A stretch of DNA of 64,000 bases from contig CACNXC010000003.1 of assembly GCA_902624315.1 (NCBI GenBank), positions 62,001 to 126,000 on the forward strand, written 5' to 3'. Below, in pieces: positions 1 through 64,000 of the stretch (positions are counted from its first letter, which is position 1; each line of letters starts with the position of its first letter). Under the pieces are notes generated by a model. That model ran no database searches. It was not told the DNA's origin and saw nothing but the letters and a program-made list of their open reading frames with translations. The position numbers and the translations under genes were made by a program. This DNA comes from an uncultured Pelagibacteraceae bacterium. GTDB lineage: Bacteria > Pseudomonadota > Alphaproteobacteria > Pelagibacterales > Pelagibacteraceae.

Positions 1-105
1 TTCAGCAGCAGCAAAAACAATCCCTTCAATTTCCTTTTCAATTGAAGATAATTTAGTTGGAAAATTAATAATATTATCTTTTTTCTTAATCTTTTTTTTA
101 ATCAT
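1..105 (-). CDS. scpB: Segregation and condensation protein B, N-terminal fragment (cut by window edge)
   Basis: Only the first 35 codons are inside the window. The ATG at 105-103 overlaps the scpA stop in the form ATGA, which indicates translational coupling. After a Lys-rich start the fragment ends in EKEIEGIVFAAAE, resembling the first helix of ScpB proteins (EALLFAAAEP-type). ScpB would pair with ScpA and SMC in the chromosome-condensing complex. The call rests mostly on position directly after scpA plus this short motif. Confidence 0.7.
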   Translation of the reverse strand, partial: MIKKKIKKKDNIINFPTKLSSIEKEIEGIVFAAAE

Positions 106-842
106 TTGTTTTCTTTTATATAAATATCATCAAAAAGGTTTTCTTGCTTTATGCTTAGGTTGCCCTCCTTGACCAACTCAAGAGAGCCAGCAAATATTCC
201 TGCTTTACCTGTTCGTTTGTACTTTGAGTCACTTTTAAAATTTTTCGGTATTAAATCATCTAATTTTTTCCAATCCATTAATTTTCCAAAAAAATCTTTT
301 ATAGTTTTTATACCTTCTTCTGTTGTAAAAACTGGTAACTTTGGAATATTAATTCTCTGAAAATCTTTAGTCATAATTATAGTAGAATAGGTTTTCATGA
401 GGTCAAATAAATTTAGTTTATATTCACTATTGTAGATAGGTCTTATGCCTGCTCTCATACCCCTAGTTCTTATTTCTCTTCCTAATCTTTTTCTTTTAAG
501 CATCTGTTCAGATAATAACCTTATTAATTCAAGTTTCTTAAGTTGAAGTTTTAATTTTTCAGCCACTTCTTGAACTTTAAACTCTTCTTCAGGGGTGCCT
601 GGTAATAGTAATTTTGATTTTAAATATGCTAACCATGTTGCCATTAATAAGTATTCTGAAGCAATTTCTAAATTTAATTTTTTTTCTTGAGTAATAAAAT
701 CATGAAACTGATCTGCTAATTTTGTAATGGATATATCCTCAAGATTAACTTTTTGAGCTTTTGCAAGATCTAAAAGAACATCCAATGGTCCATTATAATT
801 TTCAACATCTACTTTAAAAAGTTCAGAATCATTTTCAATCAT
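102..842 (-). CDS. scpA: Segregation and condensation protein A (kleisin of SMC complex)
   Basis: A 246-residue ScpA-family kleisin. The N-terminal part has the family motif NYNGPLDVLLDLAK around residues 16-29, followed by the SMC-binding helices (LADQFHDFI, ASEYLLMATWLAYLKSKLLLP). The C-terminus is a short winged helix. ScpA bridges SMC heads and binds ScpB for chromosome condensation and segregation in the cytoplasm. The ATG at 842 is preferred to an in-frame TTG one codon upstream. It lies 9 bases after nagZ and overlaps scpB by four bases, so nagZ-scpA-scpB are probably one transcript, the usual order in alphaproteobacteria. Confidence 0.93.
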   Translation of the reverse strand: MIENDSELFKVDVENYNGPLDVLLDLAKAQKVNLEDISITKLADQFHDFITQEKKLNLEIASEYLLMATWLAYLKSKLLLPGTPEEEFKVQEVAEKLKLQLKKLELIRLLSEQMLKRKRLGREIRTRGMRAGIRPIYNSEYKLNLFDLMKTYSTIIMTKDFQRINIPKLPVFTTEEGIKTIKDFFGKLMDWKKLDDLIPKNFKSDSKYKRTGKAGIFAGSLELVKEGNLSIKQENLFDDIYIKENK

Positions 843-851
843 CAATCAATA

Positions 852-1799
852 TTAACTTAAAATTTTGTAAAATTGTGATGTTTTTTTAACGAGAAAAGGA
901 TTTATCAATGGTGAATTATTTCCTACAATTTTCATTTCATTTAAATTTCCATTACAATGTAAGGCTAAATTACAACCTGCACTAAACGTTTTGATTGTAT
1001 TTTCCTTTAAATCACCCTTAAGACTTTTCATGGATAAATCATCAGAAATCAAAATATTTTTAAAACCAATTTCATTGCGAATTAATTTAATAAATTTTTT
1101 TGAGTGAGTAACACAATTTTCTTTGTCAATTTGAGTAAAAATTATGTGAGCGGTCATAGCAAAAAAAGTTTTTTTATTTTTAAATGGAAGAAAATCTCTC
1201 TTGGTTAAATAACTCAATTTTTTATTTACCATCGGAGTAAAATGGTGACTATCTACTTTTGCAAGACCATGTCCTGGAATATGCTTTATGACTGTTCCAA
1301 TACCATTTTGATGAAAATAATTGATACAATAATCTCCTATTTTAGATACAATTTTGGGATTATTGGAAAAAGATCTATTCCCAATGATATTTGATGCACC
1401 TTTAATTCTCAAATCTAAGACCGGGGAAGTATTAATATTAATACCAAGAGATTTTAATAAATATGAAGTTTTATCAATAAATAATTTATAATAAAATTTA
1501 AATTCATCTACATTTTTAACATATTTTTTTCCAAAAAATTCTGAAGTCAAATTATCGAATGATATAATATTTTCTAAACGATTAACTTTACCCCCTTCTT
1601 GATCAATTAAGATAGGATATTTTTTATCTTTGAATAATTTTCTTATTGACGTGGTGAGATTTAAAGTTTGATCAATATTTTTAATATTTCTTGTAAATAA
1701 GATAACTCCCCAGGGTTTATAATTTTTAAGAAATGACTTTTCTTTTACTGAAAGTTTTGTTGATTTGATACCAACGATAAAAGATCGACGTTTATTCAT
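852..1799 (-). CDS. nagZ: Beta-N-acetylhexosaminidase-like glycoside hydrolase, family 3
   Basis: A 315-residue GH3 protein, cytoplasmic because no signal peptide is seen. Family motifs are present in order: IDQEGG (65-70), GNRSF (140-144), KHIPGHG (172-178), the Asp/His pair of the catalytic loop (D183, H185-H186) and ISDDLSM (251-257) with the candidate nucleophile Asp254. NagZ removes GlcNAc from anhydromuropeptides during cell-wall recycling. The neighbourhood (argS, small membrane protein, nagZ, scpA, scpB) is the standard alphaproteobacterial one. The protein is a little shorter than typical NagZ. Substrate specificity is inferred from family and context. Confidence 0.88.
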   Translation of the reverse strand: MNKRRSFIVGIKSTKLSVKEKSFLKNYKPWGVILFTRNIKNIDQTLNLTTSIRKLFKDKKYPILIDQEGGKVNRLENIISFDNLTSEFFGKKYVKNVDEFKFYYKLFIDKTSYLLKSLGININTSPVLDLRIKGASNIIGNRSFSNNPKIVSKIGDYCINYFHQNGIGTVIKHIPGHGLAKVDSHHFTPMVNKKLSYLTKRDFLPFKNKKTFFAMTAHIIFTQIDKENCVTHSKKFIKLIRNEIGFKNILISDDLSMKSLKGDLKENTIKTFSAGCNLALHCNGNLNEMKIVGNNSPLINPFLVKKTSQFYKILS

Positions 1800-2055
1800 T
1801 ATTTTCTAATAATTTCCAAAAATTAAATTTTTTCTTTTTTTTATTGGTTGTTTGCTCAACGTATTCAATAATATTTTTCGTATCATCTTCTAAAATTGGT
1901 AATTTTTCTGAGTAAGTATTTATCTTGTTTTCGATATTGTTAAGTGATCTATAAGATTTTTTTTTATAGGCATCAGAAAAATAATATTTTGCTGTAAAAA
2001 AAATAAAAAGACCAATAATAAAAACAAAAATAATATATTTGATTTCTTTAAACAT
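1792..2055 (-). CDS. Small single-pass membrane protein of unknown function
   Basis: An 87-residue protein with one strongly hydrophobic N-terminal segment (about residues 6-25) followed by a charged tail ending in a Lys run and NFWKLLENNE. No known domain is recognised. It overlaps the argS stop by one base and nagZ by eight bases, so it is translated inside the argS-nagZ operon. In many alphaproteobacteria the gene between argS and nagZ encodes a longer SPOR-domain protein with the same N-in single-pass topology. This may be a shortened relative that lost the SPOR domain, but the sequence alone does not prove that. Confidence 0.75.
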   Translation of the reverse strand: MFKEIKYIIFVFIIGLFIFFTAKYYFSDAYKKKSYRSLNNIENKINTYSEKLPILEDDTKNIIEYVEQTTNKKKKKFNFWKLLENNE

Positions 2056-3788
2056 TACATTTTTTCAGGAGCAGACACACCTACAATATTCATCCCTGAT
2101 TTAACAACATTTGATATAAGTTTTAATAAAACTAACTTATCATTAGATATCTTCTTATTCTCATTTATAAATCTTTTTTCAGGATTATCTTTTCCTAAGT
2201 TCCAGTAAGAATGAAATAGAGAGGCTAGTTCATAAAGATAAACTGGAATTCTATGTGGTTCAAGCTTCTTGCTTGATATTTCGATACACTTTGGCCACTC
2301 AGATATTTTTTTTAAGATGTTTATTTCATGGTCAGAATATTCAAAATTGTATTCTTCAATCTTTAAATCTTTTTTTAAATCTATTTCCAAATGTCTAAAA
2401 ACAGATGAAATTCGAGCATAACAATATTGTACATAATACAAAGGATTGTCTTTTGATTTTTCAATTACATTATCAAAATCAAAATCGAGTTCGACGTCAT
2501 TACTTCTATTTAACATAATGAATCGAGTAGCGTCTTTTCCAACTTGATTAATTAAATCATCAACAGTTATATAATCACCTTTACGTTTTGACATTTTGAA
2601 TGGTTTTTTATCCTTTATAAGTTTTACAAGTTGACTAACTTTACAAATAAGTTTTCCTTTAGAGTTCGACAAAGCATCGACAGAGGATGTAATTCTTTTA
2701 ATATAACCCGCATGATCTGCACCTAAAATATTAATTAAGTAGTCAAACTTTCTGTCCAATTTATTTTTGTGGTAAGCAACATCACTGGCAAAATAAGTCC
2801 AAGCTCCATCAAATTTTTGTAACGCTCTATCTTTGTCATCACCAAAATCAGTTGATTTAAAAAGTAATTGTTCTCTTTCAACCCAATTATTATCATCCTC
2901 ACCAGCTGGAGCTTTAATTTTACCTTTATAAACAAATTTATTCTTTTGAAGATTTTCTACTACTTTTTCAACTTCTTGATTAAGCACTAATTTTTTTTCA
3001 CTGACGAAATTATCGTGAATTATACCAAGGCTACTAAGATTTTTTTTTATTAATTTTATTGCCTCGTCTATAGACAGGCTAGTTAATTCTTCAGATATTG
3101 CATCGTAATTAGTAAAATCTATTTTTGGATTTGAAGAAATGATATTATTAGCAAACTCAATTAAATATTCACCAGGATAAAGATCATCATTATCTGTTGG
3201 AAAAGTTTCATTAAATTTGATTTCTCTTATTCTAAAATATACTGATTTTGTGAAATTAATTATCTGATTGCCATAGTCATTTACATAATATTCTTTAGTA
3301 ACTTTGTGATTATTAAATGATAAAACATTTGAAATTACATCTCCTAAAATAGCACCTCGGCAATGACCCACATGTAAAGGTCCTGTTGGATTGGCAGAAA
3401 CAAATTCAATTAAATAATTTTTCTTTTGCTCGTTTGTATTTATTCCAAATGTTTTAGCGTTCTTAATGATTTCTTTTGAAAAATTTGTCCAAAACTCAGG
3501 TTGAAATTTGATATTTATAAATCCGGGTTTTACGATTGATACCTCTTTTATTGACTTGTCCTCATTTTCAAAACTCTTTGCTAATATTTCAGCTAATTCT
3601 AAAGGAGGTTTTTTATTTATTTTTGACAAAACCATCGCAACATTTGTAGAAATGTCACAATTAAATTTCGCAGGTGGAATTTCTGTGTTTATTCCATCTA
3701 AATTATCTGGCAAAATTAATTTACCCTTTTTCGATAAATCTAAAATAATTTTTTTTATTTTATCTAAGTATTGATCAAAAATGTTCAT
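2055..3788 (-). CDS. argS: Arginyl-tRNA synthetase
   Basis: A 577-residue class I aminoacyl-tRNA synthetase that charges tRNA-Arg with arginine. The N-terminal Arg-tRNA additional domain is followed by the HIGH-type signature in VSANPTGPLHVGHCRG (HVGH at 139-142), and the KMSKR-type loop is at 398-402. The C-terminal half carries the DALR anticodon-binding helices (LYYVQYCYARISSVFRHL). Length is usual for the family. It overlaps the downstream small membrane protein by one base and lies four bases into the dgt stop, indicating a coupled dgt-argS operon. Confidence 0.97.
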   Translation of the reverse strand: MNIFDQYLDKIKKIILDLSKKGKLILPDNLDGINTEIPPAKFNCDISTNVAMVLSKINKKPPLELAEILAKSFENEDKSIKEVSIVKPGFINIKFQPEFWTNFSKEIIKNAKTFGINTNEQKKNYLIEFVSANPTGPLHVGHCRGAILGDVISNVLSFNNHKVTKEYYVNDYGNQIINFTKSVYFRIREIKFNETFPTDNDDLYPGEYLIEFANNIISSNPKIDFTNYDAISEELTSLSIDEAIKLIKKNLSSLGIIHDNFVSEKKLVLNQEVEKVVENLQKNKFVYKGKIKAPAGEDDNNWVEREQLLFKSTDFGDDKDRALQKFDGAWTYFASDVAYHKNKLDRKFDYLINILGADHAGYIKRITSSVDALSNSKGKLICKVSQLVKLIKDKKPFKMSKRKGDYITVDDLINQVGKDATRFIMLNRSNDVELDFDFDNVIEKSKDNPLYYVQYCYARISSVFRHLEIDLKKDLKIEEYNFEYSDHEINILKKISEWPKCIEISSKKLEPHRIPVYLYELASLFHSYWNLGKDNPEKRFINENKKISNDKLVLLKLISNVVKSGMNIVGVSAPEKM

Positions 3789-4903
3789 TTGATATCGTTA
3801 TAAAGGTTGATAGCATATCTGTCAGTCATACCAGAAATAAAATCAGAAACTGATCGATATTTGTTTTTAGATAAATGTTCTTTTGAAATAAATTTTGCCG
3901 GATTTTTACTTATTTTGGTAAATAATCTTTTAATTATTAATTTACCTTTGTTATTTTTATTTAGCACATTCTTGTTATTGTACATTTTGGACCTTAAAAA
4001 ATACCTAATTTCATTATCAGAATTTTTAATTTTATCAGAGAAATCAACCATAAGAAAATCAGTTTTATTCAAATCATTTCTACTTTTAATTTTTTTTTGA
4101 TTAAGATTCTTGATGGTATTACTTATTAAATCTTTGATCATTAAATCTATTGAGTCTCTTATAATCTGGTAAGTTGCAATCTTGTAATTTTTTTTGTTAA
4201 TCTTTTTTTTATATTTTCTATAAATATTTTTAAAAAAATCTATTTCTACTAACTCTTCTAATCTGAATAAGTTTGCTTTTATGCCATCTTGTATGTCATG
4301 GTTATTATAAGCAATATCATCAGATATAGATGAAATTTGAGCCTCTAGTGATGGAAAGGTATTAAAATTAATCATGTTTTTAAATTTTTTAACACCTATC
4401 AATTCATCAACTAAATGAAAATCTTCAACTGGACCATTGTGTTTTAAAAGTCCCTCTAATGTTTCAACAGAAAGATTTAAGCCACTAAACTTTAAATACT
4501 TATTTTCTAAAAACATAACAATTCTTAATGTTTGTAAATTGTGATCAAACCCTCCATGAATGCTCATACATTCATTCAAAGCATCTTCACCTGCATGACC
4601 GAAAGGAGTGTGGCCCAAATCGTGCGCTAAACTGAGTGTTTCTGCTAAGTCCTCGTTCAAACTGAAATATCTAGCGATGGATCTTGCTATTTGAGCAACC
4701 TCCATAGAATGAGTAATTCGAGTTCTATAATGATCCCCTTCAGTATTAACAAATACCTGTGTTTTATGTTTCAATCTTCTAAATGAAGCGCTGTGAATAA
4801 TACGATCTCTATCTCTTTGATAAGGTGATCTATATTTTGACAAAGATTCCTTAAATATCCTACCTTTGCTTTTGAATTGACCTATCTTTGAGTATTTTTT
4901 CAT
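3785..4903 (-). CDS. dgt: dGTPase-like HD-domain triphosphohydrolase
   Basis: A 372-residue HD-superfamily protein of the deoxyguanosinetriphosphate triphosphohydrolase-like group. The N-terminal RDRDRIIHSASFRRL segment, the metal-binding His65 (THSMEV), the HD pair at 94-95 and GHTPFGH at 97-103 form the family core. The expected reaction is release of triphosphate from dNTPs, affecting nucleotide pools. It is divergent from the Fe-S carrier at 4954 with 50 bases between starts, the conserved erpA/dgt/argS arrangement of alphaproteobacteria. Exact substrate preference cannot be read from sequence. Confidence 0.93.
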   Translation of the reverse strand: MKKYSKIGQFKSKGRIFKESLSKYRSPYQRDRDRIIHSASFRRLKHKTQVFVNTEGDHYRTRITHSMEVAQIARSIARYFSLNEDLAETLSLAHDLGHTPFGHAGEDALNECMSIHGGFDHNLQTLRIVMFLENKYLKFSGLNLSVETLEGLLKHNGPVEDFHLVDELIGVKKFKNMINFNTFPSLEAQISSISDDIAYNNHDIQDGIKANLFRLEELVEIDFFKNIYRKYKKKINKKNYKIATYQIIRDSIDLMIKDLISNTIKNLNQKKIKSRNDLNKTDFLMVDFSDKIKNSDNEIRYFLRSKMYNNKNVLNKNNKGKLIIKRLFTKISKNPAKFISKEHLSKNKYRSVSDFISGMTDRYAINLYNDIK

Positions 4904-4953
4904 CCTTTAAAATAAAATATTAAGTATTATATTACTAATACCAGTGATCAATT

Positions 4954-5271
4954 ATGATTAAAGAAATTAAATTTACTGATAAAGCACTAAAACAGATCAA
5001 TGTTTTGCTGTCTAAAAAAGATAAAGGGTCTTTTTTTAGAATCGCTATTAAAGGTGGTGGTTGTTCAGGATTTCAATACGAATTCACTTTTGATAAAGAA
5101 AAATCAAAAGATGATTTAAACTTTGAAAATATTTTAATTGATAAAACTTCAGCAGATTTATTAAAAGGCTCTCAAGTTGATTATGTTTCAGAATTAATTG
5201 GTGAACAATTTAAGATAACAAATCCACAAACTAAGTCATCTTGTGGTTGTGGTGTTTCTTTTTCTCTTTAA
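4954..5271 (+). CDS. erpA: A-type iron-sulfur cluster carrier (IscA/ErpA family)
   Basis: A 105-residue HesB/IscA-fold protein with the three conserved cysteines: Cys37 in GGGCSGFQY and Cys97/Cys99 in the C-terminal SSCGCG. It delivers assembled Fe-S clusters to target apoproteins. The length is normal. The gene is divergent from dgt and overlaps the following xthA start by one base (TAATG), so the two are co-translated. ErpA, IscA and SufA cannot be separated with certainty; the dgt neighbourhood supports the ErpA-like assignment. Confidence 0.9.
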   Translation: MIKEIKFTDKALKQINVLLSKKDKGSFFRIAIKGGGCSGFQYEFTFDKEKSKDDLNFENILIDKTSADLLKGSQVDYVSELIGEQFKITNPQTKSSCGCGVSFSL

Positions 5272-6047
5272 TGATTATTTCTTCATGGAATGTAAATTCT
5301 GTGAGAGCTCGTATAGATAATATCAAAAGTTATCTCTTAAAATATAAACCAGATATCCTAATGATGCAGGAAATCAAAACAGAGGATGTAAACTTTCCCT
5401 ATGATGATTTTTCAGCAATGGATTATGAAAGTCACGTGTTTGGCCAAAAAAGTTATAATGGGGTTGCAATTATATCTAAAGGTAAATTAAAAAATATCAA
5501 AACTGACTTAATCAAAGATAAACTTAAGCAATCGAGAATAATTTCAGCTGAACTGGAATATAAAAAGAAAAATATTCAATTAATAAACATTTATACACCT
5601 AATGGAAATCCTGTAGATACGGATAAATATAAATACAAGAAACAATGGTTGGATGATTTAATTAAACAATTAAAGAGTTTAAGTAAAAAAAATTCAAATA
5701 TTATTCTTGCTGGAGATTTTAACATTATTCCAGCATCTGAAGATGTTTATAATCCAAAAAGTTTTGAGGATGATGCTCTATTTAGATTAGAAATAAGAAA
5801 AAAATTAAGAGAAATGATCAACCTTGGTTTTAGTGATGTCTATAGACATTTTAATGAAACTAAGGAAGGTTATACCTTTTGGGACTACATGAGAGGTGCT
5901 TGGCAAAAAAATAATGGGATGCGAATTGATCACTTCTTAGTTTCAAATTCTTTGATTGATCAAATTAAAGGTATAAATATTAATAAAGATCCTAGAGGTC
6001 GTGAAAAACCTTCAGATCATACGCCGATTGAAATAACTTTAGCTTAG
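5271..6047 (+). CDS. xthA: Exodeoxyribonuclease III / AP endonuclease
   Basis: A 258-residue protein of the exonuclease-endonuclease-phosphatase fold. Motifs are WNVNSVRARI at the N-terminus, QEIKTED with the metal-binding Glu, LAGDFNI, and the C-terminal RIDHFLVS and SDHTPI with the catalytic Asp-His pair. It cuts at abasic sites in base-excision repair and degrades 3' ends. The ATG at 5271, overlapping the preceding stop, gives the canonical MIISSWNVNS start; an upstream in-frame ATG at 5241 lies inside erpA and was rejected. The 3' end runs 9 bases into the convergent reductase gene. Confidence 0.95.
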   Translation: MIISSWNVNSVRARIDNIKSYLLKYKPDILMMQEIKTEDVNFPYDDFSAMDYESHVFGQKSYNGVAIISKGKLKNIKTDLIKDKLKQSRIISAELEYKKKNIQLINIYTPNGNPVDTDKYKYKKQWLDDLIKQLKSLSKKNSNIILAGDFNIIPASEDVYNPKSFEDDALFRLEIRKKLREMINLGFSDVYRHFNETKEGYTFWDYMRGAWQKNNGMRIDHFLVSNSLIDQIKGININKDPRGREKPSDHTPIEITLA

Positions 6048-7037
6048 AGATTTTATTTTATTAACTAAGTCTTCATTAATATTTCGAGGGCCTTTATCTA
6101 ATCTATTCTTGTGTCTTCTTTCACCCGGAAGTCTAACCCCATCAAAAGATTTCATTTTATCAAAAAATTCATCTGCATGTTTTTGCCAATTTGTTCCTGA
6201 AGTTTTATCAGGTGAAATTGCAATAACAAATTCTCCCCCACTAGGTGGTCCACCATCATTATTATCTTTAGCCGCTGTTTCAAAACTAAAATTATCACCA
6301 ACCAAAGCACCAGCCATTAACTCAACCATCATTGCTATTGCTGAACCTTTGTAACCACCAAAAGGAAGTAACACACCACCATCTGCAATTGCGCCAGGAT
6401 CAGTAGTCTCTTTACCATCTTTAGTTAAACCAGTTCCAAGGGGAACTTTGTGCCCTTCTCTTTTAGCGACTTGGACTTCTCCCATTGCCATTGATGCTGT
6501 GGCCATATCATAAACGACTGTAGATTTACCAGGTCGTGGCCAAGCAAATGAAATCGGATTTGTTCCAAACAATGGTTTGATAGCACCAGCAGGTGCTACA
6601 GCAGGTTTGTATGATGTACATGCAAAAGCAACTAAACCTTCTTCTGCTAACTTTTCTGTTTCAGGCCACATCGCTGCCATGTGATGAGAATTATTTATTG
6701 CAAGCACTGCTACACCATTTTCTTTTGCAGCTTTAGCTAATTCAGGCAACCCTTTATTTAAAACTACTGGTGCTAAACAATTATTCCCTTGAACTTTTAT
6801 AACTGATGAAGAAATTTTTTTAATTTCAGGCTTTCCTTTACCATTAATTTTTCCACTTTTTAAACCACTCACATATGCGGGTAATCTAAACAAACCATGT
6901 GATAAAGATCCATCCCTTTCGGCATTTCTAATCAGGTCAGACAGAATAGAAGCTGTTTCATCATCACAACCATTTGCTAGTAAAGTTTTTTTAGCTAAAT
7001 CAAAAATTTCATCTAATGTGAGGGAAACTGTACTCAT
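6039..7037 (-). CDS. Ldh2-family NAD(P)-dependent oxidoreductase (malate/lactate or cyclic imino-acid reductase type)
   Basis: A 332-residue member of the Ldh_2 / YlbC family, which includes ureidoglycolate dehydrogenase and delta1-piperideine-2-carboxylate reductase (DpkA). The conserved Ser-His pair is at 46-47 (GSLSHGLFRLP), and the nucleotide-binding stretch includes PLFGTNPISFAWPRPG. The wording of that region most resembles DpkA-like cyclic ketimine reductases, suggesting a role in D-lysine or proline-type imino acid metabolism; this is tentative. It is transcribed after znuA with a 42-base gap. The protein is clearly richer in Ala and Gly and poorer in Lys and Ile than its neighbours. 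Confidence 0.85.
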   Translation of the reverse strand: MSTVSLTLDEIFDLAKKTLLANGCDDETASILSDLIRNAERDGSLSHGLFRLPAYVSGLKSGKINGKGKPEIKKISSSVIKVQGNNCLAPVVLNKGLPELAKAAKENGVAVLAINNSHHMAAMWPETEKLAEEGLVAFACTSYKPAVAPAGAIKPLFGTNPISFAWPRPGKSTVVYDMATASMAMGEVQVAKREGHKVPLGTGLTKDGKETTDPGAIADGGVLLPFGGYKGSAIAMMVELMAGALVGDNFSFETAAKDNNDGGPPSGGEFVIAISPDKTSGTNWQKHADEFFDKMKSFDGVRLPGERRHKNRLDKGPRNINEDLVNKIKSLS

Positions 7038-7079
7038 CCCATTATTAGATATTATTTATAACTAAAGATCAATTTCTAA

Positions 7080-8132
7080 TTAACAACCTTTGAAAGATTT
7101 TGACATATTACCTATTAAATCAAAATATAAATCCTTACCTGGATCAAGTGTAGCTCCTAACGGATCAATTACACCTGTTGCAACATTAGTATCTTTTGCT
7201 ACAGCCTTAATAATATCAGGATTAAACTGTGGTTCTGAAAATATACAGCTTACTTTATCGTGCTCAATTATTTCTCTTATTTCAGCTAACTGTTCAGCAC
7301 CAGGCATTACGTCTGTATTTACAGTAAATGCCCCAAGAATATTAATGCCAAATCTTTTTTCAAAGTATTGATATGCATCATGAAAAACTATTGATTTGAA
7401 ATCCTTGTTTAATTCAGATTTTACTTTTTTTGTAAGTTTATCTAAATCTTTATGCGCTTTTTTTAAATTTGATTTATATTTAGCTTCATTTTCTTGATCA
7501 TTCTCGATCAGGTGTTCCGCCATTTCACTTAAAATCACTTTTGCATTAATTGGATCCAGCCAAATATGTGGATCATATTCACCATGCGCGTGTCCTTCAT
7601 GATCGTGGTCATCGTGACCTTCTTTTTTATGATCATCGTCATGTCCATGTTCATCATGACCATGTTCTTTTTCCTTTTTATCATGGTCGTGGTCGTCATG
7701 ATCATCTTCTTTTTTTGCATGATCGTCATGACTGTCTTCTTTATGGCCATGATCATGTTCTTCAAAAATATTTCTTTCTCTAAATTTAAGTTTAGTTAAA
7801 CCTTTGATTTCAATTAACTCAATTTTCTCAGCTTTTTTCGCAACAGATTTTAATGGTTTTTCTAAAAAATTTTCCAAATCTTCACCAACCCAAAATATAA
7901 GATCTGCATTTTGTAACATTTTTGCATGAGATGGTTTTAAAGCAAATCCGTGTGGAGAAGCATATCCGTCCACTATTAAATCTGGTTTTGCCACTCCATC
8001 CATTAAATAACTTGCTAATGAATGAATTGGTTTAATTGAAGTAACTACTTTAATTTCAGCATTTGCCGGTGCAAAAATAGTTAAGAATGATAATATTGAT
8101 AAGATAAATGGTAATTTTTTAATGTTTTTCAT
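7080..8132 (-). CDS. znuA: Periplasmic zinc-binding protein of ABC transporter
   Basis: A 350-residue cluster A-I (ZnuA/TroA) solute-binding protein. A signal peptide covers residues 1-25 (cleavage after APANA). Zinc ligands are expected at His61 (ASPHG), in DPHIWLDP (His189), and at the later His and Asp of the domain. Residues 124-184 form an inserted loop with 18 His among many Asp/Glu. It captures Zn2+ in the periplasm for ZnuB/ZnuC. The ATG at 8132 was chosen because it directly precedes the signal peptide; an in-frame ATG at 8183 would place a Tyr/Asn tail and a Zur box inside the gene. Confidence 0.95.
   Translation of the reverse strand: MKNIKKLPFILSILSFLTIFAPANAEIKVVTSIKPIHSLASYLMDGVAKPDLIVDGYASPHGFALKPSHAKMLQNADLIFWVGEDLENFLEKPLKSVAKKAEKIELIEIKGLTKLKFRERNIFEEHDHGHKEDSHDDHAKKEDDHDDHDHDKKEKEHGHDEHGHDDDHKKEGHDDHDHEGHAHGEYDPHIWLDPINAKVILSEMAEHLIENDQENEAKYKSNLKKAHKDLDKLTKKVKSELNKDFKSIVFHDAYQYFEKRFGINILGAFTVNTDVMPGAEQLAEIREIIEHDKVSCIFSEPQFNPDIIKAVAKDTNVATGVIDPLGATLDPGKDLYFDLIGNMSKSFKGC
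7581..7763 (-). other. His/Asp-rich metal-binding loop of ZnuA
   Basis: This stretch codes ZnuA residues 124-184, with His at 18 positions in dense HDH, HDDH and HGH patterns. Such loops in ZnuA proteins sit near the zinc site and are thought to scavenge or sense zinc. The coding DNA is correspondingly repetitive (gat, cat, gac triplets), which also opens long meaningless frames on the opposite strand. Confidence 0.9.
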
Positions 8133-8150
8133 ATGTTGTATATTTAAATT

Positions 8151-8163
8151 GTTATAATATAAC
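8151..8163. promoter_or_regulatory. Zur box 1 (perfect palindrome)
   Basis: GTTATAATATAAC is a perfect 6-base inverted repeat around a central A, matching the alphaproteobacterial Zur operator form. It lies between the divergent znuA and znuC starts. On the minus strand it is just downstream of a candidate znuA promoter (TTGACT at 8189-8194, 17-base spacer, TACATA at 8166-8171). On the plus strand it overlaps the -35 region of a candidate znuC promoter (TTGTTA at 8149-8154, TAATAT at 8173-8178). Zinc-loaded Zur bound here would repress both sides. Confidence 0.85.
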
Positions 8164-8168
8164 ACTAT

Positions 8169-8181
8169 GTAATAATATAAC
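8169..8181. promoter_or_regulatory. Zur box 2 (near-perfect palindrome)
   Basis: GTAATAATATAAC differs from box 1 at one position and starts 18 bases after it. That spacing puts both on nearly the same helical face, as expected for two Zur dimers binding side by side. It overlaps the candidate -10 of the znuC promoter and the spacer of the candidate znuA promoter. Confidence 0.75.
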
Positions 8182-8202
8182 ATTTATTAGTCAAGGAATA
8201 AA

Positions 8203-8949
8203 ATGAGATCAGACCAAAATATTCTAGTGAAGTTAAATAAAGCTGGTTTTAGTTTAAATAATAAATGGCTTGTTCAAGGAGTATCATTACAAGTTGAAAA
8301 AGGTAAAATAGTTACTCTTATTGGTCCAAATGGATCTGGAAAAAGTACAACAGCTAAAATTGCTTTAGGTATTTACAAAAAGATTGATGGTTCAGTTGAA
8401 AAATACACGAATAAAGTTGGATATGTTCCACAAAAAATTACAATAGATTGGACACTGCCACTAAGAGTAAATGATTTTATGGTGCTAACTGAAAGTCTCA
8501 ATAAAGAAACTATAGATGAAGCTCTTTCTCTGACTGGTGTTATTCACCTTAAAGATAAAAATTTAGGTGACTTATCTGGTGGAGAATTCCAAAGAGTACT
8601 ACTTGCAAGAGCTATTTCAAAAAAACCAGAATTATTGGTACTGGACGAACCAGTTCAAGGGGTAGACTTTACAGGTGAAATTGCTTTATACGAACTTATT
8701 AAGAAAATTTCTGATGAATTGAATTGTGGTATCTTGTTAATATCTCACGACTTACATACTGTAATGAGTGCTACAGATCATGTTGTTTGTTTAAATGGGC
8801 ATGTATGTTGTTCAGGTTCTCCAATGGATGTTGCAAAAAATAATGAATATAAAGCTTTATTTGGTGAGCAAGCATCTCAAATTTTATCAAGATATGAACA
8901 TAGACATGATCATGTCCACACCAGTGAAGGTGAAATAAAGAAAAACTAA
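8203..8949 (+). CDS. znuC: Zinc ABC transporter ATP-binding protein
   Basis: A 248-residue ABC ATPase. Walker A GPNGSGKST is at 41-49, the signature LSGGE at 124-128, Walker B LLVLDEP at 144-150, and the switch His is in LLISHDLH. It powers zinc import through ZnuB. The C-terminus carries a short His-rich tail (EHRHDHVH, about 232-239) of the kind seen in several ZnuC proteins. The stop is immediately followed by the znuB ATG, so translation is coupled. It is divergent from znuA across the Zur boxes. Confidence 0.95.
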   Translation: MRSDQNILVKLNKAGFSLNNKWLVQGVSLQVEKGKIVTLIGPNGSGKSTTAKIALGIYKKIDGSVEKYTNKVGYVPQKITIDWTLPLRVNDFMVLTESLNKETIDEALSLTGVIHLKDKNLGDLSGGEFQRVLLARAISKKPELLVLDEPVQGVDFTGEIALYELIKKISDELNCGILLISHDLHTVMSATDHVVCLNGHVCCSGSPMDVAKNNEYKALFGEQASQILSRYEHRHDHVHTSEGEIKKN

Positions 8950-9753
8950 ATGTTTGATGATTTTTTTATAAGAGCTTTGGTGGCCGGAATTGGCGTTGCG
9001 ATTGTAACGGGACCTCTTGGTTGTTTTGTTATTTGGCGAAGACTTTCATATTTTGGTGATACCCTATCTCACTCTGCGTTACTCGGTGTTACCCTTGCTT
9101 ATTCCATGGAATTTAATATAGCATTTTCTGTATTTATTATCTCTTCTTTAATAGCCTTAACTTTAATACAACTCCAAAAAAGAACCAATTTACCAGGTGA
9201 TGCTTTACTTGGTCTCTTGGCTCACTCATCGTTAGCTGTAGGACTAGTAGTTATAGGTTTTTTATCATTTATTAGATTTGATATTATGGGATTATTATTT
9301 GGAGATATATTAGCTGTTACTGTTGACGACCTGTTAATTATATGGATCGGAGGAGCATTAATCCTCTTAGTTTTAAAATTAATTTGGAAACCTTTGTTTG
9401 CATCGACTGTTAATTATGAATTGGCAGAAGCTGAAGGATTAAATCCTGATAGAGCTAAAGCTATATTTACAATCTTAATGGCAGCAATCATCGCAATATC
9501 AATTAAGATGGTTGGCTTATTATTAATCACTGGAATGTTAATTATACCAGCTGCAATGGCTAGAAATATCTCTTCTAGTCCCCAGAAAATGGTAATGTAT
9601 TCAATTATAGGTGGATTATTATCTGTGATTTTAGGATTATTTTCCTCACTAGAATTTAATACTGCCTCTGGACCTTCAATTATAGCAGCCTCTTTATTTC
9701 TATTTATTTTATCGCTTCTGAACATAAAGCAATCGATTAAATTGAAAAATTAA
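8950..9753 (+). CDS. znuB: Zinc ABC transporter permease
   Basis: A 267-residue ABC-3 family inner-membrane permease with about eight hydrophobic segments. Features include RRLSYFGDTLSHSALLG near residues 29-45 and the coupling-helix stretch near AEAEGLNPDRAK. It forms the zinc channel with ZnuC. It begins directly after the znuC stop and is followed by zur after 15 bases, giving a znuC-znuB-zur operon. Confidence 0.95.
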   Translation: MFDDFFIRALVAGIGVAIVTGPLGCFVIWRRLSYFGDTLSHSALLGVTLAYSMEFNIAFSVFIISSLIALTLIQLQKRTNLPGDALLGLLAHSSLAVGLVVIGFLSFIRFDIMGLLFGDILAVTVDDLLIIWIGGALILLVLKLIWKPLFASTVNYELAEAEGLNPDRAKAIFTILMAAIIAISIKMVGLLLITGMLIIPAAMARNISSSPQKMVMYSIIGGLLSVILGLFSSLEFNTASGPSIIAASLFLFILSLLNIKQSIKLKN

Positions 9754-9768
9754 TGAGGAACCGTTAGA

Positions 9769-10161
9769 ATGGATAAAATGCAAAATCTTTCAAAAAATCA
9801 GCAAATCATTTTTGATTTAATTGATAAATCATCTGAACCAATGAAAGCTTATTCAATACTACATAATGTTCAAAAAAAAGGTATTAAAGCTCCGTTACAA
9901 GTTTATAGAGCGCTGGATAAGTTAGTTGAAATAGGAAAAATTCATAAAATTGAGAGTCGAAATGCCTTTATTGCATGTCATAATTCAAGTTGCCAGGTAT
10001 CAAAAGCTACTGCATTTTCAATCTGTGAGATCTGTGAAAAAGTAACAGAAATAAGCAGTGCAAGCCTTTCTAAATACTTAACTAATTTCAAAGACAAAGA
10101 TGGTATGAAATATAGTAAATACAATCTTGAGTTTTTTGGATTATGTAAAAAGTGTAGATAA
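9769..10161 (+). CDS. zur: Fur-family zinc-responsive repressor
   Basis: A 130-residue Fur-superfamily protein. An N-terminal winged helix (residues about 5-75, with LQVYRALDKLVEIGKIHKIES) is followed by a short metal-binding domain with two CxxC pairs (CEIC and CKKC) for structural zinc. The usual His-rich site before the first CxxC is reduced to ACHNSSCQ. Position at the end of the znuCB operon and the palindromes upstream of znuC indicate zinc-dependent repression of znuA and znuCB-zur, including itself. A GAGG ribosome site lies before the ATG. Confidence 0.9.
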   Translation: MDKMQNLSKNQQIIFDLIDKSSEPMKAYSILHNVQKKGIKAPLQVYRALDKLVEIGKIHKIESRNAFIACHNSSCQVSKATAFSICEICEKVTEISSASLSKYLTNFKDKDGMKYSKYNLEFFGLCKKCR

Positions 10162-10205
10162 GTTATTATCTAAAATCTAAATAAAACGAGCTGAAAGGAA
10201 AACGT

Positions 10206-10427
10206 ATGTTTATTAAGAAGTATCTTAAATGGATAAGTACATTTCTAGTTTTAGTTGGTATTCTATTAACAAATCTAAATATATATCCTTTAAATATTTA
10301 TTTTCATGGATTGGGAGTTGTTGGATGGACTATAGCTGGATTTATTAGTAAAGATAAAGCAATACTAACTAATTTTGGATTACAAATACCATTATTTTTA
10401 ATAGGAATTTATAAAATTATTATCTAG
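10206..10427 (+). CDS. Small three-helix membrane protein, function unknown
   Basis: A 73-residue very hydrophobic protein with about three membrane segments (residues roughly 8-25, 30-48, 55-72) and few charges. No family was recognised with confidence. A purine-rich ribosome site (GAAAGGAAAA) precedes the ATG. Its TAG stop overlaps the GTG start of the aquaporin-family gene (TAGTG), so the two are translationally coupled and may act together. It begins 44 bases after zur. Confidence 0.75.
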   Translation: MFIKKYLKWISTFLVLVGILLTNLNIYPLNIYFHGLGVVGWTIAGFISKDKAILTNFGLQIPLFLIGIYKIII

Positions 10428-11077
10428 TGAAAAATACAAACAAAATATTTCTAGGTGAATTTATTGGTAGTAGCTTTTTAGTGATGGTTATTGTTGGATC
10501 TGGAATAATGGCTGAAAATCTCACAAATGATAATGCTTTAAGATTAACAGCTAATACACTTGCAACTGGAGCTGGTCTATTCGTTTTAATAACTGCTTTT
10601 GCAAATACTTCAGGTGCACATTTTAATCCCTTTGTGAGTTTAACGATGTTTTTAAGAAAAAAAATCAATGGAAAACTTCTGATCACATATATTCCTGCCC
10701 AAATACTTGGTTGTTTGCTAGGTGTTATGTTGGCTAATGTTTTTTTTGAACACGATATTCTTGAGTTATCGACAAAAAATAGAGATGGCTTTCATATTTT
10801 CTTATCTGAAATAATTGCTACTTTTGGTTTAATTTTTATTATTTTTGCTACTCAAAAAGATGGTAAAATAACAATAGCTGCAAGTGTAGCAACATATATT
10901 ATGGCTGGTTATTGGTTCACATCGTCAACATCTTTTGCGAATCCAGCTGTTGCAATAGCTAGAACTTTTACTGATTCTTTTACAGGTATTAATTATTTGA
11001 ATACGCCTACATATATTTTAGCTGAATTTTTGGGAGCTCTAATAGCTGTATATTTTATTAAGAAATTAATTAAATAA
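10427..11077 (+). CDS. MIP/aquaporin-family channel
   Basis: A 216-residue six-helix major intrinsic protein. The two half-helix motifs are recognisable: GAHFNPFVS (about 65-73, NPF in place of NPA) and SFANPAVAIAR (intact NPA). The FANPAVxIAR form is found in alphaproteobacterial aquaporins such as AqpS-like proteins, some of which pass arsenite or small polyols. No arsenic genes are nearby, so the substrate is unknown. It starts with GTG overlapping the upstream stop. Confidence 0.88.
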   Translation: MKNTNKIFLGEFIGSSFLVMVIVGSGIMAENLTNDNALRLTANTLATGAGLFVLITAFANTSGAHFNPFVSLTMFLRKKINGKLLITYIPAQILGCLLGVMLANVFFEHDILELSTKNRDGFHIFLSEIIATFGLIFIIFATQKDGKITIAASVATYIMAGYWFTSSTSFANPAVAIARTFTDSFTGINYLNTPTYILAEFLGALIAVYFIKKLIK

Positions 11078-11137
11078 ATACAACTTTATTAAAAAAAAAT
11101 ATTTAAAAGTAGACATCAATATTTAATAGTTTATTAA

Positions 11138-11166
11138 TTGACGAATCTCCCCTCTGATTCTAATAT
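11138..11166 (+). promoter_or_regulatory. Candidate sigma-70 promoter for the PiT-like permease
   Basis: TTGACG at 11138-11143 and TAATAT at 11161-11166 are separated by exactly 17 bases, one of the better promoter matches in the window. Transcription would begin near 11173, giving a leader of about 90 bases that contains a small hairpin (ATTCT / AGAAT around 11173-11187) and an unusually strong AAGGAG ribosome site at 11254-11259. The rest of the 187-base gap 11078-11264 shows no reading frame. Confidence 0.55.
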
Positions 11167-11264
11167 TATTTTATTCTTTTATAGAATTATTTTTATTCTC
11201 ACATTACATAGCTCTTAAGTCATGAATCGATAGGAACCGAAAACAATAATATAAAGGAGATAAA

Positions 11265-12230
11265 ATGGATATGACTTTAGTTTACACGGTCATAGGGTTT
11301 GCCCTTGCCGGATATAGCGTAATCGCTAACGACTCAATTCAAACACTAGGTACTTTTATAGCTTCAAAAAAGAAGTGGTTTAAATGGTATACTCTTGCAG
11401 GATCTGCATCAGCTGTTATGATTATTGCGTTAGCATGGGGATGGTATTCGTATGATGGTGATATTTCTTATGGAAGATTAACTAGAATACCTTATAAAGA
11501 AATTCAATGGTATCACGCAGTAGCGCCTGCAATACTGTTATTATTAACAAGAATTGGAATACCAGTTTCAACTACCTTTTTAGTTCTTTCAGCATTTGCC
11601 TCAACGGTTGTGCTTGAAAAAATGCTTATGAAAAGCGTCGTTGGTTATGGTTTAGCAGCAATGGTTGCTTATATTGCCTGGATTGCTGTCTCTAAATTCA
11701 TTAATGAGAAATTTGATGAAGTAGATGAAAAATGGGTAGGCTTCTGGAGAAATAGTGTTTGGATTTCTTCTGGTTGGTTATGGTGGGTGTGGTTGTCTCA
11801 CGACGTGGCTAATATTGCCGTTTATCTACCTAGACAATTGGATTTAACATTGCTTTTAATAGTAATGGGTTACTTTACAGCACTGTTATTCTATATTTTC
11901 TACATTCAAGGTGGACCAATTCAAAAAGTTGTTCTTGAAAAAACAGGAACTAGATATGCAAGATCAGCGACAATTATTAATGTAATTTATGCTGGTGTCT
12001 TATTCTACTTTAAAGAACTAAACGATTTACCTATGTCTACGACATGGGTTTTTGTTGGTTTATTATGTGGAAGAGAACTTGCTATAGCTACCATGAACAA
12101 AGAATATAAGTTAGGTTACGTCTTTCCATTAATTGGAAAAGATTTCCTAAAAATGGTATTCGGCTTAACTGTTTCAGTAGGTATAGTGCTTGCAATACAT
12201 TATGTAATAATACCAAACAATTGGTTTTAA
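11265..12230 (+). CDS. PiT-superfamily permease (inorganic phosphate transporter-like), substrate unknown
   Basis: A 321-residue membrane protein with about eight to ten hydrophobic segments and an internal duplication. Both halves carry the PiT pattern in altered form: IANDSIQTLGT then GIPVSTTFLVLSAF in the first half, and SHDVANIAV then LPMSTTWVFVGLLCGRE in the second. In PiT phosphate carriers these are G-x-N-D-x-A-N and P-x-S-T-T-H. The family therefore looks right, but key residues differ (Asn to His in the second half, H missing after STT), so the substrate may not be phosphate. It has its own promoter and a strong AAGGAG site. Confidence 0.8.
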   Translation: MDMTLVYTVIGFALAGYSVIANDSIQTLGTFIASKKKWFKWYTLAGSASAVMIIALAWGWYSYDGDISYGRLTRIPYKEIQWYHAVAPAILLLLTRIGIPVSTTFLVLSAFASTVVLEKMLMKSVVGYGLAAMVAYIAWIAVSKFINEKFDEVDEKWVGFWRNSVWISSGWLWWVWLSHDVANIAVYLPRQLDLTLLLIVMGYFTALLFYIFYIQGGPIQKVVLEKTGTRYARSATIINVIYAGVLFYFKELNDLPMSTTWVFVGLLCGRELAIATMNKEYKLGYVFPLIGKDFLKMVFGLTVSVGIVLAIHYVIIPNNWF

Positions 12231-12241
12231 ATATATTTTTG

Positions 12242-12269
12242 TGGTCGTGTTAATTATTTAACACGGCCA
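12242..12269. terminator. Hairpin between convergent PiT-like and manC genes
   Basis: Twelve-base arms (TGGTCGTGTTAA and TTAACACGGCCA, one wobble or mismatch) flank a TTAT loop. The loop holds the manC stop codon and the right arm codes its last residues. There is no U-run on either side, so it is not a textbook intrinsic terminator; it may end or protect both convergent transcripts. Confidence 0.5.
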
Positions 12270-13444
12270 TATATGTCTTGATATCTAACTATATCAGTTT
12301 CTTTTAAAATTGAACCTACTTGAGCTTCAATAATTTTTACTGGTTTTTTGTAGGGATTTTCTATTCTATGGATTGCACCTAATGGAATAAAAATAGTTTC
12401 ATCAGGTTTCATAGTGAAATATTTCTTATTTAAAGTAATTTTAGGTTTACCATGAGTAACTACCCAATGTTCAGCTCTATGATGATGTTTTTGAAGACTT
12501 AATATACCTTTAGGTTTTACATATAATTCTTTAATTAAGAATTCCTTACCATTAAATAGATTTACATAACTACCCCAAGGTCTATGAAATACATTCTTCT
12601 TTTTAAAATAATGTCTTTTATTTCGTCCGTACATCTTACAGATTTCTTTCCAAGATCCTAAATCAGACCAAGGAATATCTAATTTGATAGCGTTTATATC
12701 TTTAGTTTTTTCTAATATTGCATAGTCAAAAGACTTAGCTGTTGCTTTAGTGAATGCTTGTTTATTTAAATAGTACACATTACTTTTATATTTTGCTTTT
12801 GTTACAGCTTTGTTGCAATTTCGGTAAATATTTGGTTGGTATTTCTTAAAATTATTAATAATTGAGTCTTTTCTCAAATAAAACATTCCAGAATTCCAAT
12901 AACCTTTTTTACTAATTATTTGTTTAGCTTTAGCCACTTTTGGTTTTTCTACAAATCTAGAGACTTTATAATTTTTTGTTAAAAAATAGCCAAATTCACT
13001 TGAGGGCATTGTAGGCTTAATTCCAAAGATAAAAATATTGTTTTGAGTAAGTTTCTTTTGATTTTTTTTGATAGCTTTATTGAATAAACCAACTTTTTCT
13101 ATCAAATGATCAGCAGCCAAAAACATTAATGGTTGTTCGTTTGGAATGTCTTTAATTAAAGCCGTACTTAATATAGCGGGTGCAGTATTTCTTTTTGCTG
13201 GCTCTAAAACTATCTTGAATTTTCTTATTTTGTGTTTTTTTAAATGTTGTTTAACTTGTCTTAAATATTTTGCATTAGTGCTTATAATTGGTGCATCATA
13301 TATAGAGGCTTTAACTCTCTCTAAAGTTTTACCCAATAAAGTCCAATTACCAAAATCAATAAATTGTTTTGCTTGGTGCTTTTTAGCTTTTGGCCAAAGT
13401 CTTGTTCCGGCGCCACCACATAAAATAACTGGGCGAATTTTCAT
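12254..13444 (-). CDS. manC: Mannose-1-phosphate guanylyltransferase with cupin (phosphomannose isomerase-like) domain
   Basis: A 396-residue two-domain protein. The N-terminal nucleotidyltransferase begins with PVILCGGAGTRLWP (5-18) and contains FVEKP and NSGMFYLR. The C-terminal cupin has KGILSLQKHHHRAEHW with metal-binding histidines. It makes GDP-mannose from mannose-1-phosphate, and the cupin half may isomerise mannose-6-phosphate, feeding surface polysaccharide synthesis. It is 60-80 residues shorter than typical bifunctional ManC, mainly in the middle. It overlaps the ilvD stop by one base and is the last gene of valS-ilvD-manC. Confidence 0.9.
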   Translation of the reverse strand: MKIRPVILCGGAGTRLWPKAKKHQAKQFIDFGNWTLLGKTLERVKASIYDAPIISTNAKYLRQVKQHLKKHKIRKFKIVLEPAKRNTAPAILSTALIKDIPNEQPLMFLAADHLIEKVGLFNKAIKKNQKKLTQNNIFIFGIKPTMPSSEFGYFLTKNYKVSRFVEKPKVAKAKQIISKKGYWNSGMFYLRKDSIINNFKKYQPNIYRNCNKAVTKAKYKSNVYYLNKQAFTKATAKSFDYAILEKTKDINAIKLDIPWSDLGSWKEICKMYGRNKRHYFKKKNVFHRPWGSYVNLFNGKEFLIKELYVKPKGILSLQKHHHRAEHWVVTHGKPKITLNKKYFTMKPDETIFIPLGAIHRIENPYKKPVKIIEAQVGSILKETDIVRYQDIYGRVK

Positions 13445-15162
13445 TAAATTTTTGAATATTCCTTAACTTCTTTTTTCTTACCAGGATGAGTTGGGGCTCC
13501 TAAACTTGCTGGTCCAACTGTTTGAGCATATTTCCAAAGAGTTCCTGAGCCAAAATCAGATTTTCTAGCCTTCCATTTTCTTCTTCTTGAAGCCAATTGT
13601 GATTTAGTTAAACGAACATTAATTGTTCCCTTTTTAGCATCAATATCAATTAAATCTCCATTTCGTAAAAGCGCGATCGGTCCACCTAAAGCAGCTTCTG
13701 GTCCTACATGGCCTACACAAAATCCCCGAGTTGCTCCAGAGAAACGTCCATCAGTTATTAAGGCAACTTTTTCTCCTTTACCTTGACCATAAATTGCACC
13801 TGTTGTTGAAAGCATTTCTCTCATACCTGGTCCACCAACCGGTCCTTCATATCTAATAATGATTACATCACCATCTTTGTATTTTCTACTTTGCACTGCT
13901 CTCATTGCGCTTTCTTCATTATCAAAACACCTTGCTCTCCCCGAAAATTGTAATTTTTTAAGTCCGGCAATTTTAACAATTCCACCTTCTGGAGCTAAAT
14001 TTCCTTTAAGTCCCACAACTCCACCATCTGGTGATAATGGTTTATCATAAGCTCTTAAAACTTTTTGTTTAGGATTAAATTTTATTCCTTTTAAATTTTC
14101 TTTCATTGTTTTGCCCGTAACGGTCATGCAATTTCCATGAATGTATCCACCATCATAAAGAGTTTTTAAAAGCATTGGTACACCACCCGCTAACCACATA
14201 TCTTTAGCAACATATTTTCCACCTGGTTTTAAATCTGCAAGATATGGAGTTCTTTTAAATATTTTTGCAACATCCATTAGGTCAAATTTTATTCCAGCTT
14301 CATTTGCAATTGCTGGTAAATGTAATGCTGCATTGGTTGAACCTCCAGTTGCAGCAACAATTGTTGCGGCATTTTCTAATGCTTTTCTTGTAACGATATC
14401 TCTTGGTTTAATTTTTTTAGCTAATAATTCCATAACCATTCGACCACTTGCTTTTGCATATTTATCTCTTTCCTCATATGGAGCTGGTGTTCCTGCCGAA
14501 TAAGGTAATGCCAAACCGATTGCTTCTGAAACACATGCCATAGTATTAGCTGTAAACTGACCACCACACGCACCCGCTGTAGGACAAGCTACTAATTCTA
14601 ATTTTCTTAATTCTTTTGCAGACATTTGACCTGATGAATGTTTTCCAACCGCCTCAAAAACATCAACTACAGTTACATCTTTACCTTTATATTTTCCCGG
14701 AAGGATTGAGCCGCCATATATAAATACACTTGGCACATTTAATCTAACCATAGACATCATTAATCCTGGTAAAGATTTGTCACAACCTGCGATACCTACT
14801 AATGCATCATAACAATGACCTCTTACAGTTAATTCAGCACTATCAGCTATGACTTCTCTTGAAATTAAAGACGATTTCATTCCTTCATGACCCATCGCAA
14901 TACCATCAGTAACAGTAATTGTGCAAAATTCTCTTGGTGTCCCTCCTGATGCTCTAACCCCCTTTTTAACTGATTGTGCTTGTCGCATGAGGGCAATATT
15001 GCAAGGAGCAGCTTCATTCCAAGTTGATACAACTCCTATAAATGGTTTTGATACATCTTTTTCAGTTTCACCCATTGCATAATAAAAAGATCTATGAGGT
15101 GCTCTATCTGGACCTAAGGATGTATGTCTACTAGGTAATTTTTTCTTATTAAATTTCCGCAT
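13444..15162 (-). CDS. ilvD: Dihydroxy-acid dehydratase
   Basis: A 572-residue IlvD/Edd-family enzyme that dehydrates 2,3-dihydroxy acids in valine, isoleucine and leucine synthesis. The Fe-S cluster cysteines are visible in [19 protein letters not shown] and [12 protein letters not shown]. The C-terminal [18 protein letters not shown] stretch is a family signature. Length is normal. It overlaps valS upstream and manC downstream by one base each. Confidence 0.97.
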
Positions 15163-17789
15163 TATAAACTCTCAATTGTTAAAGATATTTTTTTGATATT
15201 ATCTTTAAGACTACTATAGTTAGTTTTTTCTTGTTCAACAATATTTTTTGGTGCTCTATCTGTAAAGCCTTTGTTAGATAATCGTTGCGAAATCTTATCT
15301 AGTTCATCTTGATATTTATTCTGACGTTTTTGTAAGTTTTCTTTAATCAAATTAAGATCAACATTTTCATCAAAATAAATCTTAAAAATATCCCCAGAAA
15401 TAACGAGTGTTGCAGAGGGTTTATCCTGTTCTTTATCAAAAAAATTATTGATACGACCCAGTTTTTTTAAAATAACATCATTATTATTAACTAATGATTT
15501 GTTTTTTTTAGCAATTTTATTAATTGCAACATCAACAAATGAACCGGGGCTGACATTTAATTCATTTTTAAATGATCTTAATTCAGAGATAATCTTAATA
15601 ATTTTTTCAACTTCTTTAAGAGATTGGTCTTTTTTGATTTTTCCGGTAGGCCAATTTTTATACATAAGGAAATTTTTATTAGACTCATCAAATTTATTCT
15701 TTAACCATATTTCCTCGGTTACAAATGGTATGAAAGGATGAAGCATAACTAATATTTGCTTAAAAACGTAAGCAGAAACTTCTTTTACCTCTGTTTTTGC
15801 CTTTTTATCCTCTGAATAAAGAATTGTTTTAGAAAGCTCAATATACCAGTCACAGTATGAGTGCCATGCAAATTGATAAGCATTTTTTGCTGCCTCATCA
15901 AATCGATAGTCCTCAATATTTTTTTGAATTTTATTTTTAGTTTCTATTAACTCTGAATAGATCCATTTATTGATATTTAATGAGATTTTTGGAACTTTAT
16001 TGGTTTTTTTAAAATCACATTTGTTAGTAATTAAAAAATTATTAGCATTCCATAATTTATTCAAAAAGTTTCTATATCCTTTAACTCTATCTTCTGAAAG
16101 TTTAACGTCAGTTCCTGGAGACGCCATAGAGAGTAAAGTAAAACGTAATGCATCGGCGCTATATTTTTCAATTAGATCTAATGGATCAATAACATTACCT
16201 TTTGACTTAGACATTTTTTGTCCTTTTTCATCTCTTACTAACGCGTGTACATAAATATCTTTGAAGGGTTCTTTATTTAAAAATTCCATACCAAACATAA
16301 TCATTCTAGCTACCCAGAAAAAAATAATATCAAAACCTGTTACTAAAACTGTTGTTGGATAAAATTTCTTTACATAATCTTTTTTATCAGGCCAACCTAA
16401 AGTTGCGAATGGCCATAATCCTGAAGAAAACCATGTATCTAAAACATCAGGATCTCTAGTAAGTTTTACATCTTTTTTATAATGTTTTTTTGCTTGTTTA
16501 ATTGCATCATTTTCATTGATCGCAACAAAAATTTTTTGATCAGGTCCATACCAAGCTGGTATTTGATGTCCCCACCATAATTGTCGTGAAATACACCATG
16601 GTTCAATATTATTCATCCACTGAAAATAAGTTTTAGACCAGTTAGTTGGAAAGAAATTTGTTTTTTTTTTCTTAACAATTTTTTTAGCTTTGATCGCTAA
16701 TTTCTTGGCATCAACAAACCATTGTTCTGTTAAAAAAGGTTCAATTACTGAATTTGATCTATCGCCATATGGAACTTTATTTTTGATATTTTCTTCTTTT
16801 ACAAAAAAATCTTTTTCCTTTAATTCATTTAAGATTTTTTTACGAGCACTAAACCTATCTAAGCCAATATAATCTTTCGGAGCATTATCATTTATTTTTC
16901 CTTCTTCCGTAAAAACATTAATTATTTCTAATTTATTTCTTTGACCAACATCATAGTCATTAAAATCATGTGCTGGCGTGATCTTAAGTGCTCCAGTTCC
17001 CTGCTCTGGATCAGCATAATTATCTTTAATAATTTTTATTTTTCTACCTACGATTGGTATTGTGACAGTTTTGCCAACATAGTTTTTATATCTTTTATCC
17101 TTCGGATTTACCGCAATCGCAGTATCTCCTAGCATTGTCTCAGGTCTCGTTGTGGCAATAGTGATAAATTCTGACGAATTGTCTATTGGGTATCTAATAT
17201 AGTAAATTTTAGAATTCATCTCTCTTTGATCTACTTCCAAATCTGAAATTGCGGTTTTTAAAACAGTGTCCCAATTTACAAGTTTTTCAGCCTTATAAAT
17301 CAATTTTTTTTTATGTAATTCTACAAAAACTTTAACGACTGATTTTGATAAATTTTCATCCATAGTGAATGCATTTCTTGACCAATCACATGAACATCCT
17401 AATTTTTTTAGTTGGTTGATAATAATGTCCCCATATTCATTTTTCCATTCCCATACTTTTTCTATGAATTTTTCTCTACCAAGGTCAATTTTACTTAAAT
17501 TTTCTTTTTCTAATTTTCTCTCAACAAGTGCTTGGGTGGCTATACCTGCATGATCAGTTCCAGGTTGCCATAATGTTTCATAATTATTCATTCGATAATA
17601 ACGAACTAATAAATCTTGAATTGAATTATTTAAAGCATGACCCATATGTAAACTTCCAGTCACATTGGGTGGTGGAATTACAATTGAAAATTTTTTTGAA
17701 TTTTTTTGTGGCTTAAATAATTTGTTTTTTTCCCAATAACCATAAATTTTATCCTCAACTTTTGAATGTATATATTTATCGCTTATCAT
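15162..17789 (-). CDS. valS: Valyl-tRNA synthetase
   Basis: An 875-residue class I synthetase that charges tRNA-Val. The HIGH-type motif is HMGH in [17 protein letters not shown] (about 39-55), the editing domain contains [12 protein letters not shown], and the second signature is [12 protein letters not shown] (near 525). A C-terminal coiled-coil arm is present. It heads the valS-ilvD-manC run, with a 121-base gap separating it from the divergent tRNA-Cys gene. Confidence 0.97.
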
Positions 17790-17910
17790 GGGTGTTATTA
17801 GTTTATAATTTAATAATTTAAATTAACAATAATCAAATTGGAACGTTATTTAATAGACTAATTGCAAATATTTTATATAAAACTTAGTGTAGCTATCTTC
17901 TAAAACATAT

Positions 17911-17984
17911 GGCAACGTGGCGGAATGGTTACGCAGAGGATTGCAAATCCTTGTATCCCGGTTCGATTCCGGGCGTTGCCTCCA
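17911..17984 (+). tRNA. tRNA-Cys (anticodon GCA)
   Basis: A 74-base cloverleaf. The acceptor stem GGCAACG pairs with CGTTGCC, the anticodon loop is TTGCAAA with GCA, the T-arm has GGTTCGATTCC, the discriminator is U as expected for tRNA-Cys, and CCA is encoded in the DNA. Confidence 0.96.
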
Positions 17985-18034
17985 AAAAAAATCTTGTTTT
18001 AGTGAAAAAAAAAAGTAAGTTGAGATTTAAATAT

Positions 18035-18110
18035 TCCTCGGTAGCTCAGTTGGTAGAGCAGTTGACTGTTAATCAATTGGTCGCAGGTTCGAGTCCTGCC
18101 CGAGGAGCCA
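18035..18110 (+). tRNA. tRNA-Asn (anticodon GTT)
   Basis: A 76-base cloverleaf. The acceptor stem TCCTCGG pairs with CCGAGGA, the D-arm has AGCTCAGTTGGTAGAGC, the anticodon loop is CTGTTAA with GTT, the T-arm has GGTTCGAGTCC, the discriminator is G and CCA is encoded. It lies 50 bases after tRNA-Cys and just 4 bases from the convergent XRE gene. Confidence 0.96.
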
Positions 18111-18114
18111 GAAA

Positions 18115-18483
18115 TTATCCAACCTTCGAAATATTACCTGCTACCTGTAATGATTTATTAAACTTTAACTTTTGATCAGCATTTAGTTCAGAATATAATT
18201 TCACTAAAAAGTTATAATTTACATTCATATGACCTTCTTGTGATTTCTCTAAATTTATAAGATATTCTGAAAAATCCTCAAAAAAATAATTAATTGGCAC
18301 TTTAAGATAATTCGATAATTGTAATAACCTTATTGAACTTACCCCATTAGTGCCTTTTTCATATTTTTGAATTTGTTGAAATGTGACGTTGATTGCTTTT
18401 GCTACTTTAGTTTGAGTTAAACCTAGTGCTAGTCGTCTAAGCTTAAGCTTATTGCCTAAATGCTTATTAAAATTATCTTCCAT
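18115..18483 (-). CDS. XRE-family helix-turn-helix regulator
   Basis: A 122-residue protein. Residues about 12-65 form a Cro/C1 helix-turn-helix (RRLALGLTQTKVAKAINVTFQQIQKYE split across the turn), and the C-terminal half is a short helical tail. Alphaproteobacteria carry many similar small XRE regulators of uncharacterised targets. An inverted repeat lies 23-45 bases upstream of its start, which suggests autoregulation. It follows aapP on the same strand after 162 bases with its own candidate -35 (TTGACA). Confidence 0.85.
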   Translation of the reverse strand: MEDNFNKHLGNKLKLRRLALGLTQTKVAKAINVTFQQIQKYEKGTNGVSSIRLLQLSNYLKVPINYFFEDFSEYLINLEKSQEGHMNVNYNFLVKLYSELNADQKLKFNKSLQVAGNISKVG

Positions 18484-18505
18484 TAAGACCCCTCTTAATT
18501 TTTTA

Positions 18506-18528
18506 AAAAACTAATTGAACTAGTTTTT
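18506..18528. promoter_or_regulatory. Inverted repeat upstream of the XRE gene, candidate operator
   Basis: Arms AAAAACTA and TAGTTTTT (8 bases each, perfect) flank the 7-base spacer ATTGAAC. The centre is about 34 bases before the XRE start codon. The rest of the 162-base gap 18484-18645 holds a TTGACA hexamer at 18591-18596 (minus strand) and a 12-base palindrome AGAAATATTTCT at 18619-18630, but no gene. Confidence 0.5.
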
Positions 18529-18645
18529 AATACCTACTGCAACAATAAATTTTTATTTTTTTTGCTTAAAAACCCGTATTAGGGGAAATATGTCAAGCAT
18601 TACTTCAGCTATAATTTGAGAAATATTTCTTGAAATTAGCTTGAA

Positions 18646-19380
18646 CTATAGTATCTGGCTGAGGAAAAGTTTGGTTCTATCACTCTTTGGATTAGCAAAA
18701 AATTCTTTGGTATCAGCTTTTTCTACTATCATTCCTTCATCCATAAATATCATTTGATCTGCAACTTCTTTTGCAAAACCCATTTCATGTGTAACTACGA
18801 TCATAGTCATTCCTTGTTTTGCCAAATTAACCATAACATCTAACACTTCTTTAATCATTTCAGGGTCTAAAGCTGAAGTGGGTTCATCAAAAAGCATAAT
18901 TTTTGGCTCCATACATAAAGCTCTTGCAATTGCAGCTCTTTGTTGTTGTCCTCCAGATAATTGACCTGGATATTTTTGTGCTTGATCAAGAATTTGTACC
19001 CTTTCTAGATGTTTTAATGCTAATTCTTCTGCCTCTTTTTTAGGCATTTTTTTAACCCAAATAGGAGCCAATGTGCAGTTATCCAAAATAGATAAGTGAG
19101 GAAATAAATTAAATTGTTGAAATACCATTCCAACCTCAGCTCTTATTTGTTCAATATTTTTTGTATCCTCTGTTAATTCAGTTCCATCCACGACAATATT
19201 ACCTTCTTGATGCTCTTCTAATCTATTAATACATCGAATTAATGTAGACTTTCCTGATCCAGATGGACCACAAACAACAATTTTTTCTTTTGGTTTAACT
19301 TCTAAATTTATTCCTTTTAAAACTTGAAAATCACCAAACCACTTATTCATATTACTTATTTGGATAATACTATCTGACAT
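18646..19380 (-). CDS. aapP: General L-amino acid ABC transporter ATP-binding protein
   Basis: A 244-residue ABC ATPase of the polar amino acid group. Walker [10 protein letters not shown] is at 38-46, LSGGQQQR near 142-149 and DEPTSALDP near 166-174, and the switch His is in VVTHEMGFA. It energises the Aap (Bzt-like) importer together with AapQ and AapM. It is the last gene of the aapJQMP cluster, 6 bases after aapM. The neighbours make the AapP assignment secure. Confidence 0.94.
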
Positions 19381-19386
19381 AAATTT

Positions 19387-20829
19387 TTATCTATCGGTTT
19401 TATATTTTTGTTCTAGATTATAACTATATTTACTCATTGCATAACAAATAATCCAGAAAATTATAGCAGCAAATACATACCCTTCCATAGCAAATCCTAA
19501 CCATTTCGGATTTGTTTTAGCTAAATTTAACATCCCAACTATTTCTAATAATCCGACAACAAATATTAATGGAGTGTCTTTTACTAATGCTAAGAAAGTA
19601 TTTGCTATTCCTGGTATTACTAATTTAAGAGCTTGTGGTAAAATTACGAAAATATGCATTTTCCAATAACCCATACCTAGTGATTTTGCAGCCTCATATT
19701 GACCTCTTGGTAAAGCTTGTAAACCACCTCTGATAACTTCCGCAACATATGCAGCCTCAAATAAAGAAATTGCAATTATGGCTCTTACTAATTTATCAAT
19801 GAAAAAGTCCTCTGGTAAAAACATCGGAAACATTACGGCAGACATAAATAAAACTGTTATCAGTGGAACACCTCTCCAAAATTCAATAAAGCCAACTGAT
19901 ATATATCTAATTAATGGAAATTCTGATCTTCTCCCAAGAGCAAAAGCCATTCCAATTGGAAAACAGAATATAAGACAGAAAAAAGAAATTATAAATGTTA
20001 GCGACAGACCTCCCCATGCACCTGTTTCAACCCAATTTAAACCGTCTAATTTTCCAAGCTCAATGTATTCTTCAAAAAAAAGAAAATATTTCAAAATTAC
20101 ATAAAGCGCTAAAGGAACTATTAAAAAATAGTAAAACTTAAATTTACTTGGAATAAAAAAACCAATGATGATAGATAAAATTGCAGCAATAATTCCATAA
20201 GAAAAGTCAAAAAATACTGGGCCACCTGAAATAAAGAAGAAGATAAACAAAAACGCAATTAAAGGATAAATAACTACATAATAGAGTGTTAAATATTTCT
20301 TAAATTTATCAGTCGCAAAATATCCAACAGAACCAAGTAACACCAAAGCGACAAATGATAAATTAATTCTCCATTGTTCTGCATTTGGATACATTCCATA
20401 CATAAATCTTCTCATCCAAACTTTAATATATGTCCAGCATGCACCAGAGCCTGTGCAAACATCTTTTGTATCTCCTGCAAAACTGGCATCAATAACAAAC
20501 CAGCTTAATATAGGTGGTAGTGATTTGATAATTATGAATATTATCAACAATGATAAAACAGCATTAAAATTATTCGTATTAATATGTTTGTTTAGGAGGT
20601 CTAAATTTTTTATTCCGCTGTACTCTATTCGAATGAAATAAAGACCAATAAAACCAAGTATTAGAGGCAATAGGAAACTTAAAAAATTAGGCAAAAATCC
20701 AGTTAAATTTAATCTAAAAAATGAATTTAGAAAAACGTCTAAAATACTAATAAAAAACAAAAAAGAACCAAGATACAAAAAAGTATTAAGATTAGTTCTA
20801 TCAGGTTTTAAAAAATTAATACTCGACAT
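19387..20829 (-). CDS. aapM: General L-amino acid ABC transporter permease
   Basis: A 480-residue inner-membrane permease of the HisM/BztC type. The C-terminal transport domain has the coupling motif EAAKSLGMGYWKM and PQALKLVIPG. The N-terminal half contains several extra hydrophobic segments (about residues 160-250), so the protein is 50-100 residues longer than usual AapM/BztC. A Cys-bearing loop (DVCTGSGACW, near 117-126) is probably periplasmic. It overlaps the aapQ stop by one base. Confidence 0.93.
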   Translation of the reverse strand: MSSINFLKPDRTNLNTFLYLGSFLFFISILDVFLNSFFRLNLTGFLPNFLSFLLPLILGFIGLYFIRIEYSGIKNLDLLNKHINTNNFNAVLSLLIIFIIIKSLPPILSWFVIDASFAGDTKDVCTGSGACWTYIKVWMRRFMYGMYPNAEQWRINLSFVALVLLGSVGYFATDKFKKYLTLYYVVIYPLIAFLFIFFFISGGPVFFDFSYGIIAAILSIIIGFFIPSKFKFYYFLIVPLALYVILKYFLFFEEYIELGKLDGLNWVETGAWGGLSLTFIISFFCLIFCFPIGMAFALGRRSEFPLIRYISVGFIEFWRGVPLITVLFMSAVMFPMFLPEDFFIDKLVRAIIAISLFEAAYVAEVIRGGLQALPRGQYEAAKSLGMGYWKMHIFVILPQALKLVIPGIANTFLALVKDTPLIFVVGLLEIVGMLNLAKTNPKWLGFAMEGYVFAAIIFWIICYAMSKYSYNLEQKYKTDR

Positions 20830-21980
20830 TATTTCTCCTGAATAGCTATTTTTTTGTTATACCAGTTCATTAAAATTGAGATCGAAATACTCAAAGTTAG
20901 ATAAGTAAACATGGTGATTGATACTATTTCAATTGCTTTACCGGTTTGCATTAATGCTGTTCCGGCAAAGACTAATACTAAATCTGGATAAGCTATCGCA
21001 GCTGCTAAAGATGAATTTTTAGTTAAATTTAAGTATTGATTGGTTGTTGGTGGAATTATTATTCTCAAAGCTTGAGGCATAATTACTAATTTAAGTACTT
21101 GATTTGGAGTAAGTCCAATTGATGCTGCTGCCTCTTTTTGACCTTTACCAACACCTTGAATTCCAGCTCTGACACATTCTGCAATAAATGTTGCTGTATA
21201 TAAAGATAAAGATAATGTTAATGCTATTAATTCTGGGGGTAAACTAACTCCACCCTCATAAATAAAAGATGTTGTTGCCAATTGTTTTAAAACAGGAACC
21301 TCAAAAGAAAGTTTTACGCCACCAATTAAAAAACTTAAAAGTGGAAGAATAAAAATCAGTCCTAAAGAAATTAAAAAAACTGGAATTTGTTTACCTTGAT
21401 TTTCTTGAACTTTTTTGGCGTGCGCTCGTATAACAATAATTGCTATGATTGCAGCTATAATTGAATAAAAAAAAATATTAAAATTTTGCCAAATAAATGC
21501 TGGAACATATAACCCTTTTATAGTTAGAAAAAAAACTCCAAACATTGCTTCAGCATCTTGTGGAAGTGGCAAAGCACGTAAAGCAGCAAAATACCAAAAG
21601 AAAATTTGAAGTAATAATGGAATATTTCTAAAAAACTCTACATAGAAAGCTGCAAATTTATTAATTAGATAATTAGGTGATAATCTTGCTATACCAACTA
21701 TTACTCCTAAGATTGTTGCGATAATTATTCCAATGACTGAAACAAGAATTGTATTCAAAAGGCCAACTAAATAAGCTCTGAAATATGAGTGTGATCCATC
21801 ATATTCAATTAATGAAAACTGAACGTCAAAAGAAGATTCTTGAGATAGAAAACCATAACCAAAATCAATACCTCTATTTTCCATATTGATTTGGGCGTTA
21901 TAAGTAAAAAATCCGAAAACTAAGACTACAGCTAAAACTGTAATTAATTGTGGGACTATGTCTTTAAGTTTAAAATTCAC
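20829..21980 (-). CDS. aapQ: General L-amino acid ABC transporter permease
   Basis: A 383-residue permease of the HisM/AapQ type. It has an N-terminal membrane anchor, a periplasmic stretch, and a C-terminal domain with the EAAASIGLTPNQVL coupling motif and MPQALRIIIPP. It starts with GTG at 21980. It lies 74 bases after aapJ, and that gap contains a strong hairpin, so aapQMP transcript levels are probably lower than aapJ. Confidence 0.93.
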   Translation of the reverse strand: MNFKLKDIVPQLITVLAVVLVFGFFTYNAQINMENRGIDFGYGFLSQESSFDVQFSLIEYDGSHSYFRAYLVGLLNTILVSVIGIIIATILGVIVGIARLSPNYLINKFAAFYVEFFRNIPLLLQIFFWYFAALRALPLPQDAEAMFGVFFLTIKGLYVPAFIWQNFNIFFYSIIAAIIAIIVIRAHAKKVQENQGKQIPVFLISLGLIFILPLLSFLIGGVKLSFEVPVLKQLATTSFIYEGGVSLPPELIALTLSLSLYTATFIAECVRAGIQGVGKGQKEAAASIGLTPNQVLKLVIMPQALRIIIPPTTNQYLNLTKNSSLAAAIAYPDLVLVFAGTALMQTGKAIEIVSITMFTYLTLSISISILMNWYNKKIAIQEK

Positions 21981-22006
21981 TTTGCCGATAATATATGAGT
22001 TTATAA

Positions 22007-22036
22007 AAAAAGGGCTAGAAAAATCTAGCCCTTTTT
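22007..22036 (-). terminator. Intercistronic terminator-like hairpin between aapJ and aapQ
   Basis: Thirteen-base perfect arms (AAAAAGGGCTAGA and TCTAGCCCTTTTT) flank a four-base loop, followed by a T-run in the minus direction. It sits after the aapJ stop and before the aapQ GTG. The form is an intrinsic terminator or a 3' stabilising stem allowing partial readthrough. Confidence 0.9.
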
Positions 22037-22054
22037 AATTAATTTAAACTACAA

Positions 22055-23095
22055 TTATCTTGCAGGTGGAACGTAAAGTATTCCGCCTTTTGTCCATAAT
22101 TGGTTTGGACCTCTGTCTGGTAAAATTCCAGTGTCAGCTATATTTCTCTTATAACTTTCACCATAATTACCAACTTGCTTGATAATTCTTAAGCTCCAGT
22201 CGTTGTCTAGACCAAAAGCAGCACCTAATTCACCTTCAGCTCCAACTAATCTTTTGATTGCTGGGTTGTCTGAAGTTTTCATCATGTCTGCATTTGCTGA
22301 AGTAATACCATATTCTTCAGCTTCGATCATAGTGTTCAAAGACCATCTAACGATATCTTCCCAAACTGCATCACCTTGTCTAACAACTGGTCCTAAAGGT
22401 TCTTTAGAAATAGTTTCTGGTAGAACAATGTGTTCATCAGGGTTTTTCATTTTTGTTCTTTGAGCAGCTAAACCAGATTTATCAGTAGTATATGTATCAC
22501 ATCTACCTGCATCGTAAGCAGCAACAACTTCGTCAGCTTTTTCAAATGCAACTGGCTCATAAGAAATTCCTTTTGAATTAAAGAAGTCTCTCATGTTTAA
22601 CTCAGTTGTTGTACCAATATTTGTACAAGCTGAGATACCATCTTTGAATTGGCTAGTTGAAGTGATACCTGAGCTTTTTCTTACCATGAAGCCTTGACCA
22701 TCGTAGAAGTTTACTCCAACGAAAGTAAGTCCGATATCAGCATCTCTAGAAAGAGTCCAAGTTGTGTTTCTTGATAAGATATCAATCTCACCAGAAGTTA
22801 AAGCAGTAAATCTTTCTTTAGCACTTAGTGGTGTAAACTTAACTTTGTTTGCATCACCTAATACTGCAGCAGCTACAGCTCTACATACATCAACGTCAAC
22901 ACCAGTCCAATTTCCTGCCGCATCAGCATTAGAAAATCCTGGAAGACCTTGAGATACTCCACATCTTACAAACCCTTTTTTCTGAGTGTTTTTAAGTGTT
23001 TTAGATTTTTTAGCAGCCATAGACTCTGTTGTAAAAGTGAACAACACAGCAACCATAGCAACTAAAGAAGTTAATTGTTTTAAGTATTTAAACAT
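22055..23095 (-). CDS. aapJ: General L-amino acid-binding periplasmic protein
   Basis: A 346-residue family 3 solute-binding protein. A signal peptide covers residues 1-28 (ending ESMAA), and the body shows GFVRCGVSQGLPGFS, DVDVCRAVAAAVLGD and LSRNTTWTLSRD, the AapJ/BztA hallmarks. It binds a broad range of L-amino acids in the periplasm and delivers them to AapQM. Codon choice and residue content (more Ala, Gly, Val) suggest high expression, in line with the isolating hairpin downstream. Its leader carries a promoter and two hairpins. Confidence 0.96.
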   Translation of the reverse strand: MFKYLKQLTSLVAMVAVLFTFTTESMAAKKSKTLKNTQKKGFVRCGVSQGLPGFSNADAAGNWTGVDVDVCRAVAAAVLGDANKVKFTPLSAKERFTALTSGEIDILSRNTTWTLSRDADIGLTFVGVNFYDGQGFMVRKSSGITSTSQFKDGISACTNIGTTTELNMRDFFNSKGISYEPVAFEKADEVVAAYDAGRCDTYTTDKSGLAAQRTKMKNPDEHIVLPETISKEPLGPVVRQGDAVWEDIVRWSLNTMIEAEEYGITSANADMMKTSDNPAIKRLVGAEGELGAAFGLDNDWSLRIIKQVGNYGESYKRNIADTGILPDRGPNQLWTKGGILYVPPAR

Positions 23096-23114
23096 ATTTC
23101 TTCCTATTGTTTAT

Positions 23115-23132
23115 TTATTTGTTAACAAATAA
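23115..23132. promoter_or_regulatory. 18-base perfect palindrome in the aapJ leader
   Basis: TTATTTGTTAACAAATAA reads the same on both strands and lies 20-37 bases upstream of the aapJ start. It could be a protein operator or, in RNA, a stem near the ribosome site. Confidence 0.6.
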
Positions 23133-23151
23133 TTCAAAATTACTTTTGAAT
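23132..23151 (-). promoter_or_regulatory. Stem-loop with GNRA-type loop at the predicted 5' end of aapJ mRNA
   Basis: In the aapJ sense, ATTCAAAA, GTAA, TTTTGAAT form an 8-base-pair stem closed by a GUAA tetraloop. It starts right after the predicted transcription start and directly precedes the 18-base palindrome. Confidence 0.6.
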
Positions 23152-23158
23152 ATTCTTA

Positions 23159-23187
23159 ATTTAAGCATGATAAAAATGGGTGTTCAA
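23159..23187 (-). promoter_or_regulatory. Candidate sigma-70 promoter of aapJ
   Basis: On the minus strand TTGAAC (23187-23182) and TTAAAT (23164-23159) are 17 bases apart. Transcription would start near 23152, giving a leader of about 57 bases that consists almost wholly of the two hairpins. No other good promoter was seen in 23096-23260. Confidence 0.5.
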
Positions 23188-23260
23188 GGGAAATTTAATC
23201 TCATTTCAAATTAATTAAAAATCTAGTCAAGATAAATTTTAACCAAAAATGTGCTAGTAA

Positions 23261-23337
23261 TGGCGCGCCCTGAAGGATTCGAACCTACGACCCTCGGTTT
23301 AGAAAACCGATGCTCTATCCAGCTGAGCTAAGGGCGC
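23261..23337 (-). tRNA. tRNA-Arg (anticodon TCT)
   Basis: A 77-base cloverleaf on the minus strand. The acceptor stem GCGCCCT pairs with AGGGCGC, the D-arm has AGCTCAGCTGGATAGAGC, the anticodon loop is TTCTAAA with TCT (reads AGA/AGG codons, which are common in this AT-rich genome), the T-arm has GGTTCGAATCC, the discriminator is G and CCA is encoded. Confidence 0.96.
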
Positions 23338-23365
23338 AAAATCATACTACATATACAATAATTAA

Positions 23366-24772
23366 TTAATTTTTAAAAAGAAATTTTTTCATAAGAAGCA
23401 AAATTGTTAATAACTCAATTCGTCCAACAATCATGAAAAAAATAAGACAATATTTGGTAAAATATGAAAGGTTATAAAAAGTTAGATCACTTAAACCATA
23501 TGAACTTGAATTGACAGTATTCATTAATGTTAAAATAGATAACTTAAATGAATTTTCAAAGCTAAATTCGCTCATAGTCAATAATGTTGTTAAAATAAAA
23601 AGTGATAAAATAAATACGAGAACTGATAAAAAATATTTACTTATCTCATTAAAGTCAAAATTAACCTCAGAAAAAAATAACTTATTCTTGTATATATTTT
23701 TTGGTCTACTGAATGATAAAATCTGATTAATTGAATATATAAATAAAGAATAAATTTTCATAAATCTCAAACCTGAACTTGTGGAAAAAAAAGATCCTCC
23801 AATAATTACCAAAATTAAATAAATGAAAGTCAAATTTGTATTTGAATTATCTAATGTAAAACCAATATTCGACATACTACTTGATATTGACAAAAAATAA
23901 TTCAAAAAGTTTTGATTAAAACTAAAAAATAAAAAAAAGATAATTAAGACTATAACGAAGTAAATTATTAAATTGAGATCTTCATATAGAAAATTAATAT
24001 TTTTTCTCTTGAAGAAAAATAAGTTGTAACTAAAAAAAATACTAAAAAAAGACGACAACATCAAAAATGATAAAATAATAGTTTGAGTGTCATCTCTGAT
24101 TATACTGAATAAATCATTTGTAGGTAAAAAACCGCCTGAAGAAATTAACGAAAATGCTAAATTTAAAGAGTCAAAAGTTCTTATAGAAAATATATTTAGT
24201 ATTACAAAAATTACTAAAGTTATACCAGAATATATGAAAAAAACTTTTATAGCTTGTTTAAATACTTCTGAAGTATTAAATGAAAAAAAATTTGTTAAAG
24301 TTTTTTTAAAATTTTCATCGTAAATATCTATTAAATAAATTATAGAAAATAAGAAATATAATCCACCAATCCATTGGGTAGTTGACCTCCATAAAATCAA
24401 ACTCTGATCTATATTTTTAATATTTTCAAAGATGGTAAAACCAGTAGATGTAAAACCTGAAACTGCTTCAAAAAAAGAATTTATAAAAGTTAAGTTGTAA
24501 ATACTTAGGTAAAAAGGAATAGATAAAATTAAAGGTAGTAAAATATAACCCAAAAAAACAGTTAAAATTTTTTGAAAAATTGATGTTTTTTTAGGCGATA
24601 TTTTTAGTTTATAGAAAAGAATAGCTAGAATTGAAGATAAAAATAAACTTAAGTAATAAGTATCTAAGTTTAAATAAAGATTGAAATAGTAAGAATAAAT
24701 TATATTAAAAAATGATAAAATAGAAATTAATCCAAAAAAGAAACTTAGATATTTAATTTGCAATCCAAACAT
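23366..24772 (-). CDS. trkH: Trk potassium uptake membrane protein
   Basis: A 468-residue TrkH/KtrB-family protein with about ten hydrophobic segments. The four pore loops are recognisable, including SGFTSTGFTIFE near residue 105, SSGGFLPTND near 210, SMSNIGFT and the last SSYGLSDLTFYN. It imports K+ under control of TrkA. It starts four bases after the trkA stop in the ntrY-ntrX-trkA-trkH run. Confidence 0.93.
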   Translation of the reverse strand: MFGLQIKYLSFFFGLISILSFFNIIYSYYFNLYLNLDTYYLSLFLSSILAILFYKLKISPKKTSIFQKILTVFLGYILLPLILSIPFYLSIYNLTFINSFFEAVSGFTSTGFTIFENIKNIDQSLILWRSTTQWIGGLYFLFSIIYLIDIYDENFKKTLTNFFSFNTSEVFKQAIKVFFIYSGITLVIFVILNIFSIRTFDSLNLAFSLISSGGFLPTNDLFSIIRDDTQTIILSFLMLSSFFSIFFSYNLFFFKRKNINFLYEDLNLIIYFVIVLIIFFLFFSFNQNFLNYFLSISSSMSNIGFTLDNSNTNLTFIYLILVIIGGSFFSTSSGLRFMKIYSLFIYSINQILSFSRPKNIYKNKLFFSEVNFDFNEISKYFLSVLVFILSLFILTTLLTMSEFSFENSFKLSILTLMNTVNSSSYGLSDLTFYNLSYFTKYCLIFFMIVGRIELLTILLLMKKFLFKN

Positions 24773-24776
24773 CTAA

Positions 24777-26168
24777 TTATACTGAACTTAATCTAAAGAT
24801 ATTTTCAACAAAAGATATAGAGTCTTTTTTAACAATAAATACAACTCTATCATCTTTTTTAAAAACAAAATTGGATCTAGGTATAATTATTTTTTTATCT
24901 CTTAATACAGCACCAATTCTTAATTCATCTGGTAAATTGGAATTTTTAATTTCTTTGTTAATTAGTTCAGAAGTCTCAATTATTTCAGCTTCAATTACCT
25001 CGTATTCACCATCTGATAAAGTATAAGCATTTTCAATTGTTCCTTTGTGTATATGCTTTAAAATACTTGAAACAGTAGTCATTCTTGGATCAATTAAATC
25101 ATCAATTTTTAATGATGATTGGAGAAGTGAATAATTTGGCTTGTTAATCAATGCCATTGTTCTTTTATCATCTATATCTTTTTGGTCTTTAGCAAATTTT
25201 TCAACTAAGACACTTACCATTAAGTTATCTTCATCATCATTTGTAAGAGCTAATACAGTTTCGGCTTCCCCTAAATTTGCTTCAGTTAAAACTTCTTCAT
25301 CTAATCCATCACCATTTATAATAATAGCATCGTTTAACTGATTTGCTAAAAACTCTGCTCGCTCTTTATTCTTCTCAACGATTTTAACTCGCACTGTTTC
25401 TAAGGTCTCTTCAATGTTCTTAGCTAAATTAAAACCAATATTTCCTCCACCAATAATTAAAATCTTTTTTGAAATTTTTTCTTCATGACCAAAAGCTTCG
25501 AGAGTTTCTGACATTTGTGATGAATTAATAATTACATAAATTTTGTCATCTTTTTTTACCGAGTCTGTTTTTTTTGGAATAAAAAATTTATTATCTCGAT
25601 TAATTCCAATAATATTTGCCTCTAATTTTGGGTATTTATTTGTGAGTTCATTAAACTTAATACCTATAGATTTACAATCCTCTTTAATAAATATTTCCAA
25701 TAATCTTATTTTATTATCAGCAAATGGCACACTATCTAATGCGCCTGGAGCCTCTAATTTTCTTTGAATTGATCTAGAAATTTCAATTTCAGGAGAAATG
25801 ATTACATCAATTGGTAAATTTTCTTTATTATAAACTCTTGTGAATCTTGGGTTAAGATAGTCTTGAGACCTAATTCTTGCTATTTTTTTTTGAATATTGA
25901 ATATGGAAAATGCTATTTGGCAAATAAGCATATTAATTTCGTCATTTCTTGTAACTGCTATGATCATGTCTGTTTCAGCAGCATTGGCCTTCTCAAGAAT
26001 TGATGGATATGTAGCTTTTCCAACTATCGCCTTAACATCTAAACTGTCATTAATTTTTTGGATATCTTCACTTGATTGATCAATAACTGTTATCGAATGA
26101 CCTTGTTCACTTAATAACTTTGCAATAGTAAAACCTACTCTACCAGCACCACAGATGATTATATTCAT
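24777..26168 (-). CDS. trkA: Trk system potassium transport regulator
   Basis: A 463-residue protein made of two RCK modules. NAD-binding Rossmann motifs are GAGRVGFTIAKLL (residues about 5-17) and GGGNIGFNLAKNI (near 235), and each is followed by a RCK_C domain. It binds nucleotide and gates TrkH. It lies one base from the ntrX stop and four from trkH, so it is part of the same operon. Length is as usual. Confidence 0.96.
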   Translation of the reverse strand: MNIIICGAGRVGFTIAKLLSEQGHSITVIDQSSEDIQKINDSLDVKAIVGKATYPSILEKANAAETDMIIAVTRNDEINMLICQIAFSIFNIQKKIARIRSQDYLNPRFTRVYNKENLPIDVIISPEIEISRSIQRKLEAPGALDSVPFADNKIRLLEIFIKEDCKSIGIKFNELTNKYPKLEANIIGINRDNKFFIPKKTDSVKKDDKIYVIINSSQMSETLEAFGHEEKISKKILIIGGGNIGFNLAKNIEETLETVRVKIVEKNKERAEFLANQLNDAIIINGDGLDEEVLTEANLGEAETVLALTNDDEDNLMVSVLVEKFAKDQKDIDDKRTMALINKPNYSLLQSSLKIDDLIDPRMTTVSSILKHIHKGTIENAYTLSDGEYEVIEAEIIETSELINKEIKNSNLPDELRIGAVLRDKKIIIPRSNFVFKKDDRVVFIVKKDSISFVENIFRLSSV

Positions 26169-26169
26169 T

Positions 26170-27525
26170 TCAGTTAAATTCTTTTATTCCTAGGCCTTTA
26201 AGCTTTCTATGAAGAGCGCTTCTTTCCATACCAACAAAGTTAGCTGTTTTAGATATATTTCCATTAAATTTTTTTAGCTGAATAGTTAAATACTCTTTTT
26301 CAAAGTTTTCTCTAGCCTCTTTTAATGGTACAGATAAGCTATTTTCACCAATTTTATCATCATAATTGTCGCTTTTTAACGACTCTTTTACAATGTTGGA
26401 AATTTTGTCTTTTGTATCAGGTTGTAAAATTGCAATTCTTTCAATTAAATTTCTTAGTTCTCTTACATTGCCTTTCCAATCATGATTCAAAATATATGAG
26501 TCGTTTTCATCGATATCTAATTCTTTAATATTATAATTTGTTGAAATCATCTTTGAAAAATATCTTATTAACAGAGGTATATCTGAAATTCTTTCGTTTA
26601 AAGATTTAATGTTAATTTCAAAAACGTTTAATCTATGATAAAGATCTTCCCTAAAATTTCCTATTTTAATTTCATCTTTTAAATCTTTACTTGATGAACA
26701 AATTAATCTAACATCAACATTAATATCATTGTTCCCATTTAATCTTTTAAATTTTTGATCAATAAGGACTCTTAATATTTTTGATTGAATGACTAGTGGA
26801 ATTTCAGAAACTTGATCGATTAATAAAGTACCTTTATTAGCTTTTTCTAAAGCACCATATGAAATGGAACCATCGCTCTTTTCTTCCCCAAATAATTCTT
26901 GTTCATATTTTTCTGAGTCAAGAAGTGCTCCATTTAAAATAATAAATGGATTTTTTTCTCTTTTAGAATTTTTATGAATTTTTCTTGCAATTAATTCTTT
27001 CCCCGACCCTGATGGTCCGTTTATAAGAATCCTACTTTCAGTTAAAGATATCTTTTTTATTTGTTCACGTATTGTAGATATATTCTTACTATCACCTATT
27101 AAATCATATGAGGAAAATAACTTATTTTCATAATCCTTGTTTTGTTTTTTTAATTGAAGATTTTCAACAGCTCTGGTTATAAAGTTTAATAATCTTGTTT
27201 GATCGAAAGGTTTTTCTACAAATTCAAATGCACCATGCTTTAATGAATTAACAGCCATTTCAATATTAGCATGCCCTGTAATAATAATTACTGGTACATC
27301 TTTATTTTTAGACTTGATATGGGATAATAGTTCTATTCCATCATTATCACCTTTATCTAATTTTACATCTAGAATAGCTACATCTGGCATTTTTTTGTCA
27401 ATTTCTTTTAACGCTTGATTATAATTAGCTGCTACTCTAGTTTTATAACCGGCATCAACAATTAATTCATTTAGGATATTTCTTATATCCGCATTATCAT
27501 CAACTATTAATATTTCTGTTGTCAT
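26170..27525 (-). CDS. ntrX: NtrX response regulator with altered sigma-54 activator domain
   Basis: A 451-residue NtrC-type protein: receiver domain with phospho-acceptor Asp53 (VAILDVKL), AAA+ domain with Walker A GPSGSGKE (170-177), and a Fis-type HTH at the C-terminus (GNISKTANFVGMERSALHRKL). The sigma-54 contact loop GAFTGA is absent; the equivalent place (about 213-224) reads EEKSDGSISYG. Walker B reads LLIDQV (234-239) where family members have DE. It therefore probably regulates without sigma-54. It overlaps ntrY by 26 bases. Confidence 0.93.
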   Translation of the reverse strand: MTTEILIVDDNADIRNILNELIVDAGYKTRVAANYNQALKEIDKKMPDVAILDVKLDKGDNDGIELLSHIKSKNKDVPVIIITGHANIEMAVNSLKHGAFEFVEKPFDQTRLLNFITRAVENLQLKKQNKDYENKLFSSYDLIGDSKNISTIREQIKKISLTESRILINGPSGSGKELIARKIHKNSKREKNPFIILNGALLDSEKYEQELFGEEKSDGSISYGALEKANKGTLLIDQVSEIPLVIQSKILRVLIDQKFKRLNGNNDINVDVRLICSSSKDLKDEIKIGNFREDLYHRLNVFEINIKSLNERISDIPLLIRYFSKMISTNYNIKELDIDENDSYILNHDWKGNVRELRNLIERIAILQPDTKDKISNIVKESLKSDNYDDKIGENSLSVPLKEARENFEKEYLTIQLKKFNGNISKTANFVGMERSALHRKLKGLGIKEFN

Positions 27526-29296
27526 TAAAATAAAATCTTATCTGTATTTTTGCACCATTGTTGATTGGAATAAATTCAAGTTCACCTTTGTGATCATTTA
27601 TAATTTTGTTTACTATAGATAGGCCTAGTCCAGTTCCATTTTTTTTTGTTGTGTAATATGGATTTAAAATTTCCTCTATATTATTTTTATCAAAACCAAC
27701 ACCATTGTCTTCTATTGATATTAAAATATGGTCATTATTTGATGAAATATCAATTGAAATTTTCTTTTTAAAATCAGGGTTTTTTTCACCTTTTTGTTCG
27801 ATGCTCTCAATAGAGTTCTTTATCAGGTTAATGAAAACTCTTGAAATTTGCTCTTTGTCACATTTGAGTAAAATCTCCTCATCTTTTTTATTTAAATTAA
27901 TTTCAATGGATTTATTAACTTCTGATAATAATTTTATATTGTCATTTAATAACTTTACTAAGTTATTTCTCTTTAAAATAGGTTTTGGCATTCTTGCAAA
28001 ATCTGAAAATTCGTTTACTAAATTTTCTATCTGTTTTATTTGAGAGTTTATTATTTTTAAATTTTCTTTAAATGATTGTTGGTCTTCATTAGTTATTTGT
28101 CCAGAGTATTTGTTTCTAATTCGATCTATCGTTAATTGTATTGGTGTAAGAGGATTTTTAATTTCATGGGCTAACTTTCTTGATAGATTTCCCCATGCTT
28201 TATATCTCTCATTAATTATTAATTTTTCTTGCTGGTTTTTAAGTCTACTAATCATTGAATTAAAGTTTTTATTTAAGACTTCCATGTCTTTATCAGTTTT
28301 AATCTCTGGTACTTTTGTATTTAAGTTTCCATGACCTATTTCTGTTGATGCTAGAATAAGATTATTAATAGATCTAAAAAATCTTGATGAAAATCTAATT
28401 GCTATAGTAATAGAAATAAATAATAGCAATGATACAATAATGATATAAATAATAAAAAAAGAAATTTTTATGCCTGTGCTTCTATCTTCAACAGTATAAT
28501 AAAAATTAATTGCTTCTTGAGACTCGGCTAAATAATTTGAAATATCTTTATCTAAAAATTTTACCACATAGATAAATCTATCTTTTGAGGATTGTAATCT
28601 CATTATTGCGGCTGAAATATTAGCTTTAGTATCTATTATCTTTAATGGTCGATCATCCTCAAGAACTAAATTTAATGCTTTATCAACAGGTGGAATGTAT
28701 TTTTCTTTTTTTTCGGTTGAGTATAATAGTTTTTTATTTTTATCAATAATATGAATTTCATCAACATCTCGAATTAGTTTTTGTGTCCTTAAAAATCGTA
28801 AATATTCATTTGCATTTTCATTTAAAAAATTAACACTTTTGTTAGTATCAAAAGCAATCAAAATAATATCTGATTGTATTTTATTTCTTACTTCTTCAAC
28901 ATAATTTTTAGCAAGTTCATAGGAATTATTTACGACGGTTGTAACTTTCTTATCAAAATACTTTTCTAGAGCAAAGGAAAAAAGAAATAAGGAAAAAATT
29001 GAAATTAAAATTGATGGTATTAAAGTAAATAATGAAAAATACGTTATGTATTTTTTATTTGATGTTAAACCATCCTTATCAATATCAATTTTAATTGAGT
29101 TTTTAACTTCTACAAAAATAAAAATGAATAATAAAATAAGTAAAAAAATATTTGAAATTAGTAAATATTGTAAATTTTTTTCATTTAAATCAACAAAACT
29201 TCTATCAATAAATGTCAAAAAGGTTAAAAAACCCAGAAATAGTGTGATACTAGATAGAATAATGATGATTATATTTTTTTTCAAAAATTCTAACAT
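27500..29296 (-). CDS. ntrY: NtrY sensor histidine kinase
   Basis: A 598-residue membrane kinase. Hydrophobic segments are near 8-30, 45-63, 85-112 and 278-300, with a periplasmic sensor stretch between about 113 and 277. A HAMP segment follows, then the phospho-acceptor His377 in KLAHEIKNPLTP, the N-box NLIKNSIES and the G-box DNGVGF. It phosphorylates NtrX; the pair is linked to nitrogen or redox responses in alphaproteobacteria. No ntrB/ntrC pair precedes it, unlike the usual order. Confidence 0.94.
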   Translation of the reverse strand: MLEFLKKNIIIIILSSITLFLGFLTFLTFIDRSFVDLNEKNLQYLLISNIFLLILLFIFIFVEVKNSIKIDIDKDGLTSNKKYITYFSLFTLIPSILISIFSLFLFSFALEKYFDKKVTTVVNNSYELAKNYVEEVRNKIQSDIILIAFDTNKSVNFLNENANEYLRFLRTQKLIRDVDEIHIIDKNKKLLYSTEKKEKYIPPVDKALNLVLEDDRPLKIIDTKANISAAIMRLQSSKDRFIYVVKFLDKDISNYLAESQEAINFYYTVEDRSTGIKISFFIIYIIIVSLLLFISITIAIRFSSRFFRSINNLILASTEIGHGNLNTKVPEIKTDKDMEVLNKNFNSMISRLKNQQEKLIINERYKAWGNLSRKLAHEIKNPLTPIQLTIDRIRNKYSGQITNEDQQSFKENLKIINSQIKQIENLVNEFSDFARMPKPILKRNNLVKLLNDNIKLLSEVNKSIEINLNKKDEEILLKCDKEQISRVFINLIKNSIESIEQKGEKNPDFKKKISIDISSNNDHILISIEDNGVGFDKNNIEEILNPYYTTKKNGTGLGLSIVNKIINDHKGELEFIPINNGAKIQIRFYFNDNRNINS

Positions 29297-29322
29297 AAAT
29301 TAAAATTATAGCATTTAAACGA

Positions 29323-30429
29323 ATGAAAAACTATTTTGTAATATTAGCTGCTGGAAAAAGTAAGAGATTTAATAATAAAATACCTAAACAATTCTTTAAT
29401 TACAGAAATAAAGAAATAATTGATCATTCCATAGAAAAATCTCTCAATTCAAAGCTGTTTAAGAAAATTTTAATTGTTACAAATGATCTTAAACATTTTA
29501 AAAAAAAGGAATATCCTAAATCAATAAGTATTATTAAAGGAGGAAAAGAAAGATCAGACTCTTCTTTAAAAGCTTTAAAATATCTAAAAAAATATAAGCC
29601 AAAAAATGTATTTATACATGATGCTGCTAGGCCTGATTTCTCAATTAGATTACTCAAAAATATTGCCAAAAATTTGAAAAATAGTAAAGCCGTTGTTCCA
29701 ATTATAAATTCAAAAGATACAATAAAATATAAAACTCAAAATCGAATATTTAATCTTAAAAGGAATAATTTGTTATTAACACAAACACCTCAAGCATTTA
29801 GATTTAAAGATCTATATGAAATTTCAAAAGTTCAAAAAAGTAAAGTTACTGATGAAGCAACTTTATTTATAAACAAAGATTTCAAAATAAAATTTATACC
29901 AGGTGAAAAATCGAATAATAAAATTACATATATTGATGATATAAAAACTCCCAAGACTTTTTATGGTATAGGTTTCGATATCCACAAATTAGTAAAAAAT
30001 AAAAAACTTTATCTTGGAGGATTAAAAATTCCTTTTCATTCAGGTCTTGAGGGTCATTCTGATGGAGATGTAATCTTACATGCAATTATCGACTCTATTT
30101 TAGGAGCTATGAGAAAAAAAGATATTGGAACCTATTTTCCAAATTCAAAGAAATTTAAAAATATCAGATCTCCAAAAATGCTTAAACCAATCATAATAAA
30201 TTTAAATAAATCAAATTTTTTTATAAACAATTTGGATATAAACTTAATTTGTCAAAAACCAAAAGTTTCAAAATATAGAAACAAAATAATTAAATCAGTT
30301 TCAAAACTAACAGGTCTTAATGAAAATCAAATTAATCTAAAAGGTAAAACTGTTGAAAAATTAGGTTTAATAGGAAAAGAAAAGGCTATAGCTTGTGAAA
30401 CCATAATTTCAATCACAAAATATGATTAA
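29323..30429 (+). CDS. ispDF: Bifunctional IspD/IspF isoprenoid enzyme
   Basis: A 368-residue fusion. Residues 1-210 are the 2-C-methylerythritol 4-phosphate cytidylyltransferase (AAGKSKRFNNKIPKQF, IHDAARPDF), and 211-368 are the MECDP synthase (GIGFDIHKL, GGLKIPFHSGLEGHSDGDV, with metal-binding Asp and His). It performs steps three and five of the non-mevalonate pathway. The fusion is usual for alphaproteobacteria. It is divergent from ntrY with only 26 bases between starts and overlaps pgpA by eight bases. Confidence 0.96.
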   Translation: MKNYFVILAAGKSKRFNNKIPKQFFNYRNKEIIDHSIEKSLNSKLFKKILIVTNDLKHFKKKEYPKSISIIKGGKERSDSSLKALKYLKKYKPKNVFIHDAARPDFSIRLLKNIAKNLKNSKAVVPIINSKDTIKYKTQNRIFNLKRNNLLLTQTPQAFRFKDLYEISKVQKSKVTDEATLFINKDFKIKFIPGEKSNNKITYIDDIKTPKTFYGIGFDIHKLVKNKKLYLGGLKIPFHSGLEGHSDGDVILHAIIDSILGAMRKKDIGTYFPNSKKFKNIRSPKMLKPIIINLNKSNFFINNLDINLICQKPKVSKYRNKIIKSVSKLTGLNENQINLKGKTVEKLGLIGKEKAIACETIISITKYD

Positions 30430-30925
30430 AACTTTTAATTCATTATTAGCAACAATGTTTGGGCTAGGAAAAATTAAGATTATTCCTGGAACTTTCGGAT
30501 CCTTAGCTACAACTATTTTTCTTTATTTTTTTTTTCATATATTAAAGTTATCACCAAATATAGTATTAATAGGTTTGCTTATTATATTTATCTATTCATT
30601 CATAGCAGTAGCATCCCATATAAAGGAGAAAGAAAATAAAGATCCAAAAGAGGTCATTATCGACGAATTTATAGGTCAATCTATACCAATTTATCTCTAC
30701 GAAATATCCCATGGAACACAAAAAACATCTGATGAAGCTATAATTTTTTATGGAATTTGCTTCGTACTTTTTAGATTTTTTGACATTCTAAAACCATTTC
30801 CAGTAAATTATTTTGACAAAAATTATAAAAATAGTTTCGGTGTAATAATGGACGATGTTTGTGCAGGATTATATGCTGTTCTATCATTAATTTGTTTTAT
30901 GTTATTAAGCAGTTATTTAATTTAA
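30422..30925 (+). CDS. pgpA: Phosphatidylglycerophosphatase A
   Basis: A 167-residue PgpA-family membrane enzyme that dephosphorylates phosphatidylglycerophosphate. The family motif PGTFGSLATT appears near residues 22-31 and the acidic metal site is in EVIIDEFIGQ (near 77-86); the end has FDILKPFP and VMDDVCAGLYA. Four hydrophobic segments are visible. It overlaps ispDF by eight bases and the next gene by one. Confidence 0.94.
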   Translation: MIKTFNSLLATMFGLGKIKIIPGTFGSLATTIFLYFFFHILKLSPNIVLIGLLIIFIYSFIAVASHIKEKENKDPKEVIIDEFIGQSIPIYLYEISHGTQKTSDEAIIFYGICFVLFRFFDILKPFPVNYFDKNYKNSFGVIMDDVCAGLYAVLSLICFMLLSSYLI

Positions 30926-31386
30926 TGAAAAATTTAGTCAGGCTTTTAACCAAAAAAAAATTAAAACTTTCTGTTGCTGAGTCTTGTACTGGAGGATTAT
31001 TGGCTGGTTCAATTACTTCAATAAGTGGTGCCTCAAAGGTATTCAATTTAGGACTAGTCACCTACTCTAACCAAGCTAAAATTAGAATTCTCAAAGTTAA
31101 TAAAAATATTATTAAAAATTATGGTGCAGTCAGCCACCAATGTTGTTTGGCAATGGTAAATAACTTATCTAAAATATCAAAAGCCAATATTAACGTTTCT
31201 ATAACTGGAATCGCTGGCCCCAAAGGTGGCACCAAACAAAAGCCAGTAGGTCTAGTTTATATTGGTATAAAAAAGGGCAAAAAAGTACAGATTAATAAGT
31301 GTTTATTTAAAAGTAAAAAAAGATCTTCAATTCAAAAAGCAACTGTTAAAAAAACCTTAGATTTAATTCTTAGAATTTCCAAATAA
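30925..31386 (+). CDS. pncC: CinA C-terminal-type nicotinamide-nucleotide amidase
   Basis: A 153-residue stand-alone CinA C-terminal domain (PncC type), expected to deamidate NMN to nicotinate mononucleotide in pyridine nucleotide salvage. The signature SVAESCTGGLLAG is at about 15-27 and ITGIAGPKGGTKQKPVGLVY near 94-113. The ATG at 30925 overlaps the pgpA stop (TAATG) and is the natural start; an in-frame ATG at 30859 would lie in pgpA. The 3' end overlaps the convergent coq10-like gene by 24 bases. Confidence 0.92.
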   Translation: MKNLVRLLTKKKLKLSVAESCTGGLLAGSITSISGASKVFNLGLVTYSNQAKIRILKVNKNIIKNYGAVSHQCCLAMVNNLSKISKANINVSITGIAGPKGGTKQKPVGLVYIGIKKGKKVQINKCLFKSKKRSSIQKATVKKTLDLILRISK

Positions 31387-31821
31387 TTCTTCAGCTCTTT
31401 TTTGAAAGGCATCAGCTATTTTTTCTAAACCAAATTGAAAAGAGACTACCATTAAAGAATTTAAAAATTTATTCTTTATTTCAAAATCAATATCAAAGGT
31501 GATTTCAGTAATACCATTATTTTTATCAGTAAAAGTCCAATTATTTGTTAGATGATTTAATGGTCCCTCTATGTTTTTTACATAGATTGAATCAGTTTTT
31601 TTATTAAAGGCAACATCACTTTTGTATGTATCTTTAAATGGTCCTTTACCAATTGTAAGGTCAGCAATTATTTTTTGTAAGTCACCTTCATTTTTAACTT
31701 CATAAATTTTAGCATCATAACAAAAAGGAACAAACTGAGGGTATTTTTCAATATCAAGCACAAGATTTATCAAATCTTTTTTCTTACATTCAATTAACCT
31801 CTTTACAGAAGCTTTTGGCAT
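31363..31821 (-). CDS. Coq10/RatA-like ubiquinone-binding START-domain protein
   Basis: A 152-residue SRPBCC-fold protein of the COQ10/RatA family (YPQFVPFCYDAKIYE, NWTFTDKNNGITEITFDIDFEIKN). In alphaproteobacteria this gene follows lipA and is thought to chaperone ubiquinone. It starts at the lipA stop with a one-base overlap, and its 3' end is antisense to the amidase gene end. Confidence 0.9.
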   Translation of the reverse strand: MPKASVKRLIECKKKDLINLVLDIEKYPQFVPFCYDAKIYEVKNEGDLQKIIADLTIGKGPFKDTYKSDVAFNKKTDSIYVKNIEGPLNHLTNNWTFTDKNNGITEITFDIDFEIKNKFLNSLMVVSFQFGLEKIADAFQKRAEELFGNSKN

Positions 31822-32753
31822 TAATTTAAATTTAATCTATTTTTTTGAAGTTTAGCAAAATCTTCGTCTGCATGGTAAGAAGATCTGGTTAAAGGAGATG
31901 ATGAAACCAATAGAAAACCTTTTGATTTTGCTATTTGTTCTAATTCTTTAAATTCATCTGGATGATAATATCTTTCAAGAGGATGATGTTTAACAGATGG
32001 CTGAAGATATTGACCGATTGTAATAAAATCTACATTTGCAGATCTTAAATCATCCATAACTTGTAATATTTCATCATGCTCCTCTCCAAGACCAACCATT
32101 ATTCCTGATTTAGTAAATACTTTAGTATTATTTTTTTTTGCATTTTTAAGAAGTTCTAGAGATGCAAAATACCTAGCCCCTGGTCTTACTTTAAGATAAA
32201 GTCTAGGTACAGTTTCTATATTATGATTAAATACATCTAAATCTGCCTCAAGTAATTTTTTATAAGAATCTCCTTTTCTTAAAAAATCTGGTGTTAAAAC
32301 CTCAATAGTAGTATCTGGATTTTTTCTTCTAGTGGTTTCAACTACTTTTTTAAAATGATTTGATCCACCATCCGGTAAATCATCTCTATCAACTGAAGTG
32401 ATGACTACATGTCTTAAGTTTAATTTTTTAACTGCATTTGCTATCTTAATATCCTCATATGGATCCAGTTTTTCTGGTTTTCCAGTTTTTACATCACAAA
32501 ATGCACAAGCTCTAGTACATGTGTCGCCCATTATCATAAATGTGGCGTGTCGTTTACTCCAACATTCAGTTATATTTGGACAATTAGCTTCTTGGCATAC
32601 AGTTACAAGATTACTTCTGTTAACAACTGTTTTTGTTGTAAAAAATTCTTTACTATTAATTAATTTCGATCTTATCCATTCTGGTTTTTTTTTTATTGGG
32701 TTGATTGGATTTTTAACTTTCTCAGGATGTCTTGGTTTAATTTTTTGAGTCAT
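31821..32753 (-). CDS. lipA: Lipoyl synthase
   Basis: A 310-residue radical SAM enzyme inserting two sulfurs into octanoyl groups to form lipoyl cofactors. The auxiliary cluster cysteines are in [12 protein letters not shown] and the radical SAM cluster in CTRACAFC; the C-terminal [11 protein letters not shown] has the conserved Ser ligand. Length is normal. It follows the ftsB-like gene after 23 bases. Confidence 0.97.
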
Positions 32754-32776
32754 TTTTTTTTAAAATGTAAATTTTT

Positions 32777-33046
32777 TCATTTTTTTTTTCCAAATATGAA
32801 CCTTTCTCTAATCAAAGATTCTATATAATCAAGATCTAGATTGTCACTTAATAATGAATTCTTAAATTCCAAGTCGCTTATTTGTTTAATAATTAAAGAT
32901 TCTTGTTGTTTTAAGTTTTTTAAAATCTCTTTTTTTTCAAAATATGAAATTAACCCTCTTTGACCAGATAGAAGATTAAAAAAGAAATAAAGAATCAGAA
33001 AAGTAGAAACTAATAAAAGGTAATTCTTTTTTAATCTTTGAAGCAT
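32777..33046 (-). CDS. FtsB/DivIC-like septum formation initiator
   Basis: An 89-residue bitopic protein with one membrane segment (about 9-26) and a coiled-coil (about 35-75), ending in LIRERFIFGKKK. That C-terminal pattern and the position immediately after enolase match the alphaproteobacterial FtsB-like septum initiator. It overlaps the eno stop by one base. In related genomes pdhA follows; here lipA follows instead. Confidence 0.85.
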   Translation of the reverse strand: MLQRLKKNYLLLVSTFLILYFFFNLLSGQRGLISYFEKKEILKNLKQQESLIIKQISDLEFKNSLLSDNLDLDYIESLIRERFIFGKKK

Positions 33047-34302
33047 TAATGAATCTTATTCATTCTTGCTTTTTTTCCAAGTTCTTCTTCTATACGAATT
33101 AATTGATTATATTTGGCCACTCTTTCAGATCTGGCTAAAGATCCTGTTTTTATTTGGTTGGAATTGGTACCGACTGCTAAATCGGCAATAAATGTATCTT
33201 CACTATCTCCTGATCGATGTGAAATAATAGTATTAAACCCAATAGTTTGAGCAAATCTTATGACATCAAGTGTTTCCGAAACAGTACCAATTTGATTTAG
33301 TTTTATTAAAATTGCATTTGATGATACGTTTAAAAATCCCTTTTTTAACCTTTCCAAATTTGTAACATAAAGATCATCTCCAACTATCTGTACTTTTTTA
33401 GTAGATCTCATAAATTTACTCCACGAAATCCAATCATTTTCAAAGAAAGGATCTTCAATAGATTTAATTTTATATTTGTTAATCATTTTTTTGTATTCTG
33501 AAATTGTTTTATCAACAGAAACATATTTTTTTGAATGAATAGAATATTTGCCTTTTTTAAACAATTCATTTGCCGCAACATCCAAACAAATTGAAACATC
33601 TTTACCATTTCTAAATCCCGATTTTTTAATTGATAAAACAATTAAATCTAAGGCCTGATTGTTACTATTAATCATCGGTGCAAATCCACCTTCATCACCA
33701 ACTGACGTGGCTAAACCTTTTGCTTTAATTAATTTACTTAAGTTTTTTATTACTAAATAACATATTCTCATTGCCTCAGAAAAAGATTTTGCTTTATCTG
33801 GTCTAATCATAAATTCTTGAATTCTAAGACCATTATTAGCGTGTGCTCCGCCATTAATAATATTCATTAATGGATAAGGTAATTGAAAATTTTTTGTTGC
33901 ATAAAAAGATTTATAAAGAGGAATTCTTTTTACTTTAGCTGATAATTTTTTTGCAGCCATCGATACTGATAATATTGCATTAGCTCCTAGTTTTGTTTTT
34001 TGTTTAGTGCCATCTAAATTAATAAGTATTTCATCTATTCTTTCTTGATCATGTATATTTTTATTTCTTAAAGCTCTAGATATTTTAGAATTAATTAAAT
34101 TTATTGCTGAGAACACACTTTTGCCTAAATATCTTTTATTGTTCGTATCTCTTTTTTCATAGGCCTCATAAGTACCTGTAGAAGCCCCTGAGGGACATAT
34201 TGCTTTGGCACTTTTGTTTTTAACATAAATCTCTGCTTCAATAGTTGGATTTCCTCTACTATCAAAAACTTGTCTTGCTTTAACTTTTAGAATTTTACTC
34301 AC
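33046..34302 (-). CDS. eno: Enolase
   Basis: A 418-residue enolase converting 2-phosphoglycerate to phosphoenolpyruvate. Motifs include ARQVFDSRGNPTIEAE near the N-terminus, SVGDEGGFAPM, the metal ligands in ICLDVAAN, EDPF and VGDDL, and the signature ISHRSGDSEDTFIADLAV (C-terminal). It abuts kdsA (adjacent bases) and ftsB. Confidence 0.97.
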   Translation of the reverse strand: MSKILKVKARQVFDSRGNPTIEAEIYVKNKSAKAICPSGASTGTYEAYEKRDTNNKRYLGKSVFSAINLINSKISRALRNKNIHDQERIDEILINLDGTKQKTKLGANAILSVSMAAKKLSAKVKRIPLYKSFYATKNFQLPYPLMNIINGGAHANNGLRIQEFMIRPDKAKSFSEAMRICYLVIKNLSKLIKAKGLATSVGDEGGFAPMINSNNQALDLIVLSIKKSGFRNGKDVSICLDVAANELFKKGKYSIHSKKYVSVDKTISEYKKMINKYKIKSIEDPFFENDWISWSKFMRSTKKVQIVGDDLYVTNLERLKKGFLNVSSNAILIKLNQIGTVSETLDVIRFAQTIGFNTIISHRSGDSEDTFIADLAVGTNSNQIKTGSLARSERVAKYNQLIRIEEELGKKARMNKIH

Positions 34303-35127
34303 TTAATTTTTAATAAGATTATCTATATCGCTTAATTGTTTTAGAAGATCTTCTAATTTATCTAATGGCACCATGTTAGGTCCATCAGATGGAGCATTAT
34401 CTGGATCTTGATGGGTTTCAATAAATACTCCCGCAACTCCAACTGCAACTGCAGCTCTTGCTAAATATTCAACAAATTCTCTTTGACCACCACTTTTTTC
34501 TCCAAGACCACCTGGTTGTTGCACTGAGTGTGTTGCATCAAAAATTACTGGATAACCATTCTTGGCCATTATTGGTAACGACCTCATGTCGGAAACTAAA
34601 GTGTTGTATCCAAAACTTGCACCTCTTTCAGTTACTAATATTTTGTCATTTCCAGTATCCGAAATTTTCTTTGTTACATTAACCATATCCCATGGTGCAA
34701 GAAATTGACCTTTTTTTACATTAATAATTTTATTTGTTTTAGCTGCTGCAATTAACAAGTCTGTTTGTCTACATAAAAAAGCCGGGATTTGTAAAACATC
34801 AACATGTTTTGAAACGATTGAACATTGCTCAGCATTATGAATGTCTGTTAGGATAGGGACATTTAATTCTTTTTTAATTTTATCAAACACAGGTAAAGAA
34901 GCTTCTAATCCAGCTCCCCTTTTGCCTTTTAAGCTTGTTCTGTTCGCTTTATCAAATGAAGTTTTGTAAATGAATCCAAGACCAAATTTTGAAGTAATTT
35001 CCTTAATTTTTCCTGCCATATCCATTGCATGTTGTTCACTTTCAAGCTGGCAAGGTCCAGAAATTATACAAATCTTATCATTGTTCGAAATATCTATTTT
35101 TCCACAATTTACTTTAATGCTACTCAT
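34303..35127 (-). CDS. kdsA: 2-dehydro-3-deoxyphosphooctonate aldolase (KDO-8-phosphate synthase)
   Basis: A 274-residue DAHP synthase I/KDSA-family enzyme condensing phosphoenolpyruvate and arabinose-5-phosphate to KDO-8-phosphate for the lipopolysaccharide core. Motifs are [30 protein letters not shown] and [12 protein letters not shown]. The presence of kdsA and a full lipid A pathway at 45-49 kb implies a lipopolysaccharide outer membrane. It overlaps pyrG by four bases. Confidence 0.96.
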
Positions 35128-36740
35128 TTATGATTTTTTGATGCTTTGATAAAAGATGAGAATAAAGGATGTGGAGCAAAAGGTCTAGATTTAAATTCTG
35201 GATGAAACTGTACTCCAATAAACCAAGGATGATTTTTTAACTCAATGATCTCAGGTAAAAAACCATCAGGCGATAAACCAGAAAAACTCATTCCTTTTTT
35301 TTCAAATTTGTCTTTTAGATTGATGTTAACTTCATATCTATGTCGGTGTCTTTCTTTTATAATCTTTTTTCCATAAATTTTTTTAATTTTAGAATTATTT
35401 TGTAATTTCGCATCATAAGAACCTAATCTCATTGTTCCACCTAGATTTTTATCAGTTCCTTTGATAGTTTTTCCATCTTTAATCCACTCATTTATTAATC
35501 CAATTACAGGTATACCATTCCTATCAAATTCACTCGAAGTTGCTTTTTTTAAATTTAATTGATTTCTCGCAAATTCTATAATTGCCATTTGCATTCCATA
35601 ACATATCCCAAGAAAAGGAACTTTATTTTTTCTAGCATATTTTATTGACTCTATTTTTCCAGTTGTTCCTCGTTTACCAAAACCCCCAGGTATTAATATA
35701 CCTGAAATGTGTTTAAGTTTTGATTTAATCTCAGAAACTTTTAATTTTTCAGAGTCAATTCTTACTAAATTTACCTTTACATTATTTTGAATACCACCAT
35801 GAGTAAGAGCTTCATCTAAAGATTTATAAGCATCTTTTAACTCAACGTATTTACCAATTATGGCAATATTTACCTGTTTTTTAGTTTGTAAAATAATTTT
35901 AGTTATTTTTTTCCATGGTTTAAGATTTGCAGGTTTTTTGGATTTAAGCTTAAAATAATTTAATACTTGAACATCAAGTTTTTCTCTAAAAAAACTTATC
36001 GGTGCTTCATAAATTGTTCTTACATCAACAGTTTCTATTACATTTTTAATATCTACATTGCAGAAAAGTGAGATTTTTTTACGATGTTCTAACGGGATAG
36101 GTCTTTCTGATCTACATATTATAATGTCAGGTTGAACACCTATACTTCTTAATTCTTTAACAGAATGTTGAGTAGGTTTAGTTTTAATTTCATCTGAGGA
36201 CTTTAAATAAGGTAATAAGGTAAGATGGATAAATAATGCATTTTTTTTTCCTATATCATTTGCAAATTGTCTTATGGCCTCAATAAATGGTAGACTCTCA
36301 ATATCACCAACAATTCCGCCAATTTCACAAATAACAAAATCTTCTTTCGACGAGTCATTCTTTATAAACTCTTTTATTCTATCAGTTATATGTGGAATAA
36401 CTTGAACTGTTTTTCCAAGATATTTTCCTTCACGTTCTTTTTTTAATACATCATTATAAATTTTACCTGTTGTAATATTATCAGACTTCTTTGCAGATAC
36501 TCCAGTAAATCTCTCATAATGCCCAAGATCTAAATCTGTTTCAGCACCATCATCAGTTACAAAAACCTCTCCGTGTTGAAATGGGCTCATTGTTCCAGGA
36601 TCTACATTTAAATAAGGATCTAATTTCCTTAATCTAACTTTATACCCTCTCGATTGAAGTAAATAAGCTAGAGATGCAGAAGAGAGACCTTTTCCTAACG
36701 ATGAAACCACGCCGCCCGTGACAAAAATAAATCGCGCCAT
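35124..36740 (-). CDS. pyrG: CTP synthase
   Basis: A 538-residue two-domain enzyme aminating UTP to CTP. The N-terminal synthetase has [15 protein letters not shown] and [13 protein letters not shown]; the C-terminal class I glutamine amidotransferase has the nucleophile in FLGICYGMQ and the His-Glu pair in QFHPEF. It follows secG with a 40-base gap. Confidence 0.98.
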
Positions 36741-36780
36741 GGAAGTATCTTATAGCGAATAATAAAGAAAATTTAAAGTA

Positions 36781-37083
36781 TTAATTATTATTTTCTGGAA
36801 TAGCGGGAGTATCCTCTGCTTTTTCTTCAATAGTATCCAAAACAGATGATGTAGGTGTTAATTCTCCTCTAGATACAATTGTAAGTGCTAAACTACAAAT
36901 TATAAATAAAGTGGCAACAACGGCAGTAGCTTTGGTCATAAAATTACCTGCAGATCTGGAAAACATAAAACTTTCCTGAGAAACTCCAATTCCTAAAGCA
37001 CCACCCTCAGACTTTTGCATCAAAACTAGTAACACCAATATTAATCCGAATATGATGTTCAAAATTAACAATATATTTTCCAT
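36781..37083 (-). CDS. secG: Preprotein translocase subunit SecG
   Basis: A 100-residue protein with two membrane segments (about 4-22 and 50-72) and the family pattern LVLLVLMQKSEGGALGIG. It assists SecYE-mediated export. It begins six bases after the tpiA stop. The acidic C-terminal tail is not conserved. Confidence 0.93.
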   Translation of the reverse strand: MENILLILNIIFGLILVLLVLMQKSEGGALGIGVSQESFMFSRSAGNFMTKATAVVATLFIICSLALTIVSRGELTPTSSVLDTIEEKAEDTPAIPENNN

Positions 37084-37089
37084 GAAGGG

Positions 37090-37827
37090 TTAATTATATG
37101 TTTTTTTAATTATATCAATAAATTTTTTAGGATCTTGAGATGCCCCACCTATTAGGTAACCATCAATATTATTTATAGATTTCAATTGATTAATATTTTT
37201 TGGATTTACTGAGCCACCGTAAAGAACTTTATAGTTCTTTTTTTCTTTTTTAATAAAACTGATTATCTTAAATAAGTCATCAGATTTTGGTATAATTCCA
37301 GTACCAATTGACCAAACTGGTTCATATGCGATTATAATTTTTTTATTATTTTTAATATTTTTTAAACCTGCTTTAATCTGTTTATTTAAAACACTTTTGG
37401 TAATTTTTTTTCTTTTTGCTTTAAGTGTCTCACCAATACAAAAAATTACCTTCAGTCCAGACTTCAATGCACTTTTAATTTTAAGATTAATTAATTTATC
37501 AGTTTCACCAGCTTGTCTATTTTCAGAGTGGCCAATAATAATATATTTAGCACCAACACTTTTTAACATGAAGGAATTAACTGAACCTGTAAAAGCACCA
37601 TAAAGATCCTGCTCATGACAATTTTGCGCACCAACTTCAATATTTGAATCTCTCAATTTTTTTGACATTGGCTCTATTAAAGTGCTTGGTGGGCAGTAAA
37701 TTATTTTCAAAGACTTTCTTTTTTTGAAGTTTTTAAAAAATTTAGCAACTCTATTCAGCGTATTTAACGAATTTAAAACACCAAACATTTTCCAATTGGC
37801 AATAAAATACATATATTTATTTGTCAT
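37090..37827 (-). CDS. tpiA: Triosephosphate isomerase
   Basis: A 245-residue TIM-barrel enzyme. The catalytic lysine is in ANWKM (near residue 12), the catalytic His in IIGHSE, the catalytic Glu in AYEPVWSIGTG, and the phosphate loop in LYGGSVNPKN. It is divergent from the ppiD-like gene with 54 bases between starts and heads the tpiA-secG-pyrG-kdsA-eno-ftsB-lipA-coq10 run. Confidence 0.97.
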   Translation of the reverse strand: MTNKYMYFIANWKMFGVLNSLNTLNRVAKFFKNFKKRKSLKIIYCPPSTLIEPMSKKLRDSNIEVGAQNCHEQDLYGAFTGSVNSFMLKSVGAKYIIIGHSENRQAGETDKLINLKIKSALKSGLKVIFCIGETLKAKRKKITKSVLNKQIKAGLKNIKNNKKIIIAYEPVWSIGTGIIPKSDDLFKIISFIKKEKKNYKVLYGGSVNPKNINQLKSINNIDGYLIGGASQDPKKFIDIIKKTYN

Positions 37828-37881
37828 GAGGCTTATTTTAATTTATAGGTTTGCTTTTTATAGATCAATAAATTTATAGTA

Positions 37882-39300
37882 ATGATTAGTAATTTAAGAA
37901 ATTTTGCAAAAACTAAGTTAGCAGGTTTATTAGTTTTTATAATGATAATTCCATTTGTATTTTGGGGTATGGGTGGAATGTTCAGTAGTGGCAATACTAA
38001 CAATGTTGCTAAAATTAATAATAATAGTATTTCTACGGAAGATTTTATTGATTACTTAAATAAATCGGGAATTCCTGAAAAAACAATTAGAGAAAATTTA
38101 GAGCAAAACATTATTGAAGAACTTCTATCTGGTTTAGTATCAACTACTTTACTGGATCTAGAAATAAAAGATTTTGATCTGACAATTTCTGAAGTTACTT
38201 TATTTAAAAAGATAAAAGAAAATAAAAATTTTAGGGATGAAAATGGTATCTTTCAAAGAATAAAATATGAAAAATTTTTATTAGAAAATAATTTATCCGC
38301 TCCAGGTTTTGAACAAAGATTAAAATTAAGAGAATTACAAAAAAATCTTTTTGATTATATTGGCGCCGGTACAACCTCCCCTCAATTTCTTACAACAAAA
38401 TTATATAAAGAAGAAAATCAAAAACTCGAAATAGAATTTATTAATTTAAATGATTTTTATGTAAATAAAGATGATATTACAGATAAAGAATTAGAAAATT
38501 TTATTAAAGATAATAAAGATGAATTAAAAATAGAATACTTAGATTTCAGCTACACAATCATAAATCCTAAAAACTTAATTGGTGTAGATGATTTCAATCA
38601 ATCTTTTTTTGACAAAATTGATGAAATTGAAGTTGCCATATCAAATGAAATTGATTTTCAAACAATCATATCAAATTTTGATTTAAAATCGGTTGATATC
38701 AGTAATTTTAGATTTTCTACAGATGAAAATGAAATCGAAAAAAAAATTTATGAATTAAGAAATAATAGATTTGATATTTTTGAAAATAGAAATGATTATA
38801 TACTTTATAACATAAAAAATAGTACCCAAAAATCACCAGATTTAAGCGATAAGCAAATTAAAGAAGAAGTGCTTGAGTTAGTTTTTCAAAAAAATAAATT
38901 TGATTATAATCAAAAATTATTAAACGAAATAACCAATAAAAAATTTAATAACAATAATTTTTTTGAGATGGGTAAAGATAAGATCCAGACAATAAATTTG
39001 AATTCTGTGCGAGATAATAAAAAATTTGATATAAATGCTGTTGAGCTCTTATATAGCTTACCTGAGAAATCATTTACCTTAATAAACGATGAAAATAACA
39101 ATATTTATTTAGCAAAAGTCAAAAAATTTGAAAAACAAATCGTCGATACAAATAAAGAGGAATTTAAACAGTATATTGCAAAACAAAATTCTAACAATAA
39201 AAATTCATTATTAAAATCTTACGATACATTCTTAAACGACAAATATGATGTTTCTTTAAATCAACAGACTATTGAGCGAGTTAAAAACTATTTTAAATGA
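37882..39300 (+). CDS. PpiD/SurA_N-type periplasmic folding protein, apparently without PPIase domain
   Basis: A 472-residue protein with an N-terminal membrane anchor (about 12-32, KLAGLLVFIMIIPFVFWGM) and a SurA_N_3-type domain (VAKINNNSISTEDFIDYL onward). No parvulin signature such as GGDLG is seen in the C-terminal part, and the protein is roughly 150 residues shorter than typical PpiD. It probably acts as a chaperone at the Sec exit. It stands before trpE (ATGA overlap), the usual alphaproteobacterial order. Confidence 0.85.
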   Translation: MISNLRNFAKTKLAGLLVFIMIIPFVFWGMGGMFSSGNTNNVAKINNNSISTEDFIDYLNKSGIPEKTIRENLEQNIIEELLSGLVSTTLLDLEIKDFDLTISEVTLFKKIKENKNFRDENGIFQRIKYEKFLLENNLSAPGFEQRLKLRELQKNLFDYIGAGTTSPQFLTTKLYKEENQKLEIEFINLNDFYVNKDDITDKELENFIKDNKDELKIEYLDFSYTIINPKNLIGVDDFNQSFFDKIDEIEVAISNEIDFQTIISNFDLKSVDISNFRFSTDENEIEKKIYELRNNRFDIFENRNDYILYNIKNSTQKSPDLSDKQIKEEVLELVFQKNKFDYNQKLLNEITNKKFNNNNFFEMGKDKIQTINLNSVRDNKKFDINAVELLYSLPEKSFTLINDENNNIYLAKVKKFEKQIVDTNKEEFKQYIAKQNSNNKNSLLKSYDTFLNDKYDVSLNQQTIERVKNYFK

Positions 39301-40757
39301 AAATTAATCGAAGCTTCAAAGAATTCAAGTTTCGACACAGAAACAATGAAAATCAAATTCTCTATACATCAAAAAAAGTAAAAACCGACAAAGAAATAAT
39401 TAATCTAATTGATAACTTTTTAACTGAAAAAAATAGCTTTATTTTTGAGTCAGTAGAAAAAGGTAAGATTAGAGGCAGATACACTATATTTGGTAAAAAT
39501 CCTGATAAAATTTGGGAATTTAATAATAATAATGCTTATTTAATAAAGAAAAATAAAAAAATTAAGTTAAAGGATAAACCTAAATATTTGATTGAAAAGA
39601 TAATTGAGGATTTTAAGTTTAAAACTCCTAATAAATTACCAAAAATTTGTTCTTTGATTTCAGGATATTTTTCATACGACTCAATTAGATATATCGAAAA
39701 AATCCCAAACAATTGTAAAGATGACCTTAAATTACCTGATGTTAGATTATTACGTCCAAGAACACTTATTATTCATGACAATTTAAAAAAAGAAATATTC
39801 TTTATCAATAATATTTTTAAAGATGAAAAAATTACAAATTATAAAAATAAATATAAAGATATCCAATCTGATCTTTTCAATCTTTCTTTACAATCATCTG
39901 TTCAAAAAATAGATAGTGAAATAAATCGAAAGCCACAAAAAATTATAATAAATTCAAATACTTCTAAAAATAAATTTTTATCTATAGTTAACAAGGCAAA
40001 AAAATACATTAAATTAGGAGATATATTTCAGGTCGTTTTAAGTCAGCGTTTTGAGACTAAGTTGACAAAAAAACCTATAGATATTTATAAAAAATTGAGA
40101 ATAACTAATCCATCCCCATTTATGTTTTTTTTTAATTTTACCGATTTCCAAATAATAGGTGCCAGTCCCGAAATATTAGTAAGGTTAAGAGAAGGTGAAA
40201 TAACTGTTAGACCCATTGCTGGAACAAGACCTCGAGGAAAAACAATTAAAGAGGATCGTTTTTATGAGAAAGATTTACTTAGAGATAAAAAAGAGCTTTC
40301 TGAACATCTAATGTTATTAGATCTTGGAAGAAACGATGCCGGAAAGGTATCTAAAACTAATTCCATCAAAGTAACTGAAAGTTTTATAATTGAAAAGTAT
40401 TCGCATGTAATGCATATAGTTTCGAACGTAATAGGTAAACATGATAAAAGATTTTCTAAATTTAAGTCTCTTTTAGCGGGTTTTCCAGCTGGAACTGTGT
40501 CTGGAGCTCCCAAAATAAGAGCTATGGAAATTATTGATGAACTAGAGACCACAAAAAGGAAAGTTTATGCCGGTGGCATTGGATATTTCTCTGCTAATGG
40601 AGAATTTGATACATGTATTGCTTTAAGGACAGCTGTTGCAAAAAAAAACAGATTTTATGTCCAAGCTGGAGCCGGGATTGTTGCAGATAGCAAACCATTA
40701 AAAGAATATGAAGAAACTGTAAATAAAGCAAAAGCTTTAATTAATGCGTTGAAATGA
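39297..40757 (+). CDS. trpE: Anthranilate synthase component I
   Basis: A 486-residue chorismate-binding enzyme converting chorismate to anthranilate with TrpG-supplied ammonia. The N-terminal tryptophan-sensing region keeps FESVEKGKIRGRYT (compare LLES in other TrpE). The catalytic domain has QVVLSQRFE, IAGTRPRGKT, LMLLDLGRNDAG, GFPAGTVSGAPK and AGGIGYFSANG. It overlaps ppiD and trpG by four bases. Confidence 0.97.
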   Translation: MKINRSFKEFKFRHRNNENQILYTSKKVKTDKEIINLIDNFLTEKNSFIFESVEKGKIRGRYTIFGKNPDKIWEFNNNNAYLIKKNKKIKLKDKPKYLIEKIIEDFKFKTPNKLPKICSLISGYFSYDSIRYIEKIPNNCKDDLKLPDVRLLRPRTLIIHDNLKKEIFFINNIFKDEKITNYKNKYKDIQSDLFNLSLQSSVQKIDSEINRKPQKIIINSNTSKNKFLSIVNKAKKYIKLGDIFQVVLSQRFETKLTKKPIDIYKKLRITNPSPFMFFFNFTDFQIIGASPEILVRLREGEITVRPIAGTRPRGKTIKEDRFYEKDLLRDKKELSEHLMLLDLGRNDAGKVSKTNSIKVTESFIIEKYSHVMHIVSNVIGKHDKRFSKFKSLLAGFPAGTVSGAPKIRAMEIIDELETTKRKVYAGGIGYFSANGEFDTCIALRTAVAKKNRFYVQAGAGIVADSKPLKEYEETVNKAKALINALK

Positions 40758-41323
40758 AAAAGATAATTTTAATTGATAATTACGATAGTTTTACTTTTAA
40801 TCTCTACCATTATTTGTCTTCATTAAAAGTGAATGTTGAAGTAATTAGAAATGATCAAATTACATCTCATGAAATTTTAAAAAAAAGATATCATAAGATC
40901 GTAATTTCACCTGGACCTGGTAACCCCAATCAATCAGGTAATTGTCTTAAAATCGTTAAATCTTTATATAAACAAATACCAATACTTGGAGTTTGTTTGG
41001 GTCATCAAATTATAGGTCAAGTATTTGGCTCAAAAATTATTCAGGCTAGAAAGCTAATGCATGGAAAAACTAGTAAGATTTTTTCAAAAAAAATGGGTAT
41101 TTTAAAAGATCTCCCTAAAACTTTTGAAGCCACTCGATACCACAGCTTAATTATAGATAAAAAATCGTTATCTAAGGATCTTAAAATTACTGCTCAGACT
41201 CAAGATGGACTTATAATGGGGGTACAGCATAAGAAATATCATATACATGGAGTGCAATTTCACCCTGAAAGTATTAAAACTAAATTAGGAATTAAAATTT
41301 TGAAAAATTTTATAAAAATTTAG
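40754..41323 (+). CDS. trpG: Anthranilate synthase component II (glutamine amidotransferase)
   Basis: A 189-residue class I glutamine amidotransferase. The oxyanion motif is SPGPGNPNQSG, the nucleophile Cys is in LGVCLGHQ, and the His-Glu pair is in QFHPESI. It supplies ammonia to TrpE. Its ATG overlaps the trpE stop, and trpD begins five bases after its stop. Confidence 0.96.
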   Translation: MKKIILIDNYDSFTFNLYHYLSSLKVNVEVIRNDQITSHEILKKRYHKIVISPGPGNPNQSGNCLKIVKSLYKQIPILGVCLGHQIIGQVFGSKIIQARKLMHGKTSKIFSKKMGILKDLPKTFEATRYHSLIIDKKSLSKDLKITAQTQDGLIMGVQHKKYHIHGVQFHPESIKTKLGIKILKNFIKI

Positions 41324-41328
41324 AATTA

Positions 41329-42321
41329 ATGAAACAATTCATTGAAAAAATTAAAAAAAAAGAAAATTTAACTTTTGATGAAAGTAAATCTGCTTTTGAA
41401 TTATTGATGGACGGTAAAGCAGAGGACCAAGAAATATTTGATTTTTTGACACTTTTATCAGCTAAAGGTGAATCTTCTGATGAGGTAGCTGGTGGAGTTT
41501 TTGTTCTCAGAAACAAGTCTAAAAGAGTAAATGTAGAAAACTGTGTTGATACTTGTGGAACTGGTGGAGATGGTATGAATACACTTAATATATCAACAGC
41601 CTCAGCATTATTACTTTCAAGTATGGGTGTTAAAGTAGCTAAACATGGAAATAAAGCTGTATCCTCAAAATGTGGATCTGGTGATGTTTTAGAGGCTTTA
41701 AATATAAAAATAAATTTAGAGCCAAAGGATATTGAAAATCAAATTAATGATAATAATTTTGGATTCATGTTTGCACCCAACTATCACAGAGCAATGAGAT
41801 TTGTTGGACCTACAAGGAAAAAAATTGGAAAAAGAACTATATTCAATATGATTGGACCTTTGAGTAGCCCTGCCTTAGTAAAAAGACAAGTTGTTGGTGT
41901 TTTTGATAAAAAACTTTTAGAAATATTTGCTAATGCTTTAAAAAATTTAGATATTAAATTTGCTTGGATAGTCAATAGTGAAGATGGATTAGATGAAATT
42001 TCACCTTACGATAAAACTAATGTAATTCAATTAAAAAATGGTGTCATCTCTGAGATTACTATTGATCCAAATAAGTTAAATATAAATGCAGATAAGTTTG
42101 AAAATCTTATTGGTAAAGATGCAACTTTTAATGCAGATAGAATGATTAATATATTTAAAGGTGAGGATAATGATTTTTCTAAAGCAGTTTGTTTAAATAC
42201 TGCAGCAGGATTAGTTGTTAATGAAACGCATCAGAATTTTGATAAAGCTTATGACGATGCTAGAAAACACATTTTATCAGGTCAAACATTCAAACAACTA
42301 GAGAAAATTCAAAATGGCTGA
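41329..42321 (+). CDS. trpD: Anthranilate phosphoribosyltransferase
   Basis: A 330-residue enzyme transferring phosphoribose to anthranilate. Motifs are CGTGGDGMNTLNIST (PRPP loop), KHGNKAVSSKCGSGDVLE and HRAMRFVGPTRKK. It overlaps trpC by eight bases within trpEGDC. Confidence 0.97.
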   Translation: MKQFIEKIKKKENLTFDESKSAFELLMDGKAEDQEIFDFLTLLSAKGESSDEVAGGVFVLRNKSKRVNVENCVDTCGTGGDGMNTLNISTASALLLSSMGVKVAKHGNKAVSSKCGSGDVLEALNIKINLEPKDIENQINDNNFGFMFAPNYHRAMRFVGPTRKKIGKRTIFNMIGPLSSPALVKRQVVGVFDKKLLEIFANALKNLDIKFAWIVNSEDGLDEISPYDKTNVIQLKNGVISEITIDPNKLNINADKFENLIGKDATFNADRMINIFKGEDNDFSKAVCLNTAAGLVVNETHQNFDKAYDDARKHILSGQTFKQLEKIQNG

Positions 42322-43105
42322 AAATGTTCTTGAAAAAATAATAAATATTAAAAGTAAAAAAATTTTAGAGCTTAAAAAAAATATAAGTCTAGATTCACTC
42401 GAGGAATTAATTGAAAAAAATAATACATACGTTAATTTTAAAGATACGATTAAAAAGAATTTTGAAAATAAAAAATTCTCAATTATTGCTGAAATAAAAA
42501 AAGCAAGTCCCTCTGCAGGTATAATTATAAAAGACTATGATCCTATAAAAATAGCTAATATATATAAATCAAATAAAGCAACCTGCTTATCTGTTTTGAC
42601 TGAGGAGGATTTTTTTTTAGGAAATTTGCTACATATAAGCAAAATTAAACAAAATGTTAATTTACCAATTCTTTGTAAAGATTTTTTTATAGATAAATTT
42701 CAAATTCCTTTAGCTAAAAGTTATGGTGCTGATGCTATCTTAATTATTTTAGCTGGAGTTTCAGATAAATTGGCAGATGAATTATATGAAGAAGCTTTAA
42801 AATTGAATATGTCAGTTATTGTAGAGGTTCACACTGTTAATGAAGCTAAACAAGCACTTAGATTTAAAGATGCTTTGTTAGGTATTAATAACAGAAATTT
42901 AAAAACCCTAAAAACTGATATTAATACAACTTATGATATTCACGATATTTTGGTTAATCACCCTAGCCCATTGATTTCTGAAAGTGGAATTAAAACTAAA
43001 GATGAACTTTTGGAACTATCAAATAAAACATCTATCAAAACCTTTTTAATTGGTGAATCACTTTTAAAAAATTTAAACGATAATTCGATTTTTTCCGTTT
43101 TATAG
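42314..43105 (+). CDS. trpC: Indole-3-glycerol phosphate synthase
   Basis: A 263-residue TIM-barrel enzyme. It contains IAEIKKASPSAG, the catalytic LCKDFFID, and the C-terminal INNRNLKTLKTD and SESGIK. It is monofunctional, without a TrpF domain; trpF, trpB and trpA are not in the window. In relatives moaC and moeA come next; here lexA follows after 88 bases. Confidence 0.96.
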   Translation: MAENVLEKIINIKSKKILELKKNISLDSLEELIEKNNTYVNFKDTIKKNFENKKFSIIAEIKKASPSAGIIIKDYDPIKIANIYKSNKATCLSVLTEEDFFLGNLLHISKIKQNVNLPILCKDFFIDKFQIPLAKSYGADAILIILAGVSDKLADELYEEALKLNMSVIVEVHTVNEAKQALRFKDALLGINNRNLKTLKTDINTTYDIHDILVNHPSPLISESGIKTKDELLELSNKTSIKTFLIGESLLKNLNDNSIFSVL

Positions 43106-43154
43106 TCAAAAAGGTCAGTATTTTCATTACTTTTTAACTATTGTTAATTATGAA

Positions 43155-43169
43155 GAACTTTTATAGAAC
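43155..43169 (+). promoter_or_regulatory. SOS box (LexA operator) upstream of lexA
   Basis: GAAC-N7-GAAC (GAAC at 43155-43158 and 43166-43169) is the direct-repeat form of the LexA operator in alphaproteobacteria. It is 25 bases upstream of the lexA start, implying autoregulation. Confidence 0.85.
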
Positions 43170-43176
43170 ATTGTTT

Positions 43177-43191
43177 GTACGATATTTGTTC
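43177..43191 (+). promoter_or_regulatory. Second, weaker SOS-like half pair before lexA
   Basis: GTAC-N7-GTTC (43177-43180 and 43188-43191) matches the complementary form GTTC-N7-GTTC with one mismatch and ends two bases before the lexA ATG, overlapping the ribosome-binding region. It may be a second LexA site. Confidence 0.45.
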
Positions 43192-43193
43192 TT

Positions 43194-43871
43194 ATGCTAA
43201 CAAAAAAACAAAAAAACCTACTTTTATTTATCAACAAAAAGTTGAGAAGTTCTGGTGTATCCCCTTCTTACGAAGAGATGAAGGAGTCTCTTAATCTTAA
43301 ATCAAAATCTGGGATTCACAGATTAATTAGTGCTTTAGAAGAAAGAGGTTTTATTAAAAGGCTTGCTCATAAAGCTAGAGCTTTAGAAGTTATAAAATTA
43401 CCAGAGACTGCTTCTGCTAATGATATTTATAATAATTTCTCCCCAAGTGTCATTAAAGGAGGCTTGGATGAAGAAAAACCTTTATCCGTCGATGCAGAGG
43501 TGCCAGTTTTAGGTAAAATAGCAGCTGGAACACCTGTTGAAGCAATTCAAAATGAAGTTTCTAGAATTCCATTACCTAATAACTTAGAAAAAAATGGAGA
43601 TTATTTTGGCCTTAAAGTTCAAGGAGATTCAATGATTGAAGCTGGAATTCATGAGGGTGACACTGTCATCATCAAAAGAACTGATACAGCTGATAATGGA
43701 AAAATAGTGGTAGCATTAATTGACGAACACGAAGCTATGCTTAAAAGAATTAGAAAAAAAGGTAAAGTAGTAGCGTTAGAAAGTGCTAATAAAAACTATG
43801 AAACCAAAATTTTTGGCCCTGATAGAGTAAAAGTTCAAGGCGTTTTAGTATCTTTATATAGAAACTTCTAA
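43194..43871 (+). CDS. lexA: LexA SOS repressor
   Basis: A 225-residue LexA. The N-terminal winged helix (about 1-65) has SPSYEEMKESLNLKSKSGIH split over the recognition helix. The self-cleavage site is Ala111-Gly112 in GKIAAGTP, with catalytic Ser146 (QGDSMIEAG) and Lys184 (EAMLKRI). It represses DNA-damage genes and its own promoter, which carries the SOS box. The next gene, gltX, begins 24 bases later. Confidence 0.97.
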   Translation: MLTKKQKNLLLFINKKLRSSGVSPSYEEMKESLNLKSKSGIHRLISALEERGFIKRLAHKARALEVIKLPETASANDIYNNFSPSVIKGGLDEEKPLSVDAEVPVLGKIAAGTPVEAIQNEVSRIPLPNNLEKNGDYFGLKVQGDSMIEAGIHEGDTVIIKRTDTADNGKIVVALIDEHEAMLKRIRKKGKVVALESANKNYETKIFGPDRVKVQGVLVSLYRNF

Positions 43872-43894
43872 AAAAATAGTCTAAACCATTTTTA

Positions 43895-45295
43895 ATGAAA
43901 AAAGTAGCAACTAGATTTGCTCCGTCACCTACTGGACCTTTGCATATAGGTGGGGTGAGAACAGCCTTATTTAATTGGTTATATTCAAAAAACCAAAATG
44001 GTAATTTTTATCTAAGGATAGAAGATACAGATAAAGAAAGATCAAAAGAGGAATACAAAAAACAAATTATAAAATCTTTGCAATGGATAGGTATCAATCA
44101 TGACGGAACAGAATATATACAATCTCAGAAAATTGATGATCATATAAAAGTTGCAAATGAACTATTAAAAAAAGGTAGAGCTTATAGATGTTATTGCTCG
44201 ACTGAAGAAATTGAAACACAAAAAAAAAGAGCTAAGCAAAAAAAAATTCCATATGTTTATGATAGAAAATGGAGAGACAGAAATGAAAATGAAGCGCCTA
44301 AAGATATAAAACCAGTAATTAGATTTAAAAGTAAAATTGATGGTACATCAATATTAAAAGATAAAGTCCAGGGAAACGTAGAAATTGAAAATAATACGAT
44401 CGAAGATTTTGTAATTTTAAGAAATGACGGCACACCAACATATAATTTATCAGCTGCTGTTGATGATCATCAGATGAGTATGACACACATTATAAGAGGT
44501 GATGATCATAAAATTAATACTTTTAAACAAATTCAAATTTATGAAGCAATGGAATGGGCTTTACCAACATTTGCACATATACCATTAATTCATACAATTG
44601 AGGGGAAAAAATTATCAAAAAGAGATAAAGTATCAACTCTAGAGGACTATTCTAAAATAGGTATTATGCCAGATGCTTTGAGAAACTATCTTTTAAGATT
44701 GGGTTGGTCATATGAAGATAAAGAAATTTTTACTTTAGATGAAAGTGTAAAATATTTTAATCTTGAAGGTATTGGAAAATCACCATCAAAATTAGATTTA
44801 AGTAGAATTCTATCAATGAATGAACACTATATAAAAAGCATTGATGAAAATGAACTTTTTAATCAACTAATTAATTATTGTGAAATTTTTAAAAATAAGA
44901 TTATTAAGGAAAAAAAAGATAAAATTAAAAAATCTCTAACTTTTCTCAAGAATAAAGCTAAAACACTTGAGGATATATATAATAATAGCCAATATATTAT
45001 TAATGATGAAGTTAATTTTAATAAAGAAGATCTAAAATTAATTGATGCTAATGCAAAAAAAATTATCTCTGAATTTAAAGATAATATTAAGGAAATAAGT
45101 AATTTTACGAGAGAAAATTTAGAACCGATAGTTCAGGAACTAATAAAATCTAATAACACGAATTTTAAAGGTGTTGGTCAGCCCTTAAGAGTAGCTTTAA
45201 CAGGGTCAAAATTTGGTCCTGGTATTTATGATATAGTTATATCTCTGGGTAAAGAAGATGTTGAAAAAAGATTATCCAACAAGACTATTTCTTAA
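43895..45295 (+). CDS. gltX: Glutamyl-tRNA synthetase
   Basis: A 466-residue class I synthetase. The first signature is APSPTGPLHIGGVRTALFNW (9-28), the zinc-type Cys pair is in YRCYCS, and the second signature is KLSKRDK near residue 245. It charges tRNA-Glu. Its 3' end overlaps the convergent lpxB end by 24 bases. No comEC or gltA lies beside it. Confidence 0.96.
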   Translation: MKKVATRFAPSPTGPLHIGGVRTALFNWLYSKNQNGNFYLRIEDTDKERSKEEYKKQIIKSLQWIGINHDGTEYIQSQKIDDHIKVANELLKKGRAYRCYCSTEEIETQKKRAKQKKIPYVYDRKWRDRNENEAPKDIKPVIRFKSKIDGTSILKDKVQGNVEIENNTIEDFVILRNDGTPTYNLSAAVDDHQMSMTHIIRGDDHKINTFKQIQIYEAMEWALPTFAHIPLIHTIEGKKLSKRDKVSTLEDYSKIGIMPDALRNYLLRLGWSYEDKEIFTLDESVKYFNLEGIGKSPSKLDLSRILSMNEHYIKSIDENELFNQLINYCEIFKNKIIKEKKDKIKKSLTFLKNKAKTLEDIYNNSQYIINDEVNFNKEDLKLIDANAKKIISEFKDNIKEISNFTRENLEPIVQELIKSNNTNFKGVGQPLRVALTGSKFGPGIYDIVISLGKEDVEKRLSNKTIS

Positions 45296-46408
45296 GATTG
45301 TGGCTACTTCACCAGATGATGAAGAATTCGATCTAATTCCTTTTAAAGTTTGATTACATTGTTCTAATTGTTTTTTTCCAATCTCTGGATTTTTAAGCAT
45401 ATATAAAACAGAATTATAAATTTCTTTTGCATTACACTCACTTTGCAACAATTCAGGAATGACTTCTTTATTATTAATTATATTGATGATATTTGCAAAT
45501 TTAACATTTACCAATAATTTAAAGATCATAAAATTTATAAAATTTAATTTATAAATAATTATTGAAGGAACATTGGCATTACAGACTTGTAGAGATATTG
45601 TTCCAGACTTGCATACAGCAAAAATTGAATTTGATAATATTTCCCTTTTCATATTTTCATCTGAAATTACATCAATATTATTCAAATCTTTATCTTTAAT
45701 ATACTCATCAATGTAGTTTTTGTTTTCTTCAGTAGCATGAAAAATAAAATTATAATTTGAATTTCTTTTGTTCATCATATTTATAAAATCAATCAATATT
45801 GGTAACAAAACATTTGTTTCTGATTTTCGACTGCCTGGAAATATAGAGATTATTTTTTTATTATTAGAAATAAAATTATTTATATCTATTTTATTATTTT
45901 TGTTATTTTCTATTAGCGGATGACCTACAAAAGTATTATCTATATTTTCTTCATCAAAAAATTTTTTTTCAAAATAAAATAATAAAAGAATATGATCAAT
46001 AAATTTTTTTATCTTTTTTACCCTTCCTTTTCTCCAAATCCAAACTTGAGGGGCTACATAGTGAATTGTCTTTATTTGAGGATTAATTTTTTTTACTTTT
46101 TCTGCGACTCTTAAAGTAAAATCTGGACTATCAACACTAAACAAAATATCTGGATTGAATTTCAAGATTTCTTTAACAGTTTGATTAATTCTTTTATTAA
46201 TCTTAAAAATATTTAACAAAACACTCGTAAAACCCAAATAAGTTATTTCTTTCAAATCAAAGATAGACTCTATGCCAATTTTTCTTAAATTTGACCCACC
46301 TACAGATAAATATTCAATATCGGTATAATCTTTTTTAAGTTTTGAAATTGCTGTGGAAGCTAATTTATCCCCAGATGGTTCTCCTGTAAGCACAAATATT
46401 TTTTTCAT
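45272..46408 (-). CDS. lpxB: Lipid-A-disaccharide synthase
   Basis: A 378-residue GT19 glycosyltransferase joining UDP-diacylglucosamine and lipid X. Motifs include LTGEPSGDKLAS (5-16), SVGGSNLRKIG, SVDSPDFTLRVA, HYVAPQVWIWRKGR, FPGSRKSE and CKSGTISLQ. It is the last gene of a long envelope operon; its start overlaps the lpxI stop (ATGA). Confidence 0.96.
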   Translation of the reverse strand: MKKIFVLTGEPSGDKLASTAISKLKKDYTDIEYLSVGGSNLRKIGIESIFDLKEITYLGFTSVLLNIFKINKRINQTVKEILKFNPDILFSVDSPDFTLRVAEKVKKINPQIKTIHYVAPQVWIWRKGRVKKIKKFIDHILLLFYFEKKFFDEENIDNTFVGHPLIENNKNNKIDINNFISNNKKIISIFPGSRKSETNVLLPILIDFINMMNKRNSNYNFIFHATEENKNYIDEYIKDKDLNNIDVISDENMKREILSNSIFAVCKSGTISLQVCNANVPSIIIYKLNFINFMIFKLLVNVKFANIINIINNKEVIPELLQSECNAKEIYNSVLYMLKNPEIGKKQLEQCNQTLKGIRSNSSSSGEVATILRNSLVG

Positions 46409-47190
46409 TTTATTAAAATAAAAATTTTATTTTTATCAGCAAATTTGAGACTTTTAGATTTATCTAAAAAAATATTTTTTTTTGATTTAAGAACTATTCC
46501 TTTTAATCCATATTTTTTGCAATCTTTAATGGTTTGTATCCCTACTGTTGGTAAATCCATTCTCAAATCTTGTTTTTTTTTGGGGAATTTTATTAAAATA
46601 CCACCAGATTTATTCTTTAATTTACTCATCATTTGTTTAGTACCTCTATTGTCTTCTTTTGCTATGATCTTATTATCTCTTACTACTAGTGCTTGAATAT
46701 GATCATAACTATTAGTTTTAGCTAAATATTTTATACCTATATTGATTGATTTTATATCAGCTCGAGAAGGTTTTATCTTTGTGTGTAAACCTTTTTTGCC
46801 TGTTAACTCAGGATTGAAATGAATTGAACTTATAACATCAATTTTTTCATTTTTAAGGATTTCAATTATGACTTTAATTATAGCTGCATCTCCTAATTTA
46901 GCAGCTTTTATAATACTTGGCATGTAATAAATGCCTTTCAAATCTAATCTTAATGTAGAAAATTTTGGTTTAGCGATTTTTCCAGCAAAAAGAACTTTAT
47001 TTGATTTTTGCTTTTTGATTAAGTCTATTATTTTTCCAAATTTTCCAATACTAATTCTGTAAGAATTTTTTTCTTTAGCAAAATCATTCTTATTGGAAAA
47101 ATCAATTATAAAGTATTTTTTTTTTAGTTTTTTTATTTTTTTAAGAACTATTTTCGAAAAATCTGTATCACCTAAAAACAAACCTATCAT
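46405..47190 (-). CDS. lpxI: UDP-2,3-diacylglucosamine hydrolase, LpxI type
   Basis: A 261-residue DUF1009/LpxI protein that cleaves UDP-2,3-diacylglucosamine to lipid X. It has the family's central RADIKSINIGIKYL and C-terminal DLPTVGIQTIKDCKKYGLKGIVL regions. Alphaproteobacteria use LpxI instead of LpxH, and it sits between lpxA and lpxB as expected. Confidence 0.93.
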   Translation of the reverse strand: MIGLFLGDTDFSKIVLKKIKKLKKKYFIIDFSNKNDFAKEKNSYRISIGKFGKIIDLIKKQKSNKVLFAGKIAKPKFSTLRLDLKGIYYMPSIIKAAKLGDAAIIKVIIEILKNEKIDVISSIHFNPELTGKKGLHTKIKPSRADIKSINIGIKYLAKTNSYDHIQALVVRDNKIIAKEDNRGTKQMMSKLKNKSGGILIKFPKKKQDLRMDLPTVGIQTIKDCKKYGLKGIVLKSKKNIFLDKSKSLKFADKNKIFILIK

Positions 47191-47191
47191 T

Positions 47192-47974
47192 TTATCTTGA
47201 AAAAGGTGTGCATATTGGTCTTTTTTTATCTTTTTCTAAAAATTCAACAACGTCTTTTACAAGAGCATTTTTTTTGATCTCAGCATTAAGATTTTTCAAA
47301 TTTTCTGTCAAATTTTCGTTTTTAAAGATTTCTTTATATGCTTCAGTTAAAATAAAGATTTCTTTATTAGGTATATTTTTTCTTCTTAAACCAATTAAAT
47401 TTAAACCCTGAAGAACACTTCTATTACCATGTACCATTGCATAAGGGATGATATCTCTTACAACACCACACATTCCACCGATCATTGCAAACTTACCTAC
47501 TCTAGTAAATTGTTGCACAGCTGAATTACCTCCAATTATTACATTTTGCTCAATATTTGCATGGCCACCAAGGGGAACATTGTTTGCAAGTATTACATTA
47601 TCCGCCACTAGACAATCATGAGCTATGTGTGAAGAGACCATAAATAAACAACCACTGCCAATCTTAGTTATACCACCTCCTCCTTTTGTGCCTGGATTGA
47701 TTGTTACATATTCTCTGATCTTATTGTTATTTCCAATTTCTAACTTGGTATCCTCACCATTAAATTTTAAATCTTGTGGATCATTTCCTATAGAAGCGAA
47801 TGAATATATCTTATTATTCGTTCCAATCTTAGTGTTTCCCACAATACTTACATGAGATTGAATAATAGTATTTTCTCCTATCTCAACATTTGGACCAATT
47901 ACTGAGTATGCACCTACCTCTACATTAGATGATATTTTAGATTTTGGATCAACAATAGCAGTTTCATGAATCAT
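47192..47974 (-). CDS. lpxA: UDP-N-acetylglucosamine acyltransferase
   Basis: A 260-residue left-handed beta-helix protein built of hexapeptide repeats. The catalytic His is in SSHIAHDCLV and the family's GGHANIEQNVIIGGNSAVQQF is present. It performs the first committed step of lipid A synthesis. It overlaps the lpxD stop by four bases. Confidence 0.96.
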   Translation of the reverse strand: MIHETAIVDPKSKISSNVEVGAYSVIGPNVEIGENTIIQSHVSIVGNTKIGTNNKIYSFASIGNDPQDLKFNGEDTKLEIGNNNKIREYVTINPGTKGGGGITKIGSGCLFMVSSHIAHDCLVADNVILANNVPLGGHANIEQNVIIGGNSAVQQFTRVGKFAMIGGMCGVVRDIIPYAMVHGNRSVLQGLNLIGLRRKNIPNKEIFILTEAYKEIFKNENLTENLKNLNAEIKKNALVKDVVEFLEKDKKRPICTPFSR

Positions 47975-48948
47975 CTATTATCTTTCAAAAATTCTCTTAT
48001 ATTTTTTGCTGGATAACCCATAACTTTTGAGTTATCAGGCACATCTTTTATAACTCCACTTCCACCACCAATTTCCACATTATTACCAATTTTAATATGT
48101 CCAGAAATTCCAGCTTGACCACCGATTTTTACATTATTTCCTATAATTGTGCTTCCAGCAATTCCAACTTGTCCAGCTAAAATTGTATTTTCACCTATTT
48201 TTACATTATGAGCTATATGAATTTGATTATCTAAAAAAGTATTCTTACCTATTTCTGTATTAGATAAAGATCCACGATCAATAGTAGAACCACAACCAAT
48301 TTCACAATTTTCATTTATTATAACAATGCCTATATGTGGATATCTTTGGTTTTTATTTTTTACTGGAAAAAATCCAAAACCTTTTTTACCAATGACACAA
48401 TTATCCAAAATGGTAACATTATTTTTAATTAAACAGTTTCTTAAGATTGTATTTGATCCAATTTTACAATTATCACCAATCTGAACGTTACGTTCAATTA
48501 TTGTATTATGTCCAATCAAACAGTTTTTTCCAATTTGAATATTGTCTCCAACTAATACGTTTTTTCCTGAATGAACTTTACCTTCAAATTGAGTCTTATT
48601 AATATCTATAGCTGATTTATCGTATTCATCCTCAATTGAATTTGGGTAAAACTTCTGAGTTACAATTGAGGTAGCAACCAAAACATTATCAACTACAATT
48701 GCAGTACAATTATTTGGAAGGTAGTCTTTTAAATTTTTTGTTGTTATACAAAAAGAGGCCTTGGTTTTCTTTGCTATTTCATTATATTTTTTTGAATGAA
48801 AGAATGTAATACAATCCCTATCAGCGTTAAATAAATCCCTTATATCCTTAACTTTGTTTTTTTCTTTAATATCAAATCTTGTATCAATTAGTTTTAAGAT
48901 TTCAGCAATATAAAATGGTCCACAATTAAAAAAAAAAGGATTAGACAT
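47971..48948 (-). CDS. lpxD: UDP-3-O-acylglucosamine N-acyltransferase
   Basis: A 325-residue hexapeptide-repeat acyltransferase. The N-terminal uridine-binding domain (residues 1-100) precedes the beta-helix, with the catalytic His in NQIHIAHNVKIGENT. I chose the ATG at 48948 (MSNPFFFNCGPF), which fits the family start, over a TTG five codons upstream. Here lpxD follows fabZ, while most relatives have lpxD before fabZ. Confidence 0.95.
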   Translation of the reverse strand: MSNPFFFNCGPFYIAEILKLIDTRFDIKEKNKVKDIRDLFNADRDCITFFHSKKYNEIAKKTKASFCITTKNLKDYLPNNCTAIVVDNVLVATSIVTQKFYPNSIEDEYDKSAIDINKTQFEGKVHSGKNVLVGDNIQIGKNCLIGHNTIIERNVQIGDNCKIGSNTILRNCLIKNNVTILDNCVIGKKGFGFFPVKNKNQRYPHIGIVIINENCEIGCGSTIDRGSLSNTEIGKNTFLDNQIHIAHNVKIGENTILAGQVGIAGSTIIGNNVKIGGQAGISGHIKIGNNVEIGGGSGVIKDVPDNSKVMGYPAKNIREFLKDNR

Positions 48949-48999
48949 ATTTACTTTTACCAAAGCAATTCTAAGTATGTTATCAAGAATTATTGCTAA

Positions 49000-49449
49000 T
49001 TATTTCTTATCAACTATTGTAGCAGACCATATTGCATCTGCCATTTTCTTATCACCAACAAATGCCTCACCTTTATATTTCCAAACACGTCCATGAGATC
49101 TGATAGCTTCTATTTTCAAAATTAATTTACAGTCGGGTATAACTGGATTTCTAAATCTTGCCTTTTCTACACCCATCAAAAAAACTAACTTATTTTCATA
49201 TGTTGACTTATCCAACCCGTGTGCTGTCAAAGCAGCAGCAGCTTGACCAAAGGACTCTACAATTAGGACGCCTGGCATAACAGGTTGCCCTGGAAAATGA
49301 CCATCAACAAAAAAACTATCTTTTTTTACATTTACAATAGCTGTAGCTGAAGATAATTTTTTTATATCATGAAGTTCATCAATTAATAACATTGGCTCAC
49401 GATGAGGTAATAGTTCAATTATTTGCTTTTTGTTCAAAGAGGTAGTCAT
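49000..49449 (-). CDS. fabZ: 3-hydroxyacyl-ACP dehydratase FabZ
   Basis: A 149-residue hot-dog-fold dehydratase. The signature is LLPHREPMLLIDEL and DGHFPGQPVMPGVLIVESFGQ with the catalytic His and Glu. It supplies fatty acids for phospholipid and lipid A. It overlaps the skp stop by four bases and is followed by a 51-base gap before lpxD. Confidence 0.96.
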   Translation of the reverse strand: MTTSLNKKQIIELLPHREPMLLIDELHDIKKLSSATAIVNVKKDSFFVDGHFPGQPVMPGVLIVESFGQAAAALTAHGLDKSTYENKLVFLMGVEKARFRNPVIPDCKLILKIEAIRSHGRVWKYKGEAFVGDKKMADAIWSATIVDKK

Positions 49450-49958
49450 TTAATCTTAGAGTCAATTATATTTATTATTTCTTGTGTAATATCTTTTTTT
49501 TTTGATGCTACGAAAACATTTTTCTTATCTAGCACAATATCAATTTTTTTTTCGCTTACATATTGCTCAATAATTGGTGTTACCTTTTTAAAAAATTCAC
49601 TAAATTCGATTTGTTTTTTTTTATTAAATTCATCTACTACTTTTTTCTTATCTTGTCGAAATTTTGAAATTTCTTTTCTAAATTCAATTAATCTTTTTTT
49701 AAATTCATCTTCTGAGATTACATTTTTTTGTTTTTTAATTTCTTCCTCAATTTTTTTCAAATCCTTTTCTTTTTTTTCAAATTTTAATAAAGCTGAATTT
49801 TTAGTTTTTTCAAGTTTACTTAAAATTAATTTACCAGCTTTTGTATTTGTTACTACATTATCAAGATCTAAGTAAACGATTTGTTCCTCACTATTTGATG
49901 ATGATATGAAAATTATCAACACTATAAACATAGTGGAAATCTTTTTTATAAAATTCAT
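49446..49958 (-). CDS. skp: OmpH/Skp-family periplasmic chaperone
   Basis: A 170-residue protein with a signal peptide (about 1-23) and a long Lys/Glu-rich coiled-coil arm (about 45-125). Skp carries unfolded outer-membrane proteins to BamA. The gene directly follows bamA (one-base overlap), which strongly supports the call. Confidence 0.9.
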   Translation of the reverse strand: MNFIKKISTMFIVLIIFISSSNSEEQIVYLDLDNVVTNTKAGKLILSKLEKTKNSALLKFEKKEKDLKKIEEEIKKQKNVISEDEFKKRLIEFRKEISKFRQDKKKVVDEFNKKKQIEFSEFFKKVTPIIEQYVSEKKIDIVLDKKNVFVASKKKDITQEIINIIDSKIK

Positions 49959-52204
49959 TAAAAACTTGTACCTATATTAAATCTAAATGTCTCTTCTATG
50001 TCAGTAGGTTCTTTTGTAATTGGCTGAGCAAATGAAAATGTCAAAGGTCCAACTGGTGTTAACCAATCTAGCCCCACACCAACAGAACTTCGGATACCAC
50101 TTTTATCCAAAGAACTATCATAGTCTACTCCCCATATATTAGCTGCATCTGCAAATACAACAATGTCCACACTTTGAACATTTTCTAATATTTTTGGTAT
50201 TGTTGTTGTTGCATTAATTGTCGAAACATAATTACCTCCTATAAAGTCACTCCCATCCTTGGGCCCAATTTTACCGGACTCAAAGCCTCTTAATTTTCTT
50301 CCTGGAATATATAATCTCTCAGATAACTTAATATCATCACCACTTAAAGAACTGGCGCCTAGAAACGAAAACGCAAATGTAGAAACATTATTTTCATATA
50401 ATTCTTTAAAAATTTTAAAATTATAATTATTTGTAAGTGTGTTATTGTCACTTAAAATAGGTATACTTACATCGTAATTACTAAAAAAACCGCTTGTGGT
50501 TTGATATTTTTGATTTCTTTTATCATAAAAAAAATCTAGACCAATAAAACTATCAAAATAATTTCCATCTTGCTTTTTTTGTCTAGTTGATGCACTAGAG
50601 TCAACATCTATTTGCTCTATTGTATTTCTCGTAGATAATCCAAATCTTAAATCATCTAAATATTCAAACTGAGTTCCTATTGAAAAACCAGTAACATTGG
50701 ATTTATATCCAGATGTACCCAATCTATCAATAGAAGTTGCTTCTAGCGAAAAATCTAAATTCTTATCAGAATTTTTATAATTAGGATTTGAAACTAAAAA
50801 TTTGCCTTTAATTCTCTCCTCTGAAACATTCAAATCGCTATCAACCTTAACCCCTCTTCCTAAATAATTGTTTTCTTTTACACCAAAAGAAAAACTTGAA
50901 CCATCAGTTCCTGTACCAACACCTGCAAAAATTTCACCAGTGGCTTTTTCGGTAATATTGAAATTGATAATCTTAGTATTAAATTCATTTCCGTCTAAAA
51001 TTTCACCATCAACATTTTCAAAAAAATTTAATGCTTTAATATTATTTAAAGATTTTGCATAAAGAATTTGATTAAATGGGTCACCTTCATCAATTTCAAT
51101 TTGATTTCTTATTACAGACTCTCTCGTAATATTATTTCCAAAAATATTTATTCTTTCAATAAAAAATCTTTCCATTTCTTCGATCTTAAAATTAAAATTA
51201 ATCTTATTAGATACTATATTTTCAGTTACATTTGCTTGAACAGACTCAAATTGCTCATTAATTGTAATCATTTCAATTTTTTCTATAATATCTTCTATTC
51301 GATTTATTGAGTATGGTTCATTTTCTAATTTATTGAAAAATTTTTCTACCTCCTCATAATTTGATTTAGAAAAATCACTTGGTAAATCTATTTTCAGATC
51401 TCCAAAAAATAATTTGGAATTTGCATTAATATTAAAAACTAATTCAAAAGACTGATTATTTAATATTTTTGCAAAAGAAGAATTTATAACTACGTTATAG
51501 TAACCTTTATTTAAATAAAAATTTTTTAATAATCTTTCATCATATTTAATCATTGACTCATTCAAAAATTTCTTACCAGATAAAAATTTCCATGGCTTAT
51601 ATTCCTCACTTAAAATTATTCCTTTTAATTTCTTATCTTTAAAAATCTTATCACCAATAAATGAAATTTTTTGTATTTTTGCTTTTTCACCAAGATTAAT
51701 TTTATATGAAAGATTGATTTTATTATCCTCTAATTCTTCAATTAAAATTTCTATCTTAGAAAAATAATAACCTTTTTCTCTTAAGGAATTTTTTATTTGT
51801 TCTTTATCTTTGTTTAATAGTATTTCATTAAATGAAGATCTAGATTTTAATATATTTTTTTTTTTTAAATCCTCTAACATTTGAGATGATTTAATTCCCT
51901 CATATGTAATATTCTGTATTATTGGATTTTCTGTTACTTTAATAATTAAGATTTCATTTGATAATTTAATGGAAACCGTTTCAAAAAAATTTGTGTTATA
52001 TAACTTTTTTAATAATCGATTTAAATCAGTTTCTGATAAATCATCTCCTTTAGACACATCAGCAAACATTTTAATTGTTTCAGTTGAAATTCGCACATTA
52101 CCTTCAATATTTATTTCATTGATTATTTCTGCTCTTAACCATGAGCTCAAAAACAAGCTAAAAACGACCAATGATAAAATAATTTTATTCAACTTTTTAA
52201 ACAT
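49958..52204 (-). CDS. bamA: Outer-membrane protein assembly factor BamA
   Basis: A 748-residue Omp85 protein: signal peptide (1-25), five POTRA repeats to about residue 410, then a 16-stranded barrel beginning near GEIFAGVGTGTDGSSFSFG. The barrel has the loop motif RGFESGKIGP (VRGF-type), and the protein ends in an aromatic Phe as outer-membrane proteins do. It starts three bases after dxr; the rseP gene that usually separates them is missing. Confidence 0.96.
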   Translation of the reverse strand: MFKKLNKIILSLVVFSLFLSSWLRAEIINEINIEGNVRISTETIKMFADVSKGDDLSETDLNRLLKKLYNTNFFETVSIKLSNEILIIKVTENPIIQNITYEGIKSSQMLEDLKKKNILKSRSSFNEILLNKDKEQIKNSLREKGYYFSKIEILIEELEDNKINLSYKINLGEKAKIQKISFIGDKIFKDKKLKGIILSEEYKPWKFLSGKKFLNESMIKYDERLLKNFYLNKGYYNVVINSSFAKILNNQSFELVFNINANSKLFFGDLKIDLPSDFSKSNYEEVEKFFNKLENEPYSINRIEDIIEKIEMITINEQFESVQANVTENIVSNKINFNFKIEEMERFFIERINIFGNNITRESVIRNQIEIDEGDPFNQILYAKSLNNIKALNFFENVDGEILDGNEFNTKIINFNITEKATGEIFAGVGTGTDGSSFSFGVKENNYLGRGVKVDSDLNVSEERIKGKFLVSNPNYKNSDKNLDFSLEATSIDRLGTSGYKSNVTGFSIGTQFEYLDDLRFGLSTRNTIEQIDVDSSASTRQKKQDGNYFDSFIGLDFFYDKRNQKYQTTSGFFSNYDVSIPILSDNNTLTNNYNFKIFKELYENNVSTFAFSFLGASSLSGDDIKLSERLYIPGRKLRGFESGKIGPKDGSDFIGGNYVSTINATTTIPKILENVQSVDIVVFADAANIWGVDYDSSLDKSGIRSSVGVGLDWLTPVGPLTFSFAQPITKEPTDIEETFRFNIGTSF

Positions 52205-52206
52205 AT

Positions 52207-53370
52207 TTATTTTGTTATTAAATATTCAATATCATTTTTAATTTTAGTATTCATTTTTATAATTTCTTCAATATTTTTTGGTTTAATTTTTTTATATTTT
52301 TTTAAACTGTATGAATTTAACATTTTATTCATTTTTTTTGAAATATCAGTAAATTTAATCCTATTCTTAAGAAATAGCTCTACAAATTTATCATTTATAG
52401 ATACCAAAATGGTTTCAAATAATGAAGTATTGTTAGGCAAAATTTTAAGAACTTTAATTAGTGGGAATTTTCTAGGATTTACATCTCTAAAATCTAAGTT
52501 ATTTAAAGTTTTAAAATCTAATTTTTTAGAATTAATTATTTTTTTTGATGAATATAAAGAATTAAAAATTGGAATTTTCATATTCGTATCATGTACAACA
52601 ATTTTGGTTAATCCGTTTTTTAATTTAATTATTGCATGTACATATGATTTTGGATGAATCATAATTGCTAATTTATTATATGAAATTTTAAATATCTTTT
52701 TTGCTTCTATAACTTCAAAAACTTTATTAATCATAGTTGCGGAGTCTGTTGATATTTTTTTTCCCATTTTCCAATTAGGATGATTTATGACTTGATTTAT
52801 ATTAACCTTTTTTAATTTTTTAAGAGACTTCTCTAAAAAAGGTCCACCTGATGCTGTTAAATATATTTTTTCTATCAGACTTTTCTCAATATCTTGTAAT
52901 GCATACCAAATTGAAAAATGTTCCGAGTCTACAGGTACAAATTTAGTTTTATGTTTATTTAATTTTTTTTCAATTAAATCCCATCCACATATAATTGCCT
53001 CTTTGTTAGCTATTGCTATTTTTTTTGTATATTTGATAATTTCAATCGTAGGTTTTAATCCTTGAATACCTGAAATAGAACTCATTGTATAATCAACTTT
53101 TTTCTTAAAGATTTTTCTGAATTTATTAAAATCATTATAAACATTTATATTTTTAGAAAATCTATTTTTTTTTAATTTGTTATAACTATTTTCATTGGTA
53201 ATAATTAAATTTTTTACTTTAAAAAATTTAGCCTGCTTTAAAAGTTCTTTATAGTTTTCATCAGCTGATAATAAAACTATTTCAAAGTTTTTTTTATTTT
53301 TTTTTATAATATTAAATAAAGTTTTACCTATAGACCCTGTTGATCCTAAAATTGCAATTTTTTTTTTCAT
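52207..53370 (-). CDS. dxr: 1-deoxy-D-xylulose 5-phosphate reductoisomerase
   Basis: A 387-residue enzyme making 2-C-methylerythritol 4-phosphate. It has the NADPH-binding GSTGSIGKT (7-15 region), ANKEAIICGW, VPVDSEHFSIW and TASGGPF. Together with ispDF at 29 kb it marks the non-mevalonate pathway. Its start overlaps the cdsA stop by one base. Confidence 0.96.
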   Translation of the reverse strand: MKKKIAILGSTGSIGKTLFNIIKKNKKNFEIVLLSADENYKELLKQAKFFKVKNLIITNENSYNKLKKNRFSKNINVYNDFNKFRKIFKKKVDYTMSSISGIQGLKPTIEIIKYTKKIAIANKEAIICGWDLIEKKLNKHKTKFVPVDSEHFSIWYALQDIEKSLIEKIYLTASGGPFLEKSLKKLKKVNINQVINHPNWKMGKKISTDSATMINKVFEVIEAKKIFKISYNKLAIMIHPKSYVHAIIKLKNGLTKIVVHDTNMKIPIFNSLYSSKKIINSKKLDFKTLNNLDFRDVNPRKFPLIKVLKILPNNTSLFETILVSINDKFVELFLKNRIKFTDISKKMNKMLNSYSLKKYKKIKPKNIEEIIKMNTKIKNDIEYLITK

Positions 53371-54023
53371 TATTTGATAAATTTAATTATTGAATCTAAA
53401 ACGAAAATTACTGGAAAGACAAAAATTAAACCATCAATTCTATCTAACAAACCGCCGTGACCTGGAATAATTTTTCCTGTATCTTTTAACTTAGCTTTTC
53501 TTTTAAAGTAAGAAATAACTAAATCACCTATTTGACTTACAAAAGAAATAAGCAATATTATAAATATTAGCAGAAAAACCTCTGTATTTAATTTAATTGA
53601 ATCTTTATTAAAATAATTTATGAAAATTAAACCTGCTATTAAAGATAGAAGAAAACTTCCAACAACTCCAGCATAAGTTTTCTTTGGGCTTATTTTAGTT
53701 AATCTTGGCCCTTTAAATATTTTTCCAAATATGTAACCACCTATATCTGTAAAAATACAAATTATGACTATAAATAAAAAGAGTTTAAAATTATATTCAT
53801 CTCTTATTTTAAAAGCGCCATAAAAAGAAAATGATAAAAAAAATATTCCTAGAATTTTGAATAAGTTATTTTTTTTATTCATTTTAAACCATTCATAACT
53901 TGTAACTAAGAATAATATGCTCAAAAAAAATGTAAAAAACACTGATCCTTGAATAATGAAGAATATAGCTATTGGAATTAGAATAAGTGAACTCAATAAT
54001 CTTTTTTCAAATTCTTTGATCAT
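53370..54023 (-). CDS. cdsA: Phosphatidate cytidylyltransferase
   Basis: A 217-residue multi-pass membrane enzyme forming CDP-diacylglycerol. The CDS signature region reads SQIGDLVISYFKRKAKLKDTGKIIPGHGGLLDRIDG, given here in two parts: SQIGDLVISYFKRKAK and KIIPGHGGLLDRIDG. It is somewhat shorter than the usual 260-290 residues, losing N-terminal helices. It overlaps uppS by one base. Confidence 0.94.
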   Translation of the reverse strand: MIKEFEKRLLSSLILIPIAIFFIIQGSVFFTFFLSILFLVTSYEWFKMNKKNNLFKILGIFFLSFSFYGAFKIRDEYNFKLFLFIVIICIFTDIGGYIFGKIFKGPRLTKISPKKTYAGVVGSFLLSLIAGLIFINYFNKDSIKLNTEVFLLIFIILLISFVSQIGDLVISYFKRKAKLKDTGKIIPGHGGLLDRIDGLIFVFPVIFVLDSIIKFIK

Positions 54024-54697
54024 TAAATCTTACCGAAATTTCGTTTTATGTTTTTATATTCTGTGATAATTTTATTATAATCTTTTTCATTAAAGGAAGG
54101 CCATAACTTTTTCTCAAAAAATATTTCAGAATAAGCGAGTTGCCACAATAAAAAATTGCTTAATCTTTTTGTATTGCCAGTTCTAATTAGTAAATCTGGA
54201 TCTGGAATATTTTTTGTTTGTAAATTTTTACTTAAATTTTTTTCATTGATATTATTTTTATTTTTTTTTATCTTTTTAAAAGCATTTATTAACTCAGATT
54301 TAGAGCCATAATTTAATGCAAGATTTATTTGTAACTTAGTATTTTTTGATGTTTTTTTTTCAGCATTATTTAAAAGCTTATTTAGTTTAGATGAAAATTT
54401 TTTTGACCCTAGAATTTTAAGTTTTATGTTTTGTTTATGCAGGTCTTCTATTCTATTAATTAAAAAATTCTCCAATAAATTAAACAGATAATTAACTTCT
54501 TTTTTAGGTCTTTTCCAATTTTCTGTTGAAAATGCAAATAATGTTAAAAAATTTATTTTATTTTTTATTGTTTCTTTTATGATTTTTTCAACAGTATTTA
54601 ACCCAGCTTTATGTCCAGAATTACGTGAATTTTTATATTTTAAACCCCATCTTCCATTACCATCCATGATAATGGCTACATGCTTTAATGGGTTCAT
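54023..54697 (-). CDS. uppS: Undecaprenyl diphosphate synthase
   Basis: A 224-residue cis-prenyltransferase. Motifs are AIIMDGNGRWG, GHKAGLNTVEK, TLFAFSTENWKRP, and the C-terminal PDPDLLIRTGNTKRLSNFLLW in two pieces. It makes the lipid carrier for peptidoglycan and polysaccharides. It overlaps the frr stop by four bases. Confidence 0.96.
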   Translation of the reverse strand: MNPLKHVAIIMDGNGRWGLKYKNSRNSGHKAGLNTVEKIIKETIKNKINFLTLFAFSTENWKRPKKEVNYLFNLLENFLINRIEDLHKQNIKLKILGSKKFSSKLNKLLNNAEKKTSKNTKLQINLALNYGSKSELINAFKKIKKNKNNINEKNLSKNLQTKNIPDPDLLIRTGNTKRLSNFLLWQLAYSEIFFEKKLWPSFNEKDYNKIITEYKNIKRNFGKI

Positions 54698-55245
54698 ATG
54701 GTCATTATTTCTTTTTCTTTTGAAGAGACTTTTTCATCAACAATTTGAATATGCTTATCAGTGATGTTTTGAACGTTTTTTTCAAAAGATTTTTCTTCAT
54801 CTTCACCAATTTCTTTTGATTTTAAAAGTTTTTTAAGTTCTTCGTTTGCATCTCTTCGAATATTTCGAATAGAAATTTTACATTTTTCACCCATAGATTT
54901 AATCAATTTTTTTAACTCGTTTCTTCTCTCTTCATTAAGTTCCGGTATTGGCAATCGAATTAATTGACCATCAATTTGTGGATTTAGTCCTAATTCAGAT
55001 TTTTTTATAGCTGCATCTACTAAAGGAACATTGTTTTGATCCCAAACCTGAACGTTTATCATTCTCGGTTCTGGTGTTGTTATACTTCCAATTTGATTGA
55101 TAGGCATTTGTTGTCCATAAACATCCACTCTAACAATATCTAACATTGCAGCATTCGCTCGACCAGTTCTTAATGACGATAACTCTTTTGAAAAAGCTTC
55201 TATAGATTTGTCCATTTTGAGGCTATGTGATTTTTCATCAAACAT
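54694..55245 (-). CDS. frr: Ribosome recycling factor
   Basis: A 183-residue RRF: a three-helix bundle with an inserted beta domain. Recognisable pieces are ELSSLRTGRANAAMLD, PEPRMINVQVWD and RRNELKKLIKSMGEKCKISIRNIRRDA in two segments. It dissociates post-termination ribosomes with EF-G. It abuts tsf directly; pyrH, normally between tsf and frr, is absent here. Confidence 0.97.
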   Translation of the reverse strand: MFDEKSHSLKMDKSIEAFSKELSSLRTGRANAAMLDIVRVDVYGQQMPINQIGSITTPEPRMINVQVWDQNNVPLVDAAIKKSELGLNPQIDGQLIRLPIPELNEERRNELKKLIKSMGEKCKISIRNIRRDANEELKKLLKSKEIGEDEEKSFEKNVQNITDKHIQIVDEKVSSKEKEIMTI

Positions 55246-56097
55246 TTATTCCCCTATTTTAATTCTGCTAAACTCCTTGATCTTTAAATCATTAATAGCA
55301 AGTTCTTTAAGAACATCCTGAACTTTTTTTTTTGGTTCCATAACCCAAGCTTGTGTTAAAAGAGCATTTTCCTCTTTAAATTTGTTCATCTTACCTAAAC
55401 TAATTTTTTTCGCAATCTCCTCCGGTTTTCCTGAATTTTTAAGTTCTTCAGTAACTAATTCTTGCTCTTTATCTATGATAGCTTTATCAATTAATTTAGA
55501 TTCTAAAGCTAAAGGGTTTGATGCTGCTATGTGCATAGACAATTGTTTTCCGAATGTTTTTACAACATCTGAATTATTTTTGGTTTCTAATGAAACTATC
55601 ACAGCTAATTTAGCTAAATTATCTTTAACCACAGTATGTAAATACTGATAATTTACTGAGGAAGAATTTGAAATTGTTTTTGTTTTTCCAATTGTAATTT
55701 TTTCTCCAATCTTAGCAATTAAAGCAACTAGATTTTCATCGACAGTAATATTATTCTTCATTTTAGATTTTTTTAATTTTTCAACATCTGAATTATTTTG
55801 ATTGTTTATTTCACTTAATTCTTTCACAAAATTTATGAAATCATCATTCTTAGCAACAAAATCTGTTTCACAATTTACCTCAATAATTGATGTCTTATTT
55901 TGATCTCCACTAACTGCTACAACTCCCTCTTTTGCATCTCTTGACATTTTTTTAGAGGCTTTTGAAATTCCTTTTACTCTTAAAATTTCAACAGCTTTAT
56001 CTAAATCACCTCCAGCTTCTTTAATTGCTAAATTACAATCTTTAAACCCAGCACCTGTTGCCTCTCTAAGTTTTTTTACTTTTTCTATATCGCTCAT
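55246..56097 (-). CDS. tsf: Elongation factor Ts
   Basis: A 283-residue EF-Ts, the nucleotide exchange factor of EF-Tu. The N-terminal UBA-like domain has [16 protein letters not shown] and the core carries the signature [11 protein letters not shown]. It starts on the base adjacent to the rpsB stop. Length is as expected. Confidence 0.97.
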
Positions 56098-56913
56098 TTA
56101 ATTCAGTGTTTCAGGCTTTTTTTTAGAAAATTTTTTTTCCAGTTTTTCCCGGTCTGTTTCAGCAACTGTTTTAGATTTATCAACTTTTTCTTTTTTCTCG
56201 GTATCTTTTTTTGTTTCAATAACAGGTGCAGTTTTTTTAGCACCTATAATTGTTTCTTTAATAAGATTACAATATAGATCTATAGATCTTCGAGCATCAT
56301 CATTTCCAGGTATAGGAAAATCAATACCATCTGGATTTGAATTGCTATCTAAAATTGCAATGATTGGAATTCCTAATTTTACTGACTCCTGAATTGCAAG
56401 TGACTCGTAATTTGTATCAATAATAAATACTAAATCAGGAACTTTTTTCATTTCAGCTATTCCTCCGAGTGATCTTTGTAATTTATCTTTTTTTACACTC
56501 ATTTTTAAAAGTTCTTTTTTTGTAAATCCTCTATTTTCAGCAACCAAATCTGTCTCTAATTTTTTCAATTTTTTAATTGAATTTGAAATGGTGCCCCAAT
56601 TTGTAAGCATTCCACCTAACCATCTATAATTAACGAAATATTGATCTGTTTCTTTTGCTACTTCAGCGATTGCTTCGGAAGCTTGTTTTTTAGTTGATAC
56701 AAACAAGATTTTTCCATTATTTGAAATAGTCTCGTAAACTTTTTCTAAAGCAATTTTGGTTAATTCTAAAGTTTGAGTAAGGTCGATAATATGAATACTA
56801 TCTCTTTTTCCAAATATATATTTCTTCATTTTAGGATTCCATCTTAAAGTTTTATGTCCAAGATGTACTCCAGCTTCCAATAGTTGTTGAATAGTAACGT
56901 TTGGTATCTTCAT
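56098..56913 (-). CDS. rpsB: 30S ribosomal protein S2
   Basis: A 271-residue S2 protein. Recognisable are [19 protein letters not shown] near the start, [12 protein letters not shown], and PDLVFIID plus [18 protein letters not shown]. The C-terminal 40 residues form a Lys/Glu-rich tail. Its leader is a pseudoknot-like RNA whose 3' strand covers the ribosome-binding bases GGGA, implying feedback control. Confidence 0.97.
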
Positions 56914-56921
56914 ATTTTTTC

Positions 56922-56983
56922 CCGGTTAAGCCACCACAGTTATTTCCAATTAAGGACCGGAGGTTTAAAACCAACAAACTGTG
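56922..56983 (-). ncRNA. rpsB (S2) leader: pseudoknot-like autoregulatory RNA
   Basis: In the rpsB sense, CACAGTT (56983-56977) pairs with AACTGTG (56941-56935). Inside lie a short GGT/ACC hairpin (56972-56962) and CCGGT (56960-56956). CCGGT pairs with ACCGG (56926-56922), outside the first stem, giving an H-type pseudoknot. The 3' strand ends in the GGGA ribosome site, nine bases before the ATG. Position and form agree with an S2 autoregulatory leader; pairing was done by eye. Confidence 0.7.
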
Positions 56984-57008
56984 TGCGTGTTAATTTAAAA
57001 TTGAAGAT

Positions 57009-57037
57009 TATTTACAAAGAAATTTTGAATTAGACAA
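57009..57037 (-). promoter_or_regulatory. Weak candidate promoter of rpsB
   Basis: On the minus strand TTGTCT (57037-57032) and TAAATA (57014-57009) are 17 bases apart in the dnaE-rpsB gap, placing the RNA start near 57002, just before the pseudoknot leader. The -10 match is poor. No terminator was seen after dnaE, so readthrough is also possible. Confidence 0.35.
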
Positions 57038-57044
57038 GCCTTAA

Positions 57045-60000
57045 TTATCCAATTATTGCTGAAATTTCCTTATTTCTTAAAATATTTATTGTTTTTCTGT
57101 CAATATTTCTCTTATTTTTTAAATAAAACTTTAAATCATTTTTATTGTCGCTGATATTAATCTTTATCAATGTGTTTCCGTGTTGAGGCAAATATCTTGA
57201 TACCTCATCTAGTTCTTTTGTGGATTTTAAATTAAATGTAACTTCCAGAATTGGTCTATTTAACAAATCCTTTAAAGAAACAATTTTTTGAACATTTAAT
57301 CTTTTAAATCTATTTTCTGAGTCTGATGAGGATTTAAACAAAGTCAAAATAAAAGAATTTCCTTCTTTTAAAATTTCTCGATTTAATTCCAATGTGTCTG
57401 AAAAAACAAACAACTCAAAAACACTAGATAAATCAGTTAGCTTTAAAACTGCATAAGGATTACCTTTTGCAGTTTTTCTCTCTTGTATTTTAAGTAATGT
57501 TGCAGCTATATTTGATTCCTTTAGATCGTCTTGGCTATTAAATTTTTGATAATCATAAATATTATAATCATCAAAAACATCTTTAAACTGGTTTAATGGA
57601 TGATCTGAAATAAAAAAACCTACTGCTTCAAACTCTTTGGACAATCTTTCCTCGAACTTCCAGTCATCGATATTAATAGTTATGTCATCTTCTTCATTAG
57701 CGTTTTCACCAAATAAATCTATTTGATTAGCAGATTTATTTTCAAAAATATTTTTGGATTTTGTAATAAATTTGGGAATAGAATTAAATAGAGATTGTCT
57801 ATTAATATTTAAATTATCAAAAGCCCCTGCTTTAACAAGTCCCTCTAGTTGCAATTTGTTAATATCTTTTGGATTTACACGCTTCAAAAAGTCTTTAATT
57901 GATTTAAATGGTCCATTTTTTGTTCTTTCTTGAACTATATTAGAGACAGCTTCATAGCCCACAGCTTTAATACCACCTAAAGCATAATAAAATTTCTCAT
58001 TTTCGGCTCTAAAATCTGCAAAACATTGATTTATATCTGGTCTAACAATTTCAATATTCAATCTTTTAAGCTCTTCATAAAATTCACTAAGTTTATTTTG
58101 ATTGGATATATCCATAGTCATCGAGGCAGCAATAAATTCTTTTGGATAATAAGTTTTCAAATATGCTGTTTGATAAGATATAATCGCATATGCAGCAGCA
58201 TGACTCTTATTGAATCCATATTCCGCAAAAGGTTCTATTTTCAAAAAAATTCCAGCTGCCACCTCTTTACTAATTCCATTTTTGACAGCACCTGCAATAA
58301 AATTTTGTTTTTGTTTTTCAAGCTCAGATCTTTTTTTCTTTCCCATCGCTCTTCTTAAAATATCTGCCTGACCAGCAGTAAAACCTGACAATTTCTGCGC
58401 AATCTGCATTACCTGTTCTTGATATATAATTACCCCGTAGGTTGGTTTTAAAATATCTTCTAATAAAGGGTGTAAATAATCTGGCTCTTGTTTGCCATGC
58501 TTACAATCATTATAAGTTGGGATATTACTCATTGGACCTGGTCTATACAAAGCAACTAATGCAATAATATCCTCAATATGATTTGGCTTCATTTGAGTTA
58601 ACGCTTCTCTCATTCCAGAACTTTCAATTTGAAATAAGCCAACTGTATTACCCGAAGATAACATTTCGAAAACTTTTTTATCTTCGTAGTTAATATTCTC
58701 AATATTAAAATCTTTTTCTTTTTTTTTTATTAACTTTTGAGTGTTATTTATTACTGTTAATGTTTTTAATCCTAAAAAATCAAATTTAATTAACCCTGCA
58801 TCTTCAGCTGAATACATATCAAATTGAGTTGAGGGAAGTAATAAATCAGTCGTAGCATCTTTATATAAAGGAACAACTTCCTGTAATTTTCTATCAGCTA
58901 TAACAACACCTGCGGCGTGAGTTGCAACATTTCTGTTCAATCCTTCTAATTTTAAAGAGAGTTCTGTAAGTTTTTTAACTCTTGGATCATCTTTAATTAA
59001 TTTTTGAAGTCTTGGCTCCCCGGCAATACATTCCGTTAAATTTTGAGGTCTTGATGGATCAAAAGGGATCATTTTGGATATACTATCAACAAAACCATAG
59101 GATAACCCTAATACTCTTCCAACATCTCTAATAACCATTCTGGCTTTTAATTTTCCAAAAGTAATTATATGAGCAACACTATCCTTATATTTTTCAGTTA
59201 AATATTCAAAAACTAGGTCTCTTTTTTCCTCACAAAAATCAATATCAAAATCTGGCATTGAAATACGATCGGGATTTAAAAATCTTTCAAAAATAAGATT
59301 AAATTTTATTGGGTCAACATCTGTAATTAAAAGACACCATGCTACTAAAGAACCTGCACCAGATCCCCTTCCAGGCCCTACTGGGATATCATTCTTTTTT
59401 GCCCATATAATATAATCAGAAACAATTAAGAAATAACTGGAATATTTCATTTGTATAATAATATCAAGTTCATGATCTAATCTATCTTTGTAAAGTAAAA
59501 ATTTTTCATTTTTAGAAAGATCCTCACCCTGTATTTTAAAAATATTTTTGAATTTATCTTTTAATCCATCCAAAGAGTTTTTTTTTAATATCTCATCGGC
59601 ATTTCCACCTTTATCTGAACTTATGTCAGGTAATATGGGCTTTGAAAAATGTGGTCGAAAATTACAACGATACGGGAAATTATAGTTATTTTCTAACGCT
59701 TCAGGTAAATCAGAAAATAATTCTGACATCTCAGAATTATCTTTAAGATAGTGTTGATTTGAGTATTTAATTCTATTTTTGTCATTTACATAAGTTTTGT
59801 TTTTAATACAAATTAATGCATCATGAGCCTCATACATGTCTTTGTTTGAGTAAAAAACTTCATTGGTAGCTATTATTGATATTTCTAACTTTAAAGACTG
59901 CGAAAGGTTAAACTTTTCAAATGAAATTTCATTTTGATCTCCATGACGTTGAATTTCTATATAAAATTTATCACCATATTTTTGTTTGAGTTTAGAGTAT

Positions 60001-60461
60001 AATTTTTCAATTTCTGAAAATTTTCCTTTATTGAATAATTGACCGACTAACCCATTTATTGTTCCTGAAAAAATGGCAACCCCTTCATTATTCTTTAACA
60101 ATTCCTCAAAATTTAAATGTGGATCCAAGGTTTCATCGTTATTAAGATATGATAACGAAGATAATTCAATTATTCTTTTATATCCAATTTCATTCAATGC
60201 GAATAATGGCAATAAACCAATAGTATCATCTAATTTAAAATTGATCTGAGTACCAATAATTGGTTGGGTTCCAACTTTAGATATTTTTTCGGCAAATTCT
60301 AGGGCACCACATAAATTCGATGTATCACATAAAGCTAGAGATCTAATTTTCTTTTCTTTAGATATTTCTTTTAAGTCATCAATTTTAATCGCTCCTTCAC
60401 ATATTGAAAATTGAGAATGTATTTTTAAATGATTAAAGTTTTGAATTTGAGACTCAGCCAT
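57045..60461 (-). CDS. dnaE: DNA polymerase III alpha subunit
   Basis: A 1138-residue replicative polymerase. It comprises an N-terminal PHP domain (HLKIHSQFSICEGA), the palm with the catalytic aspartates in MPDFDIDFCEEKR, the FGKLKARMVIRDVGRVLG and HAAGVVIAD stretches, the fingers (YRPGPMSNIPTY, RRAMGKKKRSE, YGFNKSHAAAYA), helix-hairpin-helix and OB (ATLLKIQERKTAKGNPYAVL) regions. Length is close to E. coli DnaE. It overlaps the lolD stop by eight bases. Confidence 0.97.
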   Translation of the reverse strand: MAESQIQNFNHLKIHSQFSICEGAIKIDDLKEISKEKKIRSLALCDTSNLCGALEFAEKISKVGTQPIIGTQINFKLDDTIGLLPLFALNEIGYKRIIELSSLSYLNNDETLDPHLNFEELLKNNEGVAIFSGTINGLVGQLFNKGKFSEIEKLYSKLKQKYGDKFYIEIQRHGDQNEISFEKFNLSQSLKLEISIIATNEVFYSNKDMYEAHDALICIKNKTYVNDKNRIKYSNQHYLKDNSEMSELFSDLPEALENNYNFPYRCNFRPHFSKPILPDISSDKGGNADEILKKNSLDGLKDKFKNIFKIQGEDLSKNEKFLLYKDRLDHELDIIIQMKYSSYFLIVSDYIIWAKKNDIPVGPGRGSGAGSLVAWCLLITDVDPIKFNLIFERFLNPDRISMPDFDIDFCEEKRDLVFEYLTEKYKDSVAHIITFGKLKARMVIRDVGRVLGLSYGFVDSISKMIPFDPSRPQNLTECIAGEPRLQKLIKDDPRVKKLTELSLKLEGLNRNVATHAAGVVIADRKLQEVVPLYKDATTDLLLPSTQFDMYSAEDAGLIKFDFLGLKTLTVINNTQKLIKKKEKDFNIENINYEDKKVFEMLSSGNTVGLFQIESSGMREALTQMKPNHIEDIIALVALYRPGPMSNIPTYNDCKHGKQEPDYLHPLLEDILKPTYGVIIYQEQVMQIAQKLSGFTAGQADILRRAMGKKKRSELEKQKQNFIAGAVKNGISKEVAAGIFLKIEPFAEYGFNKSHAAAYAIISYQTAYLKTYYPKEFIAASMTMDISNQNKLSEFYEELKRLNIEIVRPDINQCFADFRAENEKFYYALGGIKAVGYEAVSNIVQERTKNGPFKSIKDFLKRVNPKDINKLQLEGLVKAGAFDNLNINRQSLFNSIPKFITKSKNIFENKSANQIDLFGENANEEDDITINIDDWKFEERLSKEFEAVGFFISDHPLNQFKDVFDDYNIYDYQKFNSQDDLKESNIAATLLKIQERKTAKGNPYAVLKLTDLSSVFELFVFSDTLELNREILKEGNSFILTLFKSSSDSENRFKRLNVQKIVSLKDLLNRPILEVTFNLKSTKELDEVSRYLPQHGNTLIKINISDNKNDLKFYLKNKRNIDRKTINILRNKEISAIIG

Positions 60462-61131
60462 TAATGGTTTTTATATTACCATCAACTATTTCCAATAAGC
60501 AATCAGACTTATTAGCAAAAAATCTATTATGAGTTGCAAATATTATTATTCTATCAGGCTTTATCTGTTTTTTTAAAAGCTCAAAAATTCCTTTTGCAGT
60601 CTCAATATCTAAACTTCCAGTTGGCTCATCTGCAAGAATAATTTGTGGATTGTTTATCAAAGCTCTTGCAATCGATACCCTTTGTTTCTCACCTCCAGAT
60701 AATTGTGAGGGGTAGTGATTCAATCTTTTTGTTAGACCAACTTTTTTGAGCATTATTTTTGATATATTTGAAGCGTCCTCTTTATTTTTACCGCTTGCTA
60801 AACTAGCCAAGGTTAAGTTTTCTATTGCTGTAAAATCAGACAGAAGATTATCTTGTTGATAGATTATCCCGATTTTATTAGCTCTTAATAGATCATTTTT
60901 TTGAGAATTGTTTGGATCAATCTTTTTATTATCAATAATTATAGATCCTGAACTAGGTCGATCTATTAATGACAATAAATTTAATAAAGTTGATTTACCT
61001 GAGCCTGAAGGTCCCATTAGAGAGTAAATTTTTCCAGACTTAAATTTATATGAAATTTTTTTCAAAACATTTATTCTTTTTAAACTTAAAAAACTTTTAT
61101 TAATGTTTGATAACTGAATTAAATTACTCAT
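60454..61131 (-). CDS. lolD: Lipoprotein-releasing system ATP-binding protein
   Basis: A 225-residue ABC ATPase of the MacB/LolD group. Walker [10 protein letters not shown], signature LSGGEKQRVSIARAL and Walker B IILADEPTGSLD are intact. It powers release of lipoproteins from the inner membrane with the adjacent LolC-type permease, which it overlaps by eight bases. The usual alphaproteobacterial order proS-lolC-lolD-dnaE is kept. Confidence 0.95.
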   Translation of the reverse strand: MSNLIQLSNINKSFLSLKRINVLKKISYKFKSGKIYSLMGPSGSGKSTLLNLLSLIDRPSSGSIIIDNKKIDPNNSQKNDLLRANKIGIIYQQDNLLSDFTAIENLTLASLASGKNKEDASNISKIMLKKVGLTKRLNHYPSQLSGGEKQRVSIARALINNPQIILADEPTGSLDIETAKGIFELLKKQIKPDRIIIFATHNRFFANKSDCLLEIVDGNIKTING

Positions 61132-62356
61132 ATTTTAATGCTTTTATTGGATCTAGTTTGGCCGCCTTCATAGCTGGGAATATAGATACAATTATTGTTA
61201 TAAAAATTGAACATAATGAAATAATAAAAATAGAAGATGAGTTTATTTCAGATGGCATTGTGCTTAGAAAATATATTTCCTCAGGAAATAAACTTATATT
61301 AAAAACATCGCTAAGGAATTTTCTAACATTTTCAACATACATAGAAAATGTAACCCCTAAAATTATTCCAAACAATGTAGCAGTTGTACCTATTATTACT
61401 CCAACTAAAAAAAATATCTTTATAATAGATTTATTCAATACACCAATAGATTTTAAAATAGCAATATCTCTAGTTTTATTTTTTACCAATATTGTCAAGC
61501 CTGAAATAATATTAAAAGCAGCAACAATAATTATGAGAGATAATATAATAAACATCACATTTCGTTCTACTTTTAAAGCTGAGAATAAAGAACTGTTAGT
61601 ATCAGCCCAACTATACACAAAATCATTAGGGAATATTTTTTGAACAATCTCTTTTTGATTTTCAATATTTTGTGGATCCTTTAAATAAACCTCTAACTTT
61701 TTGTCATTTTTTGAGAGATTCATAAATTCATCAAGAGTATCAATATTAATAAATGCTACATTGTTATCGAAATCTGCTAAGCCACTTTCAAACAATGAAA
61801 CAATAGTAAAAGATTTTTTCTTTGGAATACTGCCAATAATTGTATCTACACCTGATGATGACATTATTGATACATCATCACCGAGCTTAAGATTCAATGT
61901 GAAACTTAACTCTTTCCCTAAAGAAATGTAGTTACCTGTTAAGTTACTTTTATTCCCAACAAATGTTTTATCTTTTATTATTTTAAGTTTAGGAAAATCT
62001 TTTCTTGAATAACCTCGCAAAATAATACCTTTGGAGGTGTCTTTTTTTATAATTATTGCTTCTCCTGAGTTGCTTAATATCATTTCACTCGCGATAAGAT
62101 TGAGATTAGTATTCTTTAATTTATCAATTTGAATTTGATTTTCATAAGTATCAACAGTTATATGAGCATTAAAGCCAACTATCTTATTTATTAATTCGGA
62201 TCTAAATCCATTCATTACTGACATAACAATAATTAGGACTGCAACACCTAGGCTTATTCCAATAAATGAAAAGATAGATATAACATTTAAAAAGCCATCT
62301 TTTTTTCTAGCTTTTAAAAATCTAAATGTAATTTCTTTTTCTAAAGTTGAAATCAA
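61124..62356 (-). CDS. lolC: Lipoprotein-releasing system permease (LolC/LolE)
   Basis: A 410-residue MacB/FtsX-family permease. One N-terminal membrane helix (about 22-48) is followed by a large periplasmic domain and three C-terminal helices with the FtsX pattern (IISGLTILVKNKTRDIAILKSIG, in part). A single LolC/E-type gene replaces the separate LolC and LolE of enterobacteria, which is usual in this class. It overlaps the proS stop by four bases. Confidence 0.94.
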   Translation of the reverse strand: MISTLEKEITFRFLKARKKDGFLNVISIFSFIGISLGVAVLIIVMSVMNGFRSELINKIVGFNAHITVDTYENQIQIDKLKNTNLNLIASEMILSNSGEAIIIKKDTSKGIILRGYSRKDFPKLKIIKDKTFVGNKSNLTGNYISLGKELSFTLNLKLGDDVSIMSSSGVDTIIGSIPKKKSFTIVSLFESGLADFDNNVAFINIDTLDEFMNLSKNDKKLEVYLKDPQNIENQKEIVQKIFPNDFVYSWADTNSSLFSALKVERNVMFIILSLIIIVAAFNIISGLTILVKNKTRDIAILKSIGVLNKSIIKIFFLVGVIIGTTATLFGIILGVTFSMYVENVRKFLSDVFNISLFPEEIYFLSTMPSEINSSSIFIISLCSIFITIIVSIFPAMKAAKLDPIKALKYE

Positions 62357-63687
62357 TTGTGAGCTTTTTGTTTATTAATAATCTTAATAATTTCTTTTAA
62401 ATTAATTTTTTGAGTTTCTTTGTTTATTTCTTTAAATTCAAATAAATCACCTTCAGTTTGTTTTCCAATAATTATTTGATATGGAGCCCCAATTAAATTC
62501 ATTTTTTTTATTTTTGAGGATAAGTTCTCATCAGTATCATCAATAATCGCATCGATATTATTTTGATTTAACTCAAGACTTATTTTGTTTGCTTTATCGA
62601 GTGCAGATGTATCATTTTTATTAATCATAGGAATTATTGCAATATCATATGGTGCAATAGAAATTGGCCATTTCATGATTTCATTTTTTTCATCATATTT
62701 TGCCTCTATAATTGCTCCTACTAACCTTGAAACTCCTATTCCGTAAGATCCCATTTTAACGTAGTCTTTTTTTCCTCCAGGTAAATCGACTGCTGCATCC
62801 ATTGGTTTGGAGTATTTATCTCCAAAATAAAAAATATGACCAACTTCTATACCTTTTGTTTTCAATCTATTTTTCTCTGAAACTTTTTCATTAAACTCAT
62901 CCTCTTTAAATTTATCATCAGTAACTGAATAAAATTTTTCATATTGATTTCTCAATTCAAGTAAGGATTTAACTTCAAGTTTTGTTCCCTCAAAATTTAA
63001 GTCAAATATTCTTTTATCTGCATAAATTTTACTCTCTCCAGTTTCTGCTAGTATAATAAATTCATGAGAAAGATTTCCACCGATCGGACCTGTGTCAGCT
63101 GCCATTGGAATTGCTGTAAGATCTAATCTTTTAAAAGTTTTTAAGTAAGATAAGAAAAATTTATTATAAGAAAATAATGCATCTTCATCTGTAATATCAA
63201 AAGAGTATGCGTCTTTCATATAGAATTCCCGACATCGCATAATTCCAAATCTTGGTCTGATTTCATCTCTAAATTTCCATTGAATATGATACAGAAGTTG
63301 AGGTAATGATTTATATGATTTTAGAGAAGATCTAAAAATATCAGTTACTAATTCCTCATTTGTTGGTCCATAAAGCATTTCTCGATCCTGACGATCTTTA
63401 ATTCGTAACATTTCCTCACCATAATCCTCGTAACGTCCACTCTCTTTCCAAATCTCGCTGGATTGTATTGTGGGCATTAGTATTTCTTGTGCACCTATTT
63501 TATTTTGCTCTTCTCTCACAATTCTCTCAATTTTTTTCATTACTTTGAAACCTAAAGGCAACCAAGAGTATATGCCTGCTGAAGATTGTTTTATCATACC
63601 AACTCTTAACATTAGCTGGTGAGACTTTATCTTGGCTTCTGAAGGGTTATTTTTTAAAATCGGAATAAAAGATTTAGAAATATGCAT
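62353..63687 (-). CDS. proS: Prolyl-tRNA synthetase (short alphaproteobacterial type)
   Basis: A 444-residue class II synthetase. The motif 2 region has FRDEIRPRFGIMRCREFYMKDAYSF (in part) and motif 3 has MGSYGIGVSRLVGA. It lacks the large editing insertion between motifs 2 and 3 that gives about 570 residues in other bacteria, as is normal for alphaproteobacteria. It follows the DUF1467 gene by one base. Confidence 0.96.
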   Translation of the reverse strand: MHISKSFIPILKNNPSEAKIKSHQLMLRVGMIKQSSAGIYSWLPLGFKVMKKIERIVREEQNKIGAQEILMPTIQSSEIWKESGRYEDYGEEMLRIKDRQDREMLYGPTNEELVTDIFRSSLKSYKSLPQLLYHIQWKFRDEIRPRFGIMRCREFYMKDAYSFDITDEDALFSYNKFFLSYLKTFKRLDLTAIPMAADTGPIGGNLSHEFIILAETGESKIYADKRIFDLNFEGTKLEVKSLLELRNQYEKFYSVTDDKFKEDEFNEKVSEKNRLKTKGIEVGHIFYFGDKYSKPMDAAVDLPGGKKDYVKMGSYGIGVSRLVGAIIEAKYDEKNEIMKWPISIAPYDIAIIPMINKNDTSALDKANKISLELNQNNIDAIIDDTDENLSSKIKKMNLIGAPYQIIIGKQTEGDLFEFKEINKETQKINLKEIIKIINKQKAHN

Positions 63688-63688
63688 G

Positions 63689-63934
63689 CTAAATGATTAT
63701 ATTTCTTAAATTTAAATATTCAAATTTCATTAATAAATAAATGGCTATGAATATAATTGTTGTTATTCCAGTACAATAAAGGAATTTTTTTAACATTTTA
63801 GGATTTTCTGGTGAACCCGGATCTTCACCATCTACCTTAACTATTTTTTTCCTTTCAACATCTATTGGTAAAATTGCAAAAAAAACAATCCACCAGATAA
63901 TAATGTAGATTATAGCTAAACCAGTTGGACTCAT
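63689..63934 (-). CDS. DUF1467-family small membrane protein
   Basis: An 81-residue protein with two membrane segments (about 6-24 and 48-68) and the DUF1467 pattern IIWWIVFFAILPIDV plus GEDPGSPENPKM. Its function is unknown. It sits between rnj and proS in most alphaproteobacteria. Its start overlaps the preceding stop (TAATG). Confidence 0.9.
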   Translation of the reverse strand: MSPTGLAIIYIIIWWIVFFAILPIDVERKKIVKVDGEDPGSPENPKMLKKFLYCTGITTIIFIAIYLLMKFEYLNLRNIII

Positions 63935-64000
63935 TAAATTCTTACTAAATTAATATTAGTATATGGTCTTTTTCCTGTTTTTTCTTTTGTAAATTTTCTA
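63934..64000 (-). CDS. rnj: C-terminal fragment, probably ribonuclease J (cut by window edge)
   Basis: Only 21 codons and the stop are inside the window, ending TGKRPYTNINLVRI. The TGKRP-type tail and the location before DUF1467 and proS fit the C-terminus of alphaproteobacterial ribonuclease J, but so little sequence is present that the name rests mainly on neighbourhood. Confidence 0.5.
   Translation of the reverse strand, partial: RKFTKEKTGKRPYTNINLVRI

Follow-up and report, generated by a model that had tools for sequence, protein, structure and literature searches.

Does the gap between dnaE and rpsB in a SAR11 genome encode an RNA that could control the synthesis of ribosomal protein S2, and is that RNA new? 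The window analyzed here, a 64,000-nt stretch of DNA from an uncultured Pelagibacteraceae bacterium, holds both genes on its minus strand. The original prediction claimed that the helices CACAGTT/AACTGTG and CCGGT/ACCGG form an H-type pseudoknot in this gap, that the second pseudoknot strand runs into the ribosome-binding site, and that the element may be an alphaproteobacterial or SAR11 version of the S2 leader, possibly controlling rpsB-tsf and genes downstream. We confirm the observation: both helices are present as described, ahead of rpsB on the minus strand, and the first two G of the GGGA at the ribosome site lie within ACCGG. The interpretation is partly supported. The element is the known rpsB (S2) leader of SAR11, as indicated by an Rfam match and by covariation; an unreported SAR11 version, or any new SAR11-only element, was rejected because the motif was published from 'Candidatus Pelagibacter ubique' itself in 2009 (Meyer et al., PMC2704228). 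The original prediction described a real element well, but the element is not new. Its Shine–Dalgarno (SD)-in-pseudoknot layout is a modest, testable addition to what is known.

Locus and gene order

The gap and its neighbors comprise the following features.

57045-60461, minus strand: dnaE (ORF list and NCBIfam)
56914..57044, minus strand: dnaE-rpsB intergenic leader region, 131 nt (ORF ends; dnaE and rpsB named by NCBIfam)
57009..57037, minus strand: promoter-like TTGTCT-17 nt-TAAATA, with TTTG just before TAAATA; conserved in the genus; TTTGTAAATA box
56098..56913, minus strand: rpsB, ribosomal protein S2 (TIGR01011), with its ATG at 56913
55246..56097, minus strand: tsf, elongation factor Ts (TIGR00116), directly adjoining rpsB

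No bases separate the rpsB stop codon from the tsf start, and the gene order after rpsB runs without gaps through tsf, frr, uppS, a cdsA-like gene and a dxr-like gene (ORF ends, NCBIfam), the last two with family matches below curated cut-offs. As in Escherichia coli, rpsB is followed by tsf, and their direct adjacency makes the two genes a putative single unit.

In this genome tsf adjoins frr with no pyrH between them (window 54694-56097). In all seven sister-family and other alphaproteobacterial genomes examined, a UMP kinase gene (pyrH) follows rpsB on the same strand at a distance of 0.9 to 1.4 kb. No pyrH match over the cut-off was found in the window genome or in any of 11 single-contig Pelagibacteraceae genomes, and none of the titles retrieved from the open-access library searched concerned the making of UDP from UMP in Pelagibacter. 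The weak pyrH matches of these genomes sit in frames of 369 to 425 aa (one of 282), which are probably aspartate and glutamate kinases.

Identity of the leader

The covariance-model search against known leaders that had been proposed with the original prediction matched the rpsB motif over its whole model, directly upstream of the rpsB start.

56904..56987, minus strand: rpsB motif RF01815, model positions 1-132, 35.5 bits, E 8.6e-6, gathering score 40

No other place in the genome matches RF01815 at E 0.001 or better, and the score of this match lies below the gathering score. The same holds throughout the family. None of the 197 Pelagibacteraceae genomes sampled passes the current Rfam cut-off; at E 0.001 or better 119 of them match, leaving 78 without a match, but the search filters discard weak matches and the genomes are partly incomplete. 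Among other alphaproteobacterial leaders 8 of 20 pass the gathering score and 12 do not, and one of the 20 sister-family leaders reaches E 0.01. It is likely that the cut-off, and not the element, is at fault for the sub-threshold scores in Pelagibacteraceae.

Two other known elements were compared with the leader. The t44 RNA, RF00127, the enterobacterial rpsB leader, aligned over its full model at 25.9 bits (E 0.0011; gathering score of 44 not reached), with CACAC...GUGG and UUAAC blocks common to both; unlike the leader, the t44 model stops at UUAAC and has no pseudoknot strand beyond. A riboswitch like SAM-V of SAR11 (RF01826) was rejected, as the Rfam scans gave no SAM-V match at this place. 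SAM-V also differs in its genes, since it precedes methionine genes in the available passages of Meyer et al. (PMC2704228).

According to those passages, the rpsB motif of 'Ca. P. ubique' occupies 873155-873283, between dnaE and rpsB; P1, P2, P3 and the pseudoknot are already described there, with three P2 pairs and two P3 pairs (PMC2704228). The gene, the gap, P1/P2/P3 and the J2-3 pseudoknot are the same in our leader, and no structural difference from the published description was seen. The motif precedes rpsB in nearly all examples, in several bacterial groups, and a few examples precede the Ts gene (PMC2704228, available passages). By coordinate fit, one genome of the window's genus is very likely the strain of that description, HTCC1062: its RpsB match starts at 873284, and its own rpsB element scores 33.3 bits. 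The present result confirms the published leader in one more genome of SAR11, which are among the most abundant organisms in the sea.

Structure of the leader RNA

In the leader fold, P1 closes a junction that contains a short P2 and a P3 of two pairs. Five further pairs make up the pseudoknot, in which CCGGU, the joiner between P2 and P3, pairs with ACCGG 3′ of P1. P1 has 10 pairs with one bulged base, the three outer pairs counted. A plain H-type pseudoknot, as first proposed, was rejected because P2 and P3 sit inside; the pseudoknot itself stands, as part of a junction with P1, P2 and P3.

56985..56987, minus strand: P1 outer 5′ arm CGC, pairing with 56932-56934 (Rfam structure line)
56977..56983, minus strand: P1 5′ arm CACAGTT (sequence and family alignment)
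56962..56972, minus strand: P2 hairpin GGTT-TTA-AACC (predicted fold); its two inner pairs are poorly conserved and fit about half of the cells (52.4%) in the family alignment
56956..56960, minus strand: pseudoknot 5′ strand CCGGT, the P2-P3 joiner (sequence and class alignment)
56946..56955, minus strand: P3 hairpin, CC/GG, two base pairs, 93.2% of cells paired
56935..56941, minus strand: P1 3′ arm AACTGTG (sequence and family alignment)
56932..56934, minus strand: P1 outer 3′ arm GTG (sequence pairing)
56922..56926, minus strand: pseudoknot 3′ strand ACCGG (sequence and class alignment)
56920..56923, minus strand: GGGA, likely ribosome-binding site, first two G shared with ACCGG (duplex with the 16S tail)

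Leaders sampled

Leaders were chosen for spread and not at random. The window's genus is represented by 68 leaders, from those RpsB matches with the best scores that were kept as loci, and this set therefore leans toward close relatives. For the sister family, 20 of 32 matching genomes were taken, and for the other genera of the family, 21 of 71 (20 chosen, plus L099). The class search matched 143 of 144 genomes and supplied 28 automatic and 40 chosen leaders. No prevalence count includes the 30 leaders obtained by covariance model (L001, L032-L060). L157, which has an apparent TTG start and fits the pattern, was kept out of the alignment and of the spacing counts. In neither L121 nor L203 could a pseudoknot strand be recognized for the spacing count, and L121 is gapped in the class table. 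In the alphaproteobacterial leader L121, about 80 nt, with an A/T-rich stretch among them, separate the block GCAGAGGTTTAACTGG from the rpsB ATG downstream.

Conservation and covariation

The evidence from one sequence alone is weak. The folding energy of the leader is ordinary relative to shuffles (z 0.16, and -0.01 in a second run) and was rejected as evidence for that reason. Some Watson–Crick pseudoknot of 7+5 bp occurs in 994 of 2000 dinucleotide shuffles of the 131-nt leader; if the shuffles must also match the two real helices in G+C content, a criterion chosen once the helices had been seen, one occurs in 1 of 5000.

We aligned 73 distinct Pelagibacteraceae leaders (from 88), found via the RpsB protein, using MAFFT, and counted P1 pairs in this family alignment only. 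P1 shows two-sided changes at 6 of its 10 pairs; the innermost pair is unpaired in 32 of the 73 rows. Over the whole structure, 91.5% of cells are paired, versus 87.7% when shuffled and at most 50.5% when slid, and further pair types did not exceed those of shuffles, 91 of 500 of which were as high. RNAalifold, which cannot predict a pseudoknot, returned six P1 pairs from this alignment and a two-pair local stem that joins two bases of ACCGG to the GG next to P1. The pseudoknot strands are nearly invariant in the family, with 97.8% of cells paired and no two-sided change in the 73 rows. Seven of the eight unpaired pseudoknot cells come from three rows shifted by MAFFT (L159, L163, L166), and in L167 the outer pair is truly lost.

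Across the class, the pseudoknot is paired in 330 of 335 cells in 67 rows, a value reached by 0 of 10,000 shuffles, which ignore relatedness. With all cells that hold letters, 333 of 338 are paired, versus at most 194 of 338 when the partner strand is slid, which keeps relatedness. Two-sided changes that preserve pairing occur in 8 of the 67 rows, from seven families, with variants such as CTGGT/ACCAG, CCAGT/ACTGG and TTCGT/ACGAG. L168 and L204 were counted as partly unpaired in the class table and read by eye as CCAGT/ACTGG and TCGGT/ACCGA, respectively; pairing in L203 is truly poor. The original prediction had named a lack of compensatory changes in the two stems as the outcome that would speak against it. 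Such changes are present in P1; for the pseudoknot they are lacking within the family and present in the class. Judged from these alignments, conservation and covariation show that the element is real.

Position of the pseudoknot relative to the ribosome-binding site

The 3′ strand of the pseudoknot lies close to the start codon throughout SAR11. The distance from the end of this strand to the ATG is 8 to 9 nt in all 68 leaders of the window's genus, 6 to 12 nt in all 20 from the family's other genera and 8 to 10 nt in all 20 from the sister family; its median in other Alphaproteobacteria is 17 nt. A distance of 12 nt or less was found in 108 of 108 Pelagibacterales leaders versus 5 of 66 other alphaproteobacterial leaders. 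We defined a separate SD core as AGGA, GGAG or GAGG after the pseudoknot. By this definition one is present in 58 of the 66 other alphaproteobacterial leaders, in none of 68 leaders in the window's genus, in 3 of 20 in other genera and in none of 20 in the sister family, and it is absent after the pseudoknot strand in 105 of 108 Pelagibacterales leaders. Of the 21 leaders sampled from the family's other genera, L099, L149 and L152 have a separate AGGA, and L164 and L167 lack GGA at the ribosome-site position. The compact layout is the rule in SAR11 but is not unique to SAR11. Given a pseudoknot strand near the ATG and no separate SD core, direct occlusion of the ribosome site is plausible in SAR11.

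A ribosome-binding site outside the operator structure, as in E. coli, is not found here: GGGA shares two G with the pseudoknot. Its best duplex with the 16S tail has an energy of -4.3 kcal/mol, versus a median of -0.35 for the 54 ORFs of the window. The 16S tail of this genome reads ATTACCTCCTTT, and the usual CCTCCTTT is present. A four-base SD core precedes 6 of the 54 ORFs, with starts taken as the first ATG; because so few genes of the window carry one, SD occlusion may matter less here. As a separate observation, the 3′ end of the 16S rRNA of this genome is GGATTACCTCCTTT, with T at one position where the usual GGATCACC has C.

The overlap of SD and pseudoknot in the SAR11 rpsB leader is not mentioned in the available passages of Meyer et al. 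(PMC2704228) or in those of PMC7247131, and no title retrieved from the open-access library searched refers to it. Loss of the separate ribosome site offers a natural comparison between an operator that lies beside the ribosome site and one that covers it. CCGGU could alternatively pair with AUUGG in P3 in 33 of the 68 leaders of the genus and in 0 of 109 others counted; on these counts it was rejected as a general feature, and it is possible that this alternative pairing represents an open state.

Proposed regulation of rpsB translation

We consider it probable that the element is an S2-responsive leader in its SAR11 form, through which free S2 would hold down rpsB translation. This judgment applies to an S2-responsive leader as such; the recognition-only reading weighed below is a variant within it, and the weights we assign are not meant to sum to one. 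In E. coli, uS2 with the help of bS1 represses rpsB-tsf via the leader; the SD sequence and start codon lie outside the operator, and the details of the mechanism are described as unclear (2024 review, PMC10931766, available passages). In SAR11, the rpsB mRNA would start slightly upstream of P1, presumably from its own promoter. P1, P2 and P3 would fold, and the CCGGU joiner would pair with ACCGG close ahead of the start codon. S2 in excess, perhaps together with S1, would bind and stabilize this fold, by extension from E. coli. Because ACCGG shares two G with the only SD-like stretch, the 30S subunit would have no access to rpsB while the pseudoknot is closed, and coupling would then lower tsf as well. 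We infer S2 as the ligand, and likewise the repression and its size.

More tentatively, the separate SD may have been lost in SAR11 and the pseudoknot's 3′ strand may have taken over its role, with closing alone hiding the ribosome site as an on-off switch; we hold this possible at less than even weight. Such occlusion is not the general mechanism of the RNA family, because the SD and start codon of E. coli are outside the operator. The pseudoknot may instead be a feature for S2 recognition only, with the SD not occluded and the short SAR11 spacing a product of genome compaction, which is conceivable and which we would not favor outright. The E. coli ribosome-binding site outside the operator agrees with it (PMC10931766, available passages), as does the finding that most other Alphaproteobacteria keep a separate SD yet conserve the pseudoknot; since they keep it, its conserved role cannot be SD occlusion. 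Compaction alone, however, need not remove a separate SD, and the window's genus and the sister family, in 88 of 88 leaders, lack a separate SD and have ACCGG 8 to 10 nt from the ATG.

It appears improbable that the strands are conserved for a role in translation or mRNA stability independent of S2 feedback, such as that of a loading site for S1 or the 30S subunit. The help that bS1 gives to repression in E. coli fits a loading site (PMC10931766), but the near-constant position of the motif ahead of rpsB in several groups (PMC2704228) and the repression by E. coli S2 of its own leader (PMC10931766) argue against it, in the available passages of both sources. Chance pairing or functionless remnants would suit the ordinary folding of the single sequence and the loose shuffles that match half the time; they are contradicted by the compensated P1 pairs in the family and the compensated pseudoknot pairs in the class, and we regard them as extremely improbable.

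Candidate promoter and a stray contig

In the genus, 56 of the 68 leaders are preceded by a TTG box and, 16 or 17 nt further on, a TA box (TAAATA in 44) with TG before it; the boxes stand 88 to 96 nt from the ATG in all but one of the 56. A general sigma-70 scan gave one site, against a mean of 1.7 in shuffles, and the conserved TTG/TA box was absent from its output. The conserved boxes form a candidate promoter and suggest that transcription of rpsB may begin at a site of its own beside P1, within the dnaE-rpsB gap.

The pattern scan of viral contigs gave a single match, in an IMG/VR contig (L211, 1-5587). It fuses ORFs that look phage-like by eye to a SAR11-like dnaE, of which it has the 3′ half, together with the S2 leader and the beginning of rpsB, and is probably a chimeric assembly.
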